Assembly (NCBI RefSeq): GCF_000425365.1
Contig: NZ_AUDH01000001.1
Span: 248,001 to 312,000, forward strand
Length of the DNA stretch: 64,000 bases
Direction of reading: 5' to 3'
Origin: Rubritepida flocculans DSM 14296
Lineage (GTDB): Bacteria > Pseudomonadota > Alphaproteobacteria > Acetobacterales > Acetobacteraceae
In this document: in pieces, positions 1 to 64,000 of the stretch
How the letters are laid out: the number at the start of each line of letters is the position of its first letter
Numbering within the stretch: the first letter of the stretch is position 1
Notes under the pieces: generated by a model
The model's database searches: none
What the model saw: only the letters and a program-made list of their open reading frames with translations
What the model was told of the DNA's origin: nothing
Position numbers and translations under genes: made by a program

Positions 1-1
1 G

Positions 2-289
2 GCGCACCGCATCCTGGGCGAAAGGCTGCCCGGCCTCTCGGGCCTGCTGCGCGTCAGCCGCTCCAAGGGCGGGGTGGTGTTCCTGAGCTCGCAAAGCCCG
101 GACGATTTCTCCGGCGAGGACGACGAGTTCCTCGACCAGATGGGCCTCGTCCTCGCCTTCCGCTGCAATGCCGAGCCCGGGGCGGCGCGGCGCATCCTCG
201 GCCCGCGCTGCGATCTCGCGGCGCTGGCCAGGGGCGAGGCGTGGTTGAAGATCGGCGGCGAGGCGACGCGCCGGCTGCGCGCCTGGTGA
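2..289 (+). CDS. C-terminal end of a possible HerA/VirB4-like P-loop ATPase (partial)
   Basis: Only the last 95 codons are inside the window; the frame is open from base 2 to a TGA at 287-289. The visible part contains SRSKGGVVFLSSQSPDDF and then DQMGLVLAFRCNA. This resembles the end of the ATPase core in HerA/VirB4/TraD-type hexameric ATPases, where a strand ending in Ser-Gln-Ser/Thr-Pro is followed by a test of whether the protein selected the right target. The family is therefore a guess from a short tail. The gene ends before a strong GC hairpin. Another P-loop ATPase family is equally possible. Confidence 0.4.
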   Translation, partial: AHRILGERLPGLSGLLRVSRSKGGVVFLSSQSPDDFSGEDDEFLDQMGLVLAFRCNAEPGAARRILGPRCDLAALARGEAWLKIGGEATRRLRAW

Positions 290-291
290 CG

Positions 292-313
292 CGCCCGGCA
301 CCCGGGCCGGGCG
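292..313 (+). terminator. GC-rich hairpin after the first gene
   Basis: CGCCCGGC (292-299) and GCCGGGCG (306-313) pair over 8 bp with a 6-base loop, three bases past the stop codon at 289. No T-run follows, so this is a terminator-like stem rather than a textbook intrinsic terminator. Confidence 0.4.
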
Positions 314-427
314 TATCGCGGGCAGGGCGGGTGTCGCGGCCCCTTCGCCCTCTCGCGGGGCGAAAGCGGATGGCGCTGGCATAAGGCGCGCTCGCCATCC
401 GCCGCCCGGCTGACTAGGCTCCGACGC

Positions 428-1870
428 ATGGCCCGGCGCGACCTCTCCTCCTCCCCCGCCGCGGCGCTGACCGGCGCCGTCACCGCCGCCATGGCCGCGC
501 CCCCGCCGGAGTTCCCGCCCGAGGCGCCGCTCTTGGAGGTGCTGGCCGCCATGGCCACCGCGCGCGCCTCGGCCGTGCTGGCGGTGGACGCGATGCGCCG
601 GCCGGTGGGCATCCTCACCGAGCAGGACGTGACGCGCCGCGTCGCCTTCCGCCTGCCGCCGGAGGCACCGCTCTCGGCGGCGATGACCGCCCCGCCCATC
701 GCCTGCGCCGAGGATGCGGGGCTGTGGCGCGCGGTGGCGCTGCTGCGCGCGCACCGGCTGCGCCACCTGCCCGTGCTCGACGCCGCCGGGCGCTGCGTGG
801 GGATGCTGCACCGCGCGGAAACCCTGGCCGCCGTCTCGGGCCGGCTGCTCGCGCATCTCGACGCGCTGGCGGGCGAGGACGCGGCGGTGAAATCCGCCCA
901 GGCCGGCGTCGCCGCCGCGCTGCTGGCCGAGGGCGTGCCGGCGCGCGAGGTGGTGGCGCTGGTCAACGGCATCAACCTCGAGCTGCACCGCCGCGTGCTG
1001 GAGCGCGCGCTGGCCGAGCACGGCCCGCCGCCCCTGCCCTTCACGCTGCTGGTGATGGGCAGCCTCGGCCGCGGCGAGAGCCTGCTGCGCCCCGATCAGG
1101 ACAATGGCCTGATCCTCGAGGACTACCCCGACGCCGAGCATGAGCGGGTGGACGGCTGGTTCCGCGGCTTCAGCGAGAGCTTCGTCCAAGGCCTCGCGCA
1201 AGCGGGCTTCCCGCTGTGCAGCGGCGGCATCATGGCGCGCAACCCGCTGTGGCGGAAAAGCCTCGCGCAATGGAAGCGGCAGTTCGAGATCTGGGCGCAT
1301 CGCCGCGCGGGGGCGGCGCTGCTCTTCTCCGACATCGCTTTCGACTTCCGCCCCGCCTGGGGCGAGGCCGCGCCGGCCGCGGCGCTGCGCGCGCATCTGG
1401 GCCGCGTGCTGGCCGCCCAGCCCGCGCTGCTCGGCGCCATGGCGGCGCAGAACGCCTCGCTCACCGTCGGGCTCACGCTCTGGGGCGGCTTCACGGATGA
1501 CGAGCCGGGGCCCGGCACGCGCACCGACCTCAAGCTGCACGGGCTGATGCCGCTGGTCGCCGCGGCGCGGCTGCTGGCCTTGCGCGAGGGCGTGGAGGCC
1601 ACGGGCACGCCCGCGCGGCTGGATGCGCTGGTGGAGCGCCGCGCCCTGGCCGCGCGCGAGGCCGAGGCGCTGCACGACGCCTTCGACCGGCTGCTGGAGG
1701 TGGTCCTGCGCCAGCAGCTCGCCGATCACGAGGCCGGGCTGCCGCCCGGCAACCTGGTGGACACGGCGGCGCTGGAGAAGCCCGCGCGCAATGCGCTGCG
1801 CGACGGGCTGAAGGCGGTGCGCAGCTTCAGCCGCGGCGCCATCTCCGCGCTGACGGGGCAGCTCTGGTAG
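428..1870 (+). CDS. CBS-domain / DUF294 putative nucleotidyltransferase
   Basis: 480 residues. Two CBS modules lie at about 18-75 and 82-135, the second including RLRHLPVLDAAGRCVG. A GlnD-like nucleotidyltransferase domain follows, with GSLGRGESLLRPDQDNGLI near residue 210 (the GS...R and DQDN metal and nucleotide signature). The DUF294 C-terminal helical domain fills the rest. Relatives often begin with a cyclic-nucleotide-binding domain; it is missing here. Family members are thought to be cytosolic nucleotide-sensing regulators and are often found near acetate permease genes together with a DnaQ-like exonuclease. The exonuclease gene is the next gene here, placed tail to tail one base away. 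The substrate is unknown. Confidence 0.85.
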   Translation: MARRDLSSSPAAALTGAVTAAMAAPPPEFPPEAPLLEVLAAMATARASAVLAVDAMRRPVGILTEQDVTRRVAFRLPPEAPLSAAMTAPPIACAEDAGLWRAVALLRAHRLRHLPVLDAAGRCVGMLHRAETLAAVSGRLLAHLDALAGEDAAVKSAQAGVAAALLAEGVPAREVVALVNGINLELHRRVLERALAEHGPPPLPFTLLVMGSLGRGESLLRPDQDNGLILEDYPDAEHERVDGWFRGFSESFVQGLAQAGFPLCSGGIMARNPLWRKSLAQWKRQFEIWAHRRAGAALLFSDIAFDFRPAWGEAAPAAALRAHLGRVLAAQPALLGAMAAQNASLTVGLTLWGGFTDDEPGPGTRTDLKLHGLMPLVAAARLLALREGVEATGTPARLDALVERRALAAREAEALHDAFDRLLEVVLRQQLADHEAGLPPGNLVDTAALEKPARNALRDGLKAVRSFSRGAISALTGQLW

Positions 1871-1871
1871 G

Positions 1872-2579
1872 TCAGAAATGCTCCGCCGTCTCGGCGATCT
1901 GCGCCGTCATGCGGCTGCGGCGCACCAGCTCGTGCAGATCCTCCACGCCGCGTGCGGCGGCGCGGGCCAGAAGATGCACCCACAGCGCCGCCGTCGCCTC
2001 CGCATCGCCGAGCGCGGCGTGCCGGCGCGCGATGACGATGCCCGCGCGCCCGCACAGCCCGTCCAGCGAGTGGTCCGCCTCCTGCGGGTCGAGCCAGCGC
2101 GAGGTGAGCAGGCTGCACAGCACGGGGTTGGGCACGGCGGGCGCGCCGCGATGCTCCTCCATGAAGAGCAGCGTGCGGTCGAAGGCGGCGTTGTGGGCCA
2201 CCAGCACGTCCTCGCCCGCGAAGTCGAGGAAGGCGGCGATGGCCTCGCGCGCTGGCGGCGCGCCGCGCACGCGCTCCTCGGTGATGCCGTGATAGGCCAC
2301 GCCCTCGGGCGGGATGGGCCGGCCAGGATCCACCAGCGTCTCGAACCGCGCCACGGGCTCGAGCCCGCGCAGCTTCACCGCCCCGATGGCGAGCAGCGCA
2401 TCGCCGCGCGAGGGCTTGAGGCCCGTGGCCTCCAGGTCGAACACCACATAGGACTGCGAGGCGAGGGGCCCTGGCGGCAGCGGCGCGTGGAAATGCGCAC
2501 GGGCGCGAAGGAACTCCTGCGCGGAGGGTTTCAGCCCGTTGCGCAGCGCCCGGGCGGCGCGCTGCAGCAGGCCGCTCAT
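1872..2579 (-). CDS. DnaQ-like 3'-5' exonuclease (DEDDh)
   Basis: 235 residues. The DEDDh catalytic set is complete: D48 and E50 in VVFDLEATG, D134 in AHNAAFD, H187 and D192 in RRHAALGDAEAT. This fits the epsilon-subunit exonuclease domain of DNA polymerase III. The protein lacks the C-terminal clamp-binding and polymerase-binding tail typical of replicative DnaQ and has about 45 residues before the fold. It is therefore more likely a free-standing exonuclease of the kind found beside DUF294/CBS proteins than the replicative subunit. It lies immediately downstream of the sugar-transport ATPase gene on the same strand (3 bases apart) and may be read through from that operon. Confidence 0.85.
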   Translation of the reverse strand: MSGLLQRAARALRNGLKPSAQEFLRARAHFHAPLPPGPLASQSYVVFDLEATGLKPSRGDALLAIGAVKLRGLEPVARFETLVDPGRPIPPEGVAYHGITEERVRGAPPAREAIAAFLDFAGEDVLVAHNAAFDRTLLFMEEHRGAPAVPNPVLCSLLTSRWLDPQEADHSLDGLCGRAGIVIARRHAALGDAEATAALWVHLLARAAARGVEDLHELVRRSRMTAQIAETAEHF

Positions 2580-2582
2580 GCC

Positions 2583-3683
2583 CTACAGCACCCGGCCGCT
2601 CTGCGGGTCGAGCAGGTGCATGTTCGCGAGATCGGCCGTCAGCCGGATGGGCGCGCCGGGCGCGGCCGGCACGGTGGGGTCGAGCCGCGCGCAGAGGTCG
2701 CGCGCGCCGTCCAGGTGGAAATGCACCAGGGTTTCCATCCCCATCGGCTCGATCACCTCGGGCGTGATCTCGATCTCGGCGTAGGTGGCGCGGCCCTCGC
2801 GCCGCTCGGTCAGGTGCTCGGGGCGGATGCCGAACAGCACCTCGCGCCCCTTCGCCGCCTCGTAGCGCCCCGTGCGCTCCTCCGGCACGGGCAGCACGAT
2901 GCCGCCCGGCAGGTGGAGGTTGAGCGCGCCCGAGGCCGCCTCGAGCCGCGCCGGGATGAAGTTCATCGCCGGGCTGCCGATGAAGCCGGCCACGAAGCGC
3001 GTGGCGGGGCGGTGATACAGCTCCTGCGGCGGGCCCACCTGCTCGATCACGCCGTGGTTCATCACCACCACGCGGTCGGCCAGCGTCATCGCCTCCACCT
3101 GGTCGTGGGTGACGTAGACGGTGGTGGTCTTCACCGTCTGGTGCACCTTCTTGATCTCGGTGCGCATCTGCACGCGCAGCTTGGCGTCGAGGTTGGAGAG
3201 CGGCTCGTCGAACAGGAACACCTTGGGGTTGCGCACGATGGCGCGGCCCATGGCCACGCGCTGGCGCTGCCCGCCGGAGAGGGCCTTGGGCTTGCGGTCG
3301 AGCAGCGACGCGATGTCGAGGATGCGCGCGGCCTCGTCCACCCGGCGGCGGATTTCCTCGCGCGGGAATTTCCGCAGCAGCAGGCCGAAGGCCATGTTGT
3401 CGAACACCGTCATGTGCGGATAGAGCGCGTAGTTCTGGAACACCATCGCGATGTCCCGGTCGCGCGGCGGGATGTCGTTCACCACCGTCCCGCCGATGGC
3501 GATCTCGCCGCGCGTGATCTCCTCCAGCCCCGCGATCATGCGCAGCGTGGTGGTCTTGCCGCAGCCCGAGGGCCCCACGAGCACCACGAACTCGTGGTCC
3601 GCGATCTCGAGGTCGATGCCCTTCACGGCCTGCACGCCGCCGTCGTATTCCTTGACGAGGCTGCGAAGCGAAACCTGCGCCAT
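2583..3683 (-). CDS. Sugar-type ABC transporter ATP-binding protein (MalK/UgpC family)
   Basis: 366 residues, the usual length for MalK/UgpC. Walker [10 protein letters not shown] is at about 37-45, followed by the signature ALSGGQRQR, Walker [13 protein letters not shown] and the H-loop VYVTHD. A TOBE/OB regulatory tail follows from about residue 240 (HYRPA-like [17 protein letters not shown]). It is the last gene of a four-gene importer operon in the order binding protein, permease, permease, ATPase. It powers uptake of a carbohydrate or polyol-type substrate; glycerol-3-phosphate or a sugar cannot be told apart from sequence alone. Confidence 0.93.
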
Positions 3684-3690
3684 CTCCGGC

Positions 3691-4590
3691 TCACCCTTTC
3701 GTCGCGCCGGCGGTCAGGCCGGCGATGTAGTAGTCCATCAGGAAGGCGTAGACGACCACGGGCGGCAGCGCGGCCAGCAGCGCGCCGGCCATGATCTGCC
3801 CCCAGGCGAAGGTGTCGCCGCGCACGAGCTGGCTGACGACGCCGATGGTCAGCGGCATCTCGTCCGGCGTGGTGATGAAGGCGGTGGGATAGACGAAGGC
3901 CGCCCAGCTCACGGTGAAGGCGAAGATGGTGGCGGCGATGATGCCGGGCAGCGCGACGGGGACGAAGATCTTCAGCAGCATCTGCGTCCAGGTCGCGCCG
4001 TCGATCAGCGCCGCCTCGTCCAGCTCCTTCGGGATGGAGGCGAAATAGCCGATCATGATCCAGGTGCAGAAGGGCACCGTCAGCGTCGGATAGACCAGCA
4101 AGAGCCCCCAGGTGGAGTTGAGCAGGCCGAGCCCGCCCACGATCTGGTAGAGCGGGATGAACAGCAGCGTGTCCGGCACCAGGTAGGTGAGGAACACGCC
4201 GGTGGCGAGCGCCTGGCTGCCCCAGAACCGCATCCGCGAGAGCGCGAAGGCCGCCAGCACGCTGATCGCCATGGTGATCGCCACCACCAGCACCGTCACC
4301 TTGATGCTGTTCCAGAAGAAGCCGAGGAACAGCTCATTGCCCAGGATGGCGGCGTAGTGCTCGAAGGTGACTTCGCGGATCAGCCAGGGATTGCCCGAGA
4401 GATCGGCCATCTCCGCGTTGGTCTTGAGGCTGGTGATGAGCATGTAGAAGGGCGGGGCGAGGAAGATCACCGCCGCCACGACGAGCGAGGCGTAGCTGGT
4501 CCAGAGCGCCCAGCGCCGCTCCGCCCGGAGCGAGCCCACCTTGTGATAGATCCGGGGCAGGTCCCGGTGCGCCGCCGCGCTGGCCGACAT
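3691..4590 (-). CDS. ABC transporter inner-membrane permease (MalG/UgpE type)
   Basis: 299 residues with about six transmembrane segments. It has the EAA loop that contacts the ATPase, [25 protein letters not shown]. The start ATG at 4588-4590 overlaps the stop of the upstream permease by one base (TGATG), so the pair is translationally coupled. The ATPase gene follows after 7 bases. The open frame continues far upstream (to 6423), but that part is out of frame with two well-supported genes and is discarded. It forms the heterodimeric channel with the next permease. Confidence 0.92.
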
Positions 4591-5522
4591 CACGCCATCT
4601 CCTTGTTGCGCCGCGTCACCCCTCGCAGGATGAAGAAGGCGAAGACCGCGAGCAGCGGCAGCATGAACAGGCTCACCGCCGCCCCGCGCGGGATGTTCCC
4701 CGAGAGGATGCCCACCTGGAAGGCGTAGGTGGCGAAGAGGTGCGTCAGGTCGCGCGGGCCGCCGTTCGTCAGCACCCGCACGATGTCGTAGTTCGCGAAG
4801 GTGACGATGAGGCTGAACAGCACCGTGATGGAGATGATGTTGCGCATCATCGGCAGGGTGACGTAGCGCAGCCGCTGCCAGCCCGTGGCGCCGTCTATCG
4901 CCGCGGCCTCGTAGAGCTGCTCGGGCACGCTCTTCAGCGCCGCGAGATACATGATCATGAAGAAGGGCGCGCCGTACCACACGTTCACGATGATGACCGA
5001 GACGCGCGCCCACCAGGGCTCGCCCAGCCATGGCACCGGCGGCACGGCGATGATGGCGAGCAGCCAGTTGATCGAGGAGTAGGTGGGGTCGAACATCCAC
5101 CACCAGCCGAGGGTGGAGAGCGCGGGCGGGATCACCCAGGGCACCAGCAGCATGCCGCGCCACTTGCGCTGCCCCTTGGTGGGGATGTGGTGCAGCATGT
5201 GCGCCAGCCAGAAGCCGATCAGCGCCTTCAGCACCACCGCCGTCACCGCGAAGAGGCAGGATTGCCAGACGACGAGCCAGAAGGTCTCGCTCTCCACCAG
5301 GATTTCGTAGTTCAGGAACCAGGCGAACTCGTCCATGCGGCGGTTCAGCATGGAGAGATAGATCGCGTAGCCCGCCGGATAGGCGACGAGCCCCGCGATC
5401 ACCGCGATCAGCGGCAGCGTCATCACGAAGGCGATCGTCGAGCGGCGCCGCGCCAGGCGCTGCAGCGAGGATGCGCGCGGCGCGGCGCTGACCGGCGCCG
5501 CGAGCGTGCCATCGGCCGGCAT
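4590..5522 (-). CDS. ABC transporter inner-membrane permease (MalF/UgpA type)
   Basis: 310 residues. The N-terminal segment (RRRSTIAFVMTLPLIAVIAGLVAYPAGYAIYLS, written here only as the region at about 25-57) is the first membrane helix. The cytoplasmic EAA loop is LYEAAAIDGATGWQRLRYVTLP. This is the larger-partner type of permease in carbohydrate importers of the CUT1 class. It sits between the binding-protein gene (63 bases upstream) and the second permease (one-base overlap). The substrate is undetermined. Confidence 0.92.
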   Translation of the reverse strand: MPADGTLAAPVSAAPRASSLQRLARRRSTIAFVMTLPLIAVIAGLVAYPAGYAIYLSMLNRRMDEFAWFLNYEILVESETFWLVVWQSCLFAVTAVVLKALIGFWLAHMLHHIPTKGQRKWRGMLLVPWVIPPALSTLGWWWMFDPTYSSINWLLAIIAVPPVPWLGEPWWARVSVIIVNVWYGAPFFMIMYLAALKSVPEQLYEAAAIDGATGWQRLRYVTLPMMRNIISITVLFSLIVTFANYDIVRVLTNGGPRDLTHLFATYAFQVGILSGNIPRGAAVSLFMLPLLAVFAFFILRGVTRRNKEMA

Positions 5523-5561
5523 CTTCCCCTCCCCTGCGATGGACGGGCCGCGGCGGCGCCG

Positions 5562-5604
5562 TCAGCCGCCGCGGCGGATGACCCCTCAGCCGCCGCGGCG
5601 GATG
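5562..5604. repeat. 19-bp direct repeat with palindromic core at the end of the binding-protein gene
   Basis: TCAGCCGCCGCGGCGGATG occurs at 5562-5580 and again at 5586-5604. The second copy holds the stop codon and final Arg-Arg-Gly-Gly codons of the binding-protein gene; the first lies in the spacer before the permease gene. Each copy contains the 12-bp palindrome CCGCCGCGGCGG, so two small hairpins can form in the mRNA between the abundantly needed binding protein and the permeases. Confidence 0.7.
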
Positions 5605-6944
5605 GTGTTCAACTCGCGCTCGAGCCAGGCCAGCGCCTGGTCCACCGTCTCGTTCGCCTGCACGATGCGGGCGATGAGCTTGGTGTTCAGCGCCTGGTTG
5701 TAGGCCTGCACCGCCATCTGCGGCGGCGCGGGCGCGAAGGCCACGCTGGTGCGCGCGTTGTGGTGCGCGCGGATGGGGTAGTTGTACACGGTGCCCACCG
5801 GCGGGCCTTCCGTGGCCCACACCTGGAAGTCGTTCATCGAGATGAAGGGCGGGATGTCGTAGCCCGCGCTGGTCGAGGTCTGCGCCTCGGCCGAGGCGCG
5901 GTCGGAGAGGAACTCCAGCAGCTCCTTCGCCGGCCCCTGCACGCGCGAGAAGTTCCAGATGCCCCAGAAATAGGGCAGGTAGCCGACGAAGCGGCCCTCC
6001 GGCCCGCTCGGCACCGGCAGCGTCCAGCATTGCGCGCCGACCGCGGGGTTGTCGCGCCGCGCCGACACCCAGGCGGAGGGCGGGTTGAAGATCAGCGCCG
6101 AGCGGCCCGAGATCAGCGCGCGGTTGTTCGCCGCGTCGTCCCAGGCCCAGACGTCGTTGGGAAGCTGGCGGCTGATGCGCACCGCCATCTCCACCGCCGC
6201 GCGCAGCTTCGCGTTGCCGCGGACGGTGGGGTTGCCGCGCTCGTCCATCACGTTGGCGCCGTAGCTGGTGAACAGCGCGCCCAGCCAGTCCACCGCGTCG
6301 GTGAAGCTGCCCATGGGCAGGCCGAAGGGGAAGCCCGCGCGGTTGCAGGCCTCGGCCGCGCGGGCGAAGGTCTCCCAGTTCCACTGGTCCGCGCCCGGCC
6401 CGGCGCGGTCCTCGGCGGGCCACATGGCGCGCATGTCGAGGCCCGCGTGCTGCTGCATCAGGTCGAGGCGGACGCAGGCGGGCTTGAGCTGGGTGCCGGA
6501 GACCGCGGGGATCGCCACCCAGCGCCCGCCCTGCTTGCCCAGGTATTCCGCCGCCGGCGTCACCGGCCCGTATTTGGCCGTGAGCCGCTGCATCACGTCA
6601 TCCACAGGAACGAGCAGGCGCTGGTGCGCCGCCGGCTCCCAGGTGGGGAAGGAGAGGATGTCGTGCCCGCTGCGCGACTGCGCCTGGGCGTTGATCGTCA
6701 GCAGGTTCTGGTTGCCGACGCTGGTGATGAAGTCCACCACCACGTTCGCGCGGTTGCGCTCGCCCCATTGCGCGCAGAGCCGGCGCATCGCCTCGTTGCC
6801 CGCGGGCACCCAATGGTCCCAGAAGCCGCAGCGGATGGTGGTGGTGGGCTGGCCGAACACCGCGGGCGCGGAGAGCGTCCCCGCGGCCACCACACCCGCG
6901 CCGGCGCCAAGCACGGCGCGACGCGACAGATCCTTGCCTGCCAT
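5586..6944 (-). CDS. Extracellular solute-binding protein, family 1 (sugar-type ABC importer)
   Basis: 452 residues. It starts with a Tat-like leader: MAGKDLSRRAVLGAGAGVV has the twin-arginine motif followed by a hydrophobic stretch and an Ala-rich cleavage region ending APAVFG. The mature part has the length and composition of SBP_bac_1 proteins that bind sugars or glycerol phosphate in the periplasm. It is the first gene of the importer operon, directly before the two permeases. The upstream strand reads GGAGGAGAGTGCAAG before the ATG, a strong ribosome-binding site. The ligand cannot be named from sequence. Confidence 0.88.
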   Translation of the reverse strand: MAGKDLSRRAVLGAGAGVVAAGTLSAPAVFGQPTTTIRCGFWDHWVPAGNEAMRRLCAQWGERNRANVVVDFITSVGNQNLLTINAQAQSRSGHDILSFPTWEPAAHQRLLVPVDDVMQRLTAKYGPVTPAAEYLGKQGGRWVAIPAVSGTQLKPACVRLDLMQQHAGLDMRAMWPAEDRAGPGADQWNWETFARAAEACNRAGFPFGLPMGSFTDAVDWLGALFTSYGANVMDERGNPTVRGNAKLRAAVEMAVRISRQLPNDVWAWDDAANNRALISGRSALIFNPPSAWVSARRDNPAVGAQCWTLPVPSGPEGRFVGYLPYFWGIWNFSRVQGPAKELLEFLSDRASAEAQTSTSAGYDIPPFISMNDFQVWATEGPPVGTVYNYPIRAHHNARTSVAFAPAPPQMAVQAYNQALNTKLIARIVQANETVDQALAWLERELNTIRRGG

Positions 6945-7066
6945 CTTGCACTCTCCTCCTCGTGTATTTTTTCCGCGGTCTGCGCCGCTGGGCGGGAAGG
7001 TTAGTCATGGCTGCGCCGCGGGCGCAACCGCTTGCTGGCCCCTTCCGCCCGAATCAGGATGACAGC

Positions 7067-8179
7067 ATGGACACGCATCGTTTCGACGCGCTGGTGATCG
7101 GCGCGGGCATCGCGGGCGCCACCGCCGCGGCGCATCTCGCGCCCACGCATCGCCTGGCGCTGCTGGAGGCGGAGGAGGTCGCGGGCCACCACACCACCGG
7201 CCGCTCCGCCGCCATCTGGATCCTGAACTACGGCACGGCGGATGCGCGGCTGCTCACCGCCGCCTCGCGCGGCTTCTTCGAGGATCCGCCGCGGGGCTTC
7301 GCCGAAACGCCGCTCGCGCACCGCCGCGCCGTGCTGACGGTGGCCGATGCGGCGCAGCGCGCGGCGCTGGAGGCGACGCTGGCCGAGGGCGAGGGCCTCG
7401 AGCCCCTCTCGCCCGAGGAGGCCCGCGCGCTGGTGCCCGCGCTGCGCGCCGACTACCTGGCCGCGGCCAGCATCGAGCGCGACGCCTTCGACATCGACGT
7501 GGCGGCGCTGCACCAGGGCTTCCTGCGCCAGGCGAAGGCGGCGGGCGGCGTCCTGGCGCTGCGCCACCGCGCGGGGCGCATCTGGCGCGCGGGCGGGCTC
7601 TGGCACGCGGAGACGAGCGGCGGCGCGGTCTTCGCCGCGCCCGTTCTGGTCAACGCCGCCGGCGCCTGGGGCGATGAGGTGGCGCGGCTCGCCGAGGTCG
7701 CGCCGCTCGGCCTGCAGCCGAAGCGGCGCACCGCGCTGATCCTCGATCCCGGGCGATGGGACAGCGCGGATTGGCCGCTGGTCGGCGATGTCGCGCATTC
7801 CTGGTATGTGCGGCCCGAGGCGCGGCGCAAGCTGATGGTCAGCCCCGCCGACGAGACGGACAGCGAACCCTGCGACGCGCAGCCCGACGAGCTCGACATC
7901 GCCATCGCCATCGACCGCATGCAGCAGGCGCTCGACATCCCCGTGCACCGCGTGGAGCATCGCTGGGCTGGCTTGCGGACCTTCACGCCCGATCGCGGGC
8001 TCGCGCTCGGCCCCTGCGCCGCGCCGGGCTTCTTCTGGTGCGTGGGCCAGGGCGGCTACGGCATCCAGACCGCGCCCGCGGCCGGCCGCTTGCTCGCGCA
8101 TCTCATCCGCGGCACGGAGCCGGAGGCCGAGCTCCGCGCCGCCGTTCCGCTCACCGATCCGCGAAGGTTCTCGACATGA
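7067..8179 (+). CDS. FAD-dependent oxidoreductase of the D-amino-acid oxidase (DAO) family
   Basis: 370 residues from the chosen ATG at 7067, which has AGGA 7 bases upstream and gives the canonical start RFDALVIGAGIAGATAAAHL. The Rossmann motif GAGIAG is at 12-17. An earlier in-frame ATG at 6962 would add a 35-residue leader without family character. C-terminal WAGLRTFTPDRG and GQGGYGIQTAPA match the FAD-closing region of DAO-fold enzymes such as glycine/D-amino acid oxidases and dehydrogenases. The stop overlaps the start of a PLP dehydratase by 4 bases (ATGA), so both probably act on the same amino-acid-derived compound. The exact substrate is unknown. Confidence 0.87.
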   Translation: MDTHRFDALVIGAGIAGATAAAHLAPTHRLALLEAEEVAGHHTTGRSAAIWILNYGTADARLLTAASRGFFEDPPRGFAETPLAHRRAVLTVADAAQRAALEATLAEGEGLEPLSPEEARALVPALRADYLAAASIERDAFDIDVAALHQGFLRQAKAAGGVLALRHRAGRIWRAGGLWHAETSGGAVFAAPVLVNAAGAWGDEVARLAEVAPLGLQPKRRTALILDPGRWDSADWPLVGDVAHSWYVRPEARRKLMVSPADETDSEPCDAQPDELDIAIAIDRMQQALDIPVHRVEHRWAGLRTFTPDRGLALGPCAAPGFFWCVGQGGYGIQTAPAAGRLLAHLIRGTEPEAELRAAVPLTDPRRFST

Positions 8180-9138
8180 CTCCGGGTTTCGACGACGTGC
8201 GCGCCGCCGCCGAGCGGCTGCGCGGGCGCATCCGCCGCACGCCCCTGCTGCGCCACCGCGCGCTGGACGATGCGGTGGGCGGCCCCGTGCTGGTGAAGCC
8301 CGAGCCGCTGCAGATCACCGGCAGCTTCAAGCTGCGCGGCGCGACCAACGCCGCGCTGCGCCTGCCGCCCGGCACGCCGGTGGTGACGCATTCCTCCGGC
8401 AACCACGGCCAGGCGGTGGCGGCGGCGGCGCATCGCCTCGGCCTCTCCGCCCTCATCGCCATGCCCGCTGACGCGCCGCGCGTGAAGGTGGAGGCGACGC
8501 GCGGCTGGGGCGCGGAAATCCACTTCTTCGACCGGCACGGCGTGGACCGCGACGCGCTGGCCGCCGAGCTCGCCGCGCGGCGCGGCGCGGTGGTGATCCC
8601 GCCCTTCGACCATCCGGACGTGATCGCCGGCCAGGGCACCGCCATGCTGGAGCTGATCGAGGATGCGCGCGCCGAGGGGCTGGCGCCCGCGCGTTTCGCC
8701 ATCTGCACCGGCGGGGGCGGGCTGCTCGCCGGCTCGGCGCTCGCCATCAAGGCGCTGCTGCCCGAGGCGGAGATCTGGGCGGTGGAGCCTGAGGGCTGGG
8801 AGGATTACGGCCGCTCGCTGCGCGCGGGCGAACGCCTGGCCAATGACGGGACCGGCAGCGGGCTGTGCGATGCGCTTCTCTCGAAGCAGCCCGGCGCGCT
8901 CACCTTCGCGGTGAACGCGCCGCGCGTGGCGGGCGGCGTGAGCGTGACGGAGGCGGAGGTGTTCGCCGCCATGCGCTTCGCCTTCACCCATCTCAAGCTG
9001 GTGGTGGAGCCCGGCGGCGCGGTGGCGCTCGCCGCGCTGCTGGCCGGCAAGCTGCCGCCGCGCGAGGGCGCCACCGCCATCATCCTCTCCGGCGGCAATG
9101 TGGACGCGGGCGTCTTCGCCCGCGCCATGGCCGCCTGA
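8176..9138 (+). CDS. PLP-dependent threonine/serine dehydratase-like protein
   Basis: 320 residues, fold type II PLP enzyme of the IlvA/TdcB/serine racemase group. The Schiff-base lysine is K52 in TGSFKLRGATNAA. The substrate-loop motif SSGNHGQ is at 74-80, and the glycine-rich phosphate cup GGGGLLAG follows. There is no C-terminal ACT regulatory domain, so it resembles catabolic or hydroxyaspartate-type dehydratases rather than biosynthetic IlvA. ATG 8176 overlaps the stop of the FAD enzyme (ATGA). Deamination of serine, threonine or 3-hydroxyaspartate are the candidate reactions. Confidence 0.88.
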   Translation: MTPGFDDVRAAAERLRGRIRRTPLLRHRALDDAVGGPVLVKPEPLQITGSFKLRGATNAALRLPPGTPVVTHSSGNHGQAVAAAAHRLGLSALIAMPADAPRVKVEATRGWGAEIHFFDRHGVDRDALAAELAARRGAVVIPPFDHPDVIAGQGTAMLELIEDARAEGLAPARFAICTGGGGLLAGSALAIKALLPEAEIWAVEPEGWEDYGRSLRAGERLANDGTGSGLCDALLSKQPGALTFAVNAPRVAGGVSVTEAEVFAAMRFAFTHLKLVVEPGGAVALAALLAGKLPPREGATAIILSGGNVDAGVFARAMAA

Positions 9139-9142
9139 AGCG

Positions 9143-9322
9143 TCAGGCGTGGATGGGGCGCCCGCGCTCGCCGCAGGCGTAGTTGTGGGCGTGCACCAGG
9201 CCGTCGTCGTGGTCCTCGGCGGGGCGCTGCACCAGCGGCCGCTCCGCCATGCGGCCGCGCTCGCGGCAGGCGAAGTTGTGCGGGTGGACCAGGCCGTCGT
9301 CGTGATCGTGCGGGTGGCTCAT
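9143..9322 (-). CDS. Small His/Asp-rich protein with a duplicated 19-residue motif
   Basis: 59 residues. The start ATG at 9320-9322 has a very strong ribosome-binding site (GGAGGA, 6 bases upstream), 38 bases after the isocitrate lyase stop, so it is probably the second gene of that operon. The protein is almost entirely two copies of one motif: residues 6-24 DHDDGLVHPHNFACRERGR and 37-55 DHDDGLVHAHNYACGERGR, with 16 of 19 positions identical. Each copy has the pattern D-H-D-D-x3-H-x-H-N-x-A-C, which looks able to bind a metal, but this is inference. There is no signal peptide or membrane segment. I do not recognise the family. Calling the longer open frame to 10093 would overlap aceA and is rejected. 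Confidence 0.75.
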   Translation of the reverse strand: MSHPHDHDDGLVHPHNFACRERGRMAERPLVQRPAEDHDDGLVHAHNYACGERGRPIHA

Positions 9323-9360
9323 CGGGGTTCCTCCGGTGCGTGGCTGGGGGTGAGGGATGG

Positions 9361-10683
9361 TCAGGCGTGGTGGAACTGCGCCGTCTCGGTGCTGTCCTTC
9401 ATCGCGGTGGTGCTGCTCTGGCCGCCGCTCGCCGCCGTCGCCACCGCGTCGAAATAGCCCACGCCCACCTCGCGCTGGTGGCGCACGGCGGTGAAGCCGT
9501 TGCGCTCCTCCGCGAACTCGGCCTGCTGCAGCTCGGAATAGGCGCCCATGCCGCGCTCGGCGTAGCCGCGCGCGAGCTTGAACATGCTCAGGTTCAGCGA
9601 GTGGAAGCCGGCGAGGGTGACGAACTGGAACTTGTAGCCCATCGCCGCGATCTCGCGCTGGAAGCGCTCGGCCGCCTCGACGCCCATCTTGCGCTGCCAG
9701 TTGAAGCTGGGCGAGCAGTTGTAGGCCAGCATCTTGCCCGGGAACTGGCGATGGATCGCCTCCGCGAACTCCCGCGCGTCGTCGAGGTCGGGGTCGGAGG
9801 TCTCCCACCAGAGCAGATCGGCATAGGGCGCGTAGGCCAGGCTGCGCGCGATGGCGTACTGCTTGCCCATGCCGGGCTTGATGCGGAAGAAGCCCTCCGG
9901 CGTCCGCTCGCCGGTGAGGAAGGGGCGGTCGCGCTCGTCGATGTCGGAGGTGAGGAGCTGCGCGCTCTCCGCATCGGTGCGGCAGAGCAGCACGGTGGAG
10001 ACGCCCTCCACATCCGCCGCCAGCCGCGCGGCGTTGAGCGTGCGGATGTGCTGGCTGATGGGCACCAGCACCTTGCCGCCGAGATGGCCGCACTTCTTCT
10101 CGCTGGCGAGCTGGTCCTCGAAATGCACGCCGGCCGCGCCCGCCTCGATCATCGCGCGCATCAGCTCATAGGCGTTCAGCGCGCCGCCGAAGCCCGCTTC
10201 CGCATCGGCGATGATGGGCGCCATGTAGTGCGTCGGGTCGTCGGCCTTGCCGTCCAGCCGCTCCATGGTCGCGATCTGGTCGGCACGGCGCAGCGCGGCG
10301 TTGATGCGGCTCACCACCTTCGGCACGCTGTCCACCGGGTAGAGCGACTGGTCCGGATACATCTGCCCGGCGGAGTTGGCGTCGGCCGCCACCTGCCAGC
10401 CCGAGAGATAGATCGCCTTCAGCCCCGCCTTCACCTGCTGCAGCGCCTGCATGCCCGTCAGCGCGCCCAGCGTGGCCACATAGGGCTCGGTGCGGAGCAG
10501 ATGCCACAGGCGGCGCGCGCCCATCTCGGCCAGCGTGTGCTGCACGCGGAAAGACCCCGCGAGCCGCGCGACATCGGCCGGCGTGTAGTCGCGCCGGATG
10601 CCGTCGAAACGGCCCGGATCGCGGCCGGGGCCGCCGGAGCCGCTGCCATCGGGCGCGTGGGTCGGGGTGGAAAGGGAGGGCAT
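9361..10683 (-). CDS. aceA: Isocitrate lyase
   Basis: 440 residues, the normal length. The catalytic signature [13 protein letters not shown] has its nucleophile at Cys198. Also present are the substrate and metal loops [21 protein letters not shown] and VHFEDQ. The enzyme splits isocitrate to succinate and glyoxylate in the glyoxylate shunt, used for growth on acetate, fatty acids or other C2 sources. Malate synthase is not in the window. The gene is divergent from a RamB/ScfR-type regulator, with a 170-base promoter region between them, and is followed by the small His-rich repeat gene. Confidence 0.97.
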
Positions 10684-10853
10684 GATCCTGGCTTCTCCGA
10701 AACTCCGTCCGGGTCGTCTCGCCCGGAACGCTGTGAATGATTCACATTGCGGCGCGCCAAGTCACGGGCGAGAATGGGCTTCCGGGCGCAAGCCTGTGCA
10801 GTTTCGGACCTTTTTGAGGGCGGTTTCGTGAATCCTGTAAAAGCGGGGGCGTC
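10684..10853. promoter_or_regulatory. Divergent promoter region between aceA and its putative regulator
   Basis: 170 bases between two divergently transcribed starts. The region is more AT-rich than its surroundings (for example around 10805-10842). It contains the perfect palindrome at 10732-10746 and a further GTGAAT half-site at 10828-10833, close to the regulator start. I cannot place -35/-10 boxes with confidence. Confidence 0.55.
10732..10746. promoter_or_regulatory. Candidate operator: perfect 15-bp palindrome TGTGAATGATTCACA
   Basis: TGTGAAT and ATTCACA are exact inverted arms around a single G, 49 bases upstream of the aceA start. Such a site is the kind bound by a dimeric helix-turn-helix regulator. 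The neighbouring RamB/ScfR-type gene is the natural candidate for autoregulation and control of aceA; binding is inferred. Confidence 0.5.
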
Positions 10854-12260
10854 ATGGCCCGCCCCCTGATCGGCCGCACCGTCCGGCGCCTGCGGCTGGA
10901 GCGCGGCATGACGCAGCAGGGCCTCGCCGCGCGGCTCGGCATCTCCGCGAGCTATCTCAACCTCATCGAGCACGACCAGCGCGCGGTGACGGCCGCCGTG
11001 CTGATCAAGCTGACCGAGGCGCTGGGCGTGGATCTGGCGGCGCTTTCCGGCCATGCAGAACGGCAGCTCGAGGCGGGGCTGCGCGAGGTGCTCTCGGACC
11101 CCGTGCTCGGCCTCGACGCCGTGCCGGAGGGCGAGGTGCAGGCCATCGCCGCCTCCGCGCCCAATGCGGCGCGCGGCGTGCTGGCGCTCTATCGCGCCTG
11201 GCGCGTGGCGCGCGAGGATTCCTCCGGCATCGCGCTGCCCTCGGGCCGCCGCATGCTGCTGCCCAACGAGGAGGCGCGCGATTTCTTCCACGAGCGCGGC
11301 AACCACTTCCCGCTGCTGGAAAGCCGCGCCGAGGCGCTGGGGGCTGAGATGGGCGCCGCGCCGGCGGAGATGAACCACGCCATCGCCGAGCGCCTGCGCC
11401 AGAAACACGCGGTGCGCGTCACCGTCACCGCCATGACCGAGAGCGACCGCCGCTACGACCCGCGCACGCGCGAGCTCTGGCTCTCCGAGAACATCCCGCG
11501 CGAATCGCGCGGCTTCCGCATGGCCTTCCAGCTCATGCTGATGGAGGCGCGCGAGGCGGTGGAGCAGACCATCGGCGAGGAGAAGCCCTCCAGCACCGAG
11601 GCGGAGCAGCTCATCCGCATCGGGCTGCTGAACTACGCCGCCGCCGCGCTGCTGATGCCCTATCTGCCCTTCCTCAAGGCGGCGCGGGAGCTGCGGCACG
11701 ACGTGGAGCGCCTCGCCGCGCGCTTCGGCGTGAGCTACGAGCAGGCGGCGCAGCGCCTCTCCACCCTGCAGCGCGAGGGCGCGCGGGGCCTGCCCTTCTT
11801 CTTCCTGCGCGCCGACGCCGCGGGCAACGTCACGAAAAGGTTCTCGGCGGCCGGCTTTCCCTTCGCGCGCTTCGGCGGAAGCTGCCCGAAATGGATCGTG
11901 CACCACGCCTTCGCCACGCCCGAACAGGTGCAGGTGCAGGCCGCCGAGCTGCCGGACGGCGCGGCCTTCCTCTGCATCGCGCGCGCGATGAACGGGCGCT
12001 CTCCGCGCTGGGGCGAGCCGCCGCCCACCCATGTCGTGGCCATCGGCTGCGACATCGCGCGGGCGGAGGAGGTGGTCTATGCCGACGGGCTCGATCTCTC
12101 GGCCGCGCGCGTGGGCATCGGGCTTTCCTGCCGGCTCTGCGACCGGGCGGACTGCCGCTCGCGCGCCTTCCCGCCGCTGGAGCACCGCCTGCAGCTCGAC
12201 CCGAACGAGGACAGCGCGGCGCCCTTCCGCTTCGAGGCGCGGGCCGGCAGGCCCGCGTGA
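10854..12260 (+). CDS. RamB/ScfR-type transcriptional regulator (XRE HTH + IrrE-like + DUF2083)
   Basis: 468 residues. An N-terminal XRE helix-turn-helix (about 8-65, MTQQGLAARLGISASYLNLIE) is followed by an ImmA/IrrE-like region. In that region the usual zinc peptidase HExxH is degenerate (FRMAFQLMLME). The C-terminal DUF2083-type part contains a Cys cluster, SCRLCDRADC. Proteins of this build include RamB of actinobacteria and the short-chain fatty acyl regulators, which control the glyoxylate and methylcitrate cycles. Position divergent to aceA supports a role in switching isocitrate lyase. Acyl-CoA or a similar metabolite as the signal is inference. Confidence 0.87.
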   Translation: MARPLIGRTVRRLRLERGMTQQGLAARLGISASYLNLIEHDQRAVTAAVLIKLTEALGVDLAALSGHAERQLEAGLREVLSDPVLGLDAVPEGEVQAIAASAPNAARGVLALYRAWRVAREDSSGIALPSGRRMLLPNEEARDFFHERGNHFPLLESRAEALGAEMGAAPAEMNHAIAERLRQKHAVRVTVTAMTESDRRYDPRTRELWLSENIPRESRGFRMAFQLMLMEAREAVEQTIGEEKPSSTEAEQLIRIGLLNYAAAALLMPYLPFLKAARELRHDVERLAARFGVSYEQAAQRLSTLQREGARGLPFFFLRADAAGNVTKRFSAAGFPFARFGGSCPKWIVHHAFATPEQVQVQAAELPDGAAFLCIARAMNGRSPRWGEPPPTHVVAIGCDIARAEEVVYADGLDLSAARVGIGLSCRLCDRADCRSRAFPPLEHRLQLDPNEDSAAPFRFEARAGRPA

Positions 12261-12264
12261 GGGT

Positions 12265-13167
12265 TCAGCCCTTCACGTCCATCGCCTGGCGCAGCCCGTC
12301 GCTCACCAGGTTGAAGCAGATGGAGGTGACGAAGATGCAGGCCCCGGGCAGCACCGCCACCCAGGGCTGCACATAGATCGCCGTGCGCAGGGTGTTCAGC
12401 ATCAGCCCCCATTCCGGCTCCGGCGGCCGCGTGCCGAGGCCGAGGAAGGAGAGGCCCGAGGCGAGGATCATGCACACGCTGATCAGCGAGGTGGCGTAGA
12501 TGAAGATGGGCCCCAGCACATTGCCCAGCACATGCACGCGCACGATGGTGAAGGCCGATGCGCCCGAGGCCCGCGCCGCGTCCACGAAGTCGAGGTTGCG
12601 CACGCCCGTCGTCACGCTCTCCGCCACGCGGATGATGGGGGGGATGAACACCAGCGTCAGCGCGAGGATTGCGTTCAGGATGCCCGCCCCCAGCGCGCCG
12701 GAGATCGCCACCGCCAGCAGCACCGAGGGGAAGGCGTAGAACACGTCGGTCACGCGCATGATCAGCATGTTGACCTTGCCGCCGACGAAGCCCGCCGTGA
12801 CGCCGAGCGTGGTGCCGATCACGAAGGCCAGCGCCACCGGCAGGATGCCCATGAACCAGGAGAGCCGCCCGCCGTAGATGAGGCGCGAGAGCATGTCGCG
12901 CCCCAGCTCATCCGTGCCGAGCGGGTAGTTCTCCGTGCCGATGGGCCTGAGGCGGCGGATCATGCTGCCCTGATAGGGATCGTGCGGCGCGAAGAGCGGC
13001 GCGAACACGATCACGATCAGCATGGCGAGCAGGATCAGCGAACAGGCGATCGTCACCGGGTCGCGCCGCAGGCGCTTCCACACGCCCGCCCAGTAGCCCT
13101 CGGAGCGGTAGAGCGCGGCCTGCTTCGCCTGGACGGCGAGCTCGGCGGCGGCGGCGGTGCTGCTCAT
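12265..13167 (-). CDS. ABC transporter permease, DppC/OppC type
   Basis: 300 residues. The N-terminal OppC leader helix is followed by the family motif YPLGTDELGRDMLSRLIYGGR and the EAA-like loop FVDAARASGASAFTIVRVHVL. About six membrane segments are visible. It is the third gene of a transport operon (binding protein, DppB-type, DppC-type) and begins 16 bases after the DppB-type gene ends. No ATPase gene follows; the next gene is the convergent regulator, which ends 4 bases away. The partner ATPases must be encoded elsewhere. Substrates in this family are peptides, opines, nickel or glycosides. Confidence 0.9.
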   Translation of the reverse strand: MSSTAAAAELAVQAKQAALYRSEGYWAGVWKRLRRDPVTIACSLILLAMLIVIVFAPLFAPHDPYQGSMIRRLRPIGTENYPLGTDELGRDMLSRLIYGGRLSWFMGILPVALAFVIGTTLGVTAGFVGGKVNMLIMRVTDVFYAFPSVLLAVAISGALGAGILNAILALTLVFIPPIIRVAESVTTGVRNLDFVDAARASGASAFTIVRVHVLGNVLGPIFIYATSLISVCMILASGLSFLGLGTRPPEPEWGLMLNTLRTAIYVQPWVAVLPGACIFVTSICFNLVSDGLRQAMDVKG

Positions 13168-13183
13168 CGCGTCTTTCCTCCGC

Positions 13184-14137
13184 TCAGGCGCGCTTGATGC
13201 GCGGATCCAGCGCCGTCTGCACCAGATCCACCACGAGGTTGAGCGCCACGAAGAACATCGCCAGCACGAGGATGGTGCCCTGCAGCACCGGCAGGTCGCG
13301 CTGGAAGATGGCGCTGTTCAAAAGCAGCCCCGTGCCGGGCCAGGAGAACACCGTCTCCACCAGGATGGAGCCGCCCATCAGGTAGCCGAGCTGCAGCCCC
13401 ATCACCGCGATCACGTTGGGTGCGGCGTTCTTCACCACGTGCAGGAACACGCCCCAGGAGGTGAGGCCCTTGCCGCGCAGCGCGGTGACGAATTCCTGGT
13501 TCATGATCTCGGCGACGATGCCGCGCACCGTGCGCGTGACGATGCCCATGGGAATGACGGAGAGCGTCACGGCCGGCAGGATCAGGTGCTGCAGATGCTC
13601 CCAGTCCCAGGCCCAGTCGGCGCTGCCGCCGGGCCCCGCGCCCATGGCCGGCAGGGCGTTCATCTGCACCGAGAAGATCACCACCAGCACCATGCCGAGC
13701 CAGTAGTGCGGCACCGAGACGCCCGCCACCGCGCTGGTCACCGCGAGCCGGTCGATGAGGCTGCCGCGGAATGTGCCCGCGAGCCCGCCCAGCACGCAGC
13801 CGAAGACGAAGCCGATGAGCGAGGCGGCCGCGGCCAGGGTGAGGGTGTTGCCGATGGCGGAGGAGAGATCGCTCCACACCGGCCGGCCCGTGGCGAGCGA
13901 GCGGCCGAGATCGCCCTGCACCACCTTCAGCAGCCACAGGCCGAACTGAACGGGCAGGGGCTGATCGAGCCCGTAGTCGCGCCGCACCTGCTCCACCACC
14001 TCCTGCGGCGCATCGGGCGGCACGATGGCGTTGATCGGATCGCCGGGGGCGATCTGCACCAGCATGAAGCAGACGAAGCCGACCGCAAGCGCGATCGGGA
14101 TGGCGTAGAGCACGCGCCGGACCAGATAGAAGAACAT
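13184..14137 (-). CDS. ABC transporter permease, DppB/OppB type
   Basis: 317 residues, beginning MFFYLVRRVLYAIPIALAVG, the typical first membrane helix of DppB proteins, followed by LVQIAPGDPI. The coupling loop is EFVTALRGKGLTSWGVFLHVVKNA. It forms the channel with the downstream DppC-type permease. It lies 76 bases downstream of the family-5 binding-protein gene in the same operon. Confidence 0.9.
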   Translation of the reverse strand: MFFYLVRRVLYAIPIALAVGFVCFMLVQIAPGDPINAIVPPDAPQEVVEQVRRDYGLDQPLPVQFGLWLLKVVQGDLGRSLATGRPVWSDLSSAIGNTLTLAAAASLIGFVFGCVLGGLAGTFRGSLIDRLAVTSAVAGVSVPHYWLGMVLVVIFSVQMNALPAMGAGPGGSADWAWDWEHLQHLILPAVTLSVIPMGIVTRTVRGIVAEIMNQEFVTALRGKGLTSWGVFLHVVKNAAPNVIAVMGLQLGYLMGGSILVETVFSWPGTGLLLNSAIFQRDLPVLQGTILVLAMFFVALNLVVDLVQTALDPRIKRA

Positions 14138-14213
14138 CAGCCCTCACCTCCAGGAGGCCTCGCCGGCGCCCTCGGCGCGGGGTGCGGAACAGGGCGCGGC
14201 GAGGCCATGGCCG

Positions 14214-15830
14214 TCACTGGATGAAGGGCAGGCGCAGGTCCACGAACCAGGACTGCGGCTGCACATGGCCGCGCACGCGCGGGCTCATCGCGCGCGGGCC
14301 CACGTCATGCGCGATCCAGATGAACAGCGCCTCGTCCACGCCCGCCGCGTGCAGCCGCGCCAGCGCCGCGTCGCGCTCGGCCGGCTCGAAGGCGTTGCGC
14401 GCCGCCGCCACCAGCTCGTCGAAGCGCGGATCGCTGAACATCCCCCAGTTGTTGGAGACGGGCGCGGCCATCTTGCTGTCCCAGAAGCGCACCATGGCGA
14501 AGAACGGGTCCATGGCCGCGAAGCTGACGTTGATGGCGTGCGCGCCGCGCGCCGAGGGGTGGCCGCAGCCCTGGCGCCAGTTGGTGAACAGCGCGTTCCA
14601 CTCGATCACGTCGAACTCGACGTTCACGCCCACCTGGCGCAAATCCTGCTGCAGGAACTCGTTCATCGGCAGCGGCTGCATCTGGCCCGAGCCCGAGGCG
14701 CTGATCTGCACGCGCAGGTTCAGCGGGCGCTGGGGGCCGTAGCCCGCCTCGGCCAGCAGGCGGCGCGCCTCGGCCTTGTCGGTGCGGATGTTGAAGGAGG
14801 GGTTGCCCCACCAGGGATGGCCCGGCGGCACCGTGCCCACCGCGGGCTGCATCATGCCGCCGAGCAGGGTGCGCAGCCCCTCGCGGTCGATGGCGAGGTT
14901 GATGGCGCGGCGCACCCGCACGTCGCGCAGCGGCGAGTGCTCGAGGAAGCAGGGCTGCCAGGGCCAGACATGCGGCTGCGGGTTGCTCGCGATCTGCATG
15001 CCCCGGGCGCGGAGCTGCGGCACCGCGTCGGGCGCGGGCGCCTCGATCCAGTCCACCTGGTTGGAGAGCAGCGCCGCGGTGCGCGCATTGGCCTCCGGGA
15101 TGGGCAGCAGCACGATGCGCTCGAGCCGCGCGCGCTCGCCCCAGTAGGCGTCGTTGCGCACCATCTCCGCCCGCTCGCGCGGGACGAGGCGCGTCAGCCG
15201 GAAGGGGCCGGTGCCCGAGGGGTTGGCGGCGAAGGCGTTCCAGGTGGCCTCGGCCGTCGGGTGCTGGCGGCGCAGCACCTCCCAATGCGCGGGCGAGGCC
15301 ATGAACAGGTTGGTCAGGTTGATGGGCAGCAGGCTGTCCGGCTCGCTGGTGAAGAGCGCCACCGTCAGCTCGTCGATCTTCTCCGCACGGCGCAGCGTGG
15401 GCATGCGCGTCGCCGTCACGCCCACCTGGCGCGGGTCGAAATGCGGCGCCTCGCGGTCCAGAACCTTGCGCACGTTCCACACCACCGCGTCGGCGTTGAA
15501 GGGCGAGCCGTCGTGGAAGCGCACACTGGGGCGCAGGCGGAAGACCCAGCGCGTGCGGTCGTTCGGGTCCACGCTCCATTCGGTGGCGAGGCCGGGAATG
15601 ACGGTGGAGGGGCGGTCGGCCCGGCTCAGATCCCAGGCCGTCAGCGCATCGTAGAGCGGGATGCCGGTGAAGCGGTTGCCCTCGAAGCCCTGGTCGGGCT
15701 GGCCGTGGGTCAGCGGGATGTCGGCCGCCGTCATGCCGATGCGCAGCGTGCCCTGGGCCTGGGCGGGCTGGGCGGTGGCGAGGGCGACGGGCAGGGCCGC
15801 CGCCAGCAGGAGATGACGCAGTCGCAGCAT
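14214..15830 (-). CDS. Periplasmic solute-binding protein, family 5 (peptide/opine type)
   Basis: 538 residues from the ATG at 15828-15830, preceded by GAAGGAAGG. The leader MLRLRHLLLAAALPVALA with Ala-rich AQPAQAQG is a Sec signal peptide with cleavage near residue 26. The SBP_bac_5 core is visible, with WVFRLRPSVRFHDGSPFNADAVVWN (region at about 95-119) and RRAINLAIDREGL. It delivers its ligand to the DppB/DppC-type permeases encoded directly downstream. The open frame extends to 16037, but that extension has no signal peptide and overlaps the divergent racemase gene. The divergent racemase-like gene hints at an amino-acid-like ligand, weakly. Confidence 0.88.
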   Translation of the reverse strand: MLRLRHLLLAAALPVALATAQPAQAQGTLRIGMTAADIPLTHGQPDQGFEGNRFTGIPLYDALTAWDLSRADRPSTVIPGLATEWSVDPNDRTRWVFRLRPSVRFHDGSPFNADAVVWNVRKVLDREAPHFDPRQVGVTATRMPTLRRAEKIDELTVALFTSEPDSLLPINLTNLFMASPAHWEVLRRQHPTAEATWNAFAANPSGTGPFRLTRLVPRERAEMVRNDAYWGERARLERIVLLPIPEANARTAALLSNQVDWIEAPAPDAVPQLRARGMQIASNPQPHVWPWQPCFLEHSPLRDVRVRRAINLAIDREGLRTLLGGMMQPAVGTVPPGHPWWGNPSFNIRTDKAEARRLLAEAGYGPQRPLNLRVQISASGSGQMQPLPMNEFLQQDLRQVGVNVEFDVIEWNALFTNWRQGCGHPSARGAHAINVSFAAMDPFFAMVRFWDSKMAAPVSNNWGMFSDPRFDELVAAARNAFEPAERDAALARLHAAGVDEALFIWIAHDVGPRAMSPRVRGHVQPQSWFVDLRLPFIQ

Positions 15831-15963
15831 GGAACCTTCCTTCTTCTGGCCGTTCCCCGGGGGCGATGAAGCCCGCCGGAGGCAGCCTCGTCCAGAAGCC
15901 CCGCGCGGCGCAATGGGCCCGCGCTCTTGCCTTTGCCCAGCGGCCGGGCAGAACTGCCCGCCG

Positions 15964-16683
15964 ATGAAGCTGCTTCTCCTCAACGGCAACACCGACGCGG
16001 CGATGACCGCGCGCATGGCCGAGGCCGCGCGGGCCATGACGCGCGCCGCGATCGAGGCCGAGACGGCCCCTTTCGGCGCGCGCTACATCGCCTCGCGCGC
16101 CACGGCGGCGGTGGCCGCCCATGCGGTGCTGGAGGCGCTGGCGCGGCGCATCGGGCGGGCGAACCCGGAGGGGTTCCACGCCGCCCTGATCGGCTGTTTC
16201 GGCGATCCGGGGCTGGAGGCGGCGCGCGAGATGCTGCCCGTGCCCGTGATCGGCATGGCGGAGGCCGGCATCGCCGCCGCGCTGCGCGCCGCGCCGCGCG
16301 TGGCGGTGCTGACGGGCGGCGCCGCCTGGGTGCCGATGCTGGAGGAGTTCTTCCTGCTGCGCGGCCTGGGGCCGGAGCGGGTGCGCGTCGCCGCCATCCC
16401 GCCCACGGGGGATCTCATCGCCCGCGATCCCGCCCGCGCCGCCCTGCTGCTGGCCGAGGCGGCGCAGGCCGAGATCGCGCGGGGCGCGGGGGCGGTGCTG
16501 CTCGGCGGGGCGGGGCTGGTGGGGCTGGATGCGCGGCTCGCGCCGCTGCTGCCCGTGCCGGTGCTCTGCGGGCTGCGCTGCGCGGTGGCGGCGGCCGAGG
16601 CGGCGCATGGCGCGCGCACGCCGGGGCCGGTGGCGCCGAGCATCGGCCTCTCGCCCGCGCTGGCCGCTGCGCTCACGGGGTGA
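15964..16683 (+). CDS. Asp/Glu/hydantoin racemase family protein, second catalytic Cys absent
   Basis: 239 residues. The start MKLLLLNGNTDAAMT matches the phosphate or carboxylate loop of the family (usually INPNT). The first catalytic Cys is C78 in GCFGDPGLEAARE. At the second site, where hydantoin racemases carry the Cys of LGCAGM, this protein has LLGGAGL, with Gly182 in its place. Two other Cys, C202 and C206, lie in VLCGLRCAV. A normal two-base racemisation may therefore be impossible; a one-Cys reaction, as in maleate isomerase or decarboxylase relatives, is conceivable. It is divergent from the family-5 transport operon. Confidence 0.82.
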   Translation: MKLLLLNGNTDAAMTARMAEAARAMTRAAIEAETAPFGARYIASRATAAVAAHAVLEALARRIGRANPEGFHAALIGCFGDPGLEAAREMLPVPVIGMAEAGIAAALRAAPRVAVLTGGAAWVPMLEEFFLLRGLGPERVRVAAIPPTGDLIARDPARAALLLAEAAQAEIARGAGAVLLGGAGLVGLDARLAPLLPVPVLCGLRCAVAAAEAAHGARTPGPVAPSIGLSPALAAALTG

Positions 16684-16885
16684 GCGCGGCCGCACCCCCG
16701 AACAGCACCGCCGCTGCCAGCCCCCAGCGGGCGCGCCGCAGCGCGCGCCGGGTGGCGGCGGGCGCACCCGCATCGTTCCAGAGCGCACGCGGATCGCGCA
16801 GCCCCGACGCCACCGCCTCGGCCAGCGCGGCCAGCGCCGCCGCGAGCCCCGCCATGGCGGCGACGAGCAGGACGAAGCCCGTCAC
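16673..16885 (-). CDS. Small two-helix membrane protein coupled to the dehydrogenase gene
   Basis: 70 residues from a GTG at 16883-16885, whose GTGA overlaps the stop of the upstream dehydrogenase gene, a typical coupled start. Two hydrophobic helices are visible: FVLLVAAMAGLAAALAAL at the N terminus and WGLAAAVLFGGAAAL at the C terminus. A basic loop (RRALRRARW) lies between them. Its 3' end overlaps the convergent racemase gene by 11 bases. I do not recognise the family; the case rests on the coupled start and helix pattern. Confidence 0.55.
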   Translation of the reverse strand: MTGFVLLVAAMAGLAAALAALAEAVASGLRDPRALWNDAGAPAATRRALRRARWGLAAAVLFGGAAALTP

Positions 16886-17886
16886 TCCGCCTCGGGCGGG
16901 ATAACGTTGGTGGAGAGGCCGCGCAGCAGCACGTCGCGCATCGTCTCGGCGCTCTTGCGGCGGATGTCCTCCCAGGCCTCGGGGCTGTGGAAGGCGATGT
17001 GCGGGAGGATGACCAAGCGCCCGCGCAGCCAGGCCTCGCCCGCGCGATAGGCGCGCAGCAAAGGCGGCTCGGGCACGGGCGGCTCCAGGGGCAGCACATC
17101 GAGCCCTGCCCCCGCGATGCGGCCCGAGCGCAGCCCGGCCTCCAGCGCGTCGAGGTCGAGGATGGGGCCGCGCGCGGTGTTGACCACCACCGCGCCCTCC
17201 GGCAGCCGCGCGAGCTCCGCCGCGCCGATCAGCCCGCGCGTGCGGCGCGTCAGCGGCGTGTGGAGGGAGAGCACGTCGGAGGCCTCGAGCAGCGCCTCCA
17301 GGCTCTCCTTCCGCTCGATGCCGAGGGCGCGGTCCACGCCATTGGGAAGATGCGGATCGAAGAAGGCGACGCGGAAGCCGAGCGCCTTGGCGCGCAGCGC
17401 CGCCGCCGTGCCGATGCGGCCGAGGCCGAGGATGCCGAAGCACTGCACCTCGAAGCGGCGGACGATGCGGTTCGGGATCACGCCCCAGGCGGAGGGCGAT
17501 GGGCCGCGCATGGCGTCGTGATAGAGCGGGAGGCCGCGGCGCAGTGCGGCGGCGAGGGTGACGGCGGTGTCCGCCACCTCCTGGGTGCCGTAGTCGGGCA
17601 CGTTGCAGACGGTGATGCCGCGGCGCGCGCAGGCCGCGCGGTCCACCTTGTCATAGCCCACCCCCATGCGCACCACGACGCGCAGCCGGGGGAAGCGCGC
17701 CAGCGCCTCCTCCGGCACGGGCAGGCGCAGCGTCATCAGCCCCTCCACCTCGGCGCAGAGCGCCTCGGGGAGTTCGGTCAGGGAGGCCTTGGCGTTCCCC
17801 TGGAGGATGCGGACGCCGGGGCCGAAGATGCGCTGCTCGAGCAGCGTGTCGGGGTAGAGGGATTCGGGTTCGAGGATGGTGGTCAT
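16882..17886 (-). CDS. D-isomer-specific 2-hydroxyacid dehydrogenase (CtBP-like)
   Basis: 334 residues from the ATG at 17884-17886. The NAD-binding Rossmann motif is GILGLGRIGTAAALRAKALG. Conserved Arg and Glu of the active site are in NTARGPILDLDAL and AGLDVLPLEPP, and the proton-donor His is in ILPHIAFHSPEA. The best fit is the C-terminal-binding-protein-like subgroup of PGDH-fold enzymes. A GTG at 17899-17901 would give five extra residues and a GTGA overlap with the upstream altronate-dehydratase-like gene and is a serious alternative. The pairing with that gene suggests catabolism of a sugar acid or hydroxy acid. Confidence 0.88.
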   Translation of the reverse strand: MTTILEPESLYPDTLLEQRIFGPGVRILQGNAKASLTELPEALCAEVEGLMTLRLPVPEEALARFPRLRVVVRMGVGYDKVDRAACARRGITVCNVPDYGTQEVADTAVTLAAALRRGLPLYHDAMRGPSPSAWGVIPNRIVRRFEVQCFGILGLGRIGTAAALRAKALGFRVAFFDPHLPNGVDRALGIERKESLEALLEASDVLSLHTPLTRRTRGLIGAAELARLPEGAVVVNTARGPILDLDALEAGLRSGRIAGAGLDVLPLEPPVPEPPLLRAYRAGEAWLRGRLVILPHIAFHSPEAWEDIRRKSAETMRDVLLRGLSTNVIPPEAE

Positions 17887-17897
17887 CGCGCCTGCAC

Positions 17898-19433
17898 TCA
17901 CATCGTCGCCCCGAGCACCCACGGCGCGAACTCCGCATCCCCGAAGCCCAGCGCCTCGCTCTTCGTCCGCTCGCCGCTCGCCGTGCGCAGCATGTGCTGG
18001 AAGATGCGCGCGCCGCACTCGGCCACGCTCTCCGTCCCGTCGAGGATGGTGCCGCAGTTGATGTCCATGTCCTCCTCCATCCGCGCGAACATGGGCGTGT
18101 TGGTGGCGAGCTTGAGCGAGGGCGCGGGCTTGCAGCCGAAGACGCTGCCGCGCCCGGTGGTGAAGCACATCAGGTTGGCGCCGCCCGCCACCTGGCCCGT
18201 CGCGCCCACCGGGTCGTAGCCCGGCGTGTCCATGAAGACGAAGCCTTTCGCCGTCACCGGCTCGGCGTAGCGATAGACCTCGACGAGGTTGGTCGTCCCC
18301 GCCTTCGCCATGGCGCCCAGGGATTTCTCCAGGATGGTGGTCAGCCCCCCCGCCTTGTTGCCGGGCGAGGGGTTGGCGTTCATCTCCGCCCCCTCGCGCG
18401 CCGTGTACTCCTCCCACCAGCGCATCACCGCGACCAGCTTCTCGCCCACCTCGCGCGAGACGGCGCGGCGCGTCAGCAGATGTTCCGCGCCATAGGTCTC
18501 GGGCGACTCGCTCAGGATCACCGTGCCGCCGTGGCGCACCACCAGGTCGCTCGCCGCGCCCAGCGCGGGGTTGGCGGTGATGCCGGAATAGCCGTCGCTG
18601 CCGCCGCACTGCAGGGCGACGCAGAGCTCGCTCGCCGGCGCGGGCGTGCGCCGGGCGGCGTTCGCCTCCGCCAGCACCTCCTTCACGAAGGCGATGCCGG
18701 CCTCCACCGTCTTGCGCGTGCCGCCCGTCTCCTGGATCGTCAGCGTGCGCAGCCGGCCGGCGAGGCGCTGCTCCTCCAGCAGCCCGCCGAGCTGGTTCAC
18801 CTCGCAGCCCAGCCCGATGGCGATGACGTGCGAGAAGTTCGGGTGCCGCGCGAAGCCCGCCAGAACGCGGCGCAGCAGCCGCAGCGGCTCGCCCTCCGTC
18901 ATGCCGCAGCCGGTCTTGTGCGTCAGCGCCACCACGCCATCCACCTGCGGGAAATCGGCGAGCGGGTCGGGCCCCTCGGCGAAGGGGTTGCGCGCGAAGG
19001 CGCGCGCGATGAGCTCCGCCACATGGGCCGAGCAGTTCACGCTGGTGATGATGCCGATGTGGTTGCGCGTCGCCACCCGCCCGTCCGGGCGGCGGATGCC
19101 GAGGAAATGCGCCGGCACCGGCAGGGGCTCGGTGAGCCGCGCGTCCACGCCCCAGGCGTAGTCGCGCGCGAAATCGCCCATCGCGAGGTTGTGGGTGTGC
19201 ACCCACTCCCCCGGCGCGATGGGCTGGGTGGCGAAGCCGATGATCTGGCCGTAGCGCCGCACCGCCTCGCCAGGCGCATGGCCGCGCAGCGCCACCTTGT
19301 GCCCGGCGGGGATGCGCGCGCGGGCGCGGATCCCCGGCACCACCGGCGTGCCCTCGGGCAAGGCGCGGCGGGCGATCGCCACGCCATCCTCCGCATGCAG
19401 GCGGATCACCGGGGGCTCGGTCAGCGCGTCCAT
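17898..19433 (-). CDS. Altronate/galactarate dehydratase-like (UxaA family), SAF domain fused
   Basis: 511 residues from the ATG at 19431-19433, preceded by GGGAGGAGA. An N-terminal SAF domain covers about 1-95, including VHTHNLAMGDFARDY. The large dehydratase domain follows, with VATRNHIGIITSVNCSAH, the Cys-containing KTGCG, LGCEVNQ and CGGSDGYSG motifs, and a C-terminal INCGTILDG. These Cys/Asp/Glu positions bind iron in this family. The likely reaction is water removal from a sugar acid such as altronate or galactarate; the exact substrate is open. It is upstream of, and probably co-transcribed with, the 2-hydroxyacid dehydrogenase. A second, split member of the same superfamily is at 34687-36161. 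Confidence 0.85.
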   Translation of the reverse strand: MDALTEPPVIRLHAEDGVAIARRALPEGTPVVPGIRARARIPAGHKVALRGHAPGEAVRRYGQIIGFATQPIAPGEWVHTHNLAMGDFARDYAWGVDARLTEPLPVPAHFLGIRRPDGRVATRNHIGIITSVNCSAHVAELIARAFARNPFAEGPDPLADFPQVDGVVALTHKTGCGMTEGEPLRLLRRVLAGFARHPNFSHVIAIGLGCEVNQLGGLLEEQRLAGRLRTLTIQETGGTRKTVEAGIAFVKEVLAEANAARRTPAPASELCVALQCGGSDGYSGITANPALGAASDLVVRHGGTVILSESPETYGAEHLLTRRAVSREVGEKLVAVMRWWEEYTAREGAEMNANPSPGNKAGGLTTILEKSLGAMAKAGTTNLVEVYRYAEPVTAKGFVFMDTPGYDPVGATGQVAGGANLMCFTTGRGSVFGCKPAPSLKLATNTPMFARMEEDMDINCGTILDGTESVAECGARIFQHMLRTASGERTKSEALGFGDAEFAPWVLGATM

Positions 19434-19514
19434 CTCGTCTCCTCCCTCCCCCGCATCCTGGCGCGGCGCGCGGCGGCTTGCCAATCCGGCCGGCGCGGCG
19501 CATGACGGCACGCA

Positions 19515-19611
19515 TCACCTGGGTGAGCCCCTGTCGCGGGGGCTGAGAGGCGGGCCGCAGCCCGCGAACCTTGGAACCTGATCCGGTTCGGACCGGCGAA
19601 GGGAGCGGTGA
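19515..19611 (+). ncRNA. TPP riboswitch (THI element)
   Basis: All hallmarks of the thiamine-pyrophosphate aptamer are in order. P1 is TCACC (19515-19519) with GGTGA (19607-19611). GCCCC/GGGGC is followed by the invariant CTGAGA (19543-19548). A P3a hairpin GCGGGC/GCCCGC lies at about 19550-19565. AACCTGATCCGG (19575-19586) is followed by the P5 hairpin CCGGT/ACCGG and the conserved 3' end GCGAAGGGA (19596-19604). It lies upstream of an orphan family-5 binding-protein gene, on the same strand, so TPP should repress that gene. Confidence 0.95.
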
Positions 19612-19637
19612 ATGGGCGCGCGATGGGCGCGCGCCGG

Positions 19638-19673
19638 CCCTTCCTTCCCCGCCGCGCCGCATGGAGGGAAGGG
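19638..19673 (+). promoter_or_regulatory. Expression platform: hairpin that hides the ribosome-binding site
   Basis: CCCTTCCTTCC (19638-19648) can pair with GGAGGGAAGGG (19663-19673), the Shine-Dalgarno region, over 11 pairs (one G-U), ending exactly at the ATG at 19674. The same CCCTTC (19638-19643) can instead pair with GAAGGG (19598-19603) inside the aptamer's conserved 3' strand. This gives a simple two-state switch: with TPP bound the aptamer keeps GAAGGG and the ribosome site is closed; without TPP it opens. Pairings are read from sequence, the switching is inferred. Confidence 0.75.
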
Positions 19674-21245
19674 ATGCATCGCCGCAACCTGTTCATCGCC
19701 TCGGCCGCCGCGCTCGCCGCACCCGCCGCCGCCCAGCCCGCCCGCGCCCGCGTGCTGCGCTTCATGCCCCAGGCGGGGCTCGCCGCGCTCGATCCGGTGT
19801 TCAACCCCACCACCATCGTCTCCACCCACGGCTTCTGCGTCTTCGACACGCTCTACGGCGTGGATCGCGCGCTGCGCCCGCGCCCGCAGATGGCCGCCGG
19901 CCACGAGGTCAGCGCCGATGGGCTGACCTGGACCATCACGCTGCGCGAGGGCCTGTTCTTCCACGATGGCGAGCCGGTGCGCGCGCGCGACGCGGTGGCC
20001 TCCATCCGCCGCTGGGCGGTGCGCGACGCCTTCGGCCAGGTGCTGATGCGCGCGGTGGCCGAGCTCGCCGCCACCGGCGACCGCACCCTCGTCTTCCGCC
20101 TGCGCCGCCCCTTCCCCGCCCTGCCCGACGCGCTCGGCAAGGTGGCCGCCAGCCCCTGCTTCGTGATGCCCGAGCGCCTCGCCGAAACCCCGCCCGACCG
20201 CGCGATCCCCGAGGCGATCGGCTCCGGCCCCTGGCGCTTCCTGCCCGGCGAGTTCCGCGCCGGCGCCTTCGCCGCCTATGCGCGCAACGAGCGCTACCTG
20301 CCGCGCGAGGAGCCGGCCGAGGTCACCTCCGGCGGCAAGCGCGTGCATTTCGACCGGCTCGAGATCATCTGGATCCCGGATGGCGGCACCGCCGTCGCCG
20401 CGCTGCGCACCGGCGAGATCGACTGGATCGAATACCCGCTGCCCGACCTCATCCCCACGCTAGATCGCGACCGCGGCACGCGCACCCAGATCTACGACCC
20501 CACGGGCTTCCTCGGCTTCCTGCGCTTCAACCACCTGCACCCGCCCTTCGACGACGTGCGCGTGCGCCGCGCCATCCGCGACCTGCTCGTGCAGCCCGAC
20601 TACATGAGCGCCGTGGCCCTGCCGGGCGACTGGCAGGAATGCCACGCCATGTTCCCCTGCTCGCTGCCCGGCACGCTCGAGTTCCCGCCCGCCCCGCGCG
20701 GCCCCGCCGCGATGGAGCGCGCCCGCGCCGCGCTGCGCGAGGCCGGCTACAACGGCGAGCCCATCATCCACATCAACCCGAGCGACTTCCCGGCCGTGAC
20801 GCAGCAGGGCCGCGTGACGGTGGACCTGATGCGCCGCCTCGGCCTCAACATCCAGCCGATCGAGAGCGACTGGGCGAGCATCGTCGCCCGCCGCTCCAAC
20901 CGCGGCGCGCCGGCGCAGGGCGGCTGGCACCTGCACAACACCAACTTCCCCTCGCCGGGCATCGCCAACCCCGCCCTCTCGCCCATCATCCGCATGCATG
21001 GCGAGGGCGCCTGGTTCGGCTGGCCGCGCGACGAGGCGGTGGAGGCAGCCATCCAGGCCTGGATCGAGGCGCCCGACGAAGCGGCCCAGGCCGCCGCCCA
21101 CCGCCGCGTGCAGGAGCTGGCCTGGGAGGCGGTGCCCTTCGCCCCCACCGGGCTGTTCCGCCTGCGCACGGGGTTCCGGCGCGATCTGGAAGGGGTGCTG
21201 CAGGCGCCCTCGCCCATGCTGTGGAACCTGCGCCGCGCCGGGTGA
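19674..21245 (+). CDS. Family-5 solute-binding protein under TPP-riboswitch control
   Basis: 523 residues from the ATG at 19674, which has GGAGGGAAGGG directly upstream. An in-frame GTG at 19608 falls inside the riboswitch and is rejected. The leader MHRRNLFIASAAALAAPAAAQ is a Tat/Sec-like export signal. SBP_bac_5 features include WTITLREGLFFHDGEPV and VRRAIRDLLVQPDYM. No permease or ATPase gene lies beside it. Thiamine binding proteins known to me belong to other families, so TPP control of a family-5 protein is unusual; uptake of thiamine, a precursor or a thiamine-containing degradation product is a reasonable guess. It ends before a dispersed repeat with a strong hairpin. Confidence 0.88.
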   Translation: MHRRNLFIASAAALAAPAAAQPARARVLRFMPQAGLAALDPVFNPTTIVSTHGFCVFDTLYGVDRALRPRPQMAAGHEVSADGLTWTITLREGLFFHDGEPVRARDAVASIRRWAVRDAFGQVLMRAVAELAATGDRTLVFRLRRPFPALPDALGKVAASPCFVMPERLAETPPDRAIPEAIGSGPWRFLPGEFRAGAFAAYARNERYLPREEPAEVTSGGKRVHFDRLEIIWIPDGGTAVAALRTGEIDWIEYPLPDLIPTLDRDRGTRTQIYDPTGFLGFLRFNHLHPPFDDVRVRRAIRDLLVQPDYMSAVALPGDWQECHAMFPCSLPGTLEFPPAPRGPAAMERARAALREAGYNGEPIIHINPSDFPAVTQQGRVTVDLMRRLGLNIQPIESDWASIVARRSNRGAPAQGGWHLHNTNFPSPGIANPALSPIIRMHGEGAWFGWPRDEAVEAAIQAWIEAPDEAAQAAAHRRVQELAWEAVPFAPTGLFRLRTGFRRDLEGVLQAPSPMLWNLRRAG

Positions 21246-21257
21246 TGCGGTCGGCAT

Positions 21258-21388
21258 GATGCGGTCGGCGTGACATGCCGGCCGTCTCGCGCGCAGGGTG
21301 GGCGGGCGCCCATCGAAGCTTTGCTTCGATGGGATGCGGCGTGGCGGCTGCGCCCCAAAACAAAGCCATGCCAGCGGCCGCTGGCATG
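21258..21388 (+). repeat. Dispersed intergenic repeat, copy 1 (full length)
   Basis: About 130 bp between the convergent binding-protein and maf genes. Reverse-complemented, copy 2 (57201-57326) aligns over the whole length without gaps and with about 13-15 differences by eye. Parts in order: an imperfect stem, TCTCGCGCGCAGGG, a perfect 11-bp hairpin (21309-21333), GGCGGCTGCG, and a perfect 22-bp palindrome (21367-21388) centred on AGCGGCCGCT. Just before it a 14-base unit starting TGATGCGGTCGGC is tandemly doubled (from 21243). Confidence 0.85.
21309..21333. terminator. 11-bp perfect hairpin, probable bidirectional terminator
   Basis: CCCATCGAAGC and GCTTCGATGGG pair perfectly around TTT. 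It sits between two convergent genes (ends at 21245 and 21396), so it could stop transcription from both sides. There is no U-run. The identical stem is present in repeat copy 2 at 57251-57275, again between convergent genes. Confidence 0.6.
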
Positions 21389-21395
21389 AGGGCGA

Positions 21396-21989
21396 TCAGC
21401 GCGGCGCGAGCCCCTGCTCCCGCAGCCAGGCGAGAAGCGGCAGCATGGCCAGGCCAAGAATGGCCGTGTGCTCGCCGCGGATGTCGCGCATGAGCTGGAT
21501 GCCCGGCCCCTCCAGCCGATAGGCCCCCACGCTCTGCGTCACCAGGGCCCCCTCGCGCGCCAGGTACGCGTCGAGGAAAGCGTCCGAGAAGTCGCGCATC
21601 GCAAGCTGCGGCGTGGCGATGTGCTGCCAGGCGCGCTGCCCCGCGCGCCAGCCCACCACGGCCGTGACCAGCTCATGCGCCCGGCCGCGCAGCCGCTCGA
21701 GCTGCCGGCGCGCGGCCTGCACATCGGCCGGCTTGTCGAACCATTCCCCCTCGCAGACCAGAAGCTGGTCGGCGCCGATCACCACCGCCTCGGGATGGCG
21801 GCGGGCGATGCGCGCGGCCTTGGCGTCGGCGAGCAGCAGCGCCGCGTCCGCGGGCGTCATCCCCTCCGCCTTCGCGCTCTCCTTGATGGCGGCCTCGTCC
21901 ACCGCGGCGGGCATGGCCTCGAAGGACAGCCCGGCCGCCTCCAGCAGCGCGCGGCGGGAGGCGCTTTGCGAGGCGAGGATCAGCCTCAT
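21396..21989 (-). CDS. maf: Maf-family nucleoside triphosphate pyrophosphatase
   Basis: 197 residues. The N-terminal motif [18 protein letters not shown] and the active-site Asp region VVIGADQLL are typical of Maf/YceF proteins. They hydrolyse non-canonical or modified nucleoside triphosphates and influence septum formation. The start ATG overlaps the stop of the upstream PEP-synthase regulator gene by 4 bases (ATGA). The order hemE / regulator / maf is that found around the chromosome origin in several alphaproteobacteria. Confidence 0.92.
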
Positions 21990-22879
21990 CCCCGCGCCCC
22001 GATCACCGCCGCCGCCGGGTCTTCCGGCCGCGCGCTGCGCTGCGCGCCCTGGCGCTGGTGCCAGAGCTCCATCTGCTGGATCACGGTGGCCGCCGTCTCC
22101 TCGATGGAGCGGCGCGTCACGTCCACCACCGGCCAGCCGCGCGCGGCGCAGAGCCGCTTGGCGGCGAGGATTTCGGCCTTCACCGCCTCGGCATCCACAT
22201 ACTCGTTCTCGCCCACCCGCACCCCTTCGGCGCCGATCATCTTCAACCGGTGGCGGCGGATTTCGAGCAGCGCCACGGGGTCTATCGTCAGCCCCACCAC
22301 CGGGCAGGGCGGGTTCTCGAGCTCCGGCGGCAGGGGCGCGCCGGGCACCAGCGGCACATTGGCCGCCTTGATGCCGCGGTTGGCAAGGTAGAAGCAGGTC
22401 GGCGTCTTGGAGGAGCGGGAGACGCCCACCAGCACCACATCGGCATTGGCGATGCCCGCCGTGCCCTGGCCGTCATCGTGGCTCAGCACGTAGTGCATCG
22501 CGTCGATGCGGCGGAAGTAGTCGGCGTCCATCACGTATTGCGCCGCGCGCTTCTCCTTCGCGCGCTCGCCGATCTCGCCCTGCAGCAGCTCCATCACCGG
22601 GTCGAGCACCGAAAGGCAGGCGAGGCCGAGCCGCGCGCAGGTCTCCTCCAGCGCGTGGCGCAGGCTCCGGTCCACCAGGGTGAACATGACCGGGCCGGGC
22701 TCGTGCTCGATCCCCTCGATCACGCGGTCGAGGTTGAGGCGCGAGCGCACGAGGAACCAGCGGTGCTGGATCACGTTCGGGTTGTCGAAGCGCGCGATGG
22801 CGGCGCGGGCGATGCTGTTCAGCGTCTCGCCCGTGCTGTCGGAGACGAGGTGCAGGTTGGTCTGCCGCGGGGTGGGCAT
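21986..22879 (-). CDS. Pyruvate, phosphate/water dikinase regulatory protein (DUF299 kinase/pyrophosphorylase)
   Basis: 297 residues from the ATG at 22877-22879 ([20 protein letters not shown]). The opening [11 protein letters not shown] and the nucleotide loop [13 protein letters not shown] are diagnostic of the DUF299 family. These are bifunctional ADP-dependent Thr kinases and phosphorylases that switch PEP synthase or pyruvate phosphate dikinase. The open frame runs on to 23143 but without family sequence. It is divergent from hemE across the candidate replication origin and coupled to maf (ATGA). Confidence 0.93.
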
Positions 22880-23172
22880 GGCGCTGTGGACCGTGCGTGT
22901 GCACGGATGGGGATAGCGGGGAAGACTCGCCCGCGCCAGCGCGGGGGCCTCGCCAGGCGGGGACAAATGGCTCGCGCCCCACCTCCGGGGAAAGCCGGTC
23001 AGCGCGCTGGCGGCGGCTGGGGATGGCAGCCGAAAACCCAGGCTGCACGCAGAGTCCCGTCCCGGTCCAGCCCCGGAACAAGGCTGTGGACAGGCGGTGG
23101 AGCGGCTGCATCCCCATGATCCACAGGGCCAACCACCACTCACCGCCCTTCTTCTTTTTCCTTTTTCAAGGG
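22880..23172. other. Candidate chromosomal replication origin (oriC)
   Basis: About 293 bases without genes between the DUF299 gene and hemE, the same neighbours that flank Cori in Caulobacter as I recall it. It holds DnaA-box-like sites TGATCCACA (23117-23125, plus strand) and, on the minus strand, CTGTCCACA (23085-23093) and CGGTCCACA (22885-22893). TCCCCA-type hexamers lie at 23111-23116 (plus) and at 22908-22913 and 23018-23023 (minus). TGATCCACA and TCCCCA match the G-box and W-box words I know from Caulobacter. The only pyrimidine/AT-rich tract nearby is at 23149-23169, a possible unwinding region. Two GANTC methylation sites (22924, 23052) are present. No CtrA TTAA-N7-TTAA site is seen. 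Confidence 0.75.
23111..23125 (+). promoter_or_regulatory. Abutting W-box and G-box-like DnaA sites
   Basis: TCCCCA is followed without gap by TGATCCACA, which differs from the E. coli DnaA box TTATCCACA at one base. It sits 24 bases before the pyrimidine/AT tract, the arrangement expected for DnaA loading next to an unwinding element. Confidence 0.65.
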
Positions 23173-23184
23173 ATGGTTCGCGCC

Positions 23185-24219
23185 ATGGACACGAAGCCCT
23201 TCCTCCAGGCCCTCGCCGGCGAGGCGGTCTGGCCGCCCCCGGTGTGGCTGATGCGCCAGGCGGGGCGCTACCTGCCCGAATACCGGCGCACCCGCGCCAT
23301 CGCGGGCGATTTCATCGCGCTCTGCACCACGCCCGAGCTGGCGGCGGAGGTGACGCTGCAGCCCATCCGGCGCTACGGCTTCGACGCGGCGATCCTGTTC
23401 TCCGACATCCTGATGGTGCCCTGGGCCATGGGCCAGGGGCTGCGCTTCGCCGAGGGCGAGGGCCCGCTGCTCGAGCCGGTGCGCGACCGCGCCGCGCTGG
23501 AGGCGCTGGACCTGCCCGGGGTGGTGGACCGCGCCGCCCCCATCCTGGAGACGGTGCGCCGCGTGCGCGCGGGGCTGGCCATGCACCCCGGCACGGCGCT
23601 GATCGGCTTCGCCGGCAGCCCCTGGACGGTGGCCTGCTACATGGTCGAGGGCCGCGGCGGCGGCGAGTTCGCCGAGGCGCGCCGCGCCGCCTTCCGCGAC
23701 CCGGTGTTCTTCGCGGAGGTGATGGAGAAGCTCGAGGCCGCCACCCTCGCCTACCTGCTGGCGCAGGCCGAGGCGGGGGCCGAGGCGCTGATGCTGTTCG
23801 ATTCCTGGGCGGGGCTGCTTTCGCCCTCCGGCTTCCGGCGCTGGGTGATCGAGCCCACGGCGCGGCTCGCGGCCGCGCTGCGCGATCTGCGCCCGGATGT
23901 GCCACTGATCGGCTTCCCGCGCCTCGCCGGGCCGCTGCTCGCGGAGTATGCGGCGCGGGTGCCGGTGCAGGCGGTGGCCATGGACACCGGCATGGACCCC
24001 GCCTGGGCCGCCGCGCATGTACCGCCGCGCATGGCGCTGCAGGGCAACCTCGATCCGCAGGCGCTGGTGGCGGGCGGCCCCGCCATGGAGCAGGAGGTGC
24101 GCGCCATCCTCGCCGCCATGAAGGGCCGGCCCTTCGTCTTCAACCTGGGCCACGGGATCGTTCCCCCCACCCCGCCCGAGCATGTGGCGCGGCTGATGGA
24201 GGTGCTGCGCGCGGGTTGA
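23185..24219 (+). CDS. hemE: Uroporphyrinogen III decarboxylase
   Basis: 344 residues from ATG 23185 ([12 protein letters not shown]). An in-frame ATG at 23173 would add MVRA and cannot be excluded; AAGGG stands directly before it. The signature [11 protein letters not shown] is near residue 25, with the conserved active-site Asp in [29 protein letters not shown] and [15 protein letters not shown] are also typical. It converts uroporphyrinogen III to coproporphyrinogen III in heme synthesis. hemH follows after 52 bases. Confidence 0.96.
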
Positions 24220-24271
24220 TTCCGCCGCGTTCAGGGGTATGTGCAGCACTCCTTCCGGAGATGTGGGGCTG

Positions 24272-25354
24272 ATGGCGCGGCGCGTGGCGGTGGTGTTGTT
24301 CAACCTGGGCGGGCCCGACGCGCCCGAGAGCGTGCGCCCCTTCCTGGTGAACCTGTTCACGGACCCGGCGATCCTGCGCGTGCCGGGCTTCATCCGGCCC
24401 TGGCTCGGCCGGCTCATCGCCTGGCGGCGCACCGCCCCGGCCATGGAGAACTACGCCGTGCTGGGCGGGAAATCCCCGCTGCTGGAGCTCACGGAGGAGC
24501 AGGCGCGCGCGCTCGACGCCGCGCTGGCCGAACGCGACCCTTCGGCCGAGTATCGCAGCTTCGTCTGCATGCGCTACTGGCACCCGATGAGCGAGGCGGC
24601 CGCCCGCGCCGTGAAGGAATGGGGCGCGGAGGAGGTTCTGCTGGTCCCGCTTTATCCGCAATACTCCACCACCACCACGGGCAGCTCCATCGCCGCCTGG
24701 GAGGAGGCGGCGCGGCGCGTGGGGCTCGCGGTCCCCACCACCACGCTGTGCTGCTTCCACTCCGACCCCGGCTTCGCCGAGGCCACGGCGCGGCTGCTGC
24801 GCGAGGCTCTGGCCAAGGCGCGGGCCGAGCTGCCGGCGGGGGTGGGGCTGCGCGTGCTGTTCTCGGCGCATGGCCTGCCCGAGAGCATCGTGAAGGCGGG
24901 CGACCCCTACCAGTGGCAGGTGGAGCAGACCGTGGCCGCGGTGCTGGAGAAGCTGGGCGAACCCGGCCTCGACAGCGTGGTGTGCTATCAGTCCCGCGTC
25001 ACGCCGCAGAAATGGATCGGGCCCTCCACCGAGGAGGAGATCGAGCGCGCGGCGCACGACAAGGTGGCGATCCTCGTCTGCCCCATCGCCTTCGTCTCGG
25101 AACATTCCGAGACCCTGGTGGAGCTCGACGTGGAGTACCGCGAGGAGGCGGAGAAGCTCGGCGTGCCCGGCTATTTCCGCGTGCCGGCGCAGAACAGCGA
25201 TCCGGGCTTCATCGCGAGCCTCGCCGATCTGGTGCTGCGCGCGCGCCGCTCCGGCCGGGCGCTGTGCAGCTTCGCGGGCGCGCGGCAATGCCCCAAGGCG
25301 CATGGTGACTGCCCGCACGCCCGGGCCCGCGCGGAGGCGCGCCAGGCGGCGTGA
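24272..25354 (+). CDS. hemH: Ferrochelatase
   Basis: 360 residues from ATG 24272 (MARRVAVVLFNLGGPD); an in-frame ATG at 24239 would add 11 residues without family similarity. Motifs include LFNLGGPD, the iron-site His in LFSAHGLPE and the conserved Glu of FVSEHSETLVELD. The C-terminal tail has CSFAGARQCPKAHGDCPH, three closely placed Cys. Some alphaproteobacterial and metazoan ferrochelatases carry a [2Fe-2S] cluster in this region, so that is possible here. Inserts Fe2+ into protoporphyrin IX, downstream of hemE. Confidence 0.96.
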   Translation: MARRVAVVLFNLGGPDAPESVRPFLVNLFTDPAILRVPGFIRPWLGRLIAWRRTAPAMENYAVLGGKSPLLELTEEQARALDAALAERDPSAEYRSFVCMRYWHPMSEAAARAVKEWGAEEVLLVPLYPQYSTTTTGSSIAAWEEAARRVGLAVPTTTLCCFHSDPGFAEATARLLREALAKARAELPAGVGLRVLFSAHGLPESIVKAGDPYQWQVEQTVAAVLEKLGEPGLDSVVCYQSRVTPQKWIGPSTEEEIERAAHDKVAILVCPIAFVSEHSETLVELDVEYREEAEKLGVPGYFRVPAQNSDPGFIASLADLVLRARRSGRALCSFAGARQCPKAHGDCPHARARAEARQAA

Positions 25355-25962
25355 GCCTGCCGCCCTTCCGCGCCGTGCTCTTCGACTGCGACGGGGTGCT
25401 CGCCGACAGCGAGGGGCTGGTCAACGCCATCGTGGCGGAGGAGCTGACGGCGCGCGGCTGGCGGATGGACGCGGAACGCGCCCGGGAGGAGTTCCTGGGC
25501 CTCGCCCTGCCCGACATGCTGCCGCGCATCGCCCGCCGCACGGGGCCGCTGCCGCCCGGCTGGGGGGCGGCGCTCTCGGCGCGGATTTCGCGCGAGCTGG
25601 AGGCGCGGCTCGATCCCATTCCCGGCGCGCCCGAGGCGGTGGCGCGGCTCTCGGCGCGGGGCGTGCCGCTCGCCGTCTGCTCCAACTCGGGCCGGGCGGA
25701 GCTGCACATGAAGCTGCGCGTGCTGGGGCTCGCCGGCCAGTTCGCGGGGCGGGTGTTCAGCTTCGAGGATGTGGCGCGCCCCAAGCCCGCGCCCGATCTC
25801 TACCTCGCGGCCGCGGCGGCCTGCGGCGTGCCGCCCGCCGAGTGCCTGGTGGTGGAGGACAGCGCGCCGGGCGTGGTGGCCGGGCTCGCGGCGGGCTGCG
25901 CGGTGGTCTCGCCCGTGGCGGGGCTGGGCGTGCCGGTGATCGCCTTCGCCGATCTGGGCTGA
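25351..25962 (+). CDS. HAD-family hydrolase (phosphoglycolate phosphatase-like)
   Basis: 203 residues from a GTG whose GTGA overlaps the hemH stop. HAD motifs in order: FDCDGVLADSE (nucleophile and acid Asp, motif I), CSNSGR (motif II), KPAPDLY (motif III Lys) and VEDSAPGVVAG (motif IV). The helical cap between motifs I and II places it in subfamily I with phosphoglycolate phosphatase and beta-phosphoglucomutase. The substrate is unknown. Confidence 0.88.
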   Translation: MSLPPFRAVLFDCDGVLADSEGLVNAIVAEELTARGWRMDAERAREEFLGLALPDMLPRIARRTGPLPPGWGAALSARISRELEARLDPIPGAPEAVARLSARGVPLAVCSNSGRAELHMKLRVLGLAGQFAGRVFSFEDVARPKPAPDLYLAAAAACGVPPAECLVVEDSAPGVVAGLAAGCAVVSPVAGLGVPVIAFADLG

Positions 25963-25991
25963 CCCCTGGCGCGCGCGCCGCGCGCGGCCAC

Positions 25992-26282
25992 ATGCCCGGG
26001 TGGAGGCAGCGGATGGAGGCGGCGATGGAGGGCGATCCCAGCGAGGCCGAGGCGGCCGAGCGCCGGGCCCTGCGCCGCGCCGGCGTGGTGCTGGCGGCGA
26101 TGCTGGTCTGCGCAGGGGTCTCGGGCTACGGGGCCTTCGCCATGGGGGCGCCGGCGCTGTTCCTGTTCAGCGGAATCTTTGCGCTGGCGGGCGTGATCGC
26201 CTATGGCGGCGAGCGCTTCCGCGTGGGCTTCGCCCGGCTGCGCCGGCTGCGCGAGGCGAAGGAGCGGCGGGCACGTGGCTGA
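25992..26282 (+). CDS. Small two-helix membrane protein, unknown family
   Basis: 96 residues. An acidic N-terminal segment (MEGDPSEAEAAERRAL) is followed by two hydrophobic helices, VVLAAMLVCAGVSGYGAF and ALFLFSGIFALAGVIAYGG, and a strongly basic tail (RLRRLREAKERRARG). The layout suggests an inner-membrane hairpin with cytoplasmic tails. An internal ATG at residue 8 is an alternative start. I do not recognise the family. Confidence 0.5.
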   Translation: MPGWRQRMEAAMEGDPSEAEAAERRALRRAGVVLAAMLVCAGVSGYGAFAMGAPALFLFSGIFALAGVIAYGGERFRVGFARLRRLREAKERRARG

Positions 26283-26347
26283 CGGGATTCCGCCCCGCCA
26301 TCGCCACAGGGGCGGGCCAGGCTGCGCGCCTGACCTGGAGGCCCGCC

Positions 26348-26707
26348 ATGCCCCGTCTCGTCGCCCTGGCGCTTCTCGGCGCCGCCCTGTCCCTGCCCGC
26401 CGCCGCGCAGGGCTACTGGGATCGTCCCGACCCCGCCTGCGACTTCCCGCCTCCGGCCGCCTCGGCCTGGGGTCCGTGGGATGCGCCGGGATGGGGCGCG
26501 CCATCCTGGGAGCCGCGCCACACGCCCTGGGCCGCGCCCGGCTGGGGCTGGCCGGGCCATCACACCGCGCCGCCGGCCGTGGTGACGCGGCGCGAGCGGC
26601 TCTCCCAGCAGGACGCCCGCGCCTGGTATGGCGAGCCGCGCCAGGCCTGGCACGCGGAGGATGACCGGCGGCACGGCCGCTGGCGCGGTGCGGGGATGTT
26701 CGACTGA
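26348..26707 (+). CDS. Small secreted Trp/Pro/His-rich protein
   Basis: 119 residues. The first 21, MPRLVALALLGAALSLPAAAQ, form a clear Sec signal peptide. The mature chain is unusually rich in Trp, Pro, Gly and His (repeats of WGxPxWGxP type at about 41-76) and ends with a charged tail. No cysteine pairs are available for disulphides, since a single Cys is seen. Function unknown; a periplasmic or envelope role is inferred from the leader only. Confidence 0.5.
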   Translation: MPRLVALALLGAALSLPAAAQGYWDRPDPACDFPPPAASAWGPWDAPGWGAPSWEPRHTPWAAPGWGWPGHHTAPPAVVTRRERLSQQDARAWYGEPRQAWHAEDDRRHGRWRGAGMFD

Positions 26708-26717
26708 AGGCCAGGGT

Positions 26718-29303
26718 TCAGAACCGCCGGAGCAGCCGGTCTATGTAATCCAGCTCCTCGGCCGGGCGTTCGCGTTCCGCGCCGCGGCGGCGGAGTTCCT
26801 CCTGCAGGCGGCGGGTGCGGAGCAGCTCCGCCTCCTCCGGTACGCGGGTGTCGCTGCCCTGGTCGGCGTTGCCGGTGTTCTCGCGGGGGCGGCGGCCGAG
26901 CGGGTCGCGGCCCTCGCCGAGCTGCTGCTCGCCATCCATGCCCTCGCCGCCCATTTCGAACTCGCCGTCGCTCGGCTCATCGGCCTCGCCCTCGCCCTCG
27001 CCGGCGCCCTGGCCGAACTGGCGCTGCATCTGCTGGGCCATCTGGCGGCCGCCCTCCTGCAGGCGGCGCATGGCTTCCTGCTGGGCGGGGCGGGCGTCGC
27101 GGCCCTCGGCGAGCGCCTCCTGGGCCTCGCGCATCGCCTGGTCGGCACGGCCGAGCGCCTCGGGCACCTCGCCCGTGAGGTCGCCGTGCTGCTGCATCAG
27201 CTCGCCCAGCGCGCGGCGCAGGGCGCGCTGGCGGCGGGCCTCGGCCTGGCGGTCGCGGGCGGCCTGCTGCTCCGCCTGCTCGCGCGCCTCGGGGGAGGGC
27301 TGGGGCGCGGCCTGGGGCGCGCCGAAGGGGGCGTTGGGCGGGCGCTGGCTCCAGGGCTGCTGCTGGCTGCGGCGCTCCTGTGCGCGGCGCTGTTCCTCGG
27401 CCTCGGCGCGGCGCTGGGCCTGGTCCAGCAGCTCGGCCTGGCGGCGCACCATGTCCTGCACCGCGCCCATCTGCTGCTGGCCCCGCTGGCGCTGCTGCTG
27501 GCGCTCGGGCGTCTCGCCGCGGGCGATGCGGCCCTCCTGCAGGGCGCGCAGCATCTCCTCGAGCTCGGCCAGCTCGCGCCGGGCGTCCTCCATGCGGTTC
27601 TGGCGCGCCGCCTCCTCCATGCGGCGGGTGCGGCGGTCCATGTCGCGCTGGTCCATCATGCGCTGCTGCGGGTCATAGGGCAGCGCCTCGGCGTTCTCGC
27701 GCTGCAGCCGTTCGGCCAGGGCCTCCAGATGGCGGCGGATGGCCTCGCGGAGCTGCTCGATGCGGCGTTGCAGCTCCTCGCGCTGGCGTTCGTCGCCGGG
27801 GTTGCGCTCGGCCTCGTTCATCGCCTCGCGGAGCTGGCGCTGCGCCTCGGCCAGCGCGCGGGCGGTGCGGCCGTCGCGCCCCTCCTCCAGCGCCAGGGCG
27901 GCTTCCCAGAGAAGCTCCTGCACCTCGGGCACCGCCTCGGCGCGGCGGTCGCGCAGCAGCATGCCGCGGGCCACGCGCAGGGCGAGCAGCGTGGCAACGT
28001 CATGCTCGAAGGCGTCGGGCTCGGCGGCGATGGCGTCCAGCGCGCGCAGGGCGGGGGGGCGGGCGTTGGGGTCGCGCGAGAGGCCCTTGCGCACCTCGAT
28101 CATGGCGCGCGCGACGGGGTGGTTGAAGCTGCGCTCGGGCAGGTCGAGCGTCACGGTTTCCGACACGCCCTCCTGTTCCGCCCCGTCGCGCGCGACGAGG
28201 CGGATGCGCACGGGCAGCCCCGCCCAGGGATGGGCCGAGAAATCCGGCTGGGCGAGGCCGCGCGCCTGGCGCGGCTTGGCGCCCGGCAGCGGGAGTTCGA
28301 GCAGGATGGGCGCTGCCTCCGGCCGGGTGTCGAGGCGCAGCTCCGCGCGCAGGCGGAGGAGGCCCCAGTCGTCCTCCGCGCGCCAGGGCAGGCGGATGGC
28401 GAGGCCGCGCGGCGCGCGCGCGGGGGTCTCGGTGAAGGCGGCGATGGGCGGCGCATCGGCCTGCACGGCGATCTGCCAGGCCACCACCTCGCGCCCCTCG
28501 CGGCGGATGGCGATGCGCGCGCCTTCGGAGAGGGTGGCGCGGGCGGCGTGGCTGCCGCCGCCCAGCGCCTCGAAGCCGGCGGCGCCGAGGCCGGTGAGTT
28601 CGGGCGGCGCGGCCCCGCCGCCCGAGAGGGCGATCTGGATCTGGCTGCCTGCGGGCACGGTGGCCGCCCCGCCCTGGGCGGGCAGGAAGACCGGCGGCGC
28701 GCCCGTGTAGGCGGGCGGCGTGATCCAGGCCTCCACGCGCAGCGGCGCGGCCGGGGGCGCCGCGGCGAAGTGCGGCGTGAGGGCGCGGGCCAGCAGGCCC
28801 GGCGCATCCGCCCCGGCGACGCCGAGCGCCGCGGCCAGCGCCACCAGCAGCCCCCCGCGCAGCGCGCGCGGATCGCGCGCGGCGAGGCCGGGGCGCGGCG
28901 GGCCCACGCGCAGCCGCTCGATCAGCCGCGCCATGCGCGCCTGGTGCGCGCGCCACAGCGCGAGCCCGGCCGGATCCTTCGTCGCCGGCGCGTCCTGCAG
29001 CGCGGCCAGCGGCCGGTGCGCGAGGCCGGAGGCGCGTTCCAGCCGCCGGTCCACCGCGCCCGGCTGCGGGCGGCGGAAGCCGCGCGCCCCTTCGCGCAGC
29101 GCGGCCAGCAGCGCGGCGGCGAAACCGGCGAGGGCCAGCAGATGCGCCCAGCCCGGCAGCAGCGCCGGCAGGCCGAGCAGGGCGAAGACGAGGAAGGCCC
29201 CGAGCACGCCCAGCGCGGGCCAGGCGGCGGGCCAGGCCGCCTCCCACCACAGGGCGGCCCGGGCCAGGGCGCGCTTGCGGGCGAGGGAGGCGGGCTCGGT
29301 CAT
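26718..29303 (-). CDS. TIGR02302 / DUF4175 family large membrane-anchored protein
   Basis: 861 residues. N-terminal membrane segments lie at about 25-70 and 150-170. A beta-rich domain follows, with the tell-tale VEAWITPPAYTGAPPVFL near residue 190. The C-terminal half is a long Gln/Arg/Glu-rich coiled-coil stretch with many low-complexity runs. TIGR02302 proteins are known from alphaproteobacteria, often right after lysA, as here (4 bases downstream). Function is not established; an envelope role is inferred from topology. Confidence 0.87.
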   Translation of the reverse strand: MTEPASLARKRALARAALWWEAAWPAAWPALGVLGAFLVFALLGLPALLPGWAHLLALAGFAAALLAALREGARGFRRPQPGAVDRRLERASGLAHRPLAALQDAPATKDPAGLALWRAHQARMARLIERLRVGPPRPGLAARDPRALRGGLLVALAAALGVAGADAPGLLARALTPHFAAAPPAAPLRVEAWITPPAYTGAPPVFLPAQGGAATVPAGSQIQIALSGGGAAPPELTGLGAAGFEALGGGSHAARATLSEGARIAIRREGREVVAWQIAVQADAPPIAAFTETPARAPRGLAIRLPWRAEDDWGLLRLRAELRLDTRPEAAPILLELPLPGAKPRQARGLAQPDFSAHPWAGLPVRIRLVARDGAEQEGVSETVTLDLPERSFNHPVARAMIEVRKGLSRDPNARPPALRALDAIAAEPDAFEHDVATLLALRVARGMLLRDRRAEAVPEVQELLWEAALALEEGRDGRTARALAEAQRQLREAMNEAERNPGDERQREELQRRIEQLREAIRRHLEALAERLQRENAEALPYDPQQRMMDQRDMDRRTRRMEEAARQNRMEDARRELAELEEMLRALQEGRIARGETPERQQQRQRGQQQMGAVQDMVRRQAELLDQAQRRAEAEEQRRAQERRSQQQPWSQRPPNAPFGAPQAAPQPSPEAREQAEQQAARDRQAEARRQRALRRALGELMQQHGDLTGEVPEALGRADQAMREAQEALAEGRDARPAQQEAMRRLQEGGRQMAQQMQRQFGQGAGEGEGEADEPSDGEFEMGGEGMDGEQQLGEGRDPLGRRPRENTGNADQGSDTRVPEEAELLRTRRLQEELRRRGAERERPAEELDYIDRLLRRF

Positions 29304-29307
29304 CGCA

Positions 29308-30657
29308 TCAGGTCACCCAGTCGGCCGAGGAGGCGGGGATCCGCTGCCCGGCCAGCAGCGCGGCGTGGCTCTGCCGCTCGCGGATCACGGCGAAGCGCGC
29401 CCCTTCCACCATCACCTCGGCGGCCAGGGGCCGGGCGTTGTAGGTGCTGCTCATGGAGGCACCGTAGGCCCCCGCGTCGAGGAACGCCACGAGAGAGTGG
29501 GGCGGCAGGGGCGGCAGCATCCGCCCGCGGGCGAAGGTGTCGCTGCTTTCGCAGACAGGGCCGACCACGTCTGCCGCCGAAAGCGGCGCGCGGAAGGCGG
29601 CGGGCGAGACGGGGAGGATGCCGTGCCACGCCTCGTACATGGCCGGGCGCAGCAGCTCCGTCATCGCCGCGTCGAGGATCACGAAGCGGCGGCCGAGGCC
29701 CTGCTTCTCGATGATCACCTCGCTCAGCAGCACCCCGGCGGGGCCGCAGATCCAGCGGCCCGGCTCGAGCATCAGCGCGAGGTCGAGCCCGCCCAGCCCG
29801 GCCTTGATCGCCCCCGCCAGCGCCTCGGGCGAGGCGGGGCTCTCGTCGCGGTAGGAGATGCCGAGGCCGCCGCCGCAATCCACCCGCCGCACCGGGTGGC
29901 CCACCGCGCGCAGCGCGCGCACCAGCTCGCCCAGGCGGCGGTAGGCGGCGGCGTAGGAGGCCACACCCTGCGTGATCTGGCTGCCGATGTGCACGGCGAG
30001 CCCCACGGGTTCGAGGCCGGGCAGCGCGCACATGCGGGCATAGAGCGCGGGCGCGAGCGCGATGGGCACGCCGAACTTGTTCTCGGTCAGCCCCGTGGTG
30101 ATCTTGGCGTGGGTGCGCGCGTCCACGTCCGGGTTCACGCGCAGGGCGCAGCGGGCGCGGCGGCCGAGGCCCTGGGCGACCGCGCTCAGCATCTCCGCCT
30201 CCTCCGCGCTCTCGACGTTGATCTGGAGGATGTCCTCCTCCAGCGCGAGGCGCATCTCGCGCGCCGTCTTCCCCACGCCGGAGAAGACGATGCCCGAGGC
30301 CGGAACCCCCGCCGCGCGGGCGGCCAGCAGCTCGCCCTCGCTGACCACATCCGCGCCCAGCCCCTCGCGCGCCAGCAGGTTCACGACCGCGAGCGAGGGG
30401 TTGGCCTTGGTGGCGAAATGGATGGAGGCCGCGAGCCCCGCCTCGGCGAGGGCGCGCTTCAGCGCCCCGGCGCGGCGGCGCAGCGTGGTGGCGGAATAGA
30501 CCCAGGTCGGCGTGCCCACCGCCGCGGCGATGCGGGCGAGCGGCACATCCTCCATGGCGAGCCCCGCGAGCGGGTCCATGGAGAGGGCGGGGCGGCGGGC
30601 GAGGAGCTCGTCGAAGCCGGGGTCGGGGCTGTCGAGGGCGGGTGCGGGCGCGGGCAT
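29308..30657 (-). CDS. lysA: Diaminopimelate decarboxylase
   Basis: 449 residues. The PLP lysine is in ASIHFATKANPS. The glycine-rich phosphate-binding region VDCGGGLGISY and the second-domain active-site Cys in VGPVCESSDTFARG are present, with the tail tyrosine in DAGAYGASMSSTYNARP. The enzyme makes L-lysine from meso-diaminopimelate, the last step of the pathway. The first 25 residues are outside the conserved fold. It is co-directional with, and 4 bases from, the TIGR02302 gene, a known alphaproteobacterial pairing. Confidence 0.95.
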   Translation of the reverse strand: MPAPAPALDSPDPGFDELLARRPALSMDPLAGLAMEDVPLARIAAAVGTPTWVYSATTLRRRAGALKRALAEAGLAASIHFATKANPSLAVVNLLAREGLGADVVSEGELLAARAAGVPASGIVFSGVGKTAREMRLALEEDILQINVESAEEAEMLSAVAQGLGRRARCALRVNPDVDARTHAKITTGLTENKFGVPIALAPALYARMCALPGLEPVGLAVHIGSQITQGVASYAAAYRRLGELVRALRAVGHPVRRVDCGGGLGISYRDESPASPEALAGAIKAGLGGLDLALMLEPGRWICGPAGVLLSEVIIEKQGLGRRFVILDAAMTELLRPAMYEAWHGILPVSPAAFRAPLSAADVVGPVCESSDTFARGRMLPPLPPHSLVAFLDAGAYGASMSSTYNARPLAAEVMVEGARFAVIRERQSHAALLAGQRIPASSADWVT

Positions 30658-30702
30658 CCCGTCAGATAAGGGAGGGGGCGGCCGCGCAACAAGCCGCGCC
30701 CC

Positions 30703-31215
30703 CTACCAGGCGCGGTCGGGGATCACCCAGGGCAGGTCCGTGTCCCCCGGCGCGGCGCCGAGGCGGGTGAGCATGGCGTGGGCCTGGCCGCGATGGTGCG
30801 TCTGGTGGTTGAACATGTGCGCGACGCAGAGCCAGCGCGGCTTCGTCATCTCGCGCCGCGCGGCCCCGCTGAACCAGGTGAGCTCGCCCTCCAGATCGCG
30901 CGGCGAGAGCGCCGCGGCCCAGGCCTCGATGCGCGCGTCGTCCTCGGCGCGGGCGGCGCTGAGCGTGGTCCAGTCCTCGATCATACGCGGGCTCTCGGGG
31001 ATGCCCTGGCTCGGCCGCTCCCAGCCGGCGAAGCGGTGCATCCAGACGCGATCGCCCCAGAGGATGTGGCAGAGCGTGCCGTGCAGCGAGTTGAAGAAGC
31101 CGCCGAGGTCGAGCCGCCGGGCGGCATCCTCCAGCGCGCCGGCGCAGCGGTAGAGGCGGCGGTTCATCTCGCTGTTGTAGGCCGCCATGGCGCGGCAATA
31201 GGCCGGGGTGATCAA
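30703..31215 (-). CDS. DinB-family protein, probable TTG start
   Basis: 170 residues from a TTG at 31213-31215 whose TTGA overlaps the acetyltransferase stop; AAGGAG lies about 13 bases upstream. Alternatively it starts at ATG 31188 (161 residues). The four-helix DinB fold is suggested by SLHGTLCHILWGDRVWMHRF and AHMFNHQTHHRGQAH, which supply the three metal-binding His. DinB-like proteins are metal-dependent, with a range of roles including thiol transferase chemistry. The reaction is unknown. Confidence 0.8.
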   Translation of the reverse strand: MITPAYCRAMAAYNSEMNRRLYRCAGALEDAARRLDLGGFFNSLHGTLCHILWGDRVWMHRFAGWERPSQGIPESPRMIEDWTTLSAARAEDDARIEAWAAALSPRDLEGELTWFSGAARREMTKPRWLCVAHMFNHQTHHRGQAHAMLTRLGAAPGDTDLPWVIPDRAW

Positions 31216-32207
31216 GCCATGGGCTCCTTCCAGAAGAACACGGTGGCGTGGGGCGCGCCGGTCTCGTCCAGCGCGAAGCCCGGAATCTCGCCCGCGCGCC
31301 GCCAGCCGAGGCGGGTGTAGAGCCGTTCTGCCGCGTCGCCCTTGCGGGTGTCCAGCACCAGCAGGCGGCGGCCGAGGCGGTGGGCGGCCTGCTCGGCGCG
31401 GCGCATCAGCGCCTCGCCCACGCCCTTGCGGCGATGCGCGGGATCCACCAGCAGCTTCGCCACATCGGCGCGGTGGCTCTGGTTCTCCGGCATGTCGAGC
31501 TGGAGCTGCACGGTGCCGACCAGCGCGCCATCGCACCAGGCGGCGAGCAGCAGCGCGTGGTTCTGCGCCACCTCGGCGCTGACCTTCTTCCAGAAGGCGC
31601 GCGCGCGCTCCTTCGCCAGCGGCCTGAGGAAGGAGACGCTCGCCCCCGCCTCCACGCAGGCGATCAGGATCTCGGAGAGGCGGCGCTCGGCGCTGGCGGC
31701 CGCGGCGGCGTCCAGCGCCTCCACCACCAGGCCGCGGGCGGGCTTGGCGTAGCGGAACTCGAGGGATTTCGAGAGGTCGTCCAGGATGCGGATGGCGCCC
31801 TGCCGCACATAGCCGGCCTTTTCGTAGAAGGCGTGCGCGGCCTCGAAGCGCGTGTCGGTCCAGAGGACGAGGCGCTGCGCCCCCTCGGCGCGGGCATGCG
31901 CCTCGGCCGCGCCGAGCAGCGCCTGGGCGAGGCCCGTGCCGCGCGCCTCCCGCGCCACGTAGAGGCGGCAGATCTCGAAGGCTCCGTCCTCGCGCATCGG
32001 GCGGGTGGCGACCATGCCGCGCCCCTGCGCCTCCAGCCAGATCCGCCCGCCGAGCCGCGCGAAATGCGTGGCCAGCGCGCGCAGCTCCGGCAGCTCGGCG
32101 TCCACGTCGAAGACGATGCCGGGATACTCGGCCCAGGCGGAGCCGATCAGGCGGATGTAGGTCTCGGCGTCGGCGTCGGTGCCGGGGCGCAGGGCGAACT
32201 CGCTCAT
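31212..32207 (-). CDS. Tandem GNAT acetyltransferase (two domains)
   Basis: 331 residues forming two GNAT units. The first is at about 1-155, with acetyl-CoA loop VAREARGTGLAQALL and FYEKAGY. The second is at about 165-331, with the loop VDPAHRRKGVGEALM and LYTRLGW. Both loops keep the Q/R-x-x-G-x-G/A pattern, so both may bind acetyl-CoA. The second unit resembles small N-acetyltransferases. The stop overlaps the start of the DinB-like gene. Substrates unknown. Confidence 0.85.
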   Translation of the reverse strand: MSEFALRPGTDADAETYIRLIGSAWAEYPGIVFDVDAELPELRALATHFARLGGRIWLEAQGRGMVATRPMREDGAFEICRLYVAREARGTGLAQALLGAAEAHARAEGAQRLVLWTDTRFEAAHAFYEKAGYVRQGAIRILDDLSKSLEFRYAKPARGLVVEALDAAAAASAERRLSEILIACVEAGASVSFLRPLAKERARAFWKKVSAEVAQNHALLLAAWCDGALVGTVQLQLDMPENQSHRADVAKLLVDPAHRRKGVGEALMRRAEQAAHRLGRRLLVLDTRKGDAAERLYTRLGWRRAGEIPGFALDETGAPHATVFFWKEPMA

Positions 32208-32329
32208 CGCGGGCAGAGTGCCGCCGCGCGCGCGGCGCGTCCATGCGGGGGCGGGGCATGGGCGGGCGGCGGCGGGGCTGCTAGCCTCGCGTGCCGGCGG
32301 CCGCCGGGTTCGACTCGCGAGAGGGCGGA

Positions 32330-32410
32330 GCGGCCGCTGGCAAGAGTTCCAGGCGCGCAGCCGCCGCACCGGCCCTGCGCGCGAGACGGGCGGCGCGGCG
32401 CGCCGCCCGG
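32330..32410 (-). repeat. Dispersed intergenic repeat, copy 4 (short)
   Basis: On the plus strand it begins GCGGCCGCTGG (32330-32340), continues GGCGCGCAGCCGCC, then CCCTGCGCGCGAGACGGG. Reverse-complemented this aligns with copy 1, but the central hairpin block is deleted. It lies in the 231-base gap between the divergent acetyltransferase and aldolase genes, just upstream of the aldolase ribosome-binding site. The rest of that gap (32208-32329) shows nothing else I can name. Confidence 0.6.
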
Positions 32411-32438
32411 ATGGGTTCCCAGGCAAGGAGGAAGCGCG

Positions 32439-33209
32439 GTGCCGAACAGGGTCAAGGAAGCGTGGCAGGCGGGCAAGGCGGTGGTGAATGGCTGGCTGGC
32501 CATTCCCAACGCCTTCACGGCGGAGCTCTACAGCCAGTGCGGCTGGGACAGCGTGACGGTGGACATGCAGCACGGCGTGCAGGACTACCTCTCCTGCGTG
32601 GCGTGCTTCCAGGGCATCGCCGCCTCGGGCTCGGGAGCCACGCCCATGGTGCGCGTGCCGTGGAACGAGCCGGGCATCATCGGCAAGGTGCTGGACGCGG
32701 GAGCCTATGGCGTGATCTGCCCCATGGTGAACACGCCGGCCGAGGCGGCGGCGCTGGTGCAGTACAGCAAGTATCCGCCGCGCGGCACGCGCTCCAACGG
32801 GCCCATCCGGGCGGGGGCCTATGGCAGCGCCGGCGCCTATCAGCAGACGGCGAACGACGAGATCCTCGTCATCCCCATGATCGAGACGAAGCAGGCGGTG
32901 GAGAACATCGAGGCCATCCTCGACGTGCCGGGCATCGACGGCATCTACATCGGCCCCTCGGACCTCTCCTTCAGCTACGGGCTGACGCCGAAGCTGGACG
33001 TGGAGGACCCCTTCATCCTCGGCATCTACGAGAAGCTGCTGAAGGAGACGGGAAGGCGCGGCATCGCGGCGGGGCTGCACAACGGCACGCCGGAATACGC
33101 GCAGCGGATGATCGGGATGGGCTTCAAGCTCGTCACCATCGCCAACGAGGTGGGGCTGATGGTGGCGGCGGCGAAGAACGCCGTGAAGGTGGCGCGCGGC
33201 GGGGGCTGA
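32439..33209 (+). CDS. HpcH/HpaI-type aldolase (class II pyruvate-dependent)
   Basis: 256 residues from a GTG at 32439, with AAGGAGG 7 bases upstream. Family motifs: catalytic DMQHG in VTVDMQHGVQDY, metal and substrate residues in VRVPWNEPGIIGKVLDAGA and GVICPMVNTPAEA, metal-binding Glu in IPMIETKQAVENI, and YIGPSDLS. The reaction would be reversible aldol cleavage giving pyruvate, as in 4-hydroxy-2-oxoacid or 2-keto-3-deoxy sugar acid aldolases. It lies near a SuyAB/altronate-dehydratase-like pair but is not in the same operon. Confidence 0.88.
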   Translation: MPNRVKEAWQAGKAVVNGWLAIPNAFTAELYSQCGWDSVTVDMQHGVQDYLSCVACFQGIAASGSGATPMVRVPWNEPGIIGKVLDAGAYGVICPMVNTPAEAAALVQYSKYPPRGTRSNGPIRAGAYGSAGAYQQTANDEILVIPMIETKQAVENIEAILDVPGIDGIYIGPSDLSFSYGLTPKLDVEDPFILGIYEKLLKETGRRGIAAGLHNGTPEYAQRMIGMGFKLVTIANEVGLMVAAAKNAVKVARGGG

Positions 33210-33228
33210 TGCGGCCGGCGGCGGGGCG

Positions 33229-34134
33229 TCAGCGCGCGGGCCGGCGGCCGAAGCGCGCGCGCAGCCCCGCCACCAGCGCGTCATAGACGAGGCGCAGCCG
33301 GCGGGAGTGCCGCATGTCCGGGTGCGCGGCGACCCAGACGGGAAAACGCTCCAGCACCCAGCCGGGGAGGACGCGCAGCAGCCCGCTCTCCTCCTCCGCC
33401 TCCACGATCGGCAGCGCGCCGATGCCGATGCCCGCGCGCAGCGCGCCCTGTTGCGAGAGGCGGCTGTCGGTGCGGAAGACGAAGCGCGCCTTCATCTCGC
33501 GCAGCCCCAGCCGTTCGACCAGCGCGAGGCCCACGGCCTCCGCATCGGGGCCGATGAGGCGATGATCCGCCAGGGCCCGGCGATCAGCGGGCAGGCCATG
33601 GCGGGCGGCGTAGGCCCGGGCCGCATAGAGGCCGATCTCCAGGCTGCCGACGCGCTGGGCGATCAGCCCCTCCTGCCCGGGCCGGGCAAGGCGTACCGCG
33701 ATGTCGGCGTCGCGGCGGATCAGGTTCTCGGTCTGGTTGGTGGCGGAGAGTTCGATGTCGATCTCGGGATGCTCTGCCATCAGCCCGGCGAGAAGCGGCG
33801 GGATGGCGGTGGGGCCGAGGGATTCGGGCACGGTGACGCGCACCGTGCCGGCGGCGGTCTCGACATGCGTCAGCAGGGCGGCGGCGAGGCGGCTGCCGGC
33901 CTCGTCCATGGCCCGGGCGTGCTCGGCCAGGGCCAGGGCGCGGGGGGTGGGGCGCAGCCCCTTGGGCAGCCGGTCGAACAGCGCCTCGCCCACCTGCTCC
34001 TCCAGGGCGCGGATTTGCCGGCCGAGGGTGGGCTGGGTCTGGCCCAGGGCACGGGCGGCGGCGGAGAGGCTGCCCAGGCCGAGCACCGCGATGAAGGCGC
34101 GCAGCAGGCTCCAATCCAGGTCGCGGTCGCTCAT
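33229..34134 (-). CDS. LysR-type transcriptional regulator
   Basis: 301 residues. An N-terminal winged helix-turn-helix (about 8-66, SLSAAARALGQTQPTLGRQIRALEEQ region) is followed by a substrate-binding domain from about 95 (VRVTVPESLG...). It converges on the HpaI-type aldolase gene (20 bases between stops) and is divergent from a small secreted-protein gene. Its targets are unknown. Confidence 0.88.
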   Translation of the reverse strand: MSDRDLDWSLLRAFIAVLGLGSLSAAARALGQTQPTLGRQIRALEEQVGEALFDRLPKGLRPTPRALALAEHARAMDEAGSRLAAALLTHVETAAGTVRVTVPESLGPTAIPPLLAGLMAEHPEIDIELSATNQTENLIRRDADIAVRLARPGQEGLIAQRVGSLEIGLYAARAYAARHGLPADRRALADHRLIGPDAEAVGLALVERLGLREMKARFVFRTDSRLSQQGALRAGIGIGALPIVEAEEESGLLRVLPGWVLERFPVWVAAHPDMRHSRRLRLVYDALVAGLRARFGRRPAR

Positions 34135-34290
34135 GGCGTGCAGTCTGGCAGAACCAACCCCCGGTTGGCCATGCATCCGTGCATGGCCGGTGAAGGGGTT
34201 TGCGGAATGTCGCGCGGGGGGCAGCGGGCGCATCTCCAGCGCACCGGGAGCGGGCATGGGGCCCGCCCCGACGACGAACAGGAGCCTGTC

Positions 34291-34647
34291 ATGATGGGCA
34301 TGCGTCGCACCGCGCTGGCCGCCAGCCTTCTTCTCCTCGCCGCCGGCCAGGGGGCCCTGGCCGATCCGGCCTATCCGCGCCTGGTGGGCGGGGCGGAGGA
34401 GATGCGGGTGGAATACGAGCCCGGCGCGCCGGCCGGCAATGTGGTCGGCGGCGGGGCCGCCACGCTGCGGGTGGGCGAGAACGGCAAGGCGAACATGGAG
34501 TATCTGGACCCGCACTTCGCACAGCGCCCGCTGGAGGGGCGCGTGCCGGTGCTGACCGGCGGGCAGGACGGCCTCTCGGTCGTCTATCTGGACCAGCCGG
34601 CGGCGCCGGTGCACCGCGCCGCGCGGCCGGCCGCCCCGCGGGGCTGA
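34291..34647 (+). CDS. Small secreted protein of unknown function
   Basis: 118 residues from ATG 34291 with AGGAG 7 bases upstream; ATGs at codons 2 and 4 are possible starts. A signal peptide, RRTALAASLLLLAAGQGALA, ends near residue 25. The mature chain is Gly/Pro/Ala-rich, begins DPAYPRLVGGAEEMRVEYEP and ends in an Ala/Pro/Arg tail. No Cys and no recognised domain. Divergent from the LysR-type gene, so possibly its target. Confidence 0.6.
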   Translation: MMGMRRTALAASLLLLAAGQGALADPAYPRLVGGAEEMRVEYEPGAPAGNVVGGGAATLRVGENGKANMEYLDPHFAQRPLEGRVPVLTGGQDGLSVVYLDQPAAPVHRAARPAAPRG

Positions 34648-34653
34648 GAGAGG

Positions 34654-34679
34654 GGGCGGGGGGCGAGGCTCCCCCGCCC
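34654..34679. terminator. Strong hairpin between convergent genes
   Basis: GGGCGGGGG (34654-34662) and CCCCCGCCC (34671-34679) pair perfectly over 9 bp with an 8-base loop, midway between the stop codons of the convergent secreted-protein gene (34647) and SuyB-like gene (34687). It could end transcription from both sides; no U-run. Confidence 0.6.
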
Positions 34680-34686
34680 GCCCAGA

Positions 34687-35862
34687 TCAGGCGCTCTCGT
34701 AGAGGCGCGTGAGCGAGAACTCGCGGTGGCCGAGGAGTTCGGCCGCCGTGAGTTCCCCATCGGCGGTGCGCAGCATGCAGTCGAGCAGCGCCTCGCCCGC
34801 CTCGTCCATGTTCATCTTCTTCTGCAGCAGCCCGGTCACGTCCACGTCGATGTGCTCGGACATGGTGCGCTGGGTGCGCGGATTCGCGGTGATCTTGATG
34901 ACGGGCAGGATCGGGTTGCCGATCACGTTGCCCTGGCCCGTCGGGAAGAAGTGGACCGCATAGCCCGAGGCCGCGCAGAGCGTGACCATCTCGGCGGCGG
35001 CGGAGCTGCTGTCCATGAACCACAGGCCCGGATGCGTCGGCGCCTCGGCCTTGTCGAGCACGCCGTCCACCAGGCACTTCTTGCCGATCTTCTGGATGTT
35101 GCCGAGCGCCTTCTCCTCGATGGTGGTCAGGCCCCCCTCGATGTTGCCCTTGGTGGGCTGGCTCTCGCTGAGGTCGTTGGTCTTGTTCGCCTCGATCACC
35201 CGCTGGTAGCGGTCGAACATCGCCATGAACTTCTCGCGGATTTCGGGCGTGCGGCAGCGCGCGGCGACGAGGTGTTCGCCGCCGGTGAGTTCGCTGGTTT
35301 CGCCGAAGACCAGCGTGTTGCCGTTCTCCCAGAGCTTGTCGAAGGCGTTGCCGACGGTGGGGCAGGAGGCGAGACCCGAGGTGGTGTCGCTCTCGCCGCA
35401 CTTGGTGCTGACCCAGAGCTCCACCACATCCGCCTTGGTCTTCTTCAGGCGGGAGGCGTGCTTCACCATCTTGTAGGCGGCGCGCGAGGCGTTGGCGATG
35501 GTGTTGATGTCGCCGTTCTGCTCGATGGCGAAGCCCTCGACAGGCTTGCCCGATTTCGCGATGCCCTCGACGACGCGCCCGGTCCAGCCCGGTTCGATGC
35601 CGATGACCACAACGGCCGCGACGTTCGGGTTGCAGCCCGTGCCGATCAGGGTGCGGAAGTGCAGCTCGAGGTCCGCGCCGAACTGCAGGCGGCCATAGGC
35701 GTGCGGGATCGCCATGGCGCCCTTGATGTTGTTCGCCACCGCCTCGGCGGCGGCGTTGGAGAGATCGTCCACCGGCAGGATGATGACGTGGTTGCGCACG
35801 CCCATCCGGCCGTTCTCGCGCCGCCAGCCCTCGAAGCCGGCCGTCTTCAGGTTGATGCCCAT
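34687..35862 (-). CDS. UxaA-family large subunit, SuyB-like ((2R)-sulfolactate sulfo-lyase beta or dehydratase)
   Basis: 391 residues. The start [30 protein letters not shown] (region at about 9-38) is the large-domain opening. Iron-site Cys lie in [15 protein letters not shown] and ASCPTVGN, with further conserved [18 protein letters not shown]. No SAF domain is fused; that is a separate small gene 14 bases upstream. Two-subunit members include sulfolactate sulfo-lyase SuyAB and some sugar-acid dehydratases. Sulfolactate versus a hydroxy acid cannot be decided here; no sulfite exporter or dehydrogenase lies alongside. Confidence 0.8.
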
Positions 35863-35876
35863 CTGGCGCGTTCCCC

Positions 35877-36161
35877 TTACCAGCGCTTGGTCTTGACGTT
35901 GTGGACGTGCAGGTGCTCGCCGGGCTGGATGTCGGCGATGGCGCGGCCGATGTCCACGCCGTACTTGATGATGGTGTCGCCCGCCTTGATGGGCTTGATG
36001 GCCAGCTTGTGGCCGATCGGGATGTCCGACTTCGCGTCGAACTCGATCATGCGGTCCTGGTCCATGATCCAGCCGTTGATGCGGTTGGAGGCCTTCAGCC
36101 CCTCCACCACCACCACGCCGACGCTGTCGCCCTCGTCATGGACGACGAAATGGATCGTCAC
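35877..36161 (-). CDS. SAF-domain small subunit, SuyA-like
   Basis: 94 residues, a single SAF domain. [20 protein letters not shown] opens it, and [19 protein letters not shown] and [14 protein letters not shown] match the substrate-lid region that is fused to the N terminus in single-chain altronate dehydratases. It is the first gene of the two-subunit enzyme operon. The stop is 14 bases before the large subunit. The pairing and the VHNVKTKRW end are what suggested SuyA. Confidence 0.8.
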
Positions 36162-36328
36162 GGCCGCTCCTCCTCTCGTTGCCTGGGCCCTGTCCTAGAC
36201 CGGATCGGGCGCGGGCGGAATGCGGCCGGGCGCAGGGCCCTGGATTCGCAGGGGGCGGCTTCCTACCTCCTGCGGCGAGAGGGGCGGGCCGCCGCGCGCG
36301 GGCCCGCCGGGCCGCGAGGGAGGCCGGG

Positions 36329-37531
36329 ATGCTCGAGACCGTGCTGCGACGCTTCATCCGCCAGGGCAGCCTGCTGGTGCGCTGGCCGGACGGCCGGGAG
36401 GCCCGATTCGGCGATGGCGAGGGGCCAGGCGGGGGGCTGTGGCTGCGCACGCCCCGCGCCGTGCGGCGCCTGCTGCTGGACCCCGCGCTTGCGCTCGGCG
36501 AGCTCTACATGGACGGCGAGGTGGAGCCCATCGAGGGCAGCCTGCATGACCTCCTGATGGTGCTGACGCTCAACCAGGCGGAGGGCGACCCCGGCCTTGG
36601 CGCGGTGATGGAACGGCTGCGCCGCGGGCTTCGCCGGCTCGCGCAGTTCAATCCGGCCGGCCGGGCGCGGCGCAACGTGGCGCACCATTACGACCTGGAC
36701 GCGCGGGTGTATCGGCGCTTCCTCGACGCCGACATGCAGTATTCCTGCGCCTATTTTCCCACAGGGCGCGAGACGCTGGAGGAGGCGCAGCGCGCCAAGA
36801 AGCGGCACATCGCGGCGAAGCTGCGGCTGGATCGGCCGGGGCTCGAGGTGCTCGACATCGGCTCCGGCTGGGGCGGCCTCGCGCTGCATCTCGCGCGCGA
36901 GCATGGCGCGCGCGTGACGGGCATCACCCTCTCGCAGGAGCAGCTCGAGGCCGCGCGGGCGCGGGCCGAGGCCGAGGGGCTCTCCGGGCGCGTGCGCTTC
37001 GAGCTGCTGGACTACCGCGCCTGGGACCGGCCGGTGGACCGCATCGTGTCGGTGGGCATGGTCGAGCATGTCGGACTCAACCATTTCCGCAGCTATTTCG
37101 GCGCCATCGCGCGCTGGCTGCGCGAGGACGGGGTGGCGCTGGTGCATGGCATCGGGCGGAGCGGCGGGCCGGGCACGACGAATCCCTGGCTCGCGAAATA
37201 CATCTTTCCCGGCGGCTATTCTCCCGCGCTCTCGGAGGTGGTGCCGGCGGTGGAGCGCAGCGGGCTGTGGATCACCGACATCGAGGTGCTGCGCCTGCAC
37301 TACGCGATGACCATCGCCGAATGGCGCGCGCGCTTCGCCGCGCACCGCGACGAGATCCGCGCGCTGCACGACGAGCGCTTCTGCCGGATGTTCGAGTTTT
37401 ATCTCTCCGGCTGCGAATGCGCCTTCCGGCACGGCGGGCACATGGTCTGGCAGATGCAGCTCGCGCGGCGGGTGGACGCGCTGCCGCTGACGCGGGACTA
37501 CATGGCGGAGGCCGAGCGGGCGCTGGCCTGA
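36329..37531 (+). CDS. Cyclopropane-fatty-acyl-phospholipid synthase family methyltransferase
   Basis: 400 residues from ATG 36329 with GGGAGG 5 bases upstream. The SAM-binding motif VLDIGSGWGGLALHLA is near residue 173. HHYDLDARVYRRFLDADMQYSCAYF and YIFPGGYSP are diagnostic of the CFA synthase family, with the C-terminal FYLSGCECAFRHGG. It transfers a methylene group from SAM to unsaturated phospholipid chains, protecting membranes under stress or in stationary phase. Its 3' end overlaps a convergent small gene by 34 bases. Confidence 0.92.
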   Translation: MLETVLRRFIRQGSLLVRWPDGREARFGDGEGPGGGLWLRTPRAVRRLLLDPALALGELYMDGEVEPIEGSLHDLLMVLTLNQAEGDPGLGAVMERLRRGLRRLAQFNPAGRARRNVAHHYDLDARVYRRFLDADMQYSCAYFPTGRETLEEAQRAKKRHIAAKLRLDRPGLEVLDIGSGWGGLALHLAREHGARVTGITLSQEQLEAARARAEAEGLSGRVRFELLDYRAWDRPVDRIVSVGMVEHVGLNHFRSYFGAIARWLREDGVALVHGIGRSGGPGTTNPWLAKYIFPGGYSPALSEVVPAVERSGLWITDIEVLRLHYAMTIAEWRARFAAHRDEIRALHDERFCRMFEFYLSGCECAFRHGGHMVWQMQLARRVDALPLTRDYMAEAERALA

Positions 37532-37821
37532 GCCTCTGTCGGCCCACCCCCTCCACCAGGGCGAGGCTGCCCTCCGACGCGGCGCAGCGCCAGAAGCCCG
37601 GCGTATTCGGGCGCGTGGGAGAAGGCCTCGGCGGCGGCCATGTCGGGGAAGCGCCGGATCGCGAGGCGGTCGAAGGGCGGGCCTTCCTTCTGCGTCACGG
37701 CCCCGCCGCGCATCAGGAACTCCCCGCCGAAGCGGGCCACCAGCGGGGCCACCCCGGCGCGATGCTCCTGGTAGCGCGCGGGGTCCGTCACGGGGAGGTG
37801 GGCGATGAGATAGGCGGGCAT
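37498..37821 (-). CDS. DUF1330-family small protein
   Basis: 107 residues. The ferredoxin-like DUF1330 fold is suggested by YLIAHLPVTDPARYQEHRAGVAPLVARFGGEFLMRGG and PDMAAAEAFSHAPEYAGLLALRR. The last 20 or so residues (GGGGGPTEAQASARSASAM) are low complexity and lie where the gene overlaps the end of the cyclopropane synthase gene, so the tail may be an add-on by read-through past a lost stop. Function unknown. Confidence 0.75.
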   Translation of the reverse strand: MPAYLIAHLPVTDPARYQEHRAGVAPLVARFGGEFLMRGGAVTQKEGPPFDRLAIRRFPDMAAAEAFSHAPEYAGLLALRRVGGQPRPGGGGGPTEAQASARSASAM

Positions 37822-37902
37822 GGCGGCTCCCCGGGGGCGAGGGGTTCATGGCGGGCGAGGAGCGTGGCACAACCCTTCGCCTTGGCACAGGAGAGCGGGG
37901 CG

Positions 37903-38778
37903 ATGGCCGGCGTCTATTGGTATGCGGGCGAGTGGTTCGACGAGGAGCCGAAAATCCTCGGGCCCATGGACCATGCCTTCTGGCTCGGCTCCGTCATCTT
38001 CGACGGGGCGCGGGCCATCGAGGGCTGGGCGCCGGACCTCGATCGCCACTGCGCGCGCGCCATCCGCTCGGCGAAGGTGATGGGCATGAAGCCGGGCCTC
38101 GACGCCGCGCAAATCCAGGCGCTGTGCGAGGAGGGCATCCGCCGCATGGGGCCGAAGGCGGTGCTCTATGTCCGGCCGATGTTCTTCATCCGCAAGGGGC
38201 TCGGCGCGGCGCGCCCCGATCCGGACAGCACGGATTTCATCCTCTCGCTCTACGATTCGCCGCTGCCGGCCTGGGCGGGCTTCTCGGCCATGCTGGCGCC
38301 CTTCCGCCGCCCGGCGACCGACATGGCGCCGACCGACGCCAAGGCCGCCTGCCTCTACCCCAACGGCGCGCGCGCCACCGCCTGGGCCGTGGAGCGCGGC
38401 GCCGACATGGCGGTGATGTGCGACGTGGCGGGCAACATCGCGGAGTTCGCGAGCTCCAACCTCTGGGCCGTGATCGACGGCGTGGCGGTGACGCCGGCGG
38501 TGAATCACACCTTCCTCAACGGCATCACGCGCCAGCGCGTGCTGGCGCTGTTCCGCGAGAACGGCGTGCCCGTGGAGGAGCGCGCTCTGCGGCCGGAGGA
38601 GCTGGAGGGGGCGAGCGAGATCTTCTCCACCGGCAACTACGCGAAGGTGCAGCCCTGCTCGCGCTACAACGGGCGCGCGCTGCCCATCGGGCCGGTGGCG
38701 ACGAAGGCGCGCGACCTCTACTTCGCCTGGATGCGCGCGCAGCCGCGGGTGGTGGGCGAGGCGCAGGCGGCGGAGTGA
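37903..38778 (+). CDS. ilvE: Branched-chain amino acid aminotransferase (class IV)
   Basis: 291 residues from ATG 37903, with AGGAG about 9 bases upstream. Fold type IV features: GSVIFDGARAIEGWAPDLDRH, the PLP lysine in DAKAACLYPNG, EFASSNLWAV and TPAVNHTFLNGITRQRV. It transaminates Leu, Ile and Val with 2-oxoglutarate. Motif wording deviates slightly from E. coli IlvE (for example CLYPNGARA instead of NYLNS), so a broader class IV role is possible. The stop overlaps the next gene start (GTGA). Confidence 0.85.
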   Translation: MAGVYWYAGEWFDEEPKILGPMDHAFWLGSVIFDGARAIEGWAPDLDRHCARAIRSAKVMGMKPGLDAAQIQALCEEGIRRMGPKAVLYVRPMFFIRKGLGAARPDPDSTDFILSLYDSPLPAWAGFSAMLAPFRRPATDMAPTDAKAACLYPNGARATAWAVERGADMAVMCDVAGNIAEFASSNLWAVIDGVAVTPAVNHTFLNGITRQRVLALFRENGVPVEERALRPEELEGASEIFSTGNYAKVQPCSRYNGRALPIGPVATKARDLYFAWMRAQPRVVGEAQAAE

Positions 38779-39425
38779 CCGCCGCCCCCCGCGTGCTGCA
38801 TGAGGACGCGGAGGTGCTCATCCTCGACAAGCCCGCGGGGCTGCCCGTGCATCGCGGCCCGCGCGGAGGGCCCTCGCTGGAGGACTGGCTGCCCGCCCTG
38901 CGCGGCGGCAAGCGCCCCCTGCCGCAGCCGGCGCATCGCCTCGACGCGGACACGGCGGGCTGCCTCGCGCTGGGCCGCACCAGGCCGGCGCTGGCCGCGC
39001 TCGGCCGCCTCTTCGCCGAGGGGCGCGCGGAGAAGACCTACTGGGCCGTGCTGCGCGGCGAACTGCCCGGCGATCAGGGCGAGCTGGACGCGCCGCTCGC
39101 GAAACTCAGCACCCGCGAGGCGGGCTGGCGCATGGTGGTGCGCGCCGATGGCCAGCCCGCGCGCACGCTCTGGCGCGTGATGGGCCGCGCGCCGGGGCTG
39201 ACGGCGGTGGAGCTCTCGCCGCGCACCGGGCGCACGCATCAGCTCCGCGCGCACATGGCGCATCTGGGCGCGCCCATTCTCGGCGACGCGCGCTATGGCG
39301 GGGGCGAGGGCGCGCTGCATCTGCTGGCGCGGCGGCTGGTGCTGCCGCTCGAGCCGGTGCGGCGGGCGGAGGCCCCGGTGCCGGCCCACATGCAGGCGGC
39401 GCTGGCGCGATGCGGCGTGCGCTGA
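38775..39425 (+). CDS. RluA-family pseudouridine synthase
   Basis: 216 residues from a GTG overlapping the aminotransferase stop (GTGA). Motif II with the catalytic Asp is AHRLDADTAGCL. The uracil-stacking region EKTYWAVLRGEL and the C-terminal ELSPRTGRTHQLRAHMAHLGAPILGD confirm the RluA class. There is no S4 domain, so the protein is short, like RluA, TruC and YciL-type enzymes. The RNA target (rRNA or tRNA) is not known. Confidence 0.9.
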   Translation: MTAAPRVLHEDAEVLILDKPAGLPVHRGPRGGPSLEDWLPALRGGKRPLPQPAHRLDADTAGCLALGRTRPALAALGRLFAEGRAEKTYWAVLRGELPGDQGELDAPLAKLSTREAGWRMVVRADGQPARTLWRVMGRAPGLTAVELSPRTGRTHQLRAHMAHLGAPILGDARYGGGEGALHLLARRLVLPLEPVRRAEAPVPAHMQAALARCGVR

Positions 39426-39784
39426 TCCTCGCCGCGCTCGCGCCGCTGCTCCTCGCGCAATCGGGGCTGCCGCGGGCGCAGTGCGACTACGGCGCGGGGC
39501 GCGAGGCGCTGCGCGAGGCGGAGCGGATGGCCCGCGCCGCACCCGCGGATCTGCTGGAGGGGCGCGAGCGGGGCGAGCTTCTGACGGCGCGGCTGCGCGC
39601 GGCGGTGACGCTGTTCCTGGGCTGCGGCTGCCCGATGCTGGCCGAGAGCGTGGCCGAGGCCGCGGGCCTCGCGGCGCAGCTCCCGGCCGAGGCGGAACTC
39701 GCGCGCATGGCGCGGGGCTATGAGGCGCTGCGCTGGCGCATCGCCCTGGCGCGCGAACGCATGGAGCGTCAGGCCTGCCGCTGA
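39410..39784 (+). CDS. Small secreted four-Cys protein, unknown family
   Basis: 124 residues from ATG 39410, overlapping the pseudouridine synthase gene end by 16 bases. The leader MRRALILAALAPLLLAQSG is a signal peptide. The mature part is helical and has four Cys: one near the mature N terminus (AQCDYG), GCGC in mid-chain and one at the penultimate residue but one (QACR). Two disulphides are likely in the periplasm. The 3' end overlaps the convergent membrane-protein gene by 16 bases. Function unknown. Confidence 0.6.
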   Translation: MRRALILAALAPLLLAQSGLPRAQCDYGAGREALREAERMARAAPADLLEGRERGELLTARLRAAVTLFLGCGCPMLAESVAEAAGLAAQLPAEAELARMARGYEALRWRIALARERMERQACR

Positions 39785-40164
39785 CCCCCGCCGCGCAGGG
39801 CGGGAATGGCGGCGAAGAGGAGATAGCCGGCCAGCGTCACCGCGCCCTCGCGCGTGCGGAACTGCGCGCCCCATTCGGCCAGGGTGAAGCCGCGCAGGGC
39901 GAGCCCCAGCGCGAACTCCAGCATCAGCAGGAAGCCCAGCGCCGCCAGCCCGGCGCGCAGCCGCGCCAGCCCGGGCGGAAGGCGGCGCATCAGGCGCGGC
40001 GCGACCCACCAGCAGAAGGCCAGCATCACGGGCAGCTCCAGCAGCAGCGCCGCGAGGCGGCCGATCTGCGGCGCGAGAAGGAATTCGCGCAGCGGGCCGA
40101 GCAGGAAGCCAAGCGCGAAGGCGAGGCCGGTGTAGGCCAGGGCGGCCCGGGCTTCCTGGCTCAT
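39769..40164 (-). CDS. Four-helix membrane protein coupled to PBP1C
   Basis: 131 residues with about four membrane helices (ALAYTGLAFALGFLLGPL, ALLLELPVMLAFCWWVA, GLAALGFLLMLEFALGLAL, TLAGYLLFAAIPAL). The start ATG overlaps the PBP1C stop by 4 bases (ATGA), so it is translated together with that peptidoglycan synthase. I do not recognise the family; a role near the cell wall is inferred only from coupling. Confidence 0.65.
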   Translation of the reverse strand: MSQEARAALAYTGLAFALGFLLGPLREFLLAPQIGRLAALLLELPVMLAFCWWVAPRLMRRLPPGLARLRAGLAALGFLLMLEFALGLALRGFTLAEWGAQFRTREGAVTLAGYLLFAAIPALRGGGQRQA

Positions 40165-42044
40165 CGCACCCGCACCTCGCTGCGCGCAGCCGCGCCCTCC
40201 GCGTCCAGCACGGTGATGCGGTAGAAGCCGGGGCCGGGCGGGGTCCAGGCGAGTTCGCGCCGCGCCGGATCGCCCGGCAGGGGCGCGCCATTGACCAGGA
40301 AGGTGAGGGGGCGTTGCCCGCCCTGGGCGCGCAGCACCACGCGCCCCCCCTCCTCCAGCACCGCGCCGGGCGGGGGGAAGGCGAGGCGCAGCGGATCGCT
40401 GAGCGGGGCGGCGGATGGCGGGGGCGCGCGCAGCGGCAGGGGGGCGAGCGGGGCCGCGGGCAGCAGCGCGAAGACCTGCGCGAGCACGGGCAGGGCGAGC
40501 CGTGCGCCCGTCGCTCCGGGGATGGGCGTGCCGTCCGGCCGGCCCACCCAGACGCCCACGACATGGCGCGCGTCCATCCCCAGCGCCCAGGCGTCGCGCC
40601 CGCCCCAGCTCGTGCCGGTCTTCCAGGCGATGCCGGGCGGGCCGCCCTGGGGGAAGCCCTGGACGAGCAGGCGGGTGGTCAGCGCGGCGGCGCGGCGGTC
40701 GATCACGCCATCCCCGCCGCGGCCGAGCAGCGCGTAGAGGGCCACCATCTCGCGCAGCGTCAGCCCCGCGCCGCCGAGCGCCAGCGGCAGGGCGGGGGCG
40801 GCGCCGGGGGGCAGGCGGGGCGGCGCGCCGGCGGCCTTCATCACCGAGGCGAGGCGCAGCGGCCCCAGCTCGTTCAGCAGCGCCACGGCGGGCTGGTTGA
40901 GCGAGAGGCGCAGCGCATCGGCCACGCGCAGCCGGCCCTGGAAGGCGCGGTCGTAGTTCTCCGGCGCGTAGTCGCCGAAGCGGCGGGGCAGGTCGTCCAG
41001 CAGGGTCTCGGGCGTGACCGTGCCGCTCTCGAAGGCCAGCGCATAGACCAGCGGCTTGAGCGCGGAGCCGGGCGAGCGCACCGCGCGGGTGAGGTCGAGC
41101 GCCCCGGCGCGGGCGGGGTCCATCCAGGCGCCGCCGAACAGGGCGCGCGGCTCGCCGGTCGCGAGATCGGCCACCATGATCGCGAGGGAGGCGTGCTCGG
41201 GCAGGCGGGCGAGCGCCTCGCGCGCCCGGGCCTCCACGCCGCGCTGGAGGTCGAGATCGAGGGTGGTGGGGCCTTGCCGCACCTCCCGCGCGTGATGGGC
41301 GGCGTGGCGCGGGAAGGGCTGGCGCTGGCGCGGCACATCGCCGGCCAGGGCCAGGTCGGCGGGGCTGGCCACGCCGGGGGCGCGGGCGCGCAGCACGGCC
41401 TCGCGCGCGGCGCGGGCGGCCTCGGGGTGGCGGTCGGGGCGGGTGGCCTCGGGGCGGCGGGCCAGGGCGACGAGCAGGGCGGATTCGGCCAGGTCCAGCG
41501 CCGCGGCGGGGCGGCCGAACCAGGCGAGCGCCCCGGCGCGCATCCCCTCGATGTTGCCGCCCTGCGGGGCGAGGGTGAGCCAGATCTCCAGCACCCCGCG
41601 CTTGCCGAGCCGCCATTCGAGCTGCAGGGCGCGGGCGATCTCGATGGCCTTGCTGCGGAGCGTCCGGGGCCGGGGCTCGAGCAGCCGGGCCGCCTGCATG
41701 GAGAGGGTGGAGCCGCCGGAGACGACTCGCCCCGTCCGCGCCCACTGCCAGGCGGCGCGGGCGAGGGCCAGCGGGTCCACGCCCGGGTGGCGGTGGAAGC
41801 GGCGGTCCTCGGCGGCGATCAGCAGGGCGAGGAGCTCGGGCGGCACATCCTCGGCCGTGGTGCGCAGCCGCCAGACGCCGCCCGGCGCGGGCCAGAGGGC
41901 GAGGAGGCGGCCGTCGCGCGCCGTGACCTCGCGCGCGCGCGCCTCGAGGCGCGAGAGATCGGGCGGGAAGGCGCGGTCGAGGGCGAAGGCGGCGGCCGCC
42001 AGCGCCGCGAGGCCCGCGAGGGAGAGGAGGAGGAGCCGCCGCAC
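40161..42044 (-). CDS. pbpC: Penicillin-binding protein 1C (bifunctional murein polymerase)
   Basis: 627 residues, shorter than E. coli PbpC (about 770). A signal anchor is at 3-22. The transglycosylase (GT51) has Glu79 in AAEDRRFHRHPGVD and GGSTLSMQ at 110-117. The transpeptidase has SPGSALKP with Ser327, SLN near 385 and KTGTSWGG near 475. A short C-terminal PBP1C-type beta domain (FPPPGAVLE...VNGAPLPG) ends the protein. In many genomes an alpha-2-macroglobulin gene sits next to pbpC; here the neighbour is a quinone oxidoreductase 32 bases upstream, and a small membrane protein is coupled downstream. Confidence 0.93.
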   Translation of the reverse strand: MRRLLLLSLAGLAALAAAAFALDRAFPPDLSRLEARAREVTARDGRLLALWPAPGGVWRLRTTAEDVPPELLALLIAAEDRRFHRHPGVDPLALARAAWQWARTGRVVSGGSTLSMQAARLLEPRPRTLRSKAIEIARALQLEWRLGKRGVLEIWLTLAPQGGNIEGMRAGALAWFGRPAAALDLAESALLVALARRPEATRPDRHPEAARAAREAVLRARAPGVASPADLALAGDVPRQRQPFPRHAAHHAREVRQGPTTLDLDLQRGVEARAREALARLPEHASLAIMVADLATGEPRALFGGAWMDPARAGALDLTRAVRSPGSALKPLVYALAFESGTVTPETLLDDLPRRFGDYAPENYDRAFQGRLRVADALRLSLNQPAVALLNELGPLRLASVMKAAGAPPRLPPGAAPALPLALGGAGLTLREMVALYALLGRGGDGVIDRRAAALTTRLLVQGFPQGGPPGIAWKTGTSWGGRDAWALGMDARHVVGVWVGRPDGTPIPGATGARLALPVLAQVFALLPAAPLAPLPLRAPPPSAAPLSDPLRLAFPPPGAVLEEGGRVVLRAQGGQRPLTFLVNGAPLPGDPARRELAWTPPGPGFYRITVLDAEGAAARSEVRVR

Positions 42045-42076
42045 CGGGGAAGGCTAGCGCGGCCCCGCCCCTGGCG

Positions 42077-43051
42077 TCACGGCAGCAGGATGGTGCTGCC
42101 CGTGGTCTTGCGCGCTTCCAGGTCGCGGTGGGCCTGGGCGGCGTCCTTCAGCGCATAGCGCTGGTTCACGTTGATCTTCACCGCGCCGGAGCCCACCACG
42201 TCGAAGAGATCCTTCGCCACGGCGAGAAGGTCCTCGCGCTTCGTGGTGTAGGAGGCGAGGGTGGGGCGGGTGAGGTAGAGCGAGCCCTTTGCGGCGAGGA
42301 TGCCGATGTCCAGCGGCGGCACGGGGCCGGAGGCGTTGCCGAAGCTCACCATCATGCCCAGCGGGCGCAGGCAGTCGAGCGAGGCGAGGAAGGTATCCTT
42401 CCCCACGCTGTCATAGACCACGGGCAGCATCGCCCCGCCGGTGATCTTCTTCACCGCGGCGGGCAGATCCTCGCCGGCCAGCACGACATGGTCGGCGCCG
42501 TGGGCGCGGGCGAGTTCGGCCTTCTCCGGCGTCGAGACGGTGCCGATGACGGTGCAGCCCAGGTGCTTGGCCCATTGCACCATGATCAGCCCCACGCCGC
42601 CGGCCGCGGCGTGGATGAGGATCGTCTCGCCCGGCTTCACCCGGTAGGTGGTGCGCAGCAGGTATTGCGCCGTCATGCCCTGGAGCATCATGGCGGCGGC
42701 GAGTTCGAGCGGGATGTTCTCGGGCACGGGCACGAGGCGATCGGCCTTCAGGGTGCGGGCCTCGGCATAGGCGCCCACGGGGCCGGTGGCGTAGGCCACG
42801 CGATCCCCCACCGCGACTTCGGTGACGCCCTCGCCGATGGCCTCGACGACGCCCGCGCCCTCCATGCCGAGCACGGCGGGCAGGGCGGGCAGCTTGTAGA
42901 GGCCGGTGCGGAAATAGACGTCGATGTAGTTCAGCCCCACGGCGTGGTGGCGCACCAGCGCCTCGCCCGGCTTGGGAGCCGGAAGGGGCACCTCCTCCCA
43001 GCGCATCTTCTCCGGGCCGCCATGTTCGTGGATGCGGATGGCGTGGTTCAT
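42077..43051 (-). CDS. Quinone oxidoreductase, zinc-independent MDR family
   Basis: 324 residues. The MDR opening MNHAIRIHEHGGPEKMRWEEV and the quinone-type signature VRHHAVGLNYIDVYFRTGLY are present, as is the NADP-binding AAAGGVGLIMVQWAK, and no zinc ligands are seen. QorA-type enzymes reduce quinones by one electron with NADPH. It is coupled to the upstream alkyltransferase gene (ATGA overlap), a possible detoxification pair. Confidence 0.92.
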   Translation of the reverse strand: MNHAIRIHEHGGPEKMRWEEVPLPAPKPGEALVRHHAVGLNYIDVYFRTGLYKLPALPAVLGMEGAGVVEAIGEGVTEVAVGDRVAYATGPVGAYAEARTLKADRLVPVPENIPLELAAAMMLQGMTAQYLLRTTYRVKPGETILIHAAAGGVGLIMVQWAKHLGCTVIGTVSTPEKAELARAHGADHVVLAGEDLPAAVKKITGGAMLPVVYDSVGKDTFLASLDCLRPLGMMVSFGNASGPVPPLDIGILAAKGSLYLTRPTLASYTTKREDLLAVAKDLFDVVGSGAVKINVNQRYALKDAAQAHRDLEARKTTGSTILLP

Positions 43052-43533
43052 GGGGCGTGGATTCCTGGTTCCGGCTGGTGCTGGGAGAGGGCGCGCGCCT
43101 CGTGCGCGAGGAGGAAGCGCTTGGTGTCCGTCCCGCCCTCGCCCGAATAGCCGCCGAGCGAGCCGTCGGCGGCCACGACGCGGTGGCAGGGGATGAGGAT
43201 GGGCAGCGGGTTGCGGCCATTGGCCTGGCCCACCGCGCGCGGGGCGGAGGCGATCTCGCGCGCGATCTCGGCGTAGCTGCGGGTCTGGCCCGGCGGGATG
43301 CGGGCGAGCGCGGCCCAGACGCGGCGCTGATAGGGCGTGCCGCGGGGCGCGAGCGGAAGCTGGAAGCTGAGGCGGCGGCCGTCGAAATAGTCGTGCAGCT
43401 GGTCCCGCGCCTCGCGCAGCAGGGGCGTGGGCGTCTGGTCGCGCCCGCGGCCCCAGTCGAGGGCGACGAGGGCGCCGTCCTCCTCGGAGAGCGTGATGTC
43501 GCCGAGCGGCGTCATCAGCGAGAGTTGCGGCAT
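43048..43533 (-). CDS. Methylated-DNA-[protein]-cysteine S-methyltransferase
   Basis: 161 residues. The alkyl-acceptor Cys is in ILIPCHRVVAADGSLGGYSG. The DNA-binding helix-turn-helix and Arg finger are in TPYQRRVWAALARIPPGQTRSYAEIA. A suicide enzyme that removes O6-methyl groups from guanine. An internal ATG at residue 7 (MTPLGDI) is an alternative start. The stop overlaps the quinone oxidoreductase start. Confidence 0.93.
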   Translation of the reverse strand: MPQLSLMTPLGDITLSEEDGALVALDWGRGRDQTPTPLLREARDQLHDYFDGRRLSFQLPLAPRGTPYQRRVWAALARIPPGQTRSYAEIAREIASAPRAVGQANGRNPLPILIPCHRVVAADGSLGGYSGEGGTDTKRFLLAHEARALSQHQPEPGIHAP

Positions 43534-43651
43534 GGCTCCTGCGTTCCCACGGCGGCAGGGATGCAGCACCCGAGGGGGGCGGGCGTCAAGCCGGGCCTGG
43601 GCGCGGGGCGGCGGGGCCTCTACATGCGGGGCGCAGAACAAGGAGCCGCCC

Positions 43652-44005
43652 ATGGCCGAGGCCGACCCCCCGCCCTTCTACACCGCGCATGTCTTCGTCT
43701 GCTGCAACCGCCGGCCCGAGGGGCACCGGCGCGGGAGCTGCGCGGCGCGGGGCAGCGAGGCGCTGCGCGACTACATGAAGGCGCGCGCGAAGGAGCTGGG
43801 GCTGCCGGGCGTACGGGTGAACATGGCCGGCTGCCTGGACCGCTGCGAGTTCGGGCCCGCCATCGTCATCTACCCCGAGGGCATTTGGTACCGGGCCGAG
43901 ACGCGCGAGGACGTGGACGAAATCCTGACCGCGCATCTCGTGCAGGGCGGCCGCGCGCGGCGCCTGATGCTGACGGAAAAGGACGTGCCCCCGGCCAAGG
44001 CGTGA
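43652..44005 (+). CDS. Thioredoxin-like [2Fe-2S] ferredoxin
   Basis: 117 residues. FVCCNRRPEGHRRGSCAARGSEAL gives the first cluster ligands and MAGCLDRCEFGPAIVIYPEG the other two, the standard pattern of thioredoxin-fold 2Fe-2S ferredoxins (NuoE-like, as in Shethna-type proteins). It is a soluble electron carrier. The last three bases overlap the GTG start of mnmE (GTGA). Confidence 0.87.
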   Translation: MAEADPPPFYTAHVFVCCNRRPEGHRRGSCAARGSEALRDYMKARAKELGLPGVRVNMAGCLDRCEFGPAIVIYPEGIWYRAETREDVDEILTAHLVQGGRARRLMLTEKDVPPAKA

Positions 44006-45300
44006 CGGGCGGGACGATCTTCGCCCTCGCCTCCGGCCCGGGGCGGGCGGCGGTGGCGGTGATGCGGCTCTCGGGGCCCGAGACGGGGCGGCTGCTGGAG
44101 GCGCTGGCTGGGCCCCTGCCCGCGCCGCGCCGCGCCAGCCTGCGCCGCCTGCGCCAGGGCGGCGAGGTGCTGGACCGCGCCCTGGTGCTCTGGTTCCCGG
44201 CCCCCGCCTCCTACACGGGCGAGGATGCGGCGGAGCTGCACCTGCATGGCGGGCCGGCGGTGGTGGCCGCCGTCGCCGAGGCGCTCGCCGGGCTCGGCGC
44301 GCGCCCGGCCGAGCCCGGGGAGTTCACGCGCCGCGCCTTCCAGCACGGCAGGCTCGACCTGACCGAGGCGGAGGGGATCGCCGATCTGATCGCCGCCGAG
44401 ACCGAGGCGCAGCGGCGCCAGGCGCTGCGCCAGGCGGAGGGCGGGCTCTCGGCGCGGCTCTCGGCCTGGGCGACGGCGCTGACGCGGCTGCTGGCGCGGC
44501 AGGAGGCCTTCATCGAGTTCGAGGAGGAGGATCTGCCGGCCGACCTCGACGCGCGGGTGGCGGCGGAGGCGGCGGCACTGCGCGGCGAGATGGCGGCGCT
44601 GCTCGCCGAGGGCGGGCGGGGGGAGCGGCTGCGCGAGGGGGTGGCGGTGGCCATCCTCGGCGCGCCGAATGCGGGCAAATCCTCGCTGCTCAACGCGCTG
44701 GCGGGGCGGGAGGCGGCCATCGTCTCGGCCCGGGCGGGCACGACGCGCGATGTGGTGGAGGTGCGCCTTGTCCTGGCCGGCGTGCCGGTGACGCTGGCGG
44801 ACACGGCCGGGCTGCGCGAGACGGCGGACGAGATCGAGGCGGAAGGGGTGCGCCGGGCGCTGGCCCGCGCCGAGGCGGCGGAGCTGCGTCTGCTCGTCTT
44901 TCCCGCCGATGCGCCGCCGGATGCCGCCACACTTGCCCTGCGCGGCCCGGGGGCGCTGGTGGTGGGCAGCAAGGCCGATCTGGGGCCGCCCGTGGTGGAG
45001 GGGGCGCTCGCCGTCTCGACCCGCACGGGCGAGGGGATGGCGGCGCTGCGGGCGGCGCTGGAGGCCGAGGTGGCGGCGCGGGCGGGGCTGGCGGCGGAAG
45101 CCGGCCTCACCCGCCCGCGCCACCGCGCGGCGCTCGGCGAGGCGGTGCAGTGGCTCGCCCGGCTGGAGGAGGCGCCCCTGCCCGAGCTGCGGGCCGAGGC
45201 GCTGCGCGGGGCGCTGGCGGCGCTGGGGCGCCTGACCGGGCGGGTCGGGGTCGAGGCGGTGCTCGATGTGGTGTTCGGGGAGTTCTGCATCGGCAAATAG
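44002..45300 (+). CDS. mnmE: tRNA modification GTPase MnmE (TrmE)
   Basis: 432 residues from a GTG at 44002. The N-terminal folate-binding domain includes TIFALASGPGRAAVAVMRLSG and PGEFTRRAFQHGRLDLTEAEGI. The GTPase domain has G1 GAPNAGKSSLLNAL, G3 DTAGLRET and G4-like GSKAD. The protein ends in the conserved FCIGK, whose Cys is needed for function. With MnmG it installs the cmnm5 group on wobble U34 of tRNA. Normally next to mnmG in alphaproteobacteria; here one foreign-looking gene lies between. Confidence 0.96.
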   Translation: MTGGTIFALASGPGRAAVAVMRLSGPETGRLLEALAGPLPAPRRASLRRLRQGGEVLDRALVLWFPAPASYTGEDAAELHLHGGPAVVAAVAEALAGLGARPAEPGEFTRRAFQHGRLDLTEAEGIADLIAAETEAQRRQALRQAEGGLSARLSAWATALTRLLARQEAFIEFEEEDLPADLDARVAAEAAALRGEMAALLAEGGRGERLREGVAVAILGAPNAGKSSLLNALAGREAAIVSARAGTTRDVVEVRLVLAGVPVTLADTAGLRETADEIEAEGVRRALARAEAAELRLLVFPADAPPDAATLALRGPGALVVGSKADLGPPVVEGALAVSTRTGEGMAALRAALEAEVAARAGLAAEAGLTRPRHRAALGEAVQWLARLEEAPLPELRAEALRGALAALGRLTGRVGVEAVLDVVFGEFCIGK

Positions 45301-45378
45301 GGGCCGGCCGCGCGATCCTGCTTGATGGCGGCGCGCGGCGGCGCGAGGCTTCGGGCAATCGACACGGGAGAGAACGCC

Positions 45379-46359
45379 ATGCCCCCTCGCCTGCCGCGCC
45401 GCGCGGCCCTTGCCCTGCCCGGCCTGCTGGCCGCGCCCGCCCTGGCCCAGCCGGCCTGGCCCGACCGGCCGATCACCATGATCGTGCCCTTCCCGCCCGG
45501 CGGCACGCCCGACATCGGCGCGCGGCTGATGGCGCCGAAGATGAGCGAGTTCCTGGGCCAGCCCGTGACGGTGGAGAACCGTGCGGGGGCGGGGGCCACC
45601 ATCGGCACCCGCGCCGTGGTGCAGGCGCGGCCCGACGGGCACACGGTGCTGATGGGCTCGATCTCCTTCCTCACCTCGCCGCTGACCATGCGGCCCATGC
45701 CCTATGACCCGGTGGCGGATCTGCGGGTGGTGAGCCTCGTCTCCACCTCGCCCTACATCCTCGTGGTGCGGGCGGATGCGCCGCCGCGCGACATCGCGGG
45801 CTTCCATGCCTGGACGCGGGCGGAGGGCGCGCGGCTGAACTACGGCTCGGCCGGGGTGGGCACGCCGCTGCACCTGGGCGGGGAGCTCTACAAGATGATG
45901 ATGGGCGTGGACCTGACCCATGTGCCCTATCGCGGCAGCGGCCCGGCGCTGACGGCGCTGCTGGCGGGCGAGGTGAACATGGTCTTCGCCGATGTGCCCG
46001 GCGCCTCCGGCCACATCCGCGCCGGCACGGTGCGGGCGCTGGCGGCGATGACCGAGACGCGCATCGCCCAGTTCCCGGAGGTGCCGACCATGGCGGAGAG
46101 CGACCGGCGCCTCGCGGGCTATGACGTGTACACCTGGGCGATGCTGGTGGCCCCCAAGGCCACCCCGGACGGGCCGGTGCGCCGGCTGCACGAGGCCGCG
46201 ATCCGCGCCGCCCGCGCCGAGGATGTGGCGCGGCGCTTCGCGGAGCTGGGCTTCGACTATGTGGGCTCGGGCCCGGCGGACGGGGATGCGCGCCTCGCCC
46301 GCGAGGCGGTGAAGTGGCGCGAGGTGATCGAGCGCGGGAACATCCGGGCGGAAGGCTGA
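45379..46359 (+). CDS. Bug-family (TctC) periplasmic binding receptor
   Basis: 326 residues from ATG 45379 with GGGAGAG upstream. Signal: [22 protein letters not shown]. Typical Bug features: [50 protein letters not shown]. Bug proteins deliver small carboxylates to TctAB-type membrane proteins, but no tctA/tctB gene is near; isolated Bug genes are very common in beta- and Acetobacteraceae genomes. Inserted between mnmE and mnmG. Confidence 0.9.
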
Positions 46360-46400
46360 CCCCTCCCGCTCGGCCCGCCGGGCCTGCTACACGCCCGGCC

Positions 46401-48278
46401 ATGTTCGATGCGGTGTTCGACGTGGTGGTGGTGGGCGGCGGGCATGCCGGCTGCGAGGCGGCTGCCGCCGCGGCGCGGGTGGGCGCGCGCACCCTGCTGC
46501 TGACGCATGACCCGGCGAAGCTCGGCGAGATGTCCTGCAACCCGGCCATCGGGGGCATCGGCAAGGGGCATCTGGTGCGCGAGGTGGACGCGCTGGACGG
46601 GCTGATGGGCCGCGCGGCGGATGCTGCGGGCATCCACTTCAAGCTGCTCAATCGTTCCAAGGGGCCGGCGGTGCGGGGCCCGCGCGCCCAGGCGGACCGC
46701 AAGCTCTACCGCCAGGCGGTGCAGGCGCTGCTGGCCGCCACGCCGGGGCTGACCATCTGGGGCGAGGCCGCGGAGGATCTTCTCCTCGGGGCGGGGCGGG
46801 TGGAGGGGGTACTCACCGCCGCCGGGCGGCGCGTGGGCTGCGGGGCCGTGGTGATCACCACGGGCACCTTCCTGCGCGGCGTGATCCACATCGGCGAGAG
46901 GCGCATCCCGGCCGGGCGCGTGGGAGAGGCCCCGGCGGTCGGGCTGGCGCTGGCGCTGGAGCGGCTGGGTCTTCCCCTCGCGCGGCTCAAGACCGGCACG
47001 CCCCCGCGCCTCGATGGCCGGAGCATCGACTGGGCCGCGCTGGAGGCCCAGCCCGGCGATGCGGCGCCCGAGCCCCTCTCCTGGATGACGGAGCGCATCA
47101 GCAACCCGCAGGTCAGTTGCGCCATCACCCACACCACGGCCCGCACCCACGAGATCATCCGCGGCAGCCTGCACCTCTCGGCCGTCTATGGCGGGCGGAT
47201 TGAGGGGGTGGGCCCGCGCTACTGCCCCTCGGTGGAGGACAAGGTGGTGCGCTTCGCCGACAAGCCGCGCCACCAGATCTTCCTGGAGCCGGAGGGGCTG
47301 GACGACGACACGGTGTACCCCAACGGCATCTCCACCAGCCTGCCGGAGGAGGTGCAGGCCGCGCTGGTGGCGAGCATTCCCGGGCTGGAGCGGGCGCGCA
47401 TCCTTCGGCCGGGCTACGCCATCGAGTACGACCATGTGGACCCGCGCGCCCTCTGGCCCACCCTTGAATGCCGCGCCGTCGCGGGGTTGTTCCTGGCGGG
47501 CCAGATCAACGGCACCACCGGCTATGAGGAGGCCGCGGCGCAGGGCGTGCTGGCCGGGGTGAACGCGGCCCATGCCGCCGCGCGCGGCGCCCCTCCTGCC
47601 GTGCTGACGCGCGCCGAGGCCTATATGGGCGTGCTGGTGGACGACCTGACGCTGCATGGCGTGAGCGAACCCTACCGGATGCTCACCGCACGGTCTGAAT
47701 ACCGGCTCTCGCTGCGCGCCGACAATGCGGGCATGCGGCTGACGGAGAAGGGCATCGCCTGGGGCGTGGTGGGCGGGGCGCGGGCCGCCGCGCACCGGGC
47801 CTTCGCCGCCGCCGCGGAAGCGGCGATCGCGCGCGCCCGCGCCGAGGGGGCGACGCCCGCCGCCTACGCCGCCGCCGGCGTGCCGGTGAACGCCGATGGG
47901 CGCTGGCGCAGCCTGTTCGAGGCGCTGTCCCTGCCCTCGGCGGAGGTCGAGGCGCTGGCGACGCTCTTCCCCTGGCTGCGCGGGCTTCCGCCGCGCGTGC
48001 TCGCCCATCTGGAGGCGGAGGCGCTCTACGCCCCCTATCTCGCCCGGCATGAGAGCGAGCGCGCGTTGCTGGCGCGGGAGGAGGCGCTGCCCATCCCGCC
48101 GGACCTGGACTTCGCGGCCATCGCGGGCCTCTCCAACGAGATGAGGGACCGCCTCTCCCGCGCGCGGCCGGCCACGCTCGGGGGCGCGGGGCGGCTTCCG
48201 GGCGTGACGCCGGCGGCCGTTGCGGCGCTGGCCGTCCATCTGCGGCGCCGCGCGGGTGTTTCACGTGAAACAGCGTGA
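46401..48278 (+). CDS. mnmG: tRNA uridine-5-carboxymethylaminomethyl modification enzyme MnmG (GidA)
   Basis: 625 residues from ATG 46401 ([21 protein letters not shown]). The FAD loop GGGHAG is at 12-17. The signature blocks [24 protein letters not shown] and [15 protein letters not shown] are present. The C-terminal helical MnmE-binding domain includes ISNEM-like [12 protein letters not shown]. It partners MnmE. The last codons (GVSRETA) are written by the first parS site, so the same bases serve coding and segregation. Confidence 0.96.
48257..48272. other. parS centromere site 1
   Basis: TGTTTCACGTGAAACA, a perfect 16-bp palindrome equal to the universal ParB binding site. It lies at the very end of mnmG and spans the probable start codon of rsmG. 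parA and parB are encoded immediately downstream, and the candidate oriC is about 25 kb away. Confidence 0.95.
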
Positions 48279-48868
48279 GCCTCTGCCCGAGGCCCCTGTT
48301 TCACGTGAAACAGAGACGCGGCTGAGGGCCTATCTCGACCTCCTGCTCGCCTGGAACGCGCGGATCAACCTGATCGCCCCCGCCACCGAGGCCACGGCCT
48401 GGGAGCGCCATGTGCTCGACTCCTGGCAGCTCCTGCCCCTTCTGCCGGCGCGCGGCGCGCTGGTCGATCTCGGCTCCGGCGGCGGGTTGCCGGGGCTGGT
48501 GCTGGCCATCGGCCGGACGGAGGAGACGCATCTGGTGGAGAGCGACCGGCGCAAGGCGGCCTTCCTGCTGGAGGCCGCGCGCACCCTCGGCCTCGCGCAT
48601 GTGCGGGTGCAACCGCAGCGAATCGAGGCGGCACGCCTGCCGAAGGCCGCGGTGGTGACGGCGCGCGCGCTGGCGCCGCTCGAGCTGCTCGTCGCGCAAG
48701 CCCATGGAATCCTGGCCCCTGGCGGGGTGGCCGTCTTTCCGAAGGGCCGCCAGGCGGAGGATGAGTTGACGGCGGCCGCGCCGCATTGGTTTATGCGCGT
48801 CGAGCGCTTCGCGAGCCGCACGGACGCGGAGGCCACCATCTTCCGCCTCAGCGAGATCCGCCCTGCCG

Positions 48869-48876
<8 letters not shown>
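48265..48876 (+). CDS. rsmG: 16S rRNA (guanine-N7) methyltransferase RsmG (GidB)
   Basis: 203 residues from a GTG at 48265, inside parS site 1; GTG 48256 gives three more residues and is the alternative. Both overlap the end of mnmG. RsmG blocks: [21 protein letters not shown] and the SAM motif [15 protein letters not shown], then SRRKA-like [19 protein letters not shown]. It methylates G527 of 16S rRNA. The second parS site encodes APVSRET at about residues 9-15. Confidence 0.93.
48297..48312. other. parS centromere site 2
   Basis: A second perfect TGTTTCACGTGAAACA, 40 bases from the first (same start phase plus 40), inside the 5' part of rsmG. Paired parS copies inside the gidA-gidB region are known in other bacteria. 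Confidence 0.95.
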
Positions 48877-49677
<801 letters not shown>

Positions 49678-49681
<4 letters not shown>

Positions 49682-50523
49682 GCAAGCCGCCCGCACTGGG
49701 CCGCGGCCTGTCCGCGCTGCTCGGGGATGCCGCCGCCGCCGCGCCGGGCGCGCCGGGGCTGCGCCATCTGCCGGTGGGGAGCCTGGAGCCCGGCCCCTTC
49801 CAGCCACGTGTGGCCATGGACGAGGCGGCGCTGAACGAGTTGGCGGCCTCCGTGCGGGAGCATGGCGTGCTGCAGCCCTTGCTGGTGCGGCCGCTGAAGG
49901 GCGGCAACGGCCAGCGCTGGCAGATCATCGGCGGCGAGCGCCGCTGGCGCGCCGCCCAAGCCGCCGGGCTGCACGAGGTGCCCGCCCTGGTGCGCGAGTT
50001 GAGCGACCGCGAGGCGATGGCGGCCGGCCTGGTCGAGAACCTCCAGCGCCAGGATCTGAACCCGCTGGAGGAGGCCGAGGGCTACCACCGCCTCACCGAG
50101 CAGTTCGGCCTCACCCAGGAGGCGCTGGCGCGCGCCGTCGGCAAGAGCCGCCCGCATGTGGCGAACACGCTGCGCCTGCTCAACCTGCCCGAGCCCGTGC
50201 GCGAGCTGCTGCGCTCCGGCGCGCTGACGGCGGGCCACGCGCGCCCGCTGCTGGGCGCGAAGGATCCGGTGGCCCTCGCCCAGCAGATCGTGGACAAGGG
50301 GATGAGCGTGCGCCAGGCCGAGGCGCTGGTCGCCGTGCGGAACATCCCGCCCGCGCCGCGCGCGCCCAAGGCGGATGCCGAGACGCGCGCCATGGAGCGG
50401 CGGATCACCGCCCATCTCGGCCTCAAGGTCGCCATCCGGCACGGCCGCCGCGGCGGCCAGGTGGTGATCTCCTACAAGGATCTCGACCAGCTCGACGGGC
50501 TCGTGCGCCTTCTCACGCGCTGA
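49678..50523 (+). CDS. parB: Chromosome partitioning protein ParB (CTPase, parS binding)
   Basis: 281 residues. The CTP-binding GERRWRAAQAAGL region and the motif VENLQRQDLNPLEEAEGYHRL are followed by the helix-turn-helix at about 140-165 (TQEALARAVGKSRPHVANTLRLL) and a C-terminal dimerisation domain. It loads at parS and spreads on DNA. Last gene of the mnmG-rsmG-parA-parB run. A stem-loop follows at 50525. Confidence 0.97.
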
Positions 50524-50524
50524 T

Positions 50525-50545
50525 CGCAGCCCAGGGAGGGCTGCG
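50525..50545 (+). terminator. Hairpin directly after parB
   Basis: CGCAGCCC and GGGCTGCG pair over 8 bp with a 5-base loop, starting two bases past the parB stop codon. No U-run, so it is only terminator-like, but the position fits the end of the operon. Confidence 0.5.
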
Positions 50546-50666
50546 GGCCATGCCCGCCGCCGCCTTTGCCGCCTGCCCACGCCGGGCTTGAGCCCCGGCT
50601 GCCCAGGCTGCCATGCTGCGGCATCGAAGGCGCGGCAGCGCGACCGCGCCCGCAGGAGGAAACCGC

Positions 50667-51650
50667 ATGCCCATTCGCCGCCGCGCCGCCCTTGCCGCGC
50701 CGCTTCTCGCCCTGCCCCCGCTCGCCGGGCCGCGCCGGGTACGCGCGCAGTCCTTCCCCGACCGGCCGGTGCGCTACATCGTCCCCTTCGCCCCGGCGGG
50801 GCTGACCGACATCATGGCCCGGCTCGTCGCCCAGCGCCTCGGCGAGACCTGGAATCGCCCCGTGGTGGTGGAGAACCGCGCCGGCGGCAACGCGATGATC
50901 GGCGCGGACGCCGCAGCGAAATCCCCGCCCGACGGGCACACGCTGCTCGCCATCACCCTCACCCATGCGGTGAACGTCTCGCTCTTCCCCAACGCGCCCT
51001 ATGACCTGATGCGCGATTTCGTGCCGATCTCGGTCCTCGGCTCCCTGCCGCTCGTGGTGGCCGTGCCGGCCGCCGCACCCTACCGCACCCTGGCCAAGTT
51101 CCTCGCCGCGGCGCGCACGCGCAACATGAACGCCGGCTCCTCCGGCAACGGCTCCCCGCCGCATCTGGGGCTGGAGCTGGTGCGCCGGGCGGCCGGGGCG
51201 GGGGCCAACATCACCCATGTCTCCTATCGCGGCGGCGCGCCCGCGGTGACGGATCTCGTCGCCGGCAACCTCGACTTCATCGTGTCGAACCTGCCGGAAT
51301 GCCTCTCCCAGCTCCAGGCGGGGCGGCTGCGCGGCCTCGCCATCACCGGGGCGCAGCGCCACCGCCTCGTTCCCGACATCCCGACCGTGGCCGAGGCGGG
51401 GCAGCCCGGCCTCGCCATGACGAACTGGACGGCGATGCTGACCAACAGCGCGGTGCCGCGCGCCATCCTGGCGGAGATCAGCCGCGCTACCCAGGCCGCC
51501 CTGCGCGACCCCGAGACGCGGCGTCGCGCGGAGGAGGGCGGGTTCGATGTCCTGGCATGGGACATGGACCGCTCCCTCGCCTTCATGACGGAGGAGGTGG
51601 CCCGCTGGGGCCGTCTGGTCCGCGAGGCGCAAATCCGTCCGGACGCCTGA
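50667..51650 (+). CDS. Bug-family (TctC) periplasmic binding receptor
   Basis: 327 residues from ATG 50667, with GCAGGAGGAAACCGC upstream, a strong ribosome site. Signal: PIRRRAALAAPLLALPPLAG followed by RVRAQ. Bug motifs: VRYIVPFAPAGLTDIMAR, VENRAGGNAMIG, SYRGGAPAVTDLVAGNLDFIV. It has no membrane-partner genes nearby. It is a paralogue of the gene at 45379, on the other side of the par block. Confidence 0.9.
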   Translation: MPIRRRAALAAPLLALPPLAGPRRVRAQSFPDRPVRYIVPFAPAGLTDIMARLVAQRLGETWNRPVVVENRAGGNAMIGADAAAKSPPDGHTLLAITLTHAVNVSLFPNAPYDLMRDFVPISVLGSLPLVVAVPAAAPYRTLAKFLAAARTRNMNAGSSGNGSPPHLGLELVRRAAGAGANITHVSYRGGAPAVTDLVAGNLDFIVSNLPECLSQLQAGRLRGLAITGAQRHRLVPDIPTVAEAGQPGLAMTNWTAMLTNSAVPRAILAEISRATQAALRDPETRRRAEEGGFDVLAWDMDRSLAFMTEEVARWGRLVREAQIRPDA

Positions 51651-51815
51651 CGCCGCCCTGGGGCTCGCCGAACCTGTCGCGCGCTGGGTTCGAGCCGCCC
51701 AACACGGCGTGCCGCGTTGGGTGGTGGCAACCCTGAGCGGGATAGGGGCGGCATGCGGGGGCGCCCGCATCGGGGGTGGTTGGTCATCGCCGCCGAAGCT
51801 GCTTGAAAGGCCGGT
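51651..51815. other. Intergenic spacer with a small hairpin
   Basis: 165 bases between the Bug gene and the Ldh2-type gene. ATGCGGG (51753-51759) and CCCGCAT (51764-51770) form a short stem. No repeat copy or promoter could be identified with confidence. Confidence 0.4.
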
Positions 51816-52829
51816 ATGACCGACACCGCACGCCTGTCCCTCGCGGCCGCCGAAGCCCTCGCCGCGCGCGCCCTGGCCGCGGCCGGGGCCAATCCCGAGA
51901 TGGCGCGGCTCACCGCCGCCGCCCTCGTCGCCGCCGAGGCCGAAGGCCAGGGCGGCCACGGCCTCTCGCGCGTGGCGATGTATGCCGGCTTCCTGCGCGA
52001 GGGCCGCGCGAAGGGCGAGGCCAGGCCGCGCCTCGCGGCCGAGCGCGGCGGCGCGGCGCTGGTGGATGCGGGCGATGGCCTGGCCTACCCCGCCCTCGCG
52101 CTGGCGGAGGCCGAGGCGGCGCGCCGCGCCCGGGCGCATGGCGTCAGCTTCGTCGCGGTGGCCAACAGCCACCACGCGGGGGCCATGTCCCTGCCGGTGC
52201 GGCGGCTGGCGGGCCAGGGGCTGGTGGCGCTCGCCTTCACCAACTCGCCCGCCGCCATGCCGGTGCCGGGCGGCCGCCGGCCGCTGCTCGGCACCAATCC
52301 GGTCGCCGCCGCCTTCCCGCGCCGCGCCGCGCCGCCCCTGCTGGTGGACCTCGCCCTCTCCGAGGTCGCGCGCGGGCGCATCATGGTCGCGGCGAAGCAG
52401 GGCCGGCCCATCCCCGCGGGCTGGGCGCTCGACGCCGAGGGCAACCCCACCACCGACCCCCAGGCGGCGCTGGGCGGGGCGATGCTCGCCATCGGCGGCG
52501 CGAAGGGGGCCGCGCTGGCGCTGGTGGTGGAGCTGCTCTGCGTCGCGCTGGGCGGCGCGGGTTTCGCCTTCGAGGCGGACAGCTTCTTCGCCCCCTCGCC
52601 CAACCCGCCGCGGCTCGGCCACGCGCTGCTGGCGGTGGACCCGGGCGCGCTGGCGGGCCGCGAGGCCTTCCTCGATCGGATGGAGGCGATGGTGAAGGCC
52701 ATGCTCGGCGATGCCGGGGTGCGCCTGCCCGGGGCCCGGCGCGAGGCGCTGCGCGAGGCCGCGCGGCGCGAGGGCCTCGCCCTCCCTCCCCCCCTTCTGG
52801 CGGAACTCGAGGCGCTGGCCGGTGAGTGA
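51816..52829 (+). CDS. Malate/L-lactate dehydrogenase family (Ldh2, YlbC/ComC type) oxidoreductase
   Basis: 337 residues. Family blocks: AEGQGGHGLSRVAMYAGFLREG, VAVANSHHAGAMSLPVRRLAGQG, GTNPVAAAFPR and IGGAKGAALALVVELL. These NAD(P)-dependent enzymes, unlike classical lactate dehydrogenases, reduce 2-oxoacids, ureidoglycolate or delta1-piperideine-type imines. The actual substrate is not evident. The stop overlaps the next gene by 8 bases. Confidence 0.87.
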   Translation: MTDTARLSLAAAEALAARALAAAGANPEMARLTAAALVAAEAEGQGGHGLSRVAMYAGFLREGRAKGEARPRLAAERGGAALVDAGDGLAYPALALAEAEAARRARAHGVSFVAVANSHHAGAMSLPVRRLAGQGLVALAFTNSPAAMPVPGGRRPLLGTNPVAAAFPRRAAPPLLVDLALSEVARGRIMVAAKQGRPIPAGWALDAEGNPTTDPQAALGGAMLAIGGAKGAALALVVELLCVALGGAGFAFEADSFFAPSPNPPRLGHALLAVDPGALAGREAFLDRMEAMVKAMLGDAGVRLPGARREALREAARREGLALPPPLLAELEALAGE

Positions 52830-53595
52830 CCCGCCGCCGCCGCGCCGGCCCGAACTCCAGCGCATCTGCGGCCTGAATGCCGTGCGCGCCCTGTTCCTGC
52901 GCCGTCCCGAGGCGGTGGTGCGCCTGCACTACACGGCCGATCGCCGGCCCGTGGCCGGCCCGCTCTGCCGCTACCTCGCGCGCCACCGCAAGGCCTACCG
53001 CGAGGGGCCGGAGGAGGAGCTGGCGCGCATCGCCGGCACCCCGCACCATGGCGGCCTCGTGGCGCTGGCCGAGGAGCGCAAGGCCCAGCCGCTGCCGAGC
53101 CCGCCGCCCCCCGTGCTCTTCGCCGCACCCGTGCTGCCGGTGCTGGACGGCATCGGCAACCCGCACAACCTGGGCGCCATCGCGCGCAGCGCCGCCTTCT
53201 TCGGCGCGAAGGCGCTGCTGCTCTCCGACGATCCGCGCCAGGCCGACCTCAGCGACGCCGCCTACCGCACGGCCGAGGGCGCGCTCGAGCATCTCGCCGT
53301 GTTCCGGGCCGAGCACCTGCCCACCCTTCTGCGCCGCCTCTCCGGCCAGCTCCTGGTCACGGCGGCGGTGGCCAGCGGCGGTGCGCCGCCCGAGGCGCTG
53401 CCGCGCCGCAAACCCATCGCCCTCGTGCTCGGCAACGAGGAACGCGGCCCCTCGCCCGAGGTGCTGGCGGCCTGCGAGGCGCGGGTCACCCTGGCCGGCT
53501 CGGGGCTGGTGGAGAGCCTCAACGTCGCCGCCGCCACCGCGGTGCTGCTGCACGCGCTGACGCGCCCGGCCTCGCCCGGCGGCGAGGGCGGTTGA
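52822..53595 (+). CDS. SpoU/TrmH-family RNA 2'-O-methyltransferase
   Basis: 257 residues from a GTG at 52822. SPOUT knot motifs: DGIGNPHNLGAIARSAAFFGAKALLL (motif 1), IALVLGNEERGPSPEVL (motif 2) and GSGLVESLNVAAATAVLLHAL (motif 3). An N-terminal RNA-binding (SpoU_sub_bind-like) region includes GLNAVRALFLRRPEAV. It is a TrmH/RlmB-like 2'-O-ribose methyltransferase; tRNA or 23S rRNA as target is undecided. Confidence 0.9.
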   Translation: MSDPPPPRRPELQRICGLNAVRALFLRRPEAVVRLHYTADRRPVAGPLCRYLARHRKAYREGPEEELARIAGTPHHGGLVALAEERKAQPLPSPPPPVLFAAPVLPVLDGIGNPHNLGAIARSAAFFGAKALLLSDDPRQADLSDAAYRTAEGALEHLAVFRAEHLPTLLRRLSGQLLVTAAVASGGAPPEALPRRKPIALVLGNEERGPSPEVLAACEARVTLAGSGLVESLNVAAATAVLLHALTRPASPGGEGG

Positions 53596-53629
53596 AACCC
53601 GCCGCCGGCCCCAGGCATCCTGCCCCGCG

Positions 53630-54730
53630 ATGAGCGCCGCCCCCTTCCGCGTCGAGACCACCGAGGGCAAGCCGCGCCTGAGCTTCGCCGGCCCGCTGCG
53701 CACCGAACAGGCGGCCGCCCTGTGGCAGGCGGCGCATCGCGCCCGTCCCCGCGGCGACGCCCTGCTTCTGGACGCCGGCGAGGTGACGGAGCTGGACTCC
53801 GCCGGGGCGGCGCTGCTCGTCTCCCTCGCGGGCGATGGGGTCGAATGGATCGAACCCCGCGCGGAGGCGGCGCGGGCGGCGCTCGCCCGCTTCCGCCAGG
53901 GTCTCGGCGCCCCCCGCCCGCCCGCCCCGCGCAACGGATTCCGCCCGGTGAGCGCGGTGGGCGGGGCGGTGCTCGGCACGCTCGCCGCCTGGCGGGAGAA
54001 GCTCGCCTTCCTGGGCGAGACCACGCTGGCGGGGCTGCGCCTGATCCCCCGCCCCTGGGCCCTGCGCTGGGCCGAGGTGCAGCGCCACCTGGACGAGGCC
54101 GGCACCCGCGCCGTGCCGCTCTGCGTGCTGCTCGGCACGCTGATCGGGGTGATCCTCGCCTTCCAGTCCTCCATCCCGATGCGGCGTTTCGGCGCCGAGA
54201 TCTTCATCCCCCAGCTCGTGGGCATCTCGCTCACGCGCGAGCTGGGGCCGCTGCTCGGCGCGGTCATCCTCGCCGGCCGCACCGGCTCCGCCTACGCGGC
54301 GGAGCTCGGCACCATGCGGGTGAACGAGGAGGTGGACGCGCTGCGCATCATGGGCCTCGACCCCGTGGCCTGGCTCGTGCTGCCGCGCATCGTCGCGGCC
54401 ATGCTCGTCATGCCGGTGATCGCGCTGGTGATGAGCTTCACCGGCCTCATCGGCATGGCGATCGTGATGGCGACGCTGGGCTTTCCGCCCCCCGCCGTCA
54501 CGGCGCAGCTCGTGCAGTGGATGGACCTCGAGGATCTGGCGGGCGGGCTCGGCAAGGCGGCGGCCTTCGGGCTGGCCATCGGCTACATCGGCTGCCGCGC
54601 CGGCCTCTCGGCGGGCAACGGCCCGCGCGCGGTGGGCGATGCGGCCACCGCCGCCGTGGTGGGCGGCATCATCGCGCTGGTGGTGCTGGACGGCATCTTC
54701 GCCGTGCTGTTCTTCCGGCTGGGCTGGTGA
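53630..54730 (+). CDS. MlaE-family ABC permease with fused STAS domain
   Basis: 366 residues. An N-terminal STAS (MlaB-like) domain at about 1-95 contains the strand and Ser of LDSAGAALLVSL; the membrane domain follows from about 120 to the end. The MlaE signature is RELGPLLGAVILAGRTGSAYAAELGTMRVNEEVDAL. In E. coli MlaB is a separate protein; fusion to MlaE occurs in other lineages. It moves phospholipids between the membranes together with the genes that follow. Its TGA shares one base with the ATPase start (TGATG). Confidence 0.92.
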   Translation: MSAAPFRVETTEGKPRLSFAGPLRTEQAAALWQAAHRARPRGDALLLDAGEVTELDSAGAALLVSLAGDGVEWIEPRAEAARAALARFRQGLGAPRPPAPRNGFRPVSAVGGAVLGTLAAWREKLAFLGETTLAGLRLIPRPWALRWAEVQRHLDEAGTRAVPLCVLLGTLIGVILAFQSSIPMRRFGAEIFIPQLVGISLTRELGPLLGAVILAGRTGSAYAAELGTMRVNEEVDALRIMGLDPVAWLVLPRIVAAMLVMPVIALVMSFTGLIGMAIVMATLGFPPPAVTAQLVQWMDLEDLAGGLGKAAAFGLAIGYIGCRAGLSAGNGPRAVGDAATAAVVGGIIALVVLDGIFAVLFFRLGW

Positions 54731-55518
54731 TGGGCGCGCCGGCCGGGGCGGAGGCCGTGATCACGGCCGAAGGGGTGGCGATGCGCTTCGGCGCGCGCAC
54801 CGTCTTCCGCGACGTGAGCTTCTCGGTGCGGCGCGGCGAGGTGTTCGTCATTCTCGGCGGCTCGGGCTGCGGCAAATCCACGCTGCTCAAGCTGCTCATC
54901 GGCCTCCATCCGCCGAGCGCGGGGCGCATCGCGGTGCTGGGGGCGGAGTGGGGGGATCTCGGCGGCGCGGCGCGCCGCGCCCTCCTGCGCCGCATCGGGG
55001 TGATGTGGCAGTCGGGCGCGCTGCTCGGCTCGCTCACCCTCGCCGAGAACGTGATGCTCCCGATCGAGGCGCACACCACCCTGCCCGAGGAGGCGCGCCG
55101 GCTCATCGCGCTCTCCAAGCTCGGCCTCGTCGGCCTCGGCGACGCGGCGGACCGGCTGCCGGCCGAGATTTCGGGCGGCATGATGAAGCGCGCCGGCATC
55201 GCGCGCGCCATGGCCCTCGACCCCGAAATCCTGTTCCTGGACGAGCCCTCGGCGGGGCTCGATCCCATCACCTCGGCCGGGCTCGATGCGCTTATCCTCT
55301 CGCTTGCGCGGCAGACCGGCACCACCTTCGTGGTGGTGACGCACGAGCTGCAATCCATTCTCGCCATCGGGGACCGCTGCATCATGCTGGACAAGGAGGC
55401 GCAGGGCCTCATCGCGGAAGGGGACCCCAAGGCGCTGCGCGAGAGCGCGACGCACCCCGTGGTGCGCGCCTTCTTCCGGCGGGAGGCCCCCGCCGAAGCC
55501 GGTGCGGCGGGAGGCTGA
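54730..55518 (+). CDS. MlaF-type ABC ATPase
   Basis: 262 residues from ATG 54730. Walker A GGSGCGKST at 43-51, signature EISGGMMKRAGIARAMALDP, Walker B ILFLDEPSAGLDPITSAG, and the H-loop VVVTHE. The ISGGMMKR variant of the ABC signature is typical of MlaF. It drives the retrograde phospholipid transporter. It is 4 bases from the MCE gene. Confidence 0.93.
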   Translation: MGAPAGAEAVITAEGVAMRFGARTVFRDVSFSVRRGEVFVILGGSGCGKSTLLKLLIGLHPPSAGRIAVLGAEWGDLGGAARRALLRRIGVMWQSGALLGSLTLAENVMLPIEAHTTLPEEARRLIALSKLGLVGLGDAADRLPAEISGGMMKRAGIARAMALDPEILFLDEPSAGLDPITSAGLDALILSLARQTGTTFVVVTHELQSILAIGDRCIMLDKEAQGLIAEGDPKALRESATHPVVRAFFRREAPAEAGAAGG

Positions 55519-55521
55519 GCC

Positions 55522-56538
55522 ATGGCGCAATCCCGCCGCGTGCAGTTCTCCGTCGGCCTGCTGGTGCTGCTGGGCCTTTCCCTCGCCGTGGGCTTCGTGA
55601 TCTTCCTGGCGGGCGACCGGCTGCGCCAGAGCGATGTCCTGTTCGAGACCTATCTGCGCGAGAGCGTGCAGGGGCTCGAGGTCGGCTCCTCCGTGCGCTA
55701 CCGCGGCGTGGCGGTGGGGCGGGTCACCGAGATCGGCCTCGCCTCGGCGGAATACCGCCGCCCCGAGGGCCAGCCCTTCGCCAGCGCCTTCCAGCTCGTC
55801 ATCGTCCGCTTCGCCCTGGACATGGCGCGGGTGGGCGATGTGCCGCGGATGGATCTCGCCGTGGCGCAGGGGCTGCGCGCGCGCCTCGCCAGCCAGGGCA
55901 TCACCGGCGTCGCCTATCTCGAGCTGGATTTCGTGGACCCGGACCGCTTCCTCCCGCCCGACCTGCCCTGGACGCCGCGCTATGCCGTGATCCCGGCCAT
56001 GCCCTCCACCGTGGCCCAGGCGCAGAACACGCTCGAGCAGGTGATGCGCCAGCTCCAGGATGTGGACATCGCCGCCCTGGCCGGGAATTTCGACGCGCTG
56101 CTCGTCGCGCTGCGCGAGGCCGCGCGCGGGGCCGATCTCGGCACGGTTCTGGGCGAGGCCGCCGGCCTGCTGCGCGAGGGGCGGGCGGCGCTGGCGGGTG
56201 CGGAGCTTCCCGCCCTCGCGGCGGAGCTGCGCGCCACCGGCGCCGCCACCCGCGGCGTGCTGGAGGGGCAGGAGCTGCGCGCCACCCTTCTCACCCTGGC
56301 CCGCGCCAGCGAGGATCTGCGCGCCACCGCCCAGCGCCTGCCCGCCACGCTGGCGCAGATCGAGGCCATGCTGCGTGCGGCGCGCGGCACCACCGCCGAC
56401 CTGCAGTCCGAGCTCGCCCCGCTGCTGCGCGACCTGCGCAGCACCACCGCCAACCTGCGCGACACCACCGAGGCGCTGCGGCGCTCCCCCTCCCAGGCGC
56501 TGCTGGGCGCGCCGCCGCCCGCGGGGCCGGGCCGATGA
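55522..56538 (+). CDS. MlaD/MCE-domain substrate-binding protein
   Basis: 338 residues. A single N-terminal membrane anchor (VGLLVLLGLSLAVGFVIFLAG) is followed by one MCE domain (VLFETYLRESVQGLEVGSSVRYRGVAVGRVTEIGL). A long helical tail with coiled-coil and Ala-rich repeats lies at about 155-330. It carries lipid across the periplasm. Longer than E. coli MlaD (183) because of the tail, which could bridge the periplasm in the manner of the PqiB/YebT needle. Overlaps the lipoprotein gene (ATGA). Confidence 0.93.
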   Translation: MAQSRRVQFSVGLLVLLGLSLAVGFVIFLAGDRLRQSDVLFETYLRESVQGLEVGSSVRYRGVAVGRVTEIGLASAEYRRPEGQPFASAFQLVIVRFALDMARVGDVPRMDLAVAQGLRARLASQGITGVAYLELDFVDPDRFLPPDLPWTPRYAVIPAMPSTVAQAQNTLEQVMRQLQDVDIAALAGNFDALLVALREAARGADLGTVLGEAAGLLREGRAALAGAELPALAAELRATGAATRGVLEGQELRATLLTLARASEDLRATAQRLPATLAQIEAMLRAARGTTADLQSELAPLLRDLRSTTANLRDTTEALRRSPSQALLGAPPPAGPGR

Positions 56539-57164
56539 GCGCCCCGCGCCGCGCCCTGCTCGGGCTGCCGCTGCTGCTCGGCGCCTGCTCCGTGCTGCCC
56601 GAGCGGCCCTTCATCGAGACGCGCCGCCACCCGCTCGCCCCCGCCCGCACCGGCGCGCCGGTCGCTTCGGGCAGCGGCCGCGTGCTGCTGCTGCGCACGC
56701 TGCGCGCCGCGCCGGGGCTGGAGGCGCGCGGCCTGCGCCGCATCCGCCCCGACGGGACGCTGGACCTCGCCTTCTACGAGGAATGGCTGGCCCCGCCCGC
56801 CGAACTGGCCGAGCAGGCGCTGCGCGAGTGGCTGATCGCCTCCGGCCTCTTCGCGGCCGTGGCCGCCCCCGGCACGCGGCTCGCCACGCCCCTGATCCTG
56901 GAAGCCGAACTCACCGCCCTCGATTACCGCCTCGCCGATGGCGAGGCGCGGGCCGGGCTTGCCGTGCTGCTGCTGCGCGAGGGTGCGGGCGCGGCGGAGG
57001 CGCGCGTCATCGCCCAGCGCCTCGTCACCGGCACGGCGCGCGGCGCGCAGGGGGGCGACCCCGGCCTCCGCCAGGCCGCGGCGATGGCGGAGGCGCTGCG
57101 CGCGGCCTTCCTCGCCCTCGAAGCCTGGCTGACCTCGCTGCTGCCGGAACTGCGGCGCGTCTGA
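56535..57164 (+). CDS. ABC-type transport auxiliary lipoprotein (PqiC/ABC_trans_aux-like)
   Basis: 209 residues. The lipobox LLLGACS gives Cys19 as the lipid-modified residue. The mature part has DUF330/PqiC-like features: RVLLLRTLRAAPGLEARGL, TPLILEAELTALDYRL, and a long C-terminal helix. It would sit at the inner face of the outer membrane and receive lipid from the MCE tunnel. No MlaA- or MlaC-type gene follows, so this set is Pqi/Mla hybrid in make-up. Confidence 0.85.
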   Translation: MSAPRRALLGLPLLLGACSVLPERPFIETRRHPLAPARTGAPVASGSGRVLLLRTLRAAPGLEARGLRRIRPDGTLDLAFYEEWLAPPAELAEQALREWLIASGLFAAVAAPGTRLATPLILEAELTALDYRLADGEARAGLAVLLLREGAGAAEARVIAQRLVTGTARGAQGGDPGLRQAAAMAEALRAAFLALEAWLTSLLPELRRV

Positions 57165-57200
57165 TCTCGGCGGCCGCTGATGTCGACTTCTGAGAAGCCG

Positions 57201-57326
57201 GTGCGGCCGCTGGTATGGCCTTGTTTTCGCGCGCAGCCGCCACGCCGGGTCCCATCGAAGCAAAGCTTCGATGGGCGCCCGTCAACCCTGCGCGCGATAC
57301 GGTCGGCATCTCATGCCGACCGTATC
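57201..57326 (-). repeat. Dispersed intergenic repeat, copy 2 (full length, inverted relative to copy 1)
   Basis: Read in reverse it matches copy 1 nearly base for base: perfect 14-bp stem, TCGCGCGCAGGGT, 11-bp hairpin stem (57251-57275), GGCGTGGCGGCTGCG, AAAACAAGGCC and CCAGCGGCCGC. Between the convergent lipoprotein (ends 57164) and zinc-ribbon (ends 57325) genes. The stem's outer arm includes the zinc-ribbon stop codon. Confidence 0.85.
57296..57326. terminator. 14-bp perfect stem at the end of the zinc-ribbon gene
   Basis: GATACGGTCGGCAT (57296-57309) pairs perfectly with ATGCCGACCGTATC (57313-57326) around three bases. It spans part of the stop codon of the minus-strand zinc-ribbon gene. 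No U-run; part of repeat copy 2. Confidence 0.6.
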
Positions 57327-57933
57327 ACCCGCCGATCACCTGCACCACGCGCAGGAAAGGTTCCCAGGCCTGCGCCACATCGGCGCGGAACAGGTAGAGC
57401 AGCAGCAGAACCCCGGTGACGAGGCCGACCGAGAGAATCCAGGCCAGCAGCAGCAACCTGCCGGCGAGGCGGCGGCGGCGGCGCGGGCGGGGATCCTCCC
57501 CGGCCTCCTCCGGGCCCAGCGGGCGGCGGCGGCGCGCCCCGAGACCGAGCGGGAAGCGGCTCGGCGCAAGCGGCGGCGGCGCGACGGCCCGCGCGGCCCG
57601 GGGCGGCTCCGTTCCCGCCTCGGGCGGGACGGCGGCGAGGGGCGGCGCGGCCTCCGGCGCGGCGGGCGGCGGCTCGGCCAGGGGCGACGGACGCTCGGCG
57701 GGCGCCGGGCCCGGGGCTTCGACCGGTGCCGAGGGCGGGGAGGGGGGCGTGGGCGGCTCGGCCGCCGGGGCCGCGGCCGCCAGGATGGGCGCGACCGGCA
57801 GCGGCGGGGCCTCGGCCGGCAGCTCGGGCACCCAGGCATGGCCGCAGGCCGCGCAGCGCAGCGGCTTGCGCTGCAGCAGCAGCGCGTCCGGCACGCGATA
57901 ACCGGCGCGGCAGTTCGGGCAGGCGATGTCCAT
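57325..57933 (-). CDS. MJ0042-type zinc-ribbon membrane protein
   Basis: 202 residues. MDIACPNCRAGYRVPDALL and LRCAACGHAW supply four Cys of an MJ0042/zinc-ribbon motif (residues 5-31). A very Pro/Ala-rich linker follows (about 38-150). One membrane helix near the C terminus (RLLLLAWILSVGLVTGVLLLL) is followed by a short periplasmic end. It is divergent from ftsE, an arrangement familiar in alphaproteobacteria. Function not established. Confidence 0.82.
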   Translation of the reverse strand: MDIACPNCRAGYRVPDALLLQRKPLRCAACGHAWVPELPAEAPPLPVAPILAAAAPAAEPPTPPSPPSAPVEAPGPAPAERPSPLAEPPPAAPEAAPPLAAVPPEAGTEPPRAARAVAPPPLAPSRFPLGLGARRRRPLGPEEAGEDPRPRRRRRLAGRLLLLAWILSVGLVTGVLLLLYLFRADVAQAWEPFLRVVQVIGG

Positions 57934-58005
57934 GCGGGGCTGACGTTGTGACAGGAGCGCCGTATTCGGCAACCTCCCGTCTTGGCTTTTGATGAAGGGG
58001 GCCGC

Positions 58006-58671
58006 GTGGTCCGATTCTCGGGCGTGGGCCTGTGCTACCCGGAGGGGGGCGGGGCCTGGGCGCTGCAAGGGCTGGATTTCCTGCTGCCCGAGGGCAGCTT
58101 CACCTGGCTGCTCGGCCCCTCGGGCGCGGGCAAGACCAGCGTGCTCGGCCTGATGCATCTGAGGTTGCGGCCCTCGATCGGCCGGATCGAGGTGCTGGGC
58201 CATGATCCCGCCGGGCTGCCGCGCGCCCAGTTGCCGGCGCTGCGGCGGCGCATCGGCGTGGTGTTCCAGGACTACCGGCTGCTGCCCCACCTCTCCGCCT
58301 TCGAGAATGTGGCCCTGCCGCTGCGCATCCAGGGCGTGACCGAGGCGCGGCTGCGCGCCGACGTGACCGAGATGCTGCGCTGGGTGGGCCTCGCCGAGCG
58401 GGCGGAGGCCGCGCCCGCCGCGCTCTCGGGCGGGGAGCAGCAGCGCCTGGCCCTGGCGCGCGCCGTCATCGCCCGCCCCGCCCTGCTGGTGGCCGACGAG
58501 CCCACCGGCAACCTCGACGCCACCCAGGCGCGGCGCGTGCTCTCCCTGCTGCGGGAGCTGCACCGGCTGGGCACCACCGTCGTCGTCGCCACCCACAGCG
58601 AGGCGCTGCCGGAGGAATACCCGGCCCCCGCGCTGCGCCTGGAGGGCGGGAGGCTGCTGCGCCATGGCTAG
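58006..58671 (+). CDS. ftsE: Cell-division ABC ATPase FtsE
   Basis: 221 residues from a GTG at 58006, with AAGGGGG upstream; a TTG at 57982 would add 8 residues. Walker A LLGPSGAGKTS, Q-loop VVFQDYRLLPH, signature ALSGGEQQRLALARA and Walker B LLVADEPTGNLD. The DYRLL sequence after the Q-loop is typical of FtsE. With FtsX it activates murein hydrolases at the septum. It overlaps ftsX by 8 bases. Confidence 0.94.
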   Translation: MVRFSGVGLCYPEGGGAWALQGLDFLLPEGSFTWLLGPSGAGKTSVLGLMHLRLRPSIGRIEVLGHDPAGLPRAQLPALRRRIGVVFQDYRLLPHLSAFENVALPLRIQGVTEARLRADVTEMLRWVGLAERAEAAPAALSGGEQQRLALARAVIARPALLVADEPTGNLDATQARRVLSLLRELHRLGTTVVVATHSEALPEEYPAPALRLEGGRLLRHG

Positions 58672-59530
58672 GCCCAAGGGAGCCACGGCGCTCCGGCCCC
58701 TGCGGGGGCGCGATCCGCTCGGGCTGCGCCGGGCGCTGGCGGGCTGGCTGCTGCCGGCGCTGGTGGGGGCCATGGCGCTGCTCGCCGCGCTCGCCATCGC
58801 CGGCGCGGCCGGCGCGGGCCGCCTGGCCGAGCGCTGGGAGCAGGCGGCCGCGGGCCAGGTGATCGTGCAGGTGCCCCCCGCCCAGGCCGAGGCCGCGCTG
58901 GCCCGGCTGCGCGCCCTGCCCGGTGTGGCCGAGGCCACGGTGGTGGCCGAGGACCGGCTGCGCGCCCTGCTCGCCCCCTGGCTGGGCGAGGTGCCCGGCC
59001 TGCCCCTGCCCGTGATGATCGAGCTGCGCCTCGTCGAGCGCGCGGAGGAGGCGGCGCTGCGCGAGGCCGCCGCCGCCATCCCCGGCGCGCAGGTGGAGCG
59101 GCGCGGCGAGGCCGTGACCCAGGCGCTGCGCGTGGCCGAGGGGGTGCGGGGCCTCGCCTTCGTGCTGCTCGGCATCATCGCGGCGGTGGCGGTGGCGCTG
59201 GTGGCGGTGGCGACGCGCGCGGGGCTCGCCGCGCGGCGCGAGACCATCGAAATCCTGCACGAGCTGGGCGCGCGCGACGCCGACATCGCCGGCCGCTTCG
59301 CCGCGCGGCTGGCGCTGCTCTGCGCCGCGGGGGCGCTGGGCGGGCTCGCCGTGGCGCTGCCCGCCCTCTGGCTGCTGGCCGAGGCGGCGATCCCGGTCGC
59401 GCTCTCCCGGCCCGCCGCGGCCTCGGACCTGCCCTGGGCGGCGCTCGCCCTGCTGCCGCCGGCGGCGGCGGGCATCGGCTGGCTGACGGCGCGGCTGGCG
59501 GTGGGGGCCTGGCTGCGGCGCCTGCCCTGA
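58664..59530 (+). CDS. ftsX: Cell-division membrane protein FtsX
   Basis: 288 residues. Four membrane helices: one at about 27-50, then three in the C-terminal half (GLAFVLLGIIAAVAVALVAV, LALLCAAGALGGLAVALPAL and the last near the end). A periplasmic loop of about 100 residues (about 52-150) contacts the hydrolase activator. It is coupled to ftsE. No other division gene is near. Confidence 0.93.
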   Translation: MARPKGATALRPLRGRDPLGLRRALAGWLLPALVGAMALLAALAIAGAAGAGRLAERWEQAAAGQVIVQVPPAQAEAALARLRALPGVAEATVVAEDRLRALLAPWLGEVPGLPLPVMIELRLVERAEEAALREAAAAIPGAQVERRGEAVTQALRVAEGVRGLAFVLLGIIAAVAVALVAVATRAGLAARRETIEILHELGARDADIAGRFAARLALLCAAGALGGLAVALPALWLLAEAAIPVALSRPAAASDLPWAALALLPPAAAGIGWLTARLAVGAWLRRLP

Positions 59531-59570
59531 GGCGCTTGCCCTCCCGCCGCGCGGGTGCGATGCGGGGCGC

Positions 59571-60191
59571 ATGCGCCTGCTCGTTCTCGACGCCGCCCTC
59601 TCCCGCTGCCTCGCGGCGCTGGTGGAGGGGGGCGCGGTGCGGGCCGAGCGTGTGCGCGAGGGGCTGCACGGCCAGCCTGCCGCCCTGCCGCCGCTCGCCG
59701 AGGCGGTGCTGGCCGAGGCCCCCCCGCCCGAGGCGGTGGCGGTGGGCGTGGGGCCGGGCAGCTTCACCGGGCTGCGCACCGCCATCGCCCTGGCCGCCGG
59801 CATCGCCGCCGCGCGCGGCCTGCCCCTGGTGGGGGTGAGCACGGGCGAGGCGCTGGCCGCCTTCTGCCCCCACCCCGCCTGGGCCTGCACCGAGAACCGG
59901 CGCGGCCAGCTCTTCCTCGAACGCTTCGCCCCCGGCCCCCTCGCCGAGGGCCCGCCGCTCTCGGTCGAGGAGCGCGGCCTGCCCCGCCCCGTCGTGCTGA
60001 CCTGGATGCTGGGCGATGGCGCCCCGCGCGCCGCCGCCCGGCTGCTCGCCCGCGGCGCGCCCGCGGCGCTGGGCGAGGCGCGGCGCATCGAGGCCGCCGC
60101 ACTCGCCGCCGTGGCCGAGCGCCGCCTCGCCGGCCTCCTCCCGCCGCGCCCGGCCGCGCCCCTCTACGTGGACCCGGCGGCCACCACATGA
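59571..60191 (+). CDS. tsaB: tRNA threonylcarbamoyladenosine biosynthesis protein TsaB
   Basis: 206 residues. The ASKHA-like fold is shown by LVLDAALSRCLAALVEGG and the key block VGVGPGSFTGLRTAIALAAGIAAARGLPLVGVST. TsaB is the non-catalytic partner of TsaD in making t6A37 in tRNAs. rimI follows, the usual partner, after a spacer made entirely of repeat copy 3. Confidence 0.94.
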   Translation: MRLLVLDAALSRCLAALVEGGAVRAERVREGLHGQPAALPPLAEAVLAEAPPPEAVAVGVGPGSFTGLRTAIALAAGIAAARGLPLVGVSTGEALAAFCPHPAWACTENRRGQLFLERFAPGPLAEGPPLSVEERGLPRPVVLTWMLGDGAPRAAARLLARGAPAALGEARRIEAAALAAVAERRLAGLLPPRPAAPLYVDPAATT

Positions 60192-60285
60192 TGCGGCCCC
60201 GCATGCCATGCCGCGCCCCCTCGCGCGCAGCGCAGGCCTCGCGGCTGCGCGCCGGGGCCAGTGCGCGCCGGCGGCCGCCGGCATG
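60190..60285 (+). repeat. Dispersed intergenic repeat, copy 3 (short)
   Basis: Starts GATGCGGCCCCGC, continues CTCGCGCGCAGCGCAGG and CGCGGCTGCGCGCCG, and ends in GCCGGCGGCCGCCGGC, which replaces the palindrome of copy 1. It lacks the central 11-bp hairpin. It fills the spacer between tsaB (stop 60189-60191) and rimI; the rimI ATG at 60283 lies in its last bases, so the repeat also carries the translation start region. Confidence 0.6.
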
Positions 60286-60720
60286 AGGCTGCGCCAGGCC
60301 GGGCTGGAGGACGCGGCCGCGCTCGCCGCCCTGCACGCCACCGCCTTCCCCCCCGGCGAGGCCTGGCCGGAGGGGACGATGCGCAGCCTCCTCGGCCTGC
60401 CCGGCGTCACCGCGCTGCTGGCCGAGGGCGAGGGGCTGCTGCTGCTGCGCCAGGCGGCCGACGAGGCGGAGGTGCTCACCCTCGCCGTACGGCCCGAGGC
60501 GCGGCGGCAGGGCGTGGCGCGCGCCCTGCTGGAGACGGGGATGCTGCTGCTCGCCGCCGCCGGGGCGCGCCGGCTGCTGCTCGAGGTGGCGGCGGAGAAC
60601 GCGCCGGCCATGGCGCTCTATGCCGGGCTCGGCTTCGCCCGGGCGGGCGAGCGGCGGAACTATTACGCGCCGGGCCGCCACGCCTGGCTGCTGGCGCGCG
60701 CGCTGGAGGGCGAGGGATGA
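60283..60720 (+). CDS. rimI: Ribosomal-protein-alanine N-acetyltransferase RimI
   Basis: 145 residues from ATG 60283. GNAT features: VLTLAVRPEARRQGVARALLETGM (acetyl-CoA loop), LLEVAAENAPAMALYAGLGFARAGERRNYY with the RimI-typical R-x-x-YY. It acetylates the N-terminal Ala of S18 and, in some bacteria, other proteins. Follows tsaB, as in many proteobacteria. Overlaps the isochorismatase-like gene (ATGA). Confidence 0.9.
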   Translation: MRLRQAGLEDAAALAALHATAFPPGEAWPEGTMRSLLGLPGVTALLAEGEGLLLLRQAADEAEVLTLAVRPEARRQGVARALLETGMLLLAAAGARRLLLEVAAENAPAMALYAGLGFARAGERRNYYAPGRHAWLLARALEGEG

Positions 60721-61343
60721 CGCAGACCCGCGAGGAGAACTACGCCGGCGTCTTCGACGGCGCGGTGGGCTTCGGCCGCCGCCCGGCGCTGCTGCTGGTG
60801 GATTTCGTGAACGCCTACACCACGCCCGGCGCGCCCCTTTACGCCGAGGGCGTGGTGCGCGCCGTGGCCGCGAGCGTGCCGCTGCTCGCCGCCGCGCGGC
60901 AGGCGGGCATCCCCGTGGTGTTCACCAAGGTGCTCTACCACCCGGGCGGGCTGAATGGCGGGCTGTTCCTGCGCAAGGTGCCCGCGCTGCGCGCCCTGGT
61001 CCCCGGCGCGCCGCTCGCCGAGATCGTGGAGGCGCTGCGCCCCCTGCCCGAGGAGGTGGTGATCGCCAAGCAATACCCCTCGCCCTTCTTCGCCACGCCG
61101 CTCGCGCCCATGCTGACGGCGCTGGGGGTGGACACGGTGATCCTCGCGGGCTGCTCCACCTCGGGCTGCATCCGCGCGGGGGCGGTGGACGGGCTGCAGC
61201 ACGGCTTCCGCGTCATCGTCCCGCGCGAATGCGTGGGCGACCGGCACGAGGGCCCGCATGAGGCCAACCTGTTCGACATCCAGGCCAAATACGGCGATGT
61301 GCTGCCGCGCGCGGAGGTGATCGCCCGGCTGCGGGGGGGTTAA
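60717..61343 (+). CDS. Isochorismatase-family hydrolase (N-carbamoylsarcosine amidase-like)
   Basis: 208 residues. Catalytic triad of the family: Asp in LLLVDFVNAY, Lys in VVIAKQYPSPFFATPL and Cys in ILAGCSTSGCIRAGAVDG. GCSTSGCIR closely resembles N-carbamoylsarcosine amidases rather than isochorismatases or nicotinamidases. It is coupled to rimI but probably independent in function. Substrate undetermined. Confidence 0.88.
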   Translation: MTQTREENYAGVFDGAVGFGRRPALLLVDFVNAYTTPGAPLYAEGVVRAVAASVPLLAAARQAGIPVVFTKVLYHPGGLNGGLFLRKVPALRALVPGAPLAEIVEALRPLPEEVVIAKQYPSPFFATPLAPMLTALGVDTVILAGCSTSGCIRAGAVDGLQHGFRVIVPRECVGDRHEGPHEANLFDIQAKYGDVLPRAEVIARLRGG

Positions 61344-62248
61344 CGCAGCTCCTCCTCCGGCCCCACGCCGAAGATGTCGGCGCGGCGGAGATAGCCGCGG
61401 CGGTCCTGCACCTGCACCTCGCACCAGGCGCTGTCCTTCTCGCAGGCGCGCAGCCGGCCGATCACGCCGGTGCGCAGCCGCGCCACGGCGGGCGAGCTTT
61501 CCTCCGGCCGGCGGCGCAGCAGCAGCTCGGGCGCGCCGGATTCGGGGCGGACCATGAAGGTGCGCCGGCCCGGGCGCAGGGTGGAGGCGTTCAGCCAGCC
61601 CTCGGTGCCGTCGGGGTCTCGGATGCGCCGCCACTCCTCGTGCTCGCGGATGATGAGCACGGGCAGGTCCACGCGCTGGTAGCGCCACTCGACGGGAAAG
61701 CGCCGGCCCGGCCCGACGCGCAGGTTCACGTCGTTGGAGCCGAGGGCGGAGAAGCGCGGCAGGGGCAGGCCGGTGGCGCTGCCGATGGTCGGCTGCGGCT
61801 CGGGCGGCGGCGGGGGCTGGGGCGGGGCTGCGGCGGCCGCACCGGCAGCCCCGGCGGCGGCGCCCGCGGCCGCGCCGGCGGCCGGGGCCGCGGGGCGGCG
61901 CGCGGGCTGGGCCTGGCCCTGCGCGCGCGGGCGCTGCGCCCCCTGCGCCTGGGCGGGCGGGCGCTGGCCGGGCTGGGCCGGGCGCGCCTGCTGGCCGGGC
62001 GGGCGCTGCGCCTGCGCGCGCTGGCCCTGGGGGCGCGCCTGCTGCGGCGGCCGTTGCCCCTGCGCCTGCCCTTGCGCCTGCCCCTGGGGCGGGGCGGGGC
62101 GGTGCGGGGCGGCCGGGCGGGCGGCGGACTCGGGCCGGGGCGCGGCGGCGGGCGGGGCCACGCTGCCCGCCCCGCCCAGCGCAGACTGCGCCGACGCCGC
62201 GCCGGGCGCGAGCGCGATCACGGCGGCAAGGGCGAGAGCGGCGCGCAT
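61340..62248 (-). CDS. Exported SH3-domain protein with Pro/Gln/Ala-rich linker
   Basis: 302 residues from ATG 62246-62248. Signal peptide MRAALALAAVIALAPGAASA. Residues about 30-150 are a low-complexity linker built of Pro-Ala-Gln runs. Two SH3-like bacterial units follow: one around NDVNLRVGPGRRFPVEWRYQ and EEWRRIRDPDGTEGWLNASTL, the second toward the end (GVIGRLRACEKDSAWCEVQVQDRRGYLRR). Such proteins bind cell-wall or act as periplasmic scaffolds. The stop overlaps the convergent hydrolase gene by 4 bases. Confidence 0.84.
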   Translation of the reverse strand: MRAALALAAVIALAPGAASAQSALGGAGSVAPPAAAPRPESAARPAAPHRPAPPQGQAQGQAQGQRPPQQARPQGQRAQAQRPPGQQARPAQPGQRPPAQAQGAQRPRAQGQAQPARRPAAPAAGAAAGAAAGAAGAAAAAPPQPPPPPEPQPTIGSATGLPLPRFSALGSNDVNLRVGPGRRFPVEWRYQRVDLPVLIIREHEEWRRIRDPDGTEGWLNASTLRPGRRTFMVRPESGAPELLLRRRPEESSPAVARLRTGVIGRLRACEKDSAWCEVQVQDRRGYLRRADIFGVGPEEELR

Positions 62249-62282
62249 CGGACGCCTCGATGCCAAGCCGCGCCGCGCCGGG

Positions 62283-63290
62283 TCAAGCCTCGGCCGGGGC
62301 CGCCGCCCCGTGCCGGCGCAGCAGCGCCGCGCCGAGCGCGGCCAGCCGCGCGCGCAGCGCATCGGGGCGGATCACCTCCACCGCCTCGCCCCAGGTGGCG
62401 AGGTGGTGCGCCATCTCCTCCAGCCCGCCCGCGGTAAAGCGCAGCAGCAGCGTGCCATCGGGCTGCGGCTCCAGCCTCTGGGTCGGGTGGAAGAGCCAGT
62501 TCGCCGCCTCGCGCGCCGCGTCCTCGCGGAAGCGCAGCACCACCTCCACCGGCGGCTCGCGCCAGACGCCGAAGCTCTGCGCGGCGAGCTTCGGCAGCTC
62601 GAAGCCCGGGCGCGGGGTGAAGGGCTGCTCCGTCACCTCGGCGGCGAGGATGCGGTCGAGCCGCCAGACCGCCGCATCCGGCTTGTCCCGCCGCGCGGCG
62701 AGCAGATAGGGGCGCTGGCCGTAGAGCAGCCCGTAGGGCTCCACCAGATGCTCGCGCGCGTTGCTGCGCCCGGTGCTGTAGCGCAGCCGCACCAGCCGCG
62801 TGGCGAGGATGGCCTGGCGCAACGTCGTGATCAGCGGCTCGGGCACCTGCACGCGCGGGCCGGGGCGCATGGCGATGCCCTCGTTCGCCAGCAGCGCCTC
62901 CACATCCGGCTCGGCGCGCTGCAGGGCGCGGGCGTCCATCGCCGCGCGCAGCTTCTCGGCCGCGCCGCGCAGCAGCGCCGCGCGCTCGGCCAGCCCCTCG
63001 GCGGCGAGGCGGCGGGCGGCGAGGTCGAGCTCCGCCACCTCGGCGGCGGTGAGGGGTTGCACGCGCGCGAGCGGCGAGGGCGGCAGGCGCCAGCGTTTCT
63101 GCGCCTCGTCGCTCGGCACCTGTTCGAGCTCGCCGCACACCTCGCGGATGGCGGCGAGCATGCGCTCGATGGTGCGGCGGCCCACGCCGAACTCCTGCGC
63201 CAGCTCGTTCAGCGTGCGGCCCGCGCGGCTGCCCGAGAGCAGCAGGATGAGGCGCAGGCCATCGGCCAGCTTCTCGTGACGTTCCGGCAT
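62283..63290 (-). CDS. WYL-domain transcriptional regulator (HTH + WYL)
   Basis: 335 residues. N-terminal winged helix-turn-helix at about 10-60 (TLNELAQEFGVGRRTIERMLAAIREV), then the WYL ligand-binding domain at about 145-240 (VRLRYSTGR...VEPYGLLYGQRPYLLAAR), and a WCX tail to the end. WYL proteins sense nucleotides or nucleic acids and often act in DNA-damage or phage-defence control. No defence genes are in the window. The target is unknown. Confidence 0.9.
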   Translation of the reverse strand: MPERHEKLADGLRLILLLSGSRAGRTLNELAQEFGVGRRTIERMLAAIREVCGELEQVPSDEAQKRWRLPPSPLARVQPLTAAEVAELDLAARRLAAEGLAERAALLRGAAEKLRAAMDARALQRAEPDVEALLANEGIAMRPGPRVQVPEPLITTLRQAILATRLVRLRYSTGRSNAREHLVEPYGLLYGQRPYLLAARRDKPDAAVWRLDRILAAEVTEQPFTPRPGFELPKLAAQSFGVWREPPVEVVLRFREDAAREAANWLFHPTQRLEPQPDGTLLLRFTAGGLEEMAHHLATWGEAVEVIRPDALRARLAALGAALLRRHGAAAPAEA

Positions 63291-63345
63291 GCAGAGGCTC
63301 CCCCGCGGGCGATGATGCGGGCGGCGCGGGCGGGCGGCAAGGACA

Positions 63346-63428
63346 TGCGGGCGGCGGGACTCGAACCCGCATGGCCATGCGGCCGAGGGTTTTTAAGACC
63401 CTTCCGTCTGCCATTCCGGCACGCCCGC
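63346..63428 (-). tRNA. tRNA-Leu (anticodon UAA)
   Basis: 83 nt. Acceptor stem GCGGGCG/CGCCCGC pairs fully, with discriminator A. Anticodon stem AGGGT/ACCCT with loop CTTAAAA gives anticodon UAA. A long variable arm (class II tRNA) and the T-arm GGTTCGAGTCC are present. CCA is not encoded. It reads UUA and UUG, rare codons in so GC-rich a genome. Confidence 0.95.
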
Positions 63429-63474
63429 GCGCGAGGGAGGATGCGGGCAAGGGCCTGCGCGCTCAAGGGCGCAG

Positions 63475-63514
63475 GCGCGGCGAAGCCAAGGCGGCCGGAT
63501 GGCCGCCGCCCGGC
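63475..63514. repeat. 40-bp direct repeat, first copy, with an internal hairpin
   Basis: Identical to 63607-63646. Contains GGCGGCC (63490-63496) and GGCCGCC (63501-63507), a 7-bp stem with a 4-base loop. Lies upstream of the tRNA gene and downstream of the SDR gene, both on the minus strand. Confidence 0.85.
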
Positions 63515-63606
63515 AACCGAGGGCAGGCGCATTCACACCCTCCCCACCCCCCGGCCGCACGGCGGCCGGCGCCGCCAGACCTGCCGCCCCGCCCGGCGCG
63601 CCCGCC

Positions 63607-63646
63607 GCGCGGCGAAGCCAAGGCGGCCGGATGGCCGCCGCCCGGC
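63607..63646. repeat. 40-bp direct repeat, second copy, with an internal hairpin
   Basis: The same 40 bases, 132 bases on, ending 17 bases before the SDR stop codon. Hairpin at 63622-63639. Between the two copies (63515-63606) I see only GC-rich sequence with a CGGCCGCACGGCGGCCG-like stem. Confidence 0.85.
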
Positions 63647-63662
63647 GACTGAGGGCGAAAAA

Positions 63663-64000
63663 TCACGGACTCTTCAAAGTCAGCCCGCCATCCACGATGA
63701 TCTCCGCGCCCGTGACGTATTTCGCCTCGTCCGAGGCCAGGTAGAGCGCGGCATAGGCCACGTCCCAGGCATCGCCCATGCGCCCCATGGGCGGCTGGGC
63801 GTTCCGCTTCGCCACGATGGCCGCGACATCCCCGCCCGTGCGCTGCCCCGCCAGCCGCGCCTCCACCAGCGGCGTGTGCATCAGCCCGGGCGTCACGACG
63901 TTGCACCGGATGCCGGCGGGCGCATAGCGCACCGCGATCATGCGCGAGAGCGCCGTCACCCCCGCCTTGGAGGCCGCATAGGCCATCAGGTCCGGCCCGA
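63663..64000 (-). CDS. Short-chain dehydrogenase/reductase, C-terminal part (partial)
   Basis: The frame is open to the window edge; 112 codons are visible. The active-site YxxxK is MAYAASKAG, followed by the SDR regions VRYAPAGIRCNVVTPGLMHTP and ALYLASDEAKYVTGAEIIVDGG. It is a classical SDR oxidoreductase whose Rossmann motif and true start lie beyond base 64000. Substrate unknown. Confidence 0.9.
   Translation of the reverse strand, partial: GPDLMAYAASKAGVTALSRMIAVRYAPAGIRCNVVTPGLMHTPLVEARLAGQRTGGDVAAIVAKRNAQPPMGRMGDAWDVAYAALYLASDEAKYVTGAEIIVDGGLTLKSP

Follow-up and report, generated by a model that had tools for sequence, protein, structure and literature searches.

Whether chromosome replication in Rubritepida flocculans DSM 14296 begins in the gap between a DUF299 gene and hemE is the question raised by this locus. 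The window, a stretch of 64,000 nucleotides (C1:248001-312000), lies on a 498-kb contig representing 13% of a 3.83-Mb genome in 74 contigs. A preliminary description of its sequence had placed the chromosomal origin, oriC, in a gap of about 300 bases at 22880..23184. The analysis presented here supports that reading, with a probability of about 0.93 that this intergenic region (no strand assigned) is oriC, as predicted from the clustering of DnaA-box sites, synteny across the family and class, the proximity of parS and the polarity of the octamer GGGNAGGG in relatives.

Gene neighbourhood and known origins at the same address

The gap measures 305 bp from the start of the DUF299 gene (22879) to the ATG of hemE (23185), and is intergenic with hemE and a DUF299/COG1806 gene as its borders. 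The minus strand carries the DUF299 gene, annotated as a PpsR-type PEP synthase regulatory protein (21986..22879; NF003742, 305.8 bits against a cut-off of 225), and a maf-like gene (21396..21989; best match NF002690, below its curated cut-off, with TIGR00172 at 115 bits against a cut-off of 117.15), while the plus strand carries hemE (23185..24219; TIGR01464; alternative in-frame ATG at 23173) and hemH (24239..25354; TIGR00109). Further along the plus strand are mnmE/trmE (44002..45300; NF003661; start approximate), the open frame of mnmG/gidA (46314..48278; TIGR00136), rsmG/gidB (48262..48876; TIGR00138; start approximate), a parA-like partition ATPase gene (48869..49681; NF041546 below its cut-off, and a position adjoining parB) and parB (49678..50523; TIGR00180). 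Two similar-looking open frames of 345 aa, one between mnmE and mnmG (45322-46359) and the other 3' of parB (50613-51650), appear by eye to encode periplasmic tripartite-type binding proteins, and an NCBIfam search of the two returned no match. The DUF299 protein is 95% identical to that of a Roseococcus MAG, the nearest named match, 86% identical to those of Roseococcus thiosulfatophilus and R. suduntuyensis and 80% identical to that of R. pinisoli, with Roseococcus intermixed among the matches with Rubritepida and Acetobacteraceae MAGs.

The hemE-DUF299 address of an origin is already known. According to the available text of PMC1914354, Cori of Caulobacter crescentus is flanked by hemE (CC3763) and the COG1806/DUF299 gene CC0001, as the preliminary description had stated, and the origin of Rickettsia prowazekii has the hemE-COG1806 boundary genes in common with the present gap, which therefore joins a known type of origin, with an arrangement of predicted DnaA sites that is particular to its lineage. 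The R. prowazekii origin differs in base composition, at 82.55% AT in the same source against 31% in this region. No experimentally mapped Acetobacteraceae origin was recognised in the open-licence papers searched.

DnaA boxes and associated motifs in the gap

Three candidate DnaA boxes are present. On the minus strand, CGGTCCACA lies on the DUF299 side (22885..22893; plus strand TGTGGACCG), and the core box CTGTCCACA (23085..23093; plus strand TGTGGACAG) has CTGTGGA columns that are conserved in an alignment of 89 sequences. On the plus strand, the core box TGATCCACA (23117..23125), the last before the predicted unwinding region, is adjoined by a TCCCCA hexamer (23111..23116), both being identified from sequence, alignment and enrichment. 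Script listing of minus-strand hexamers gave two W-box-like TCCCCA (22908..22913 and 23018..23023; TGGGGA on the plus strand) and three TCCCCG (22917..22922, 22958..22963 and 22986..22991; CGGGGA on the plus strand). All but the three CGGGGA sites had been named in the preliminary description, and the abutting TCCCCA and TGATCCACA (by direct reading as well as by script), both boxes of the other strand and the two further TGGGGA were found where it had placed them. The two GANTC sites that it listed, GACTC at 22924..22928, a candidate CcrM site, and GAGTC at 23052..23056 (neither assigned a strand), are likewise present in the script listing.

Chance expectations were derived from dinucleotide shuffles of the 305 bp (n=2000). 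TCCACA occurs three times against 0.10 expected, with 0 of 2000 shuffles having as many; TCCCCA three times against 0.28 (6/2000); and TCCCC[AG] six times against 0.72 (0/2000). The number of GANTC sites in the gap is within chance (2 against 0.75 expected, 349/2000 shuffles having as many). The exact 15-mer TCCCCATGATCCACA has a single occurrence in the 3.83-Mb genome, with 18 more places at 2 mismatches. When the 498-kb contig was scanned in 320-bp windows, only those over the gap reached at least three TCCACA and at least five TCCCC[AG], one other place having three TCCACA but a single TCCCC[AG]; the cluster of DnaA boxes is thus above chance and unlike other places on the contig, which constitutes the 13% of the genome that was scanned. 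This joint threshold was missed at the locus in relatives G004 (3 and 3) and G006 (2 and 4), in both of which other places in the flanks equal the locus in number of TCCACA.

The region is 31% AT compared to 26% for the contig, and a T-rich pyrimidine tract at about 23146-23169 corresponds to the pyrimidine/AT-rich tract previously described ahead of hemE. Within 23100-23184, duplex stability over 25 bp is lowest at 23150-23174, beside the last box, with no weaker window within 5 kb on either side and approximately 0.01% of windows on the contig weaker, making 23146..23174 (plus strand) a candidate DNA unwinding element.

Proximity of parS and strand polarity

Two exact matches to the parS site GTTTCACGTGAAAC (48258..48271 and 48298..48311; no strand assigned) lie at the mnmG-rsmG junction, with parA and parB next and mnmE upstream, an origin-proximal position 25 kb from the gap. 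Exactly two side-by-side parS sites (at most one mismatch) were found 25-51 kb from the locus in all seven genomes of the genus, including this one. G031, from another genus, has five, of which four are on the locus contig at approximately 32-99 kb and one is on another contig. The search was extended to 10 further genomes, with positions taken relative to hemE/DUF299. Sites were located approximately 14-16 kb from the gene pair in G044, G049 and G050 (with a third G044 site, at one mismatch, about 0.5 Mb off) and 66-88 kb from hemE in G028, G033 and G055 (with a second G028 site, at one mismatch, on another contig). G047 had no parS match although the gene pair is kept, and the contig with parS in G057 is not the one with hemE. 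Where the DUF299-hemE pair is broken, parS stays close to one partner: an exact parS pair lies about 5 kb from hemE in G021, with DUF299 about 357 kb off and five other matches elsewhere, and in G039 parS lies 13-15 kb from DUF299, with hemE on another contig.

The octamer GGGNAGGG has been applied as a marker of polarity in alphaproteobacteria (PMC2443382, in the text available). Over 20 stretches of 20 kb per genome, its orientation switches at the locus in G004 (48/19 against 20/72, p 3e-10) and in G015 (52/14 against 16/49, p 4e-10), the octamer pointing outwards from the locus along each arm, and does so more weakly in G006 (17 stretches, p 0.005). An unconstrained scan of every position, in which the terminus was fixed opposite, placed the origin at 2.64-2.84 Mb in G004 (locus at 2.722) and at 0.12-0.36 Mb in G015 (locus at 0.2415), intervals 200-240 kb wide that each contain the gap. 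GGGCAGGG behaved like GGGNAGGG in G004 and G015 but not in G006 (p 0.07), and GGCAGGGC was weak (p 0.03, 0.002 and 0.18 in G004, G015 and G006, respectively). On the R. flocculans contig itself there was no polarity of GGGNAGGG (46/43 against 40/49, p 0.45), and nothing was seen there with the other two octamers. In the single-contig record of G006, numbering starts from the hemE end of the DUF299-hemE gap, as though the origin had been chosen for base 1.

The change in strand composition that had been anticipated at the gap did not show in the GC skew of this contig or of two relatives sampled at 8-10%. The lowest point of the contig's skew falls at 244 kb, a split placed at 270 kb fits nearly as well, and an equally good split was obtained in 806 of 2000 block permutations. 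The sampled skew was also non-significant in G004 (389/2000) and G015 (1325/2000; 20 stretches each); the best G004 fits had no boundary at the locus, and a local cumulative minimum lies approximately 70 kb to one side of it. In G006, the sign of seven distal samples agrees with an origin at the locus, but the 10 taken no more than 100 kb from it give mixed signs. The GC skew of this genus is too faint to settle the position of the origin, and was rejected as proof of it.

Both parS and GGGNAGGG polarity resolve an origin to tens or hundreds of kb only, which leaves some room for the gap merely to be near an origin located elsewhere in the neighbourhood, for example by mnmG-parAB, or for an origin at dnaA, close to which the oriC of Acetobacter pasteurianus 386B has been predicted (PMC3751514, in the part available). 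This is very unlikely here. The joint box threshold is reached nowhere else on the 498-kb contig, dnaA is on contig C6 in R. flocculans, the distance between it and the locus is 0.64-1.03 Mb in G004, G006 and G015, and six dnaA loci contain just one to three scattered TCCACA each in about 4.4 kb. An origin at dnaA was rejected on account of this distance and the few scattered boxes.

Conservation across the Acetobacteraceae and other alphaproteobacterial families

Within the Acetobacteraceae, 110 loci were collected (30 + 80) and dereplicated to 89 regions of 286-880 bp. DUF299 and hemE are divergent around the gap in 107 of the 110 loci, the other three being cut before hemE. Across the 89 regions, TCCACA occurs 237 times against 13.5 expected and is present in 87, TCCCC[AG] occurs 312 times against 94.5, and GANTC 357 times against 133.3, a 2.7-fold enrichment that suggests a link between CcrM-type methylation and the origin. 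Many other genera have GANTC in the tract that follows the last box, where the window has none. The most conserved block is on the hemE side and comprises the reverse box, TCCCC, the forward box, GGCCC and the pyrimidine tract. Both core boxes were found by pattern in 70 regions, and the spacer between them is 23 bp in 41 of these, as it is in the window; in a further 21 it is 12-15, 24 or 34-36 bp, these classes differing by about a turn of the helix, and in the remaining eight it is 89-435 bp. No forward box was found by the pattern used in 14 of the 89 regions.

At the level of the class, a search for hemE covered 142 genomes and found a match in 110, and 83 hemE pieces were examined (18 + 25 from the searches and 40 picked by hand). 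An adjacent divergent DUF299 gene is present in 61 of the 83, including 60 of the 77 from other alphaproteobacterial families. In these 60 regions TCCACA occurs 112 times against 12.8 expected, being present in 50, and TTATCCACA 26 times against 0.2.

In three Acetobacteraceae genomes with no DUF299 match in the search (G028, G029 and G033; loci L158, L160 and L162), two or three copies of TGTACACA are located upstream of hemE, 69-70 bp apart. This sequence also occurs once each in L159 (the broken pair of G021) and L281, is absent from the 89 Acetobacteraceae regions and the R. flocculans contig, and may be a lineage-specific form of the DnaA box.

Transcription of hemE and of DUF299 must start from the gap, and DnaA boxes occur in promoters too (PMC4468827, in its available text), as would be found if the gap were an ordinary divergent promoter region with DnaA acting as a transcription factor. 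An explanation by promoter function only is, however, highly improbable, more so than an origin elsewhere, given the six TCCCC[AG], the three boxes and their preferred spacing, the weakest local duplex and retention across the class, in addition to the proximity of parS and the replichore polarity. An origin in the gap remains the best explanation of these observations.

The candidate unwinding tract and the DnaA-trio rule

The basal unwinding system described in PMC8287927 consists of a DnaA box, a GC spacer and DnaA-trios, with a rule of a box at no more than 2 mismatches and a minimum of three 3'-NAN-5' trios no farther than 16 bp from it; the available text also allows deviant trios without the middle adenine. 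A box, a 4-bp GC spacer, a triplet-phased tract and a weak duplex follow one another in the matching order in the gap. TGATCCACA has 1 mismatch (limit 2), the spacer GGGC occupies 23126..23129 on the plus strand, 3' of the last box, and the C-phased triplets CAA-CCA-CCA-CTC at 23130..23141 (plus strand; 3'-GTT-GGT-GGT-GAG-5' on the opposite strand) are a candidate degenerate DnaA-trio tract.

The gap differs from the published system in that three 3'-NAN-5' are not reached within 16 bp of the box on the strand that we presume to carry the trios. On this presumed strand the rule holds in 8 of the 89 family regions, fewer than the 31.7 of the shuffles, and for the Acetobacteraceae the canonical DnaA-trio rule was rejected. 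With the strands exchanged, 35 of 89 regions conform to it (11.3 in shuffles), as does the gap itself (AAC-CAC-CAC). After the last box, the plus strand is G-poor across the family, at 0-4% G at most positions and 7-25% at four. Within the distance from the last box that the rule allows, at least four C-phased triplets were found in 64 of 89 regions against 15.7 in shuffles, and 38 of 89 have tandem CYA-CYA against 7.6, although relatedness and the patchwork of C-rich and T-rich stretches inflate these and all other contrasts between tract and shuffles. An A-to-A peak at lag 3 in the tract (z +7.7, 89 regions) compares with z +3.1 in a control stretch taken from the DUF299 side. For C at lag 3 the control equals the tract (z +5.7 compared to +5.3), with C runs in 10 of 89 regions against 1.5. 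In the 60 regions from other families, period-3 runs of C were present in 33 against 9.1, and those of A and T were within the range of shuffles (17 against 12.6 and 12 against 7.8, respectively).

A speculative and rather unlikely explanation of this pattern is that Acetobacteraceae, and perhaps many GC-rich alphaproteobacteria, open the origin via a degenerate tract for single-strand DnaA binding in which phasing is set by the G of 3'-GNN-5' (C on the plus strand) instead of by the middle adenine. If true, this replacement would make the published rule for basal unwinding too narrow. Given the inflation of the contrasts by relatedness and uneven base make-up, the degenerate-tract reading is kept as a lead.

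Comparison with the control of Cori

The consensus of the CtrA site is TTAA-N7-TTAA, and the Caulobacter G-box and W-box are taken here to read TGATCCACA and TCCCCA. With these assumed letters both are present in the gap, and to this extent the resemblance to Caulobacter proposed in the preliminary description stands. The CtrA consensus occurs 0 times in the region and in 1 of the 89 Acetobacteraceae regions, unlike the 60 regions of other families, where it is somewhat enriched (9 against 1.4 expected, in 8 regions). On a quick, midpoint-rooted family tree of concatenated DUF299 and hemE (88 tips; branch supports not weighed), TGATCCACA at the last box requires at least four changes and TTATCCACA at least 10. 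The G-box match is therefore not diagnostic of Caulobacter-type control, was rejected as a marker of it, and is better read as the result of repeated change than of shared control.

The likeness to Cori thus comprises the flanking genes common to both, an AT-rich stretch and sites of the G-box and W-box type, the two classes of weak DnaA site that Cori contains (PMC4468827, in its available text). The differences are that Cori has five CtrA sites in the accounts available (PMC1914354, PMC4468827), whereas the gap lacks TTAA-N7-TTAA and any TTAA, and that dnaA is on another contig here. The repeated change of TGATCCACA together with the lack of CtrA consensus sites means that a common address does not imply common control.

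A model for initiation and its implications

In the proposed model, DnaA, encoded on another contig, would bind the two core boxes that face each other across 23 bp (23085-23093 and 23117-23125) and spread towards hemE, aided by TCCCC[AG], as weaker sites, and by the box on the DUF299 side. It would then cross the 4-bp GC spacer onto the triplet-phased G-poor tract, so that the T-rich duplex may open at approximately 23150-23174, just before hemE, where the helicase would be loaded. The right fork would pass hemE, hemH and then the mnmE-mnmG-rsmG-parAB block, and ParB, bound to the parS sites at a distance of 25 kb, would separate the duplicated origin regions.

The predicted origin can be put to the test in a large family that includes Roseococcus, Roseomonas and their kin, and is to be set beside the dnaA-side prediction in Acetobacter (PMC3751514, in the part available). 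It also offers a concrete test of how strictly the DnaA-trio rule applies in GC-rich genomes. Further, these results suggest that a conserved address, defined by hemE-DUF299 and parS, is separable from a changing control, marked in this family by drifting box letters and no CtrA consensus site in the gap.
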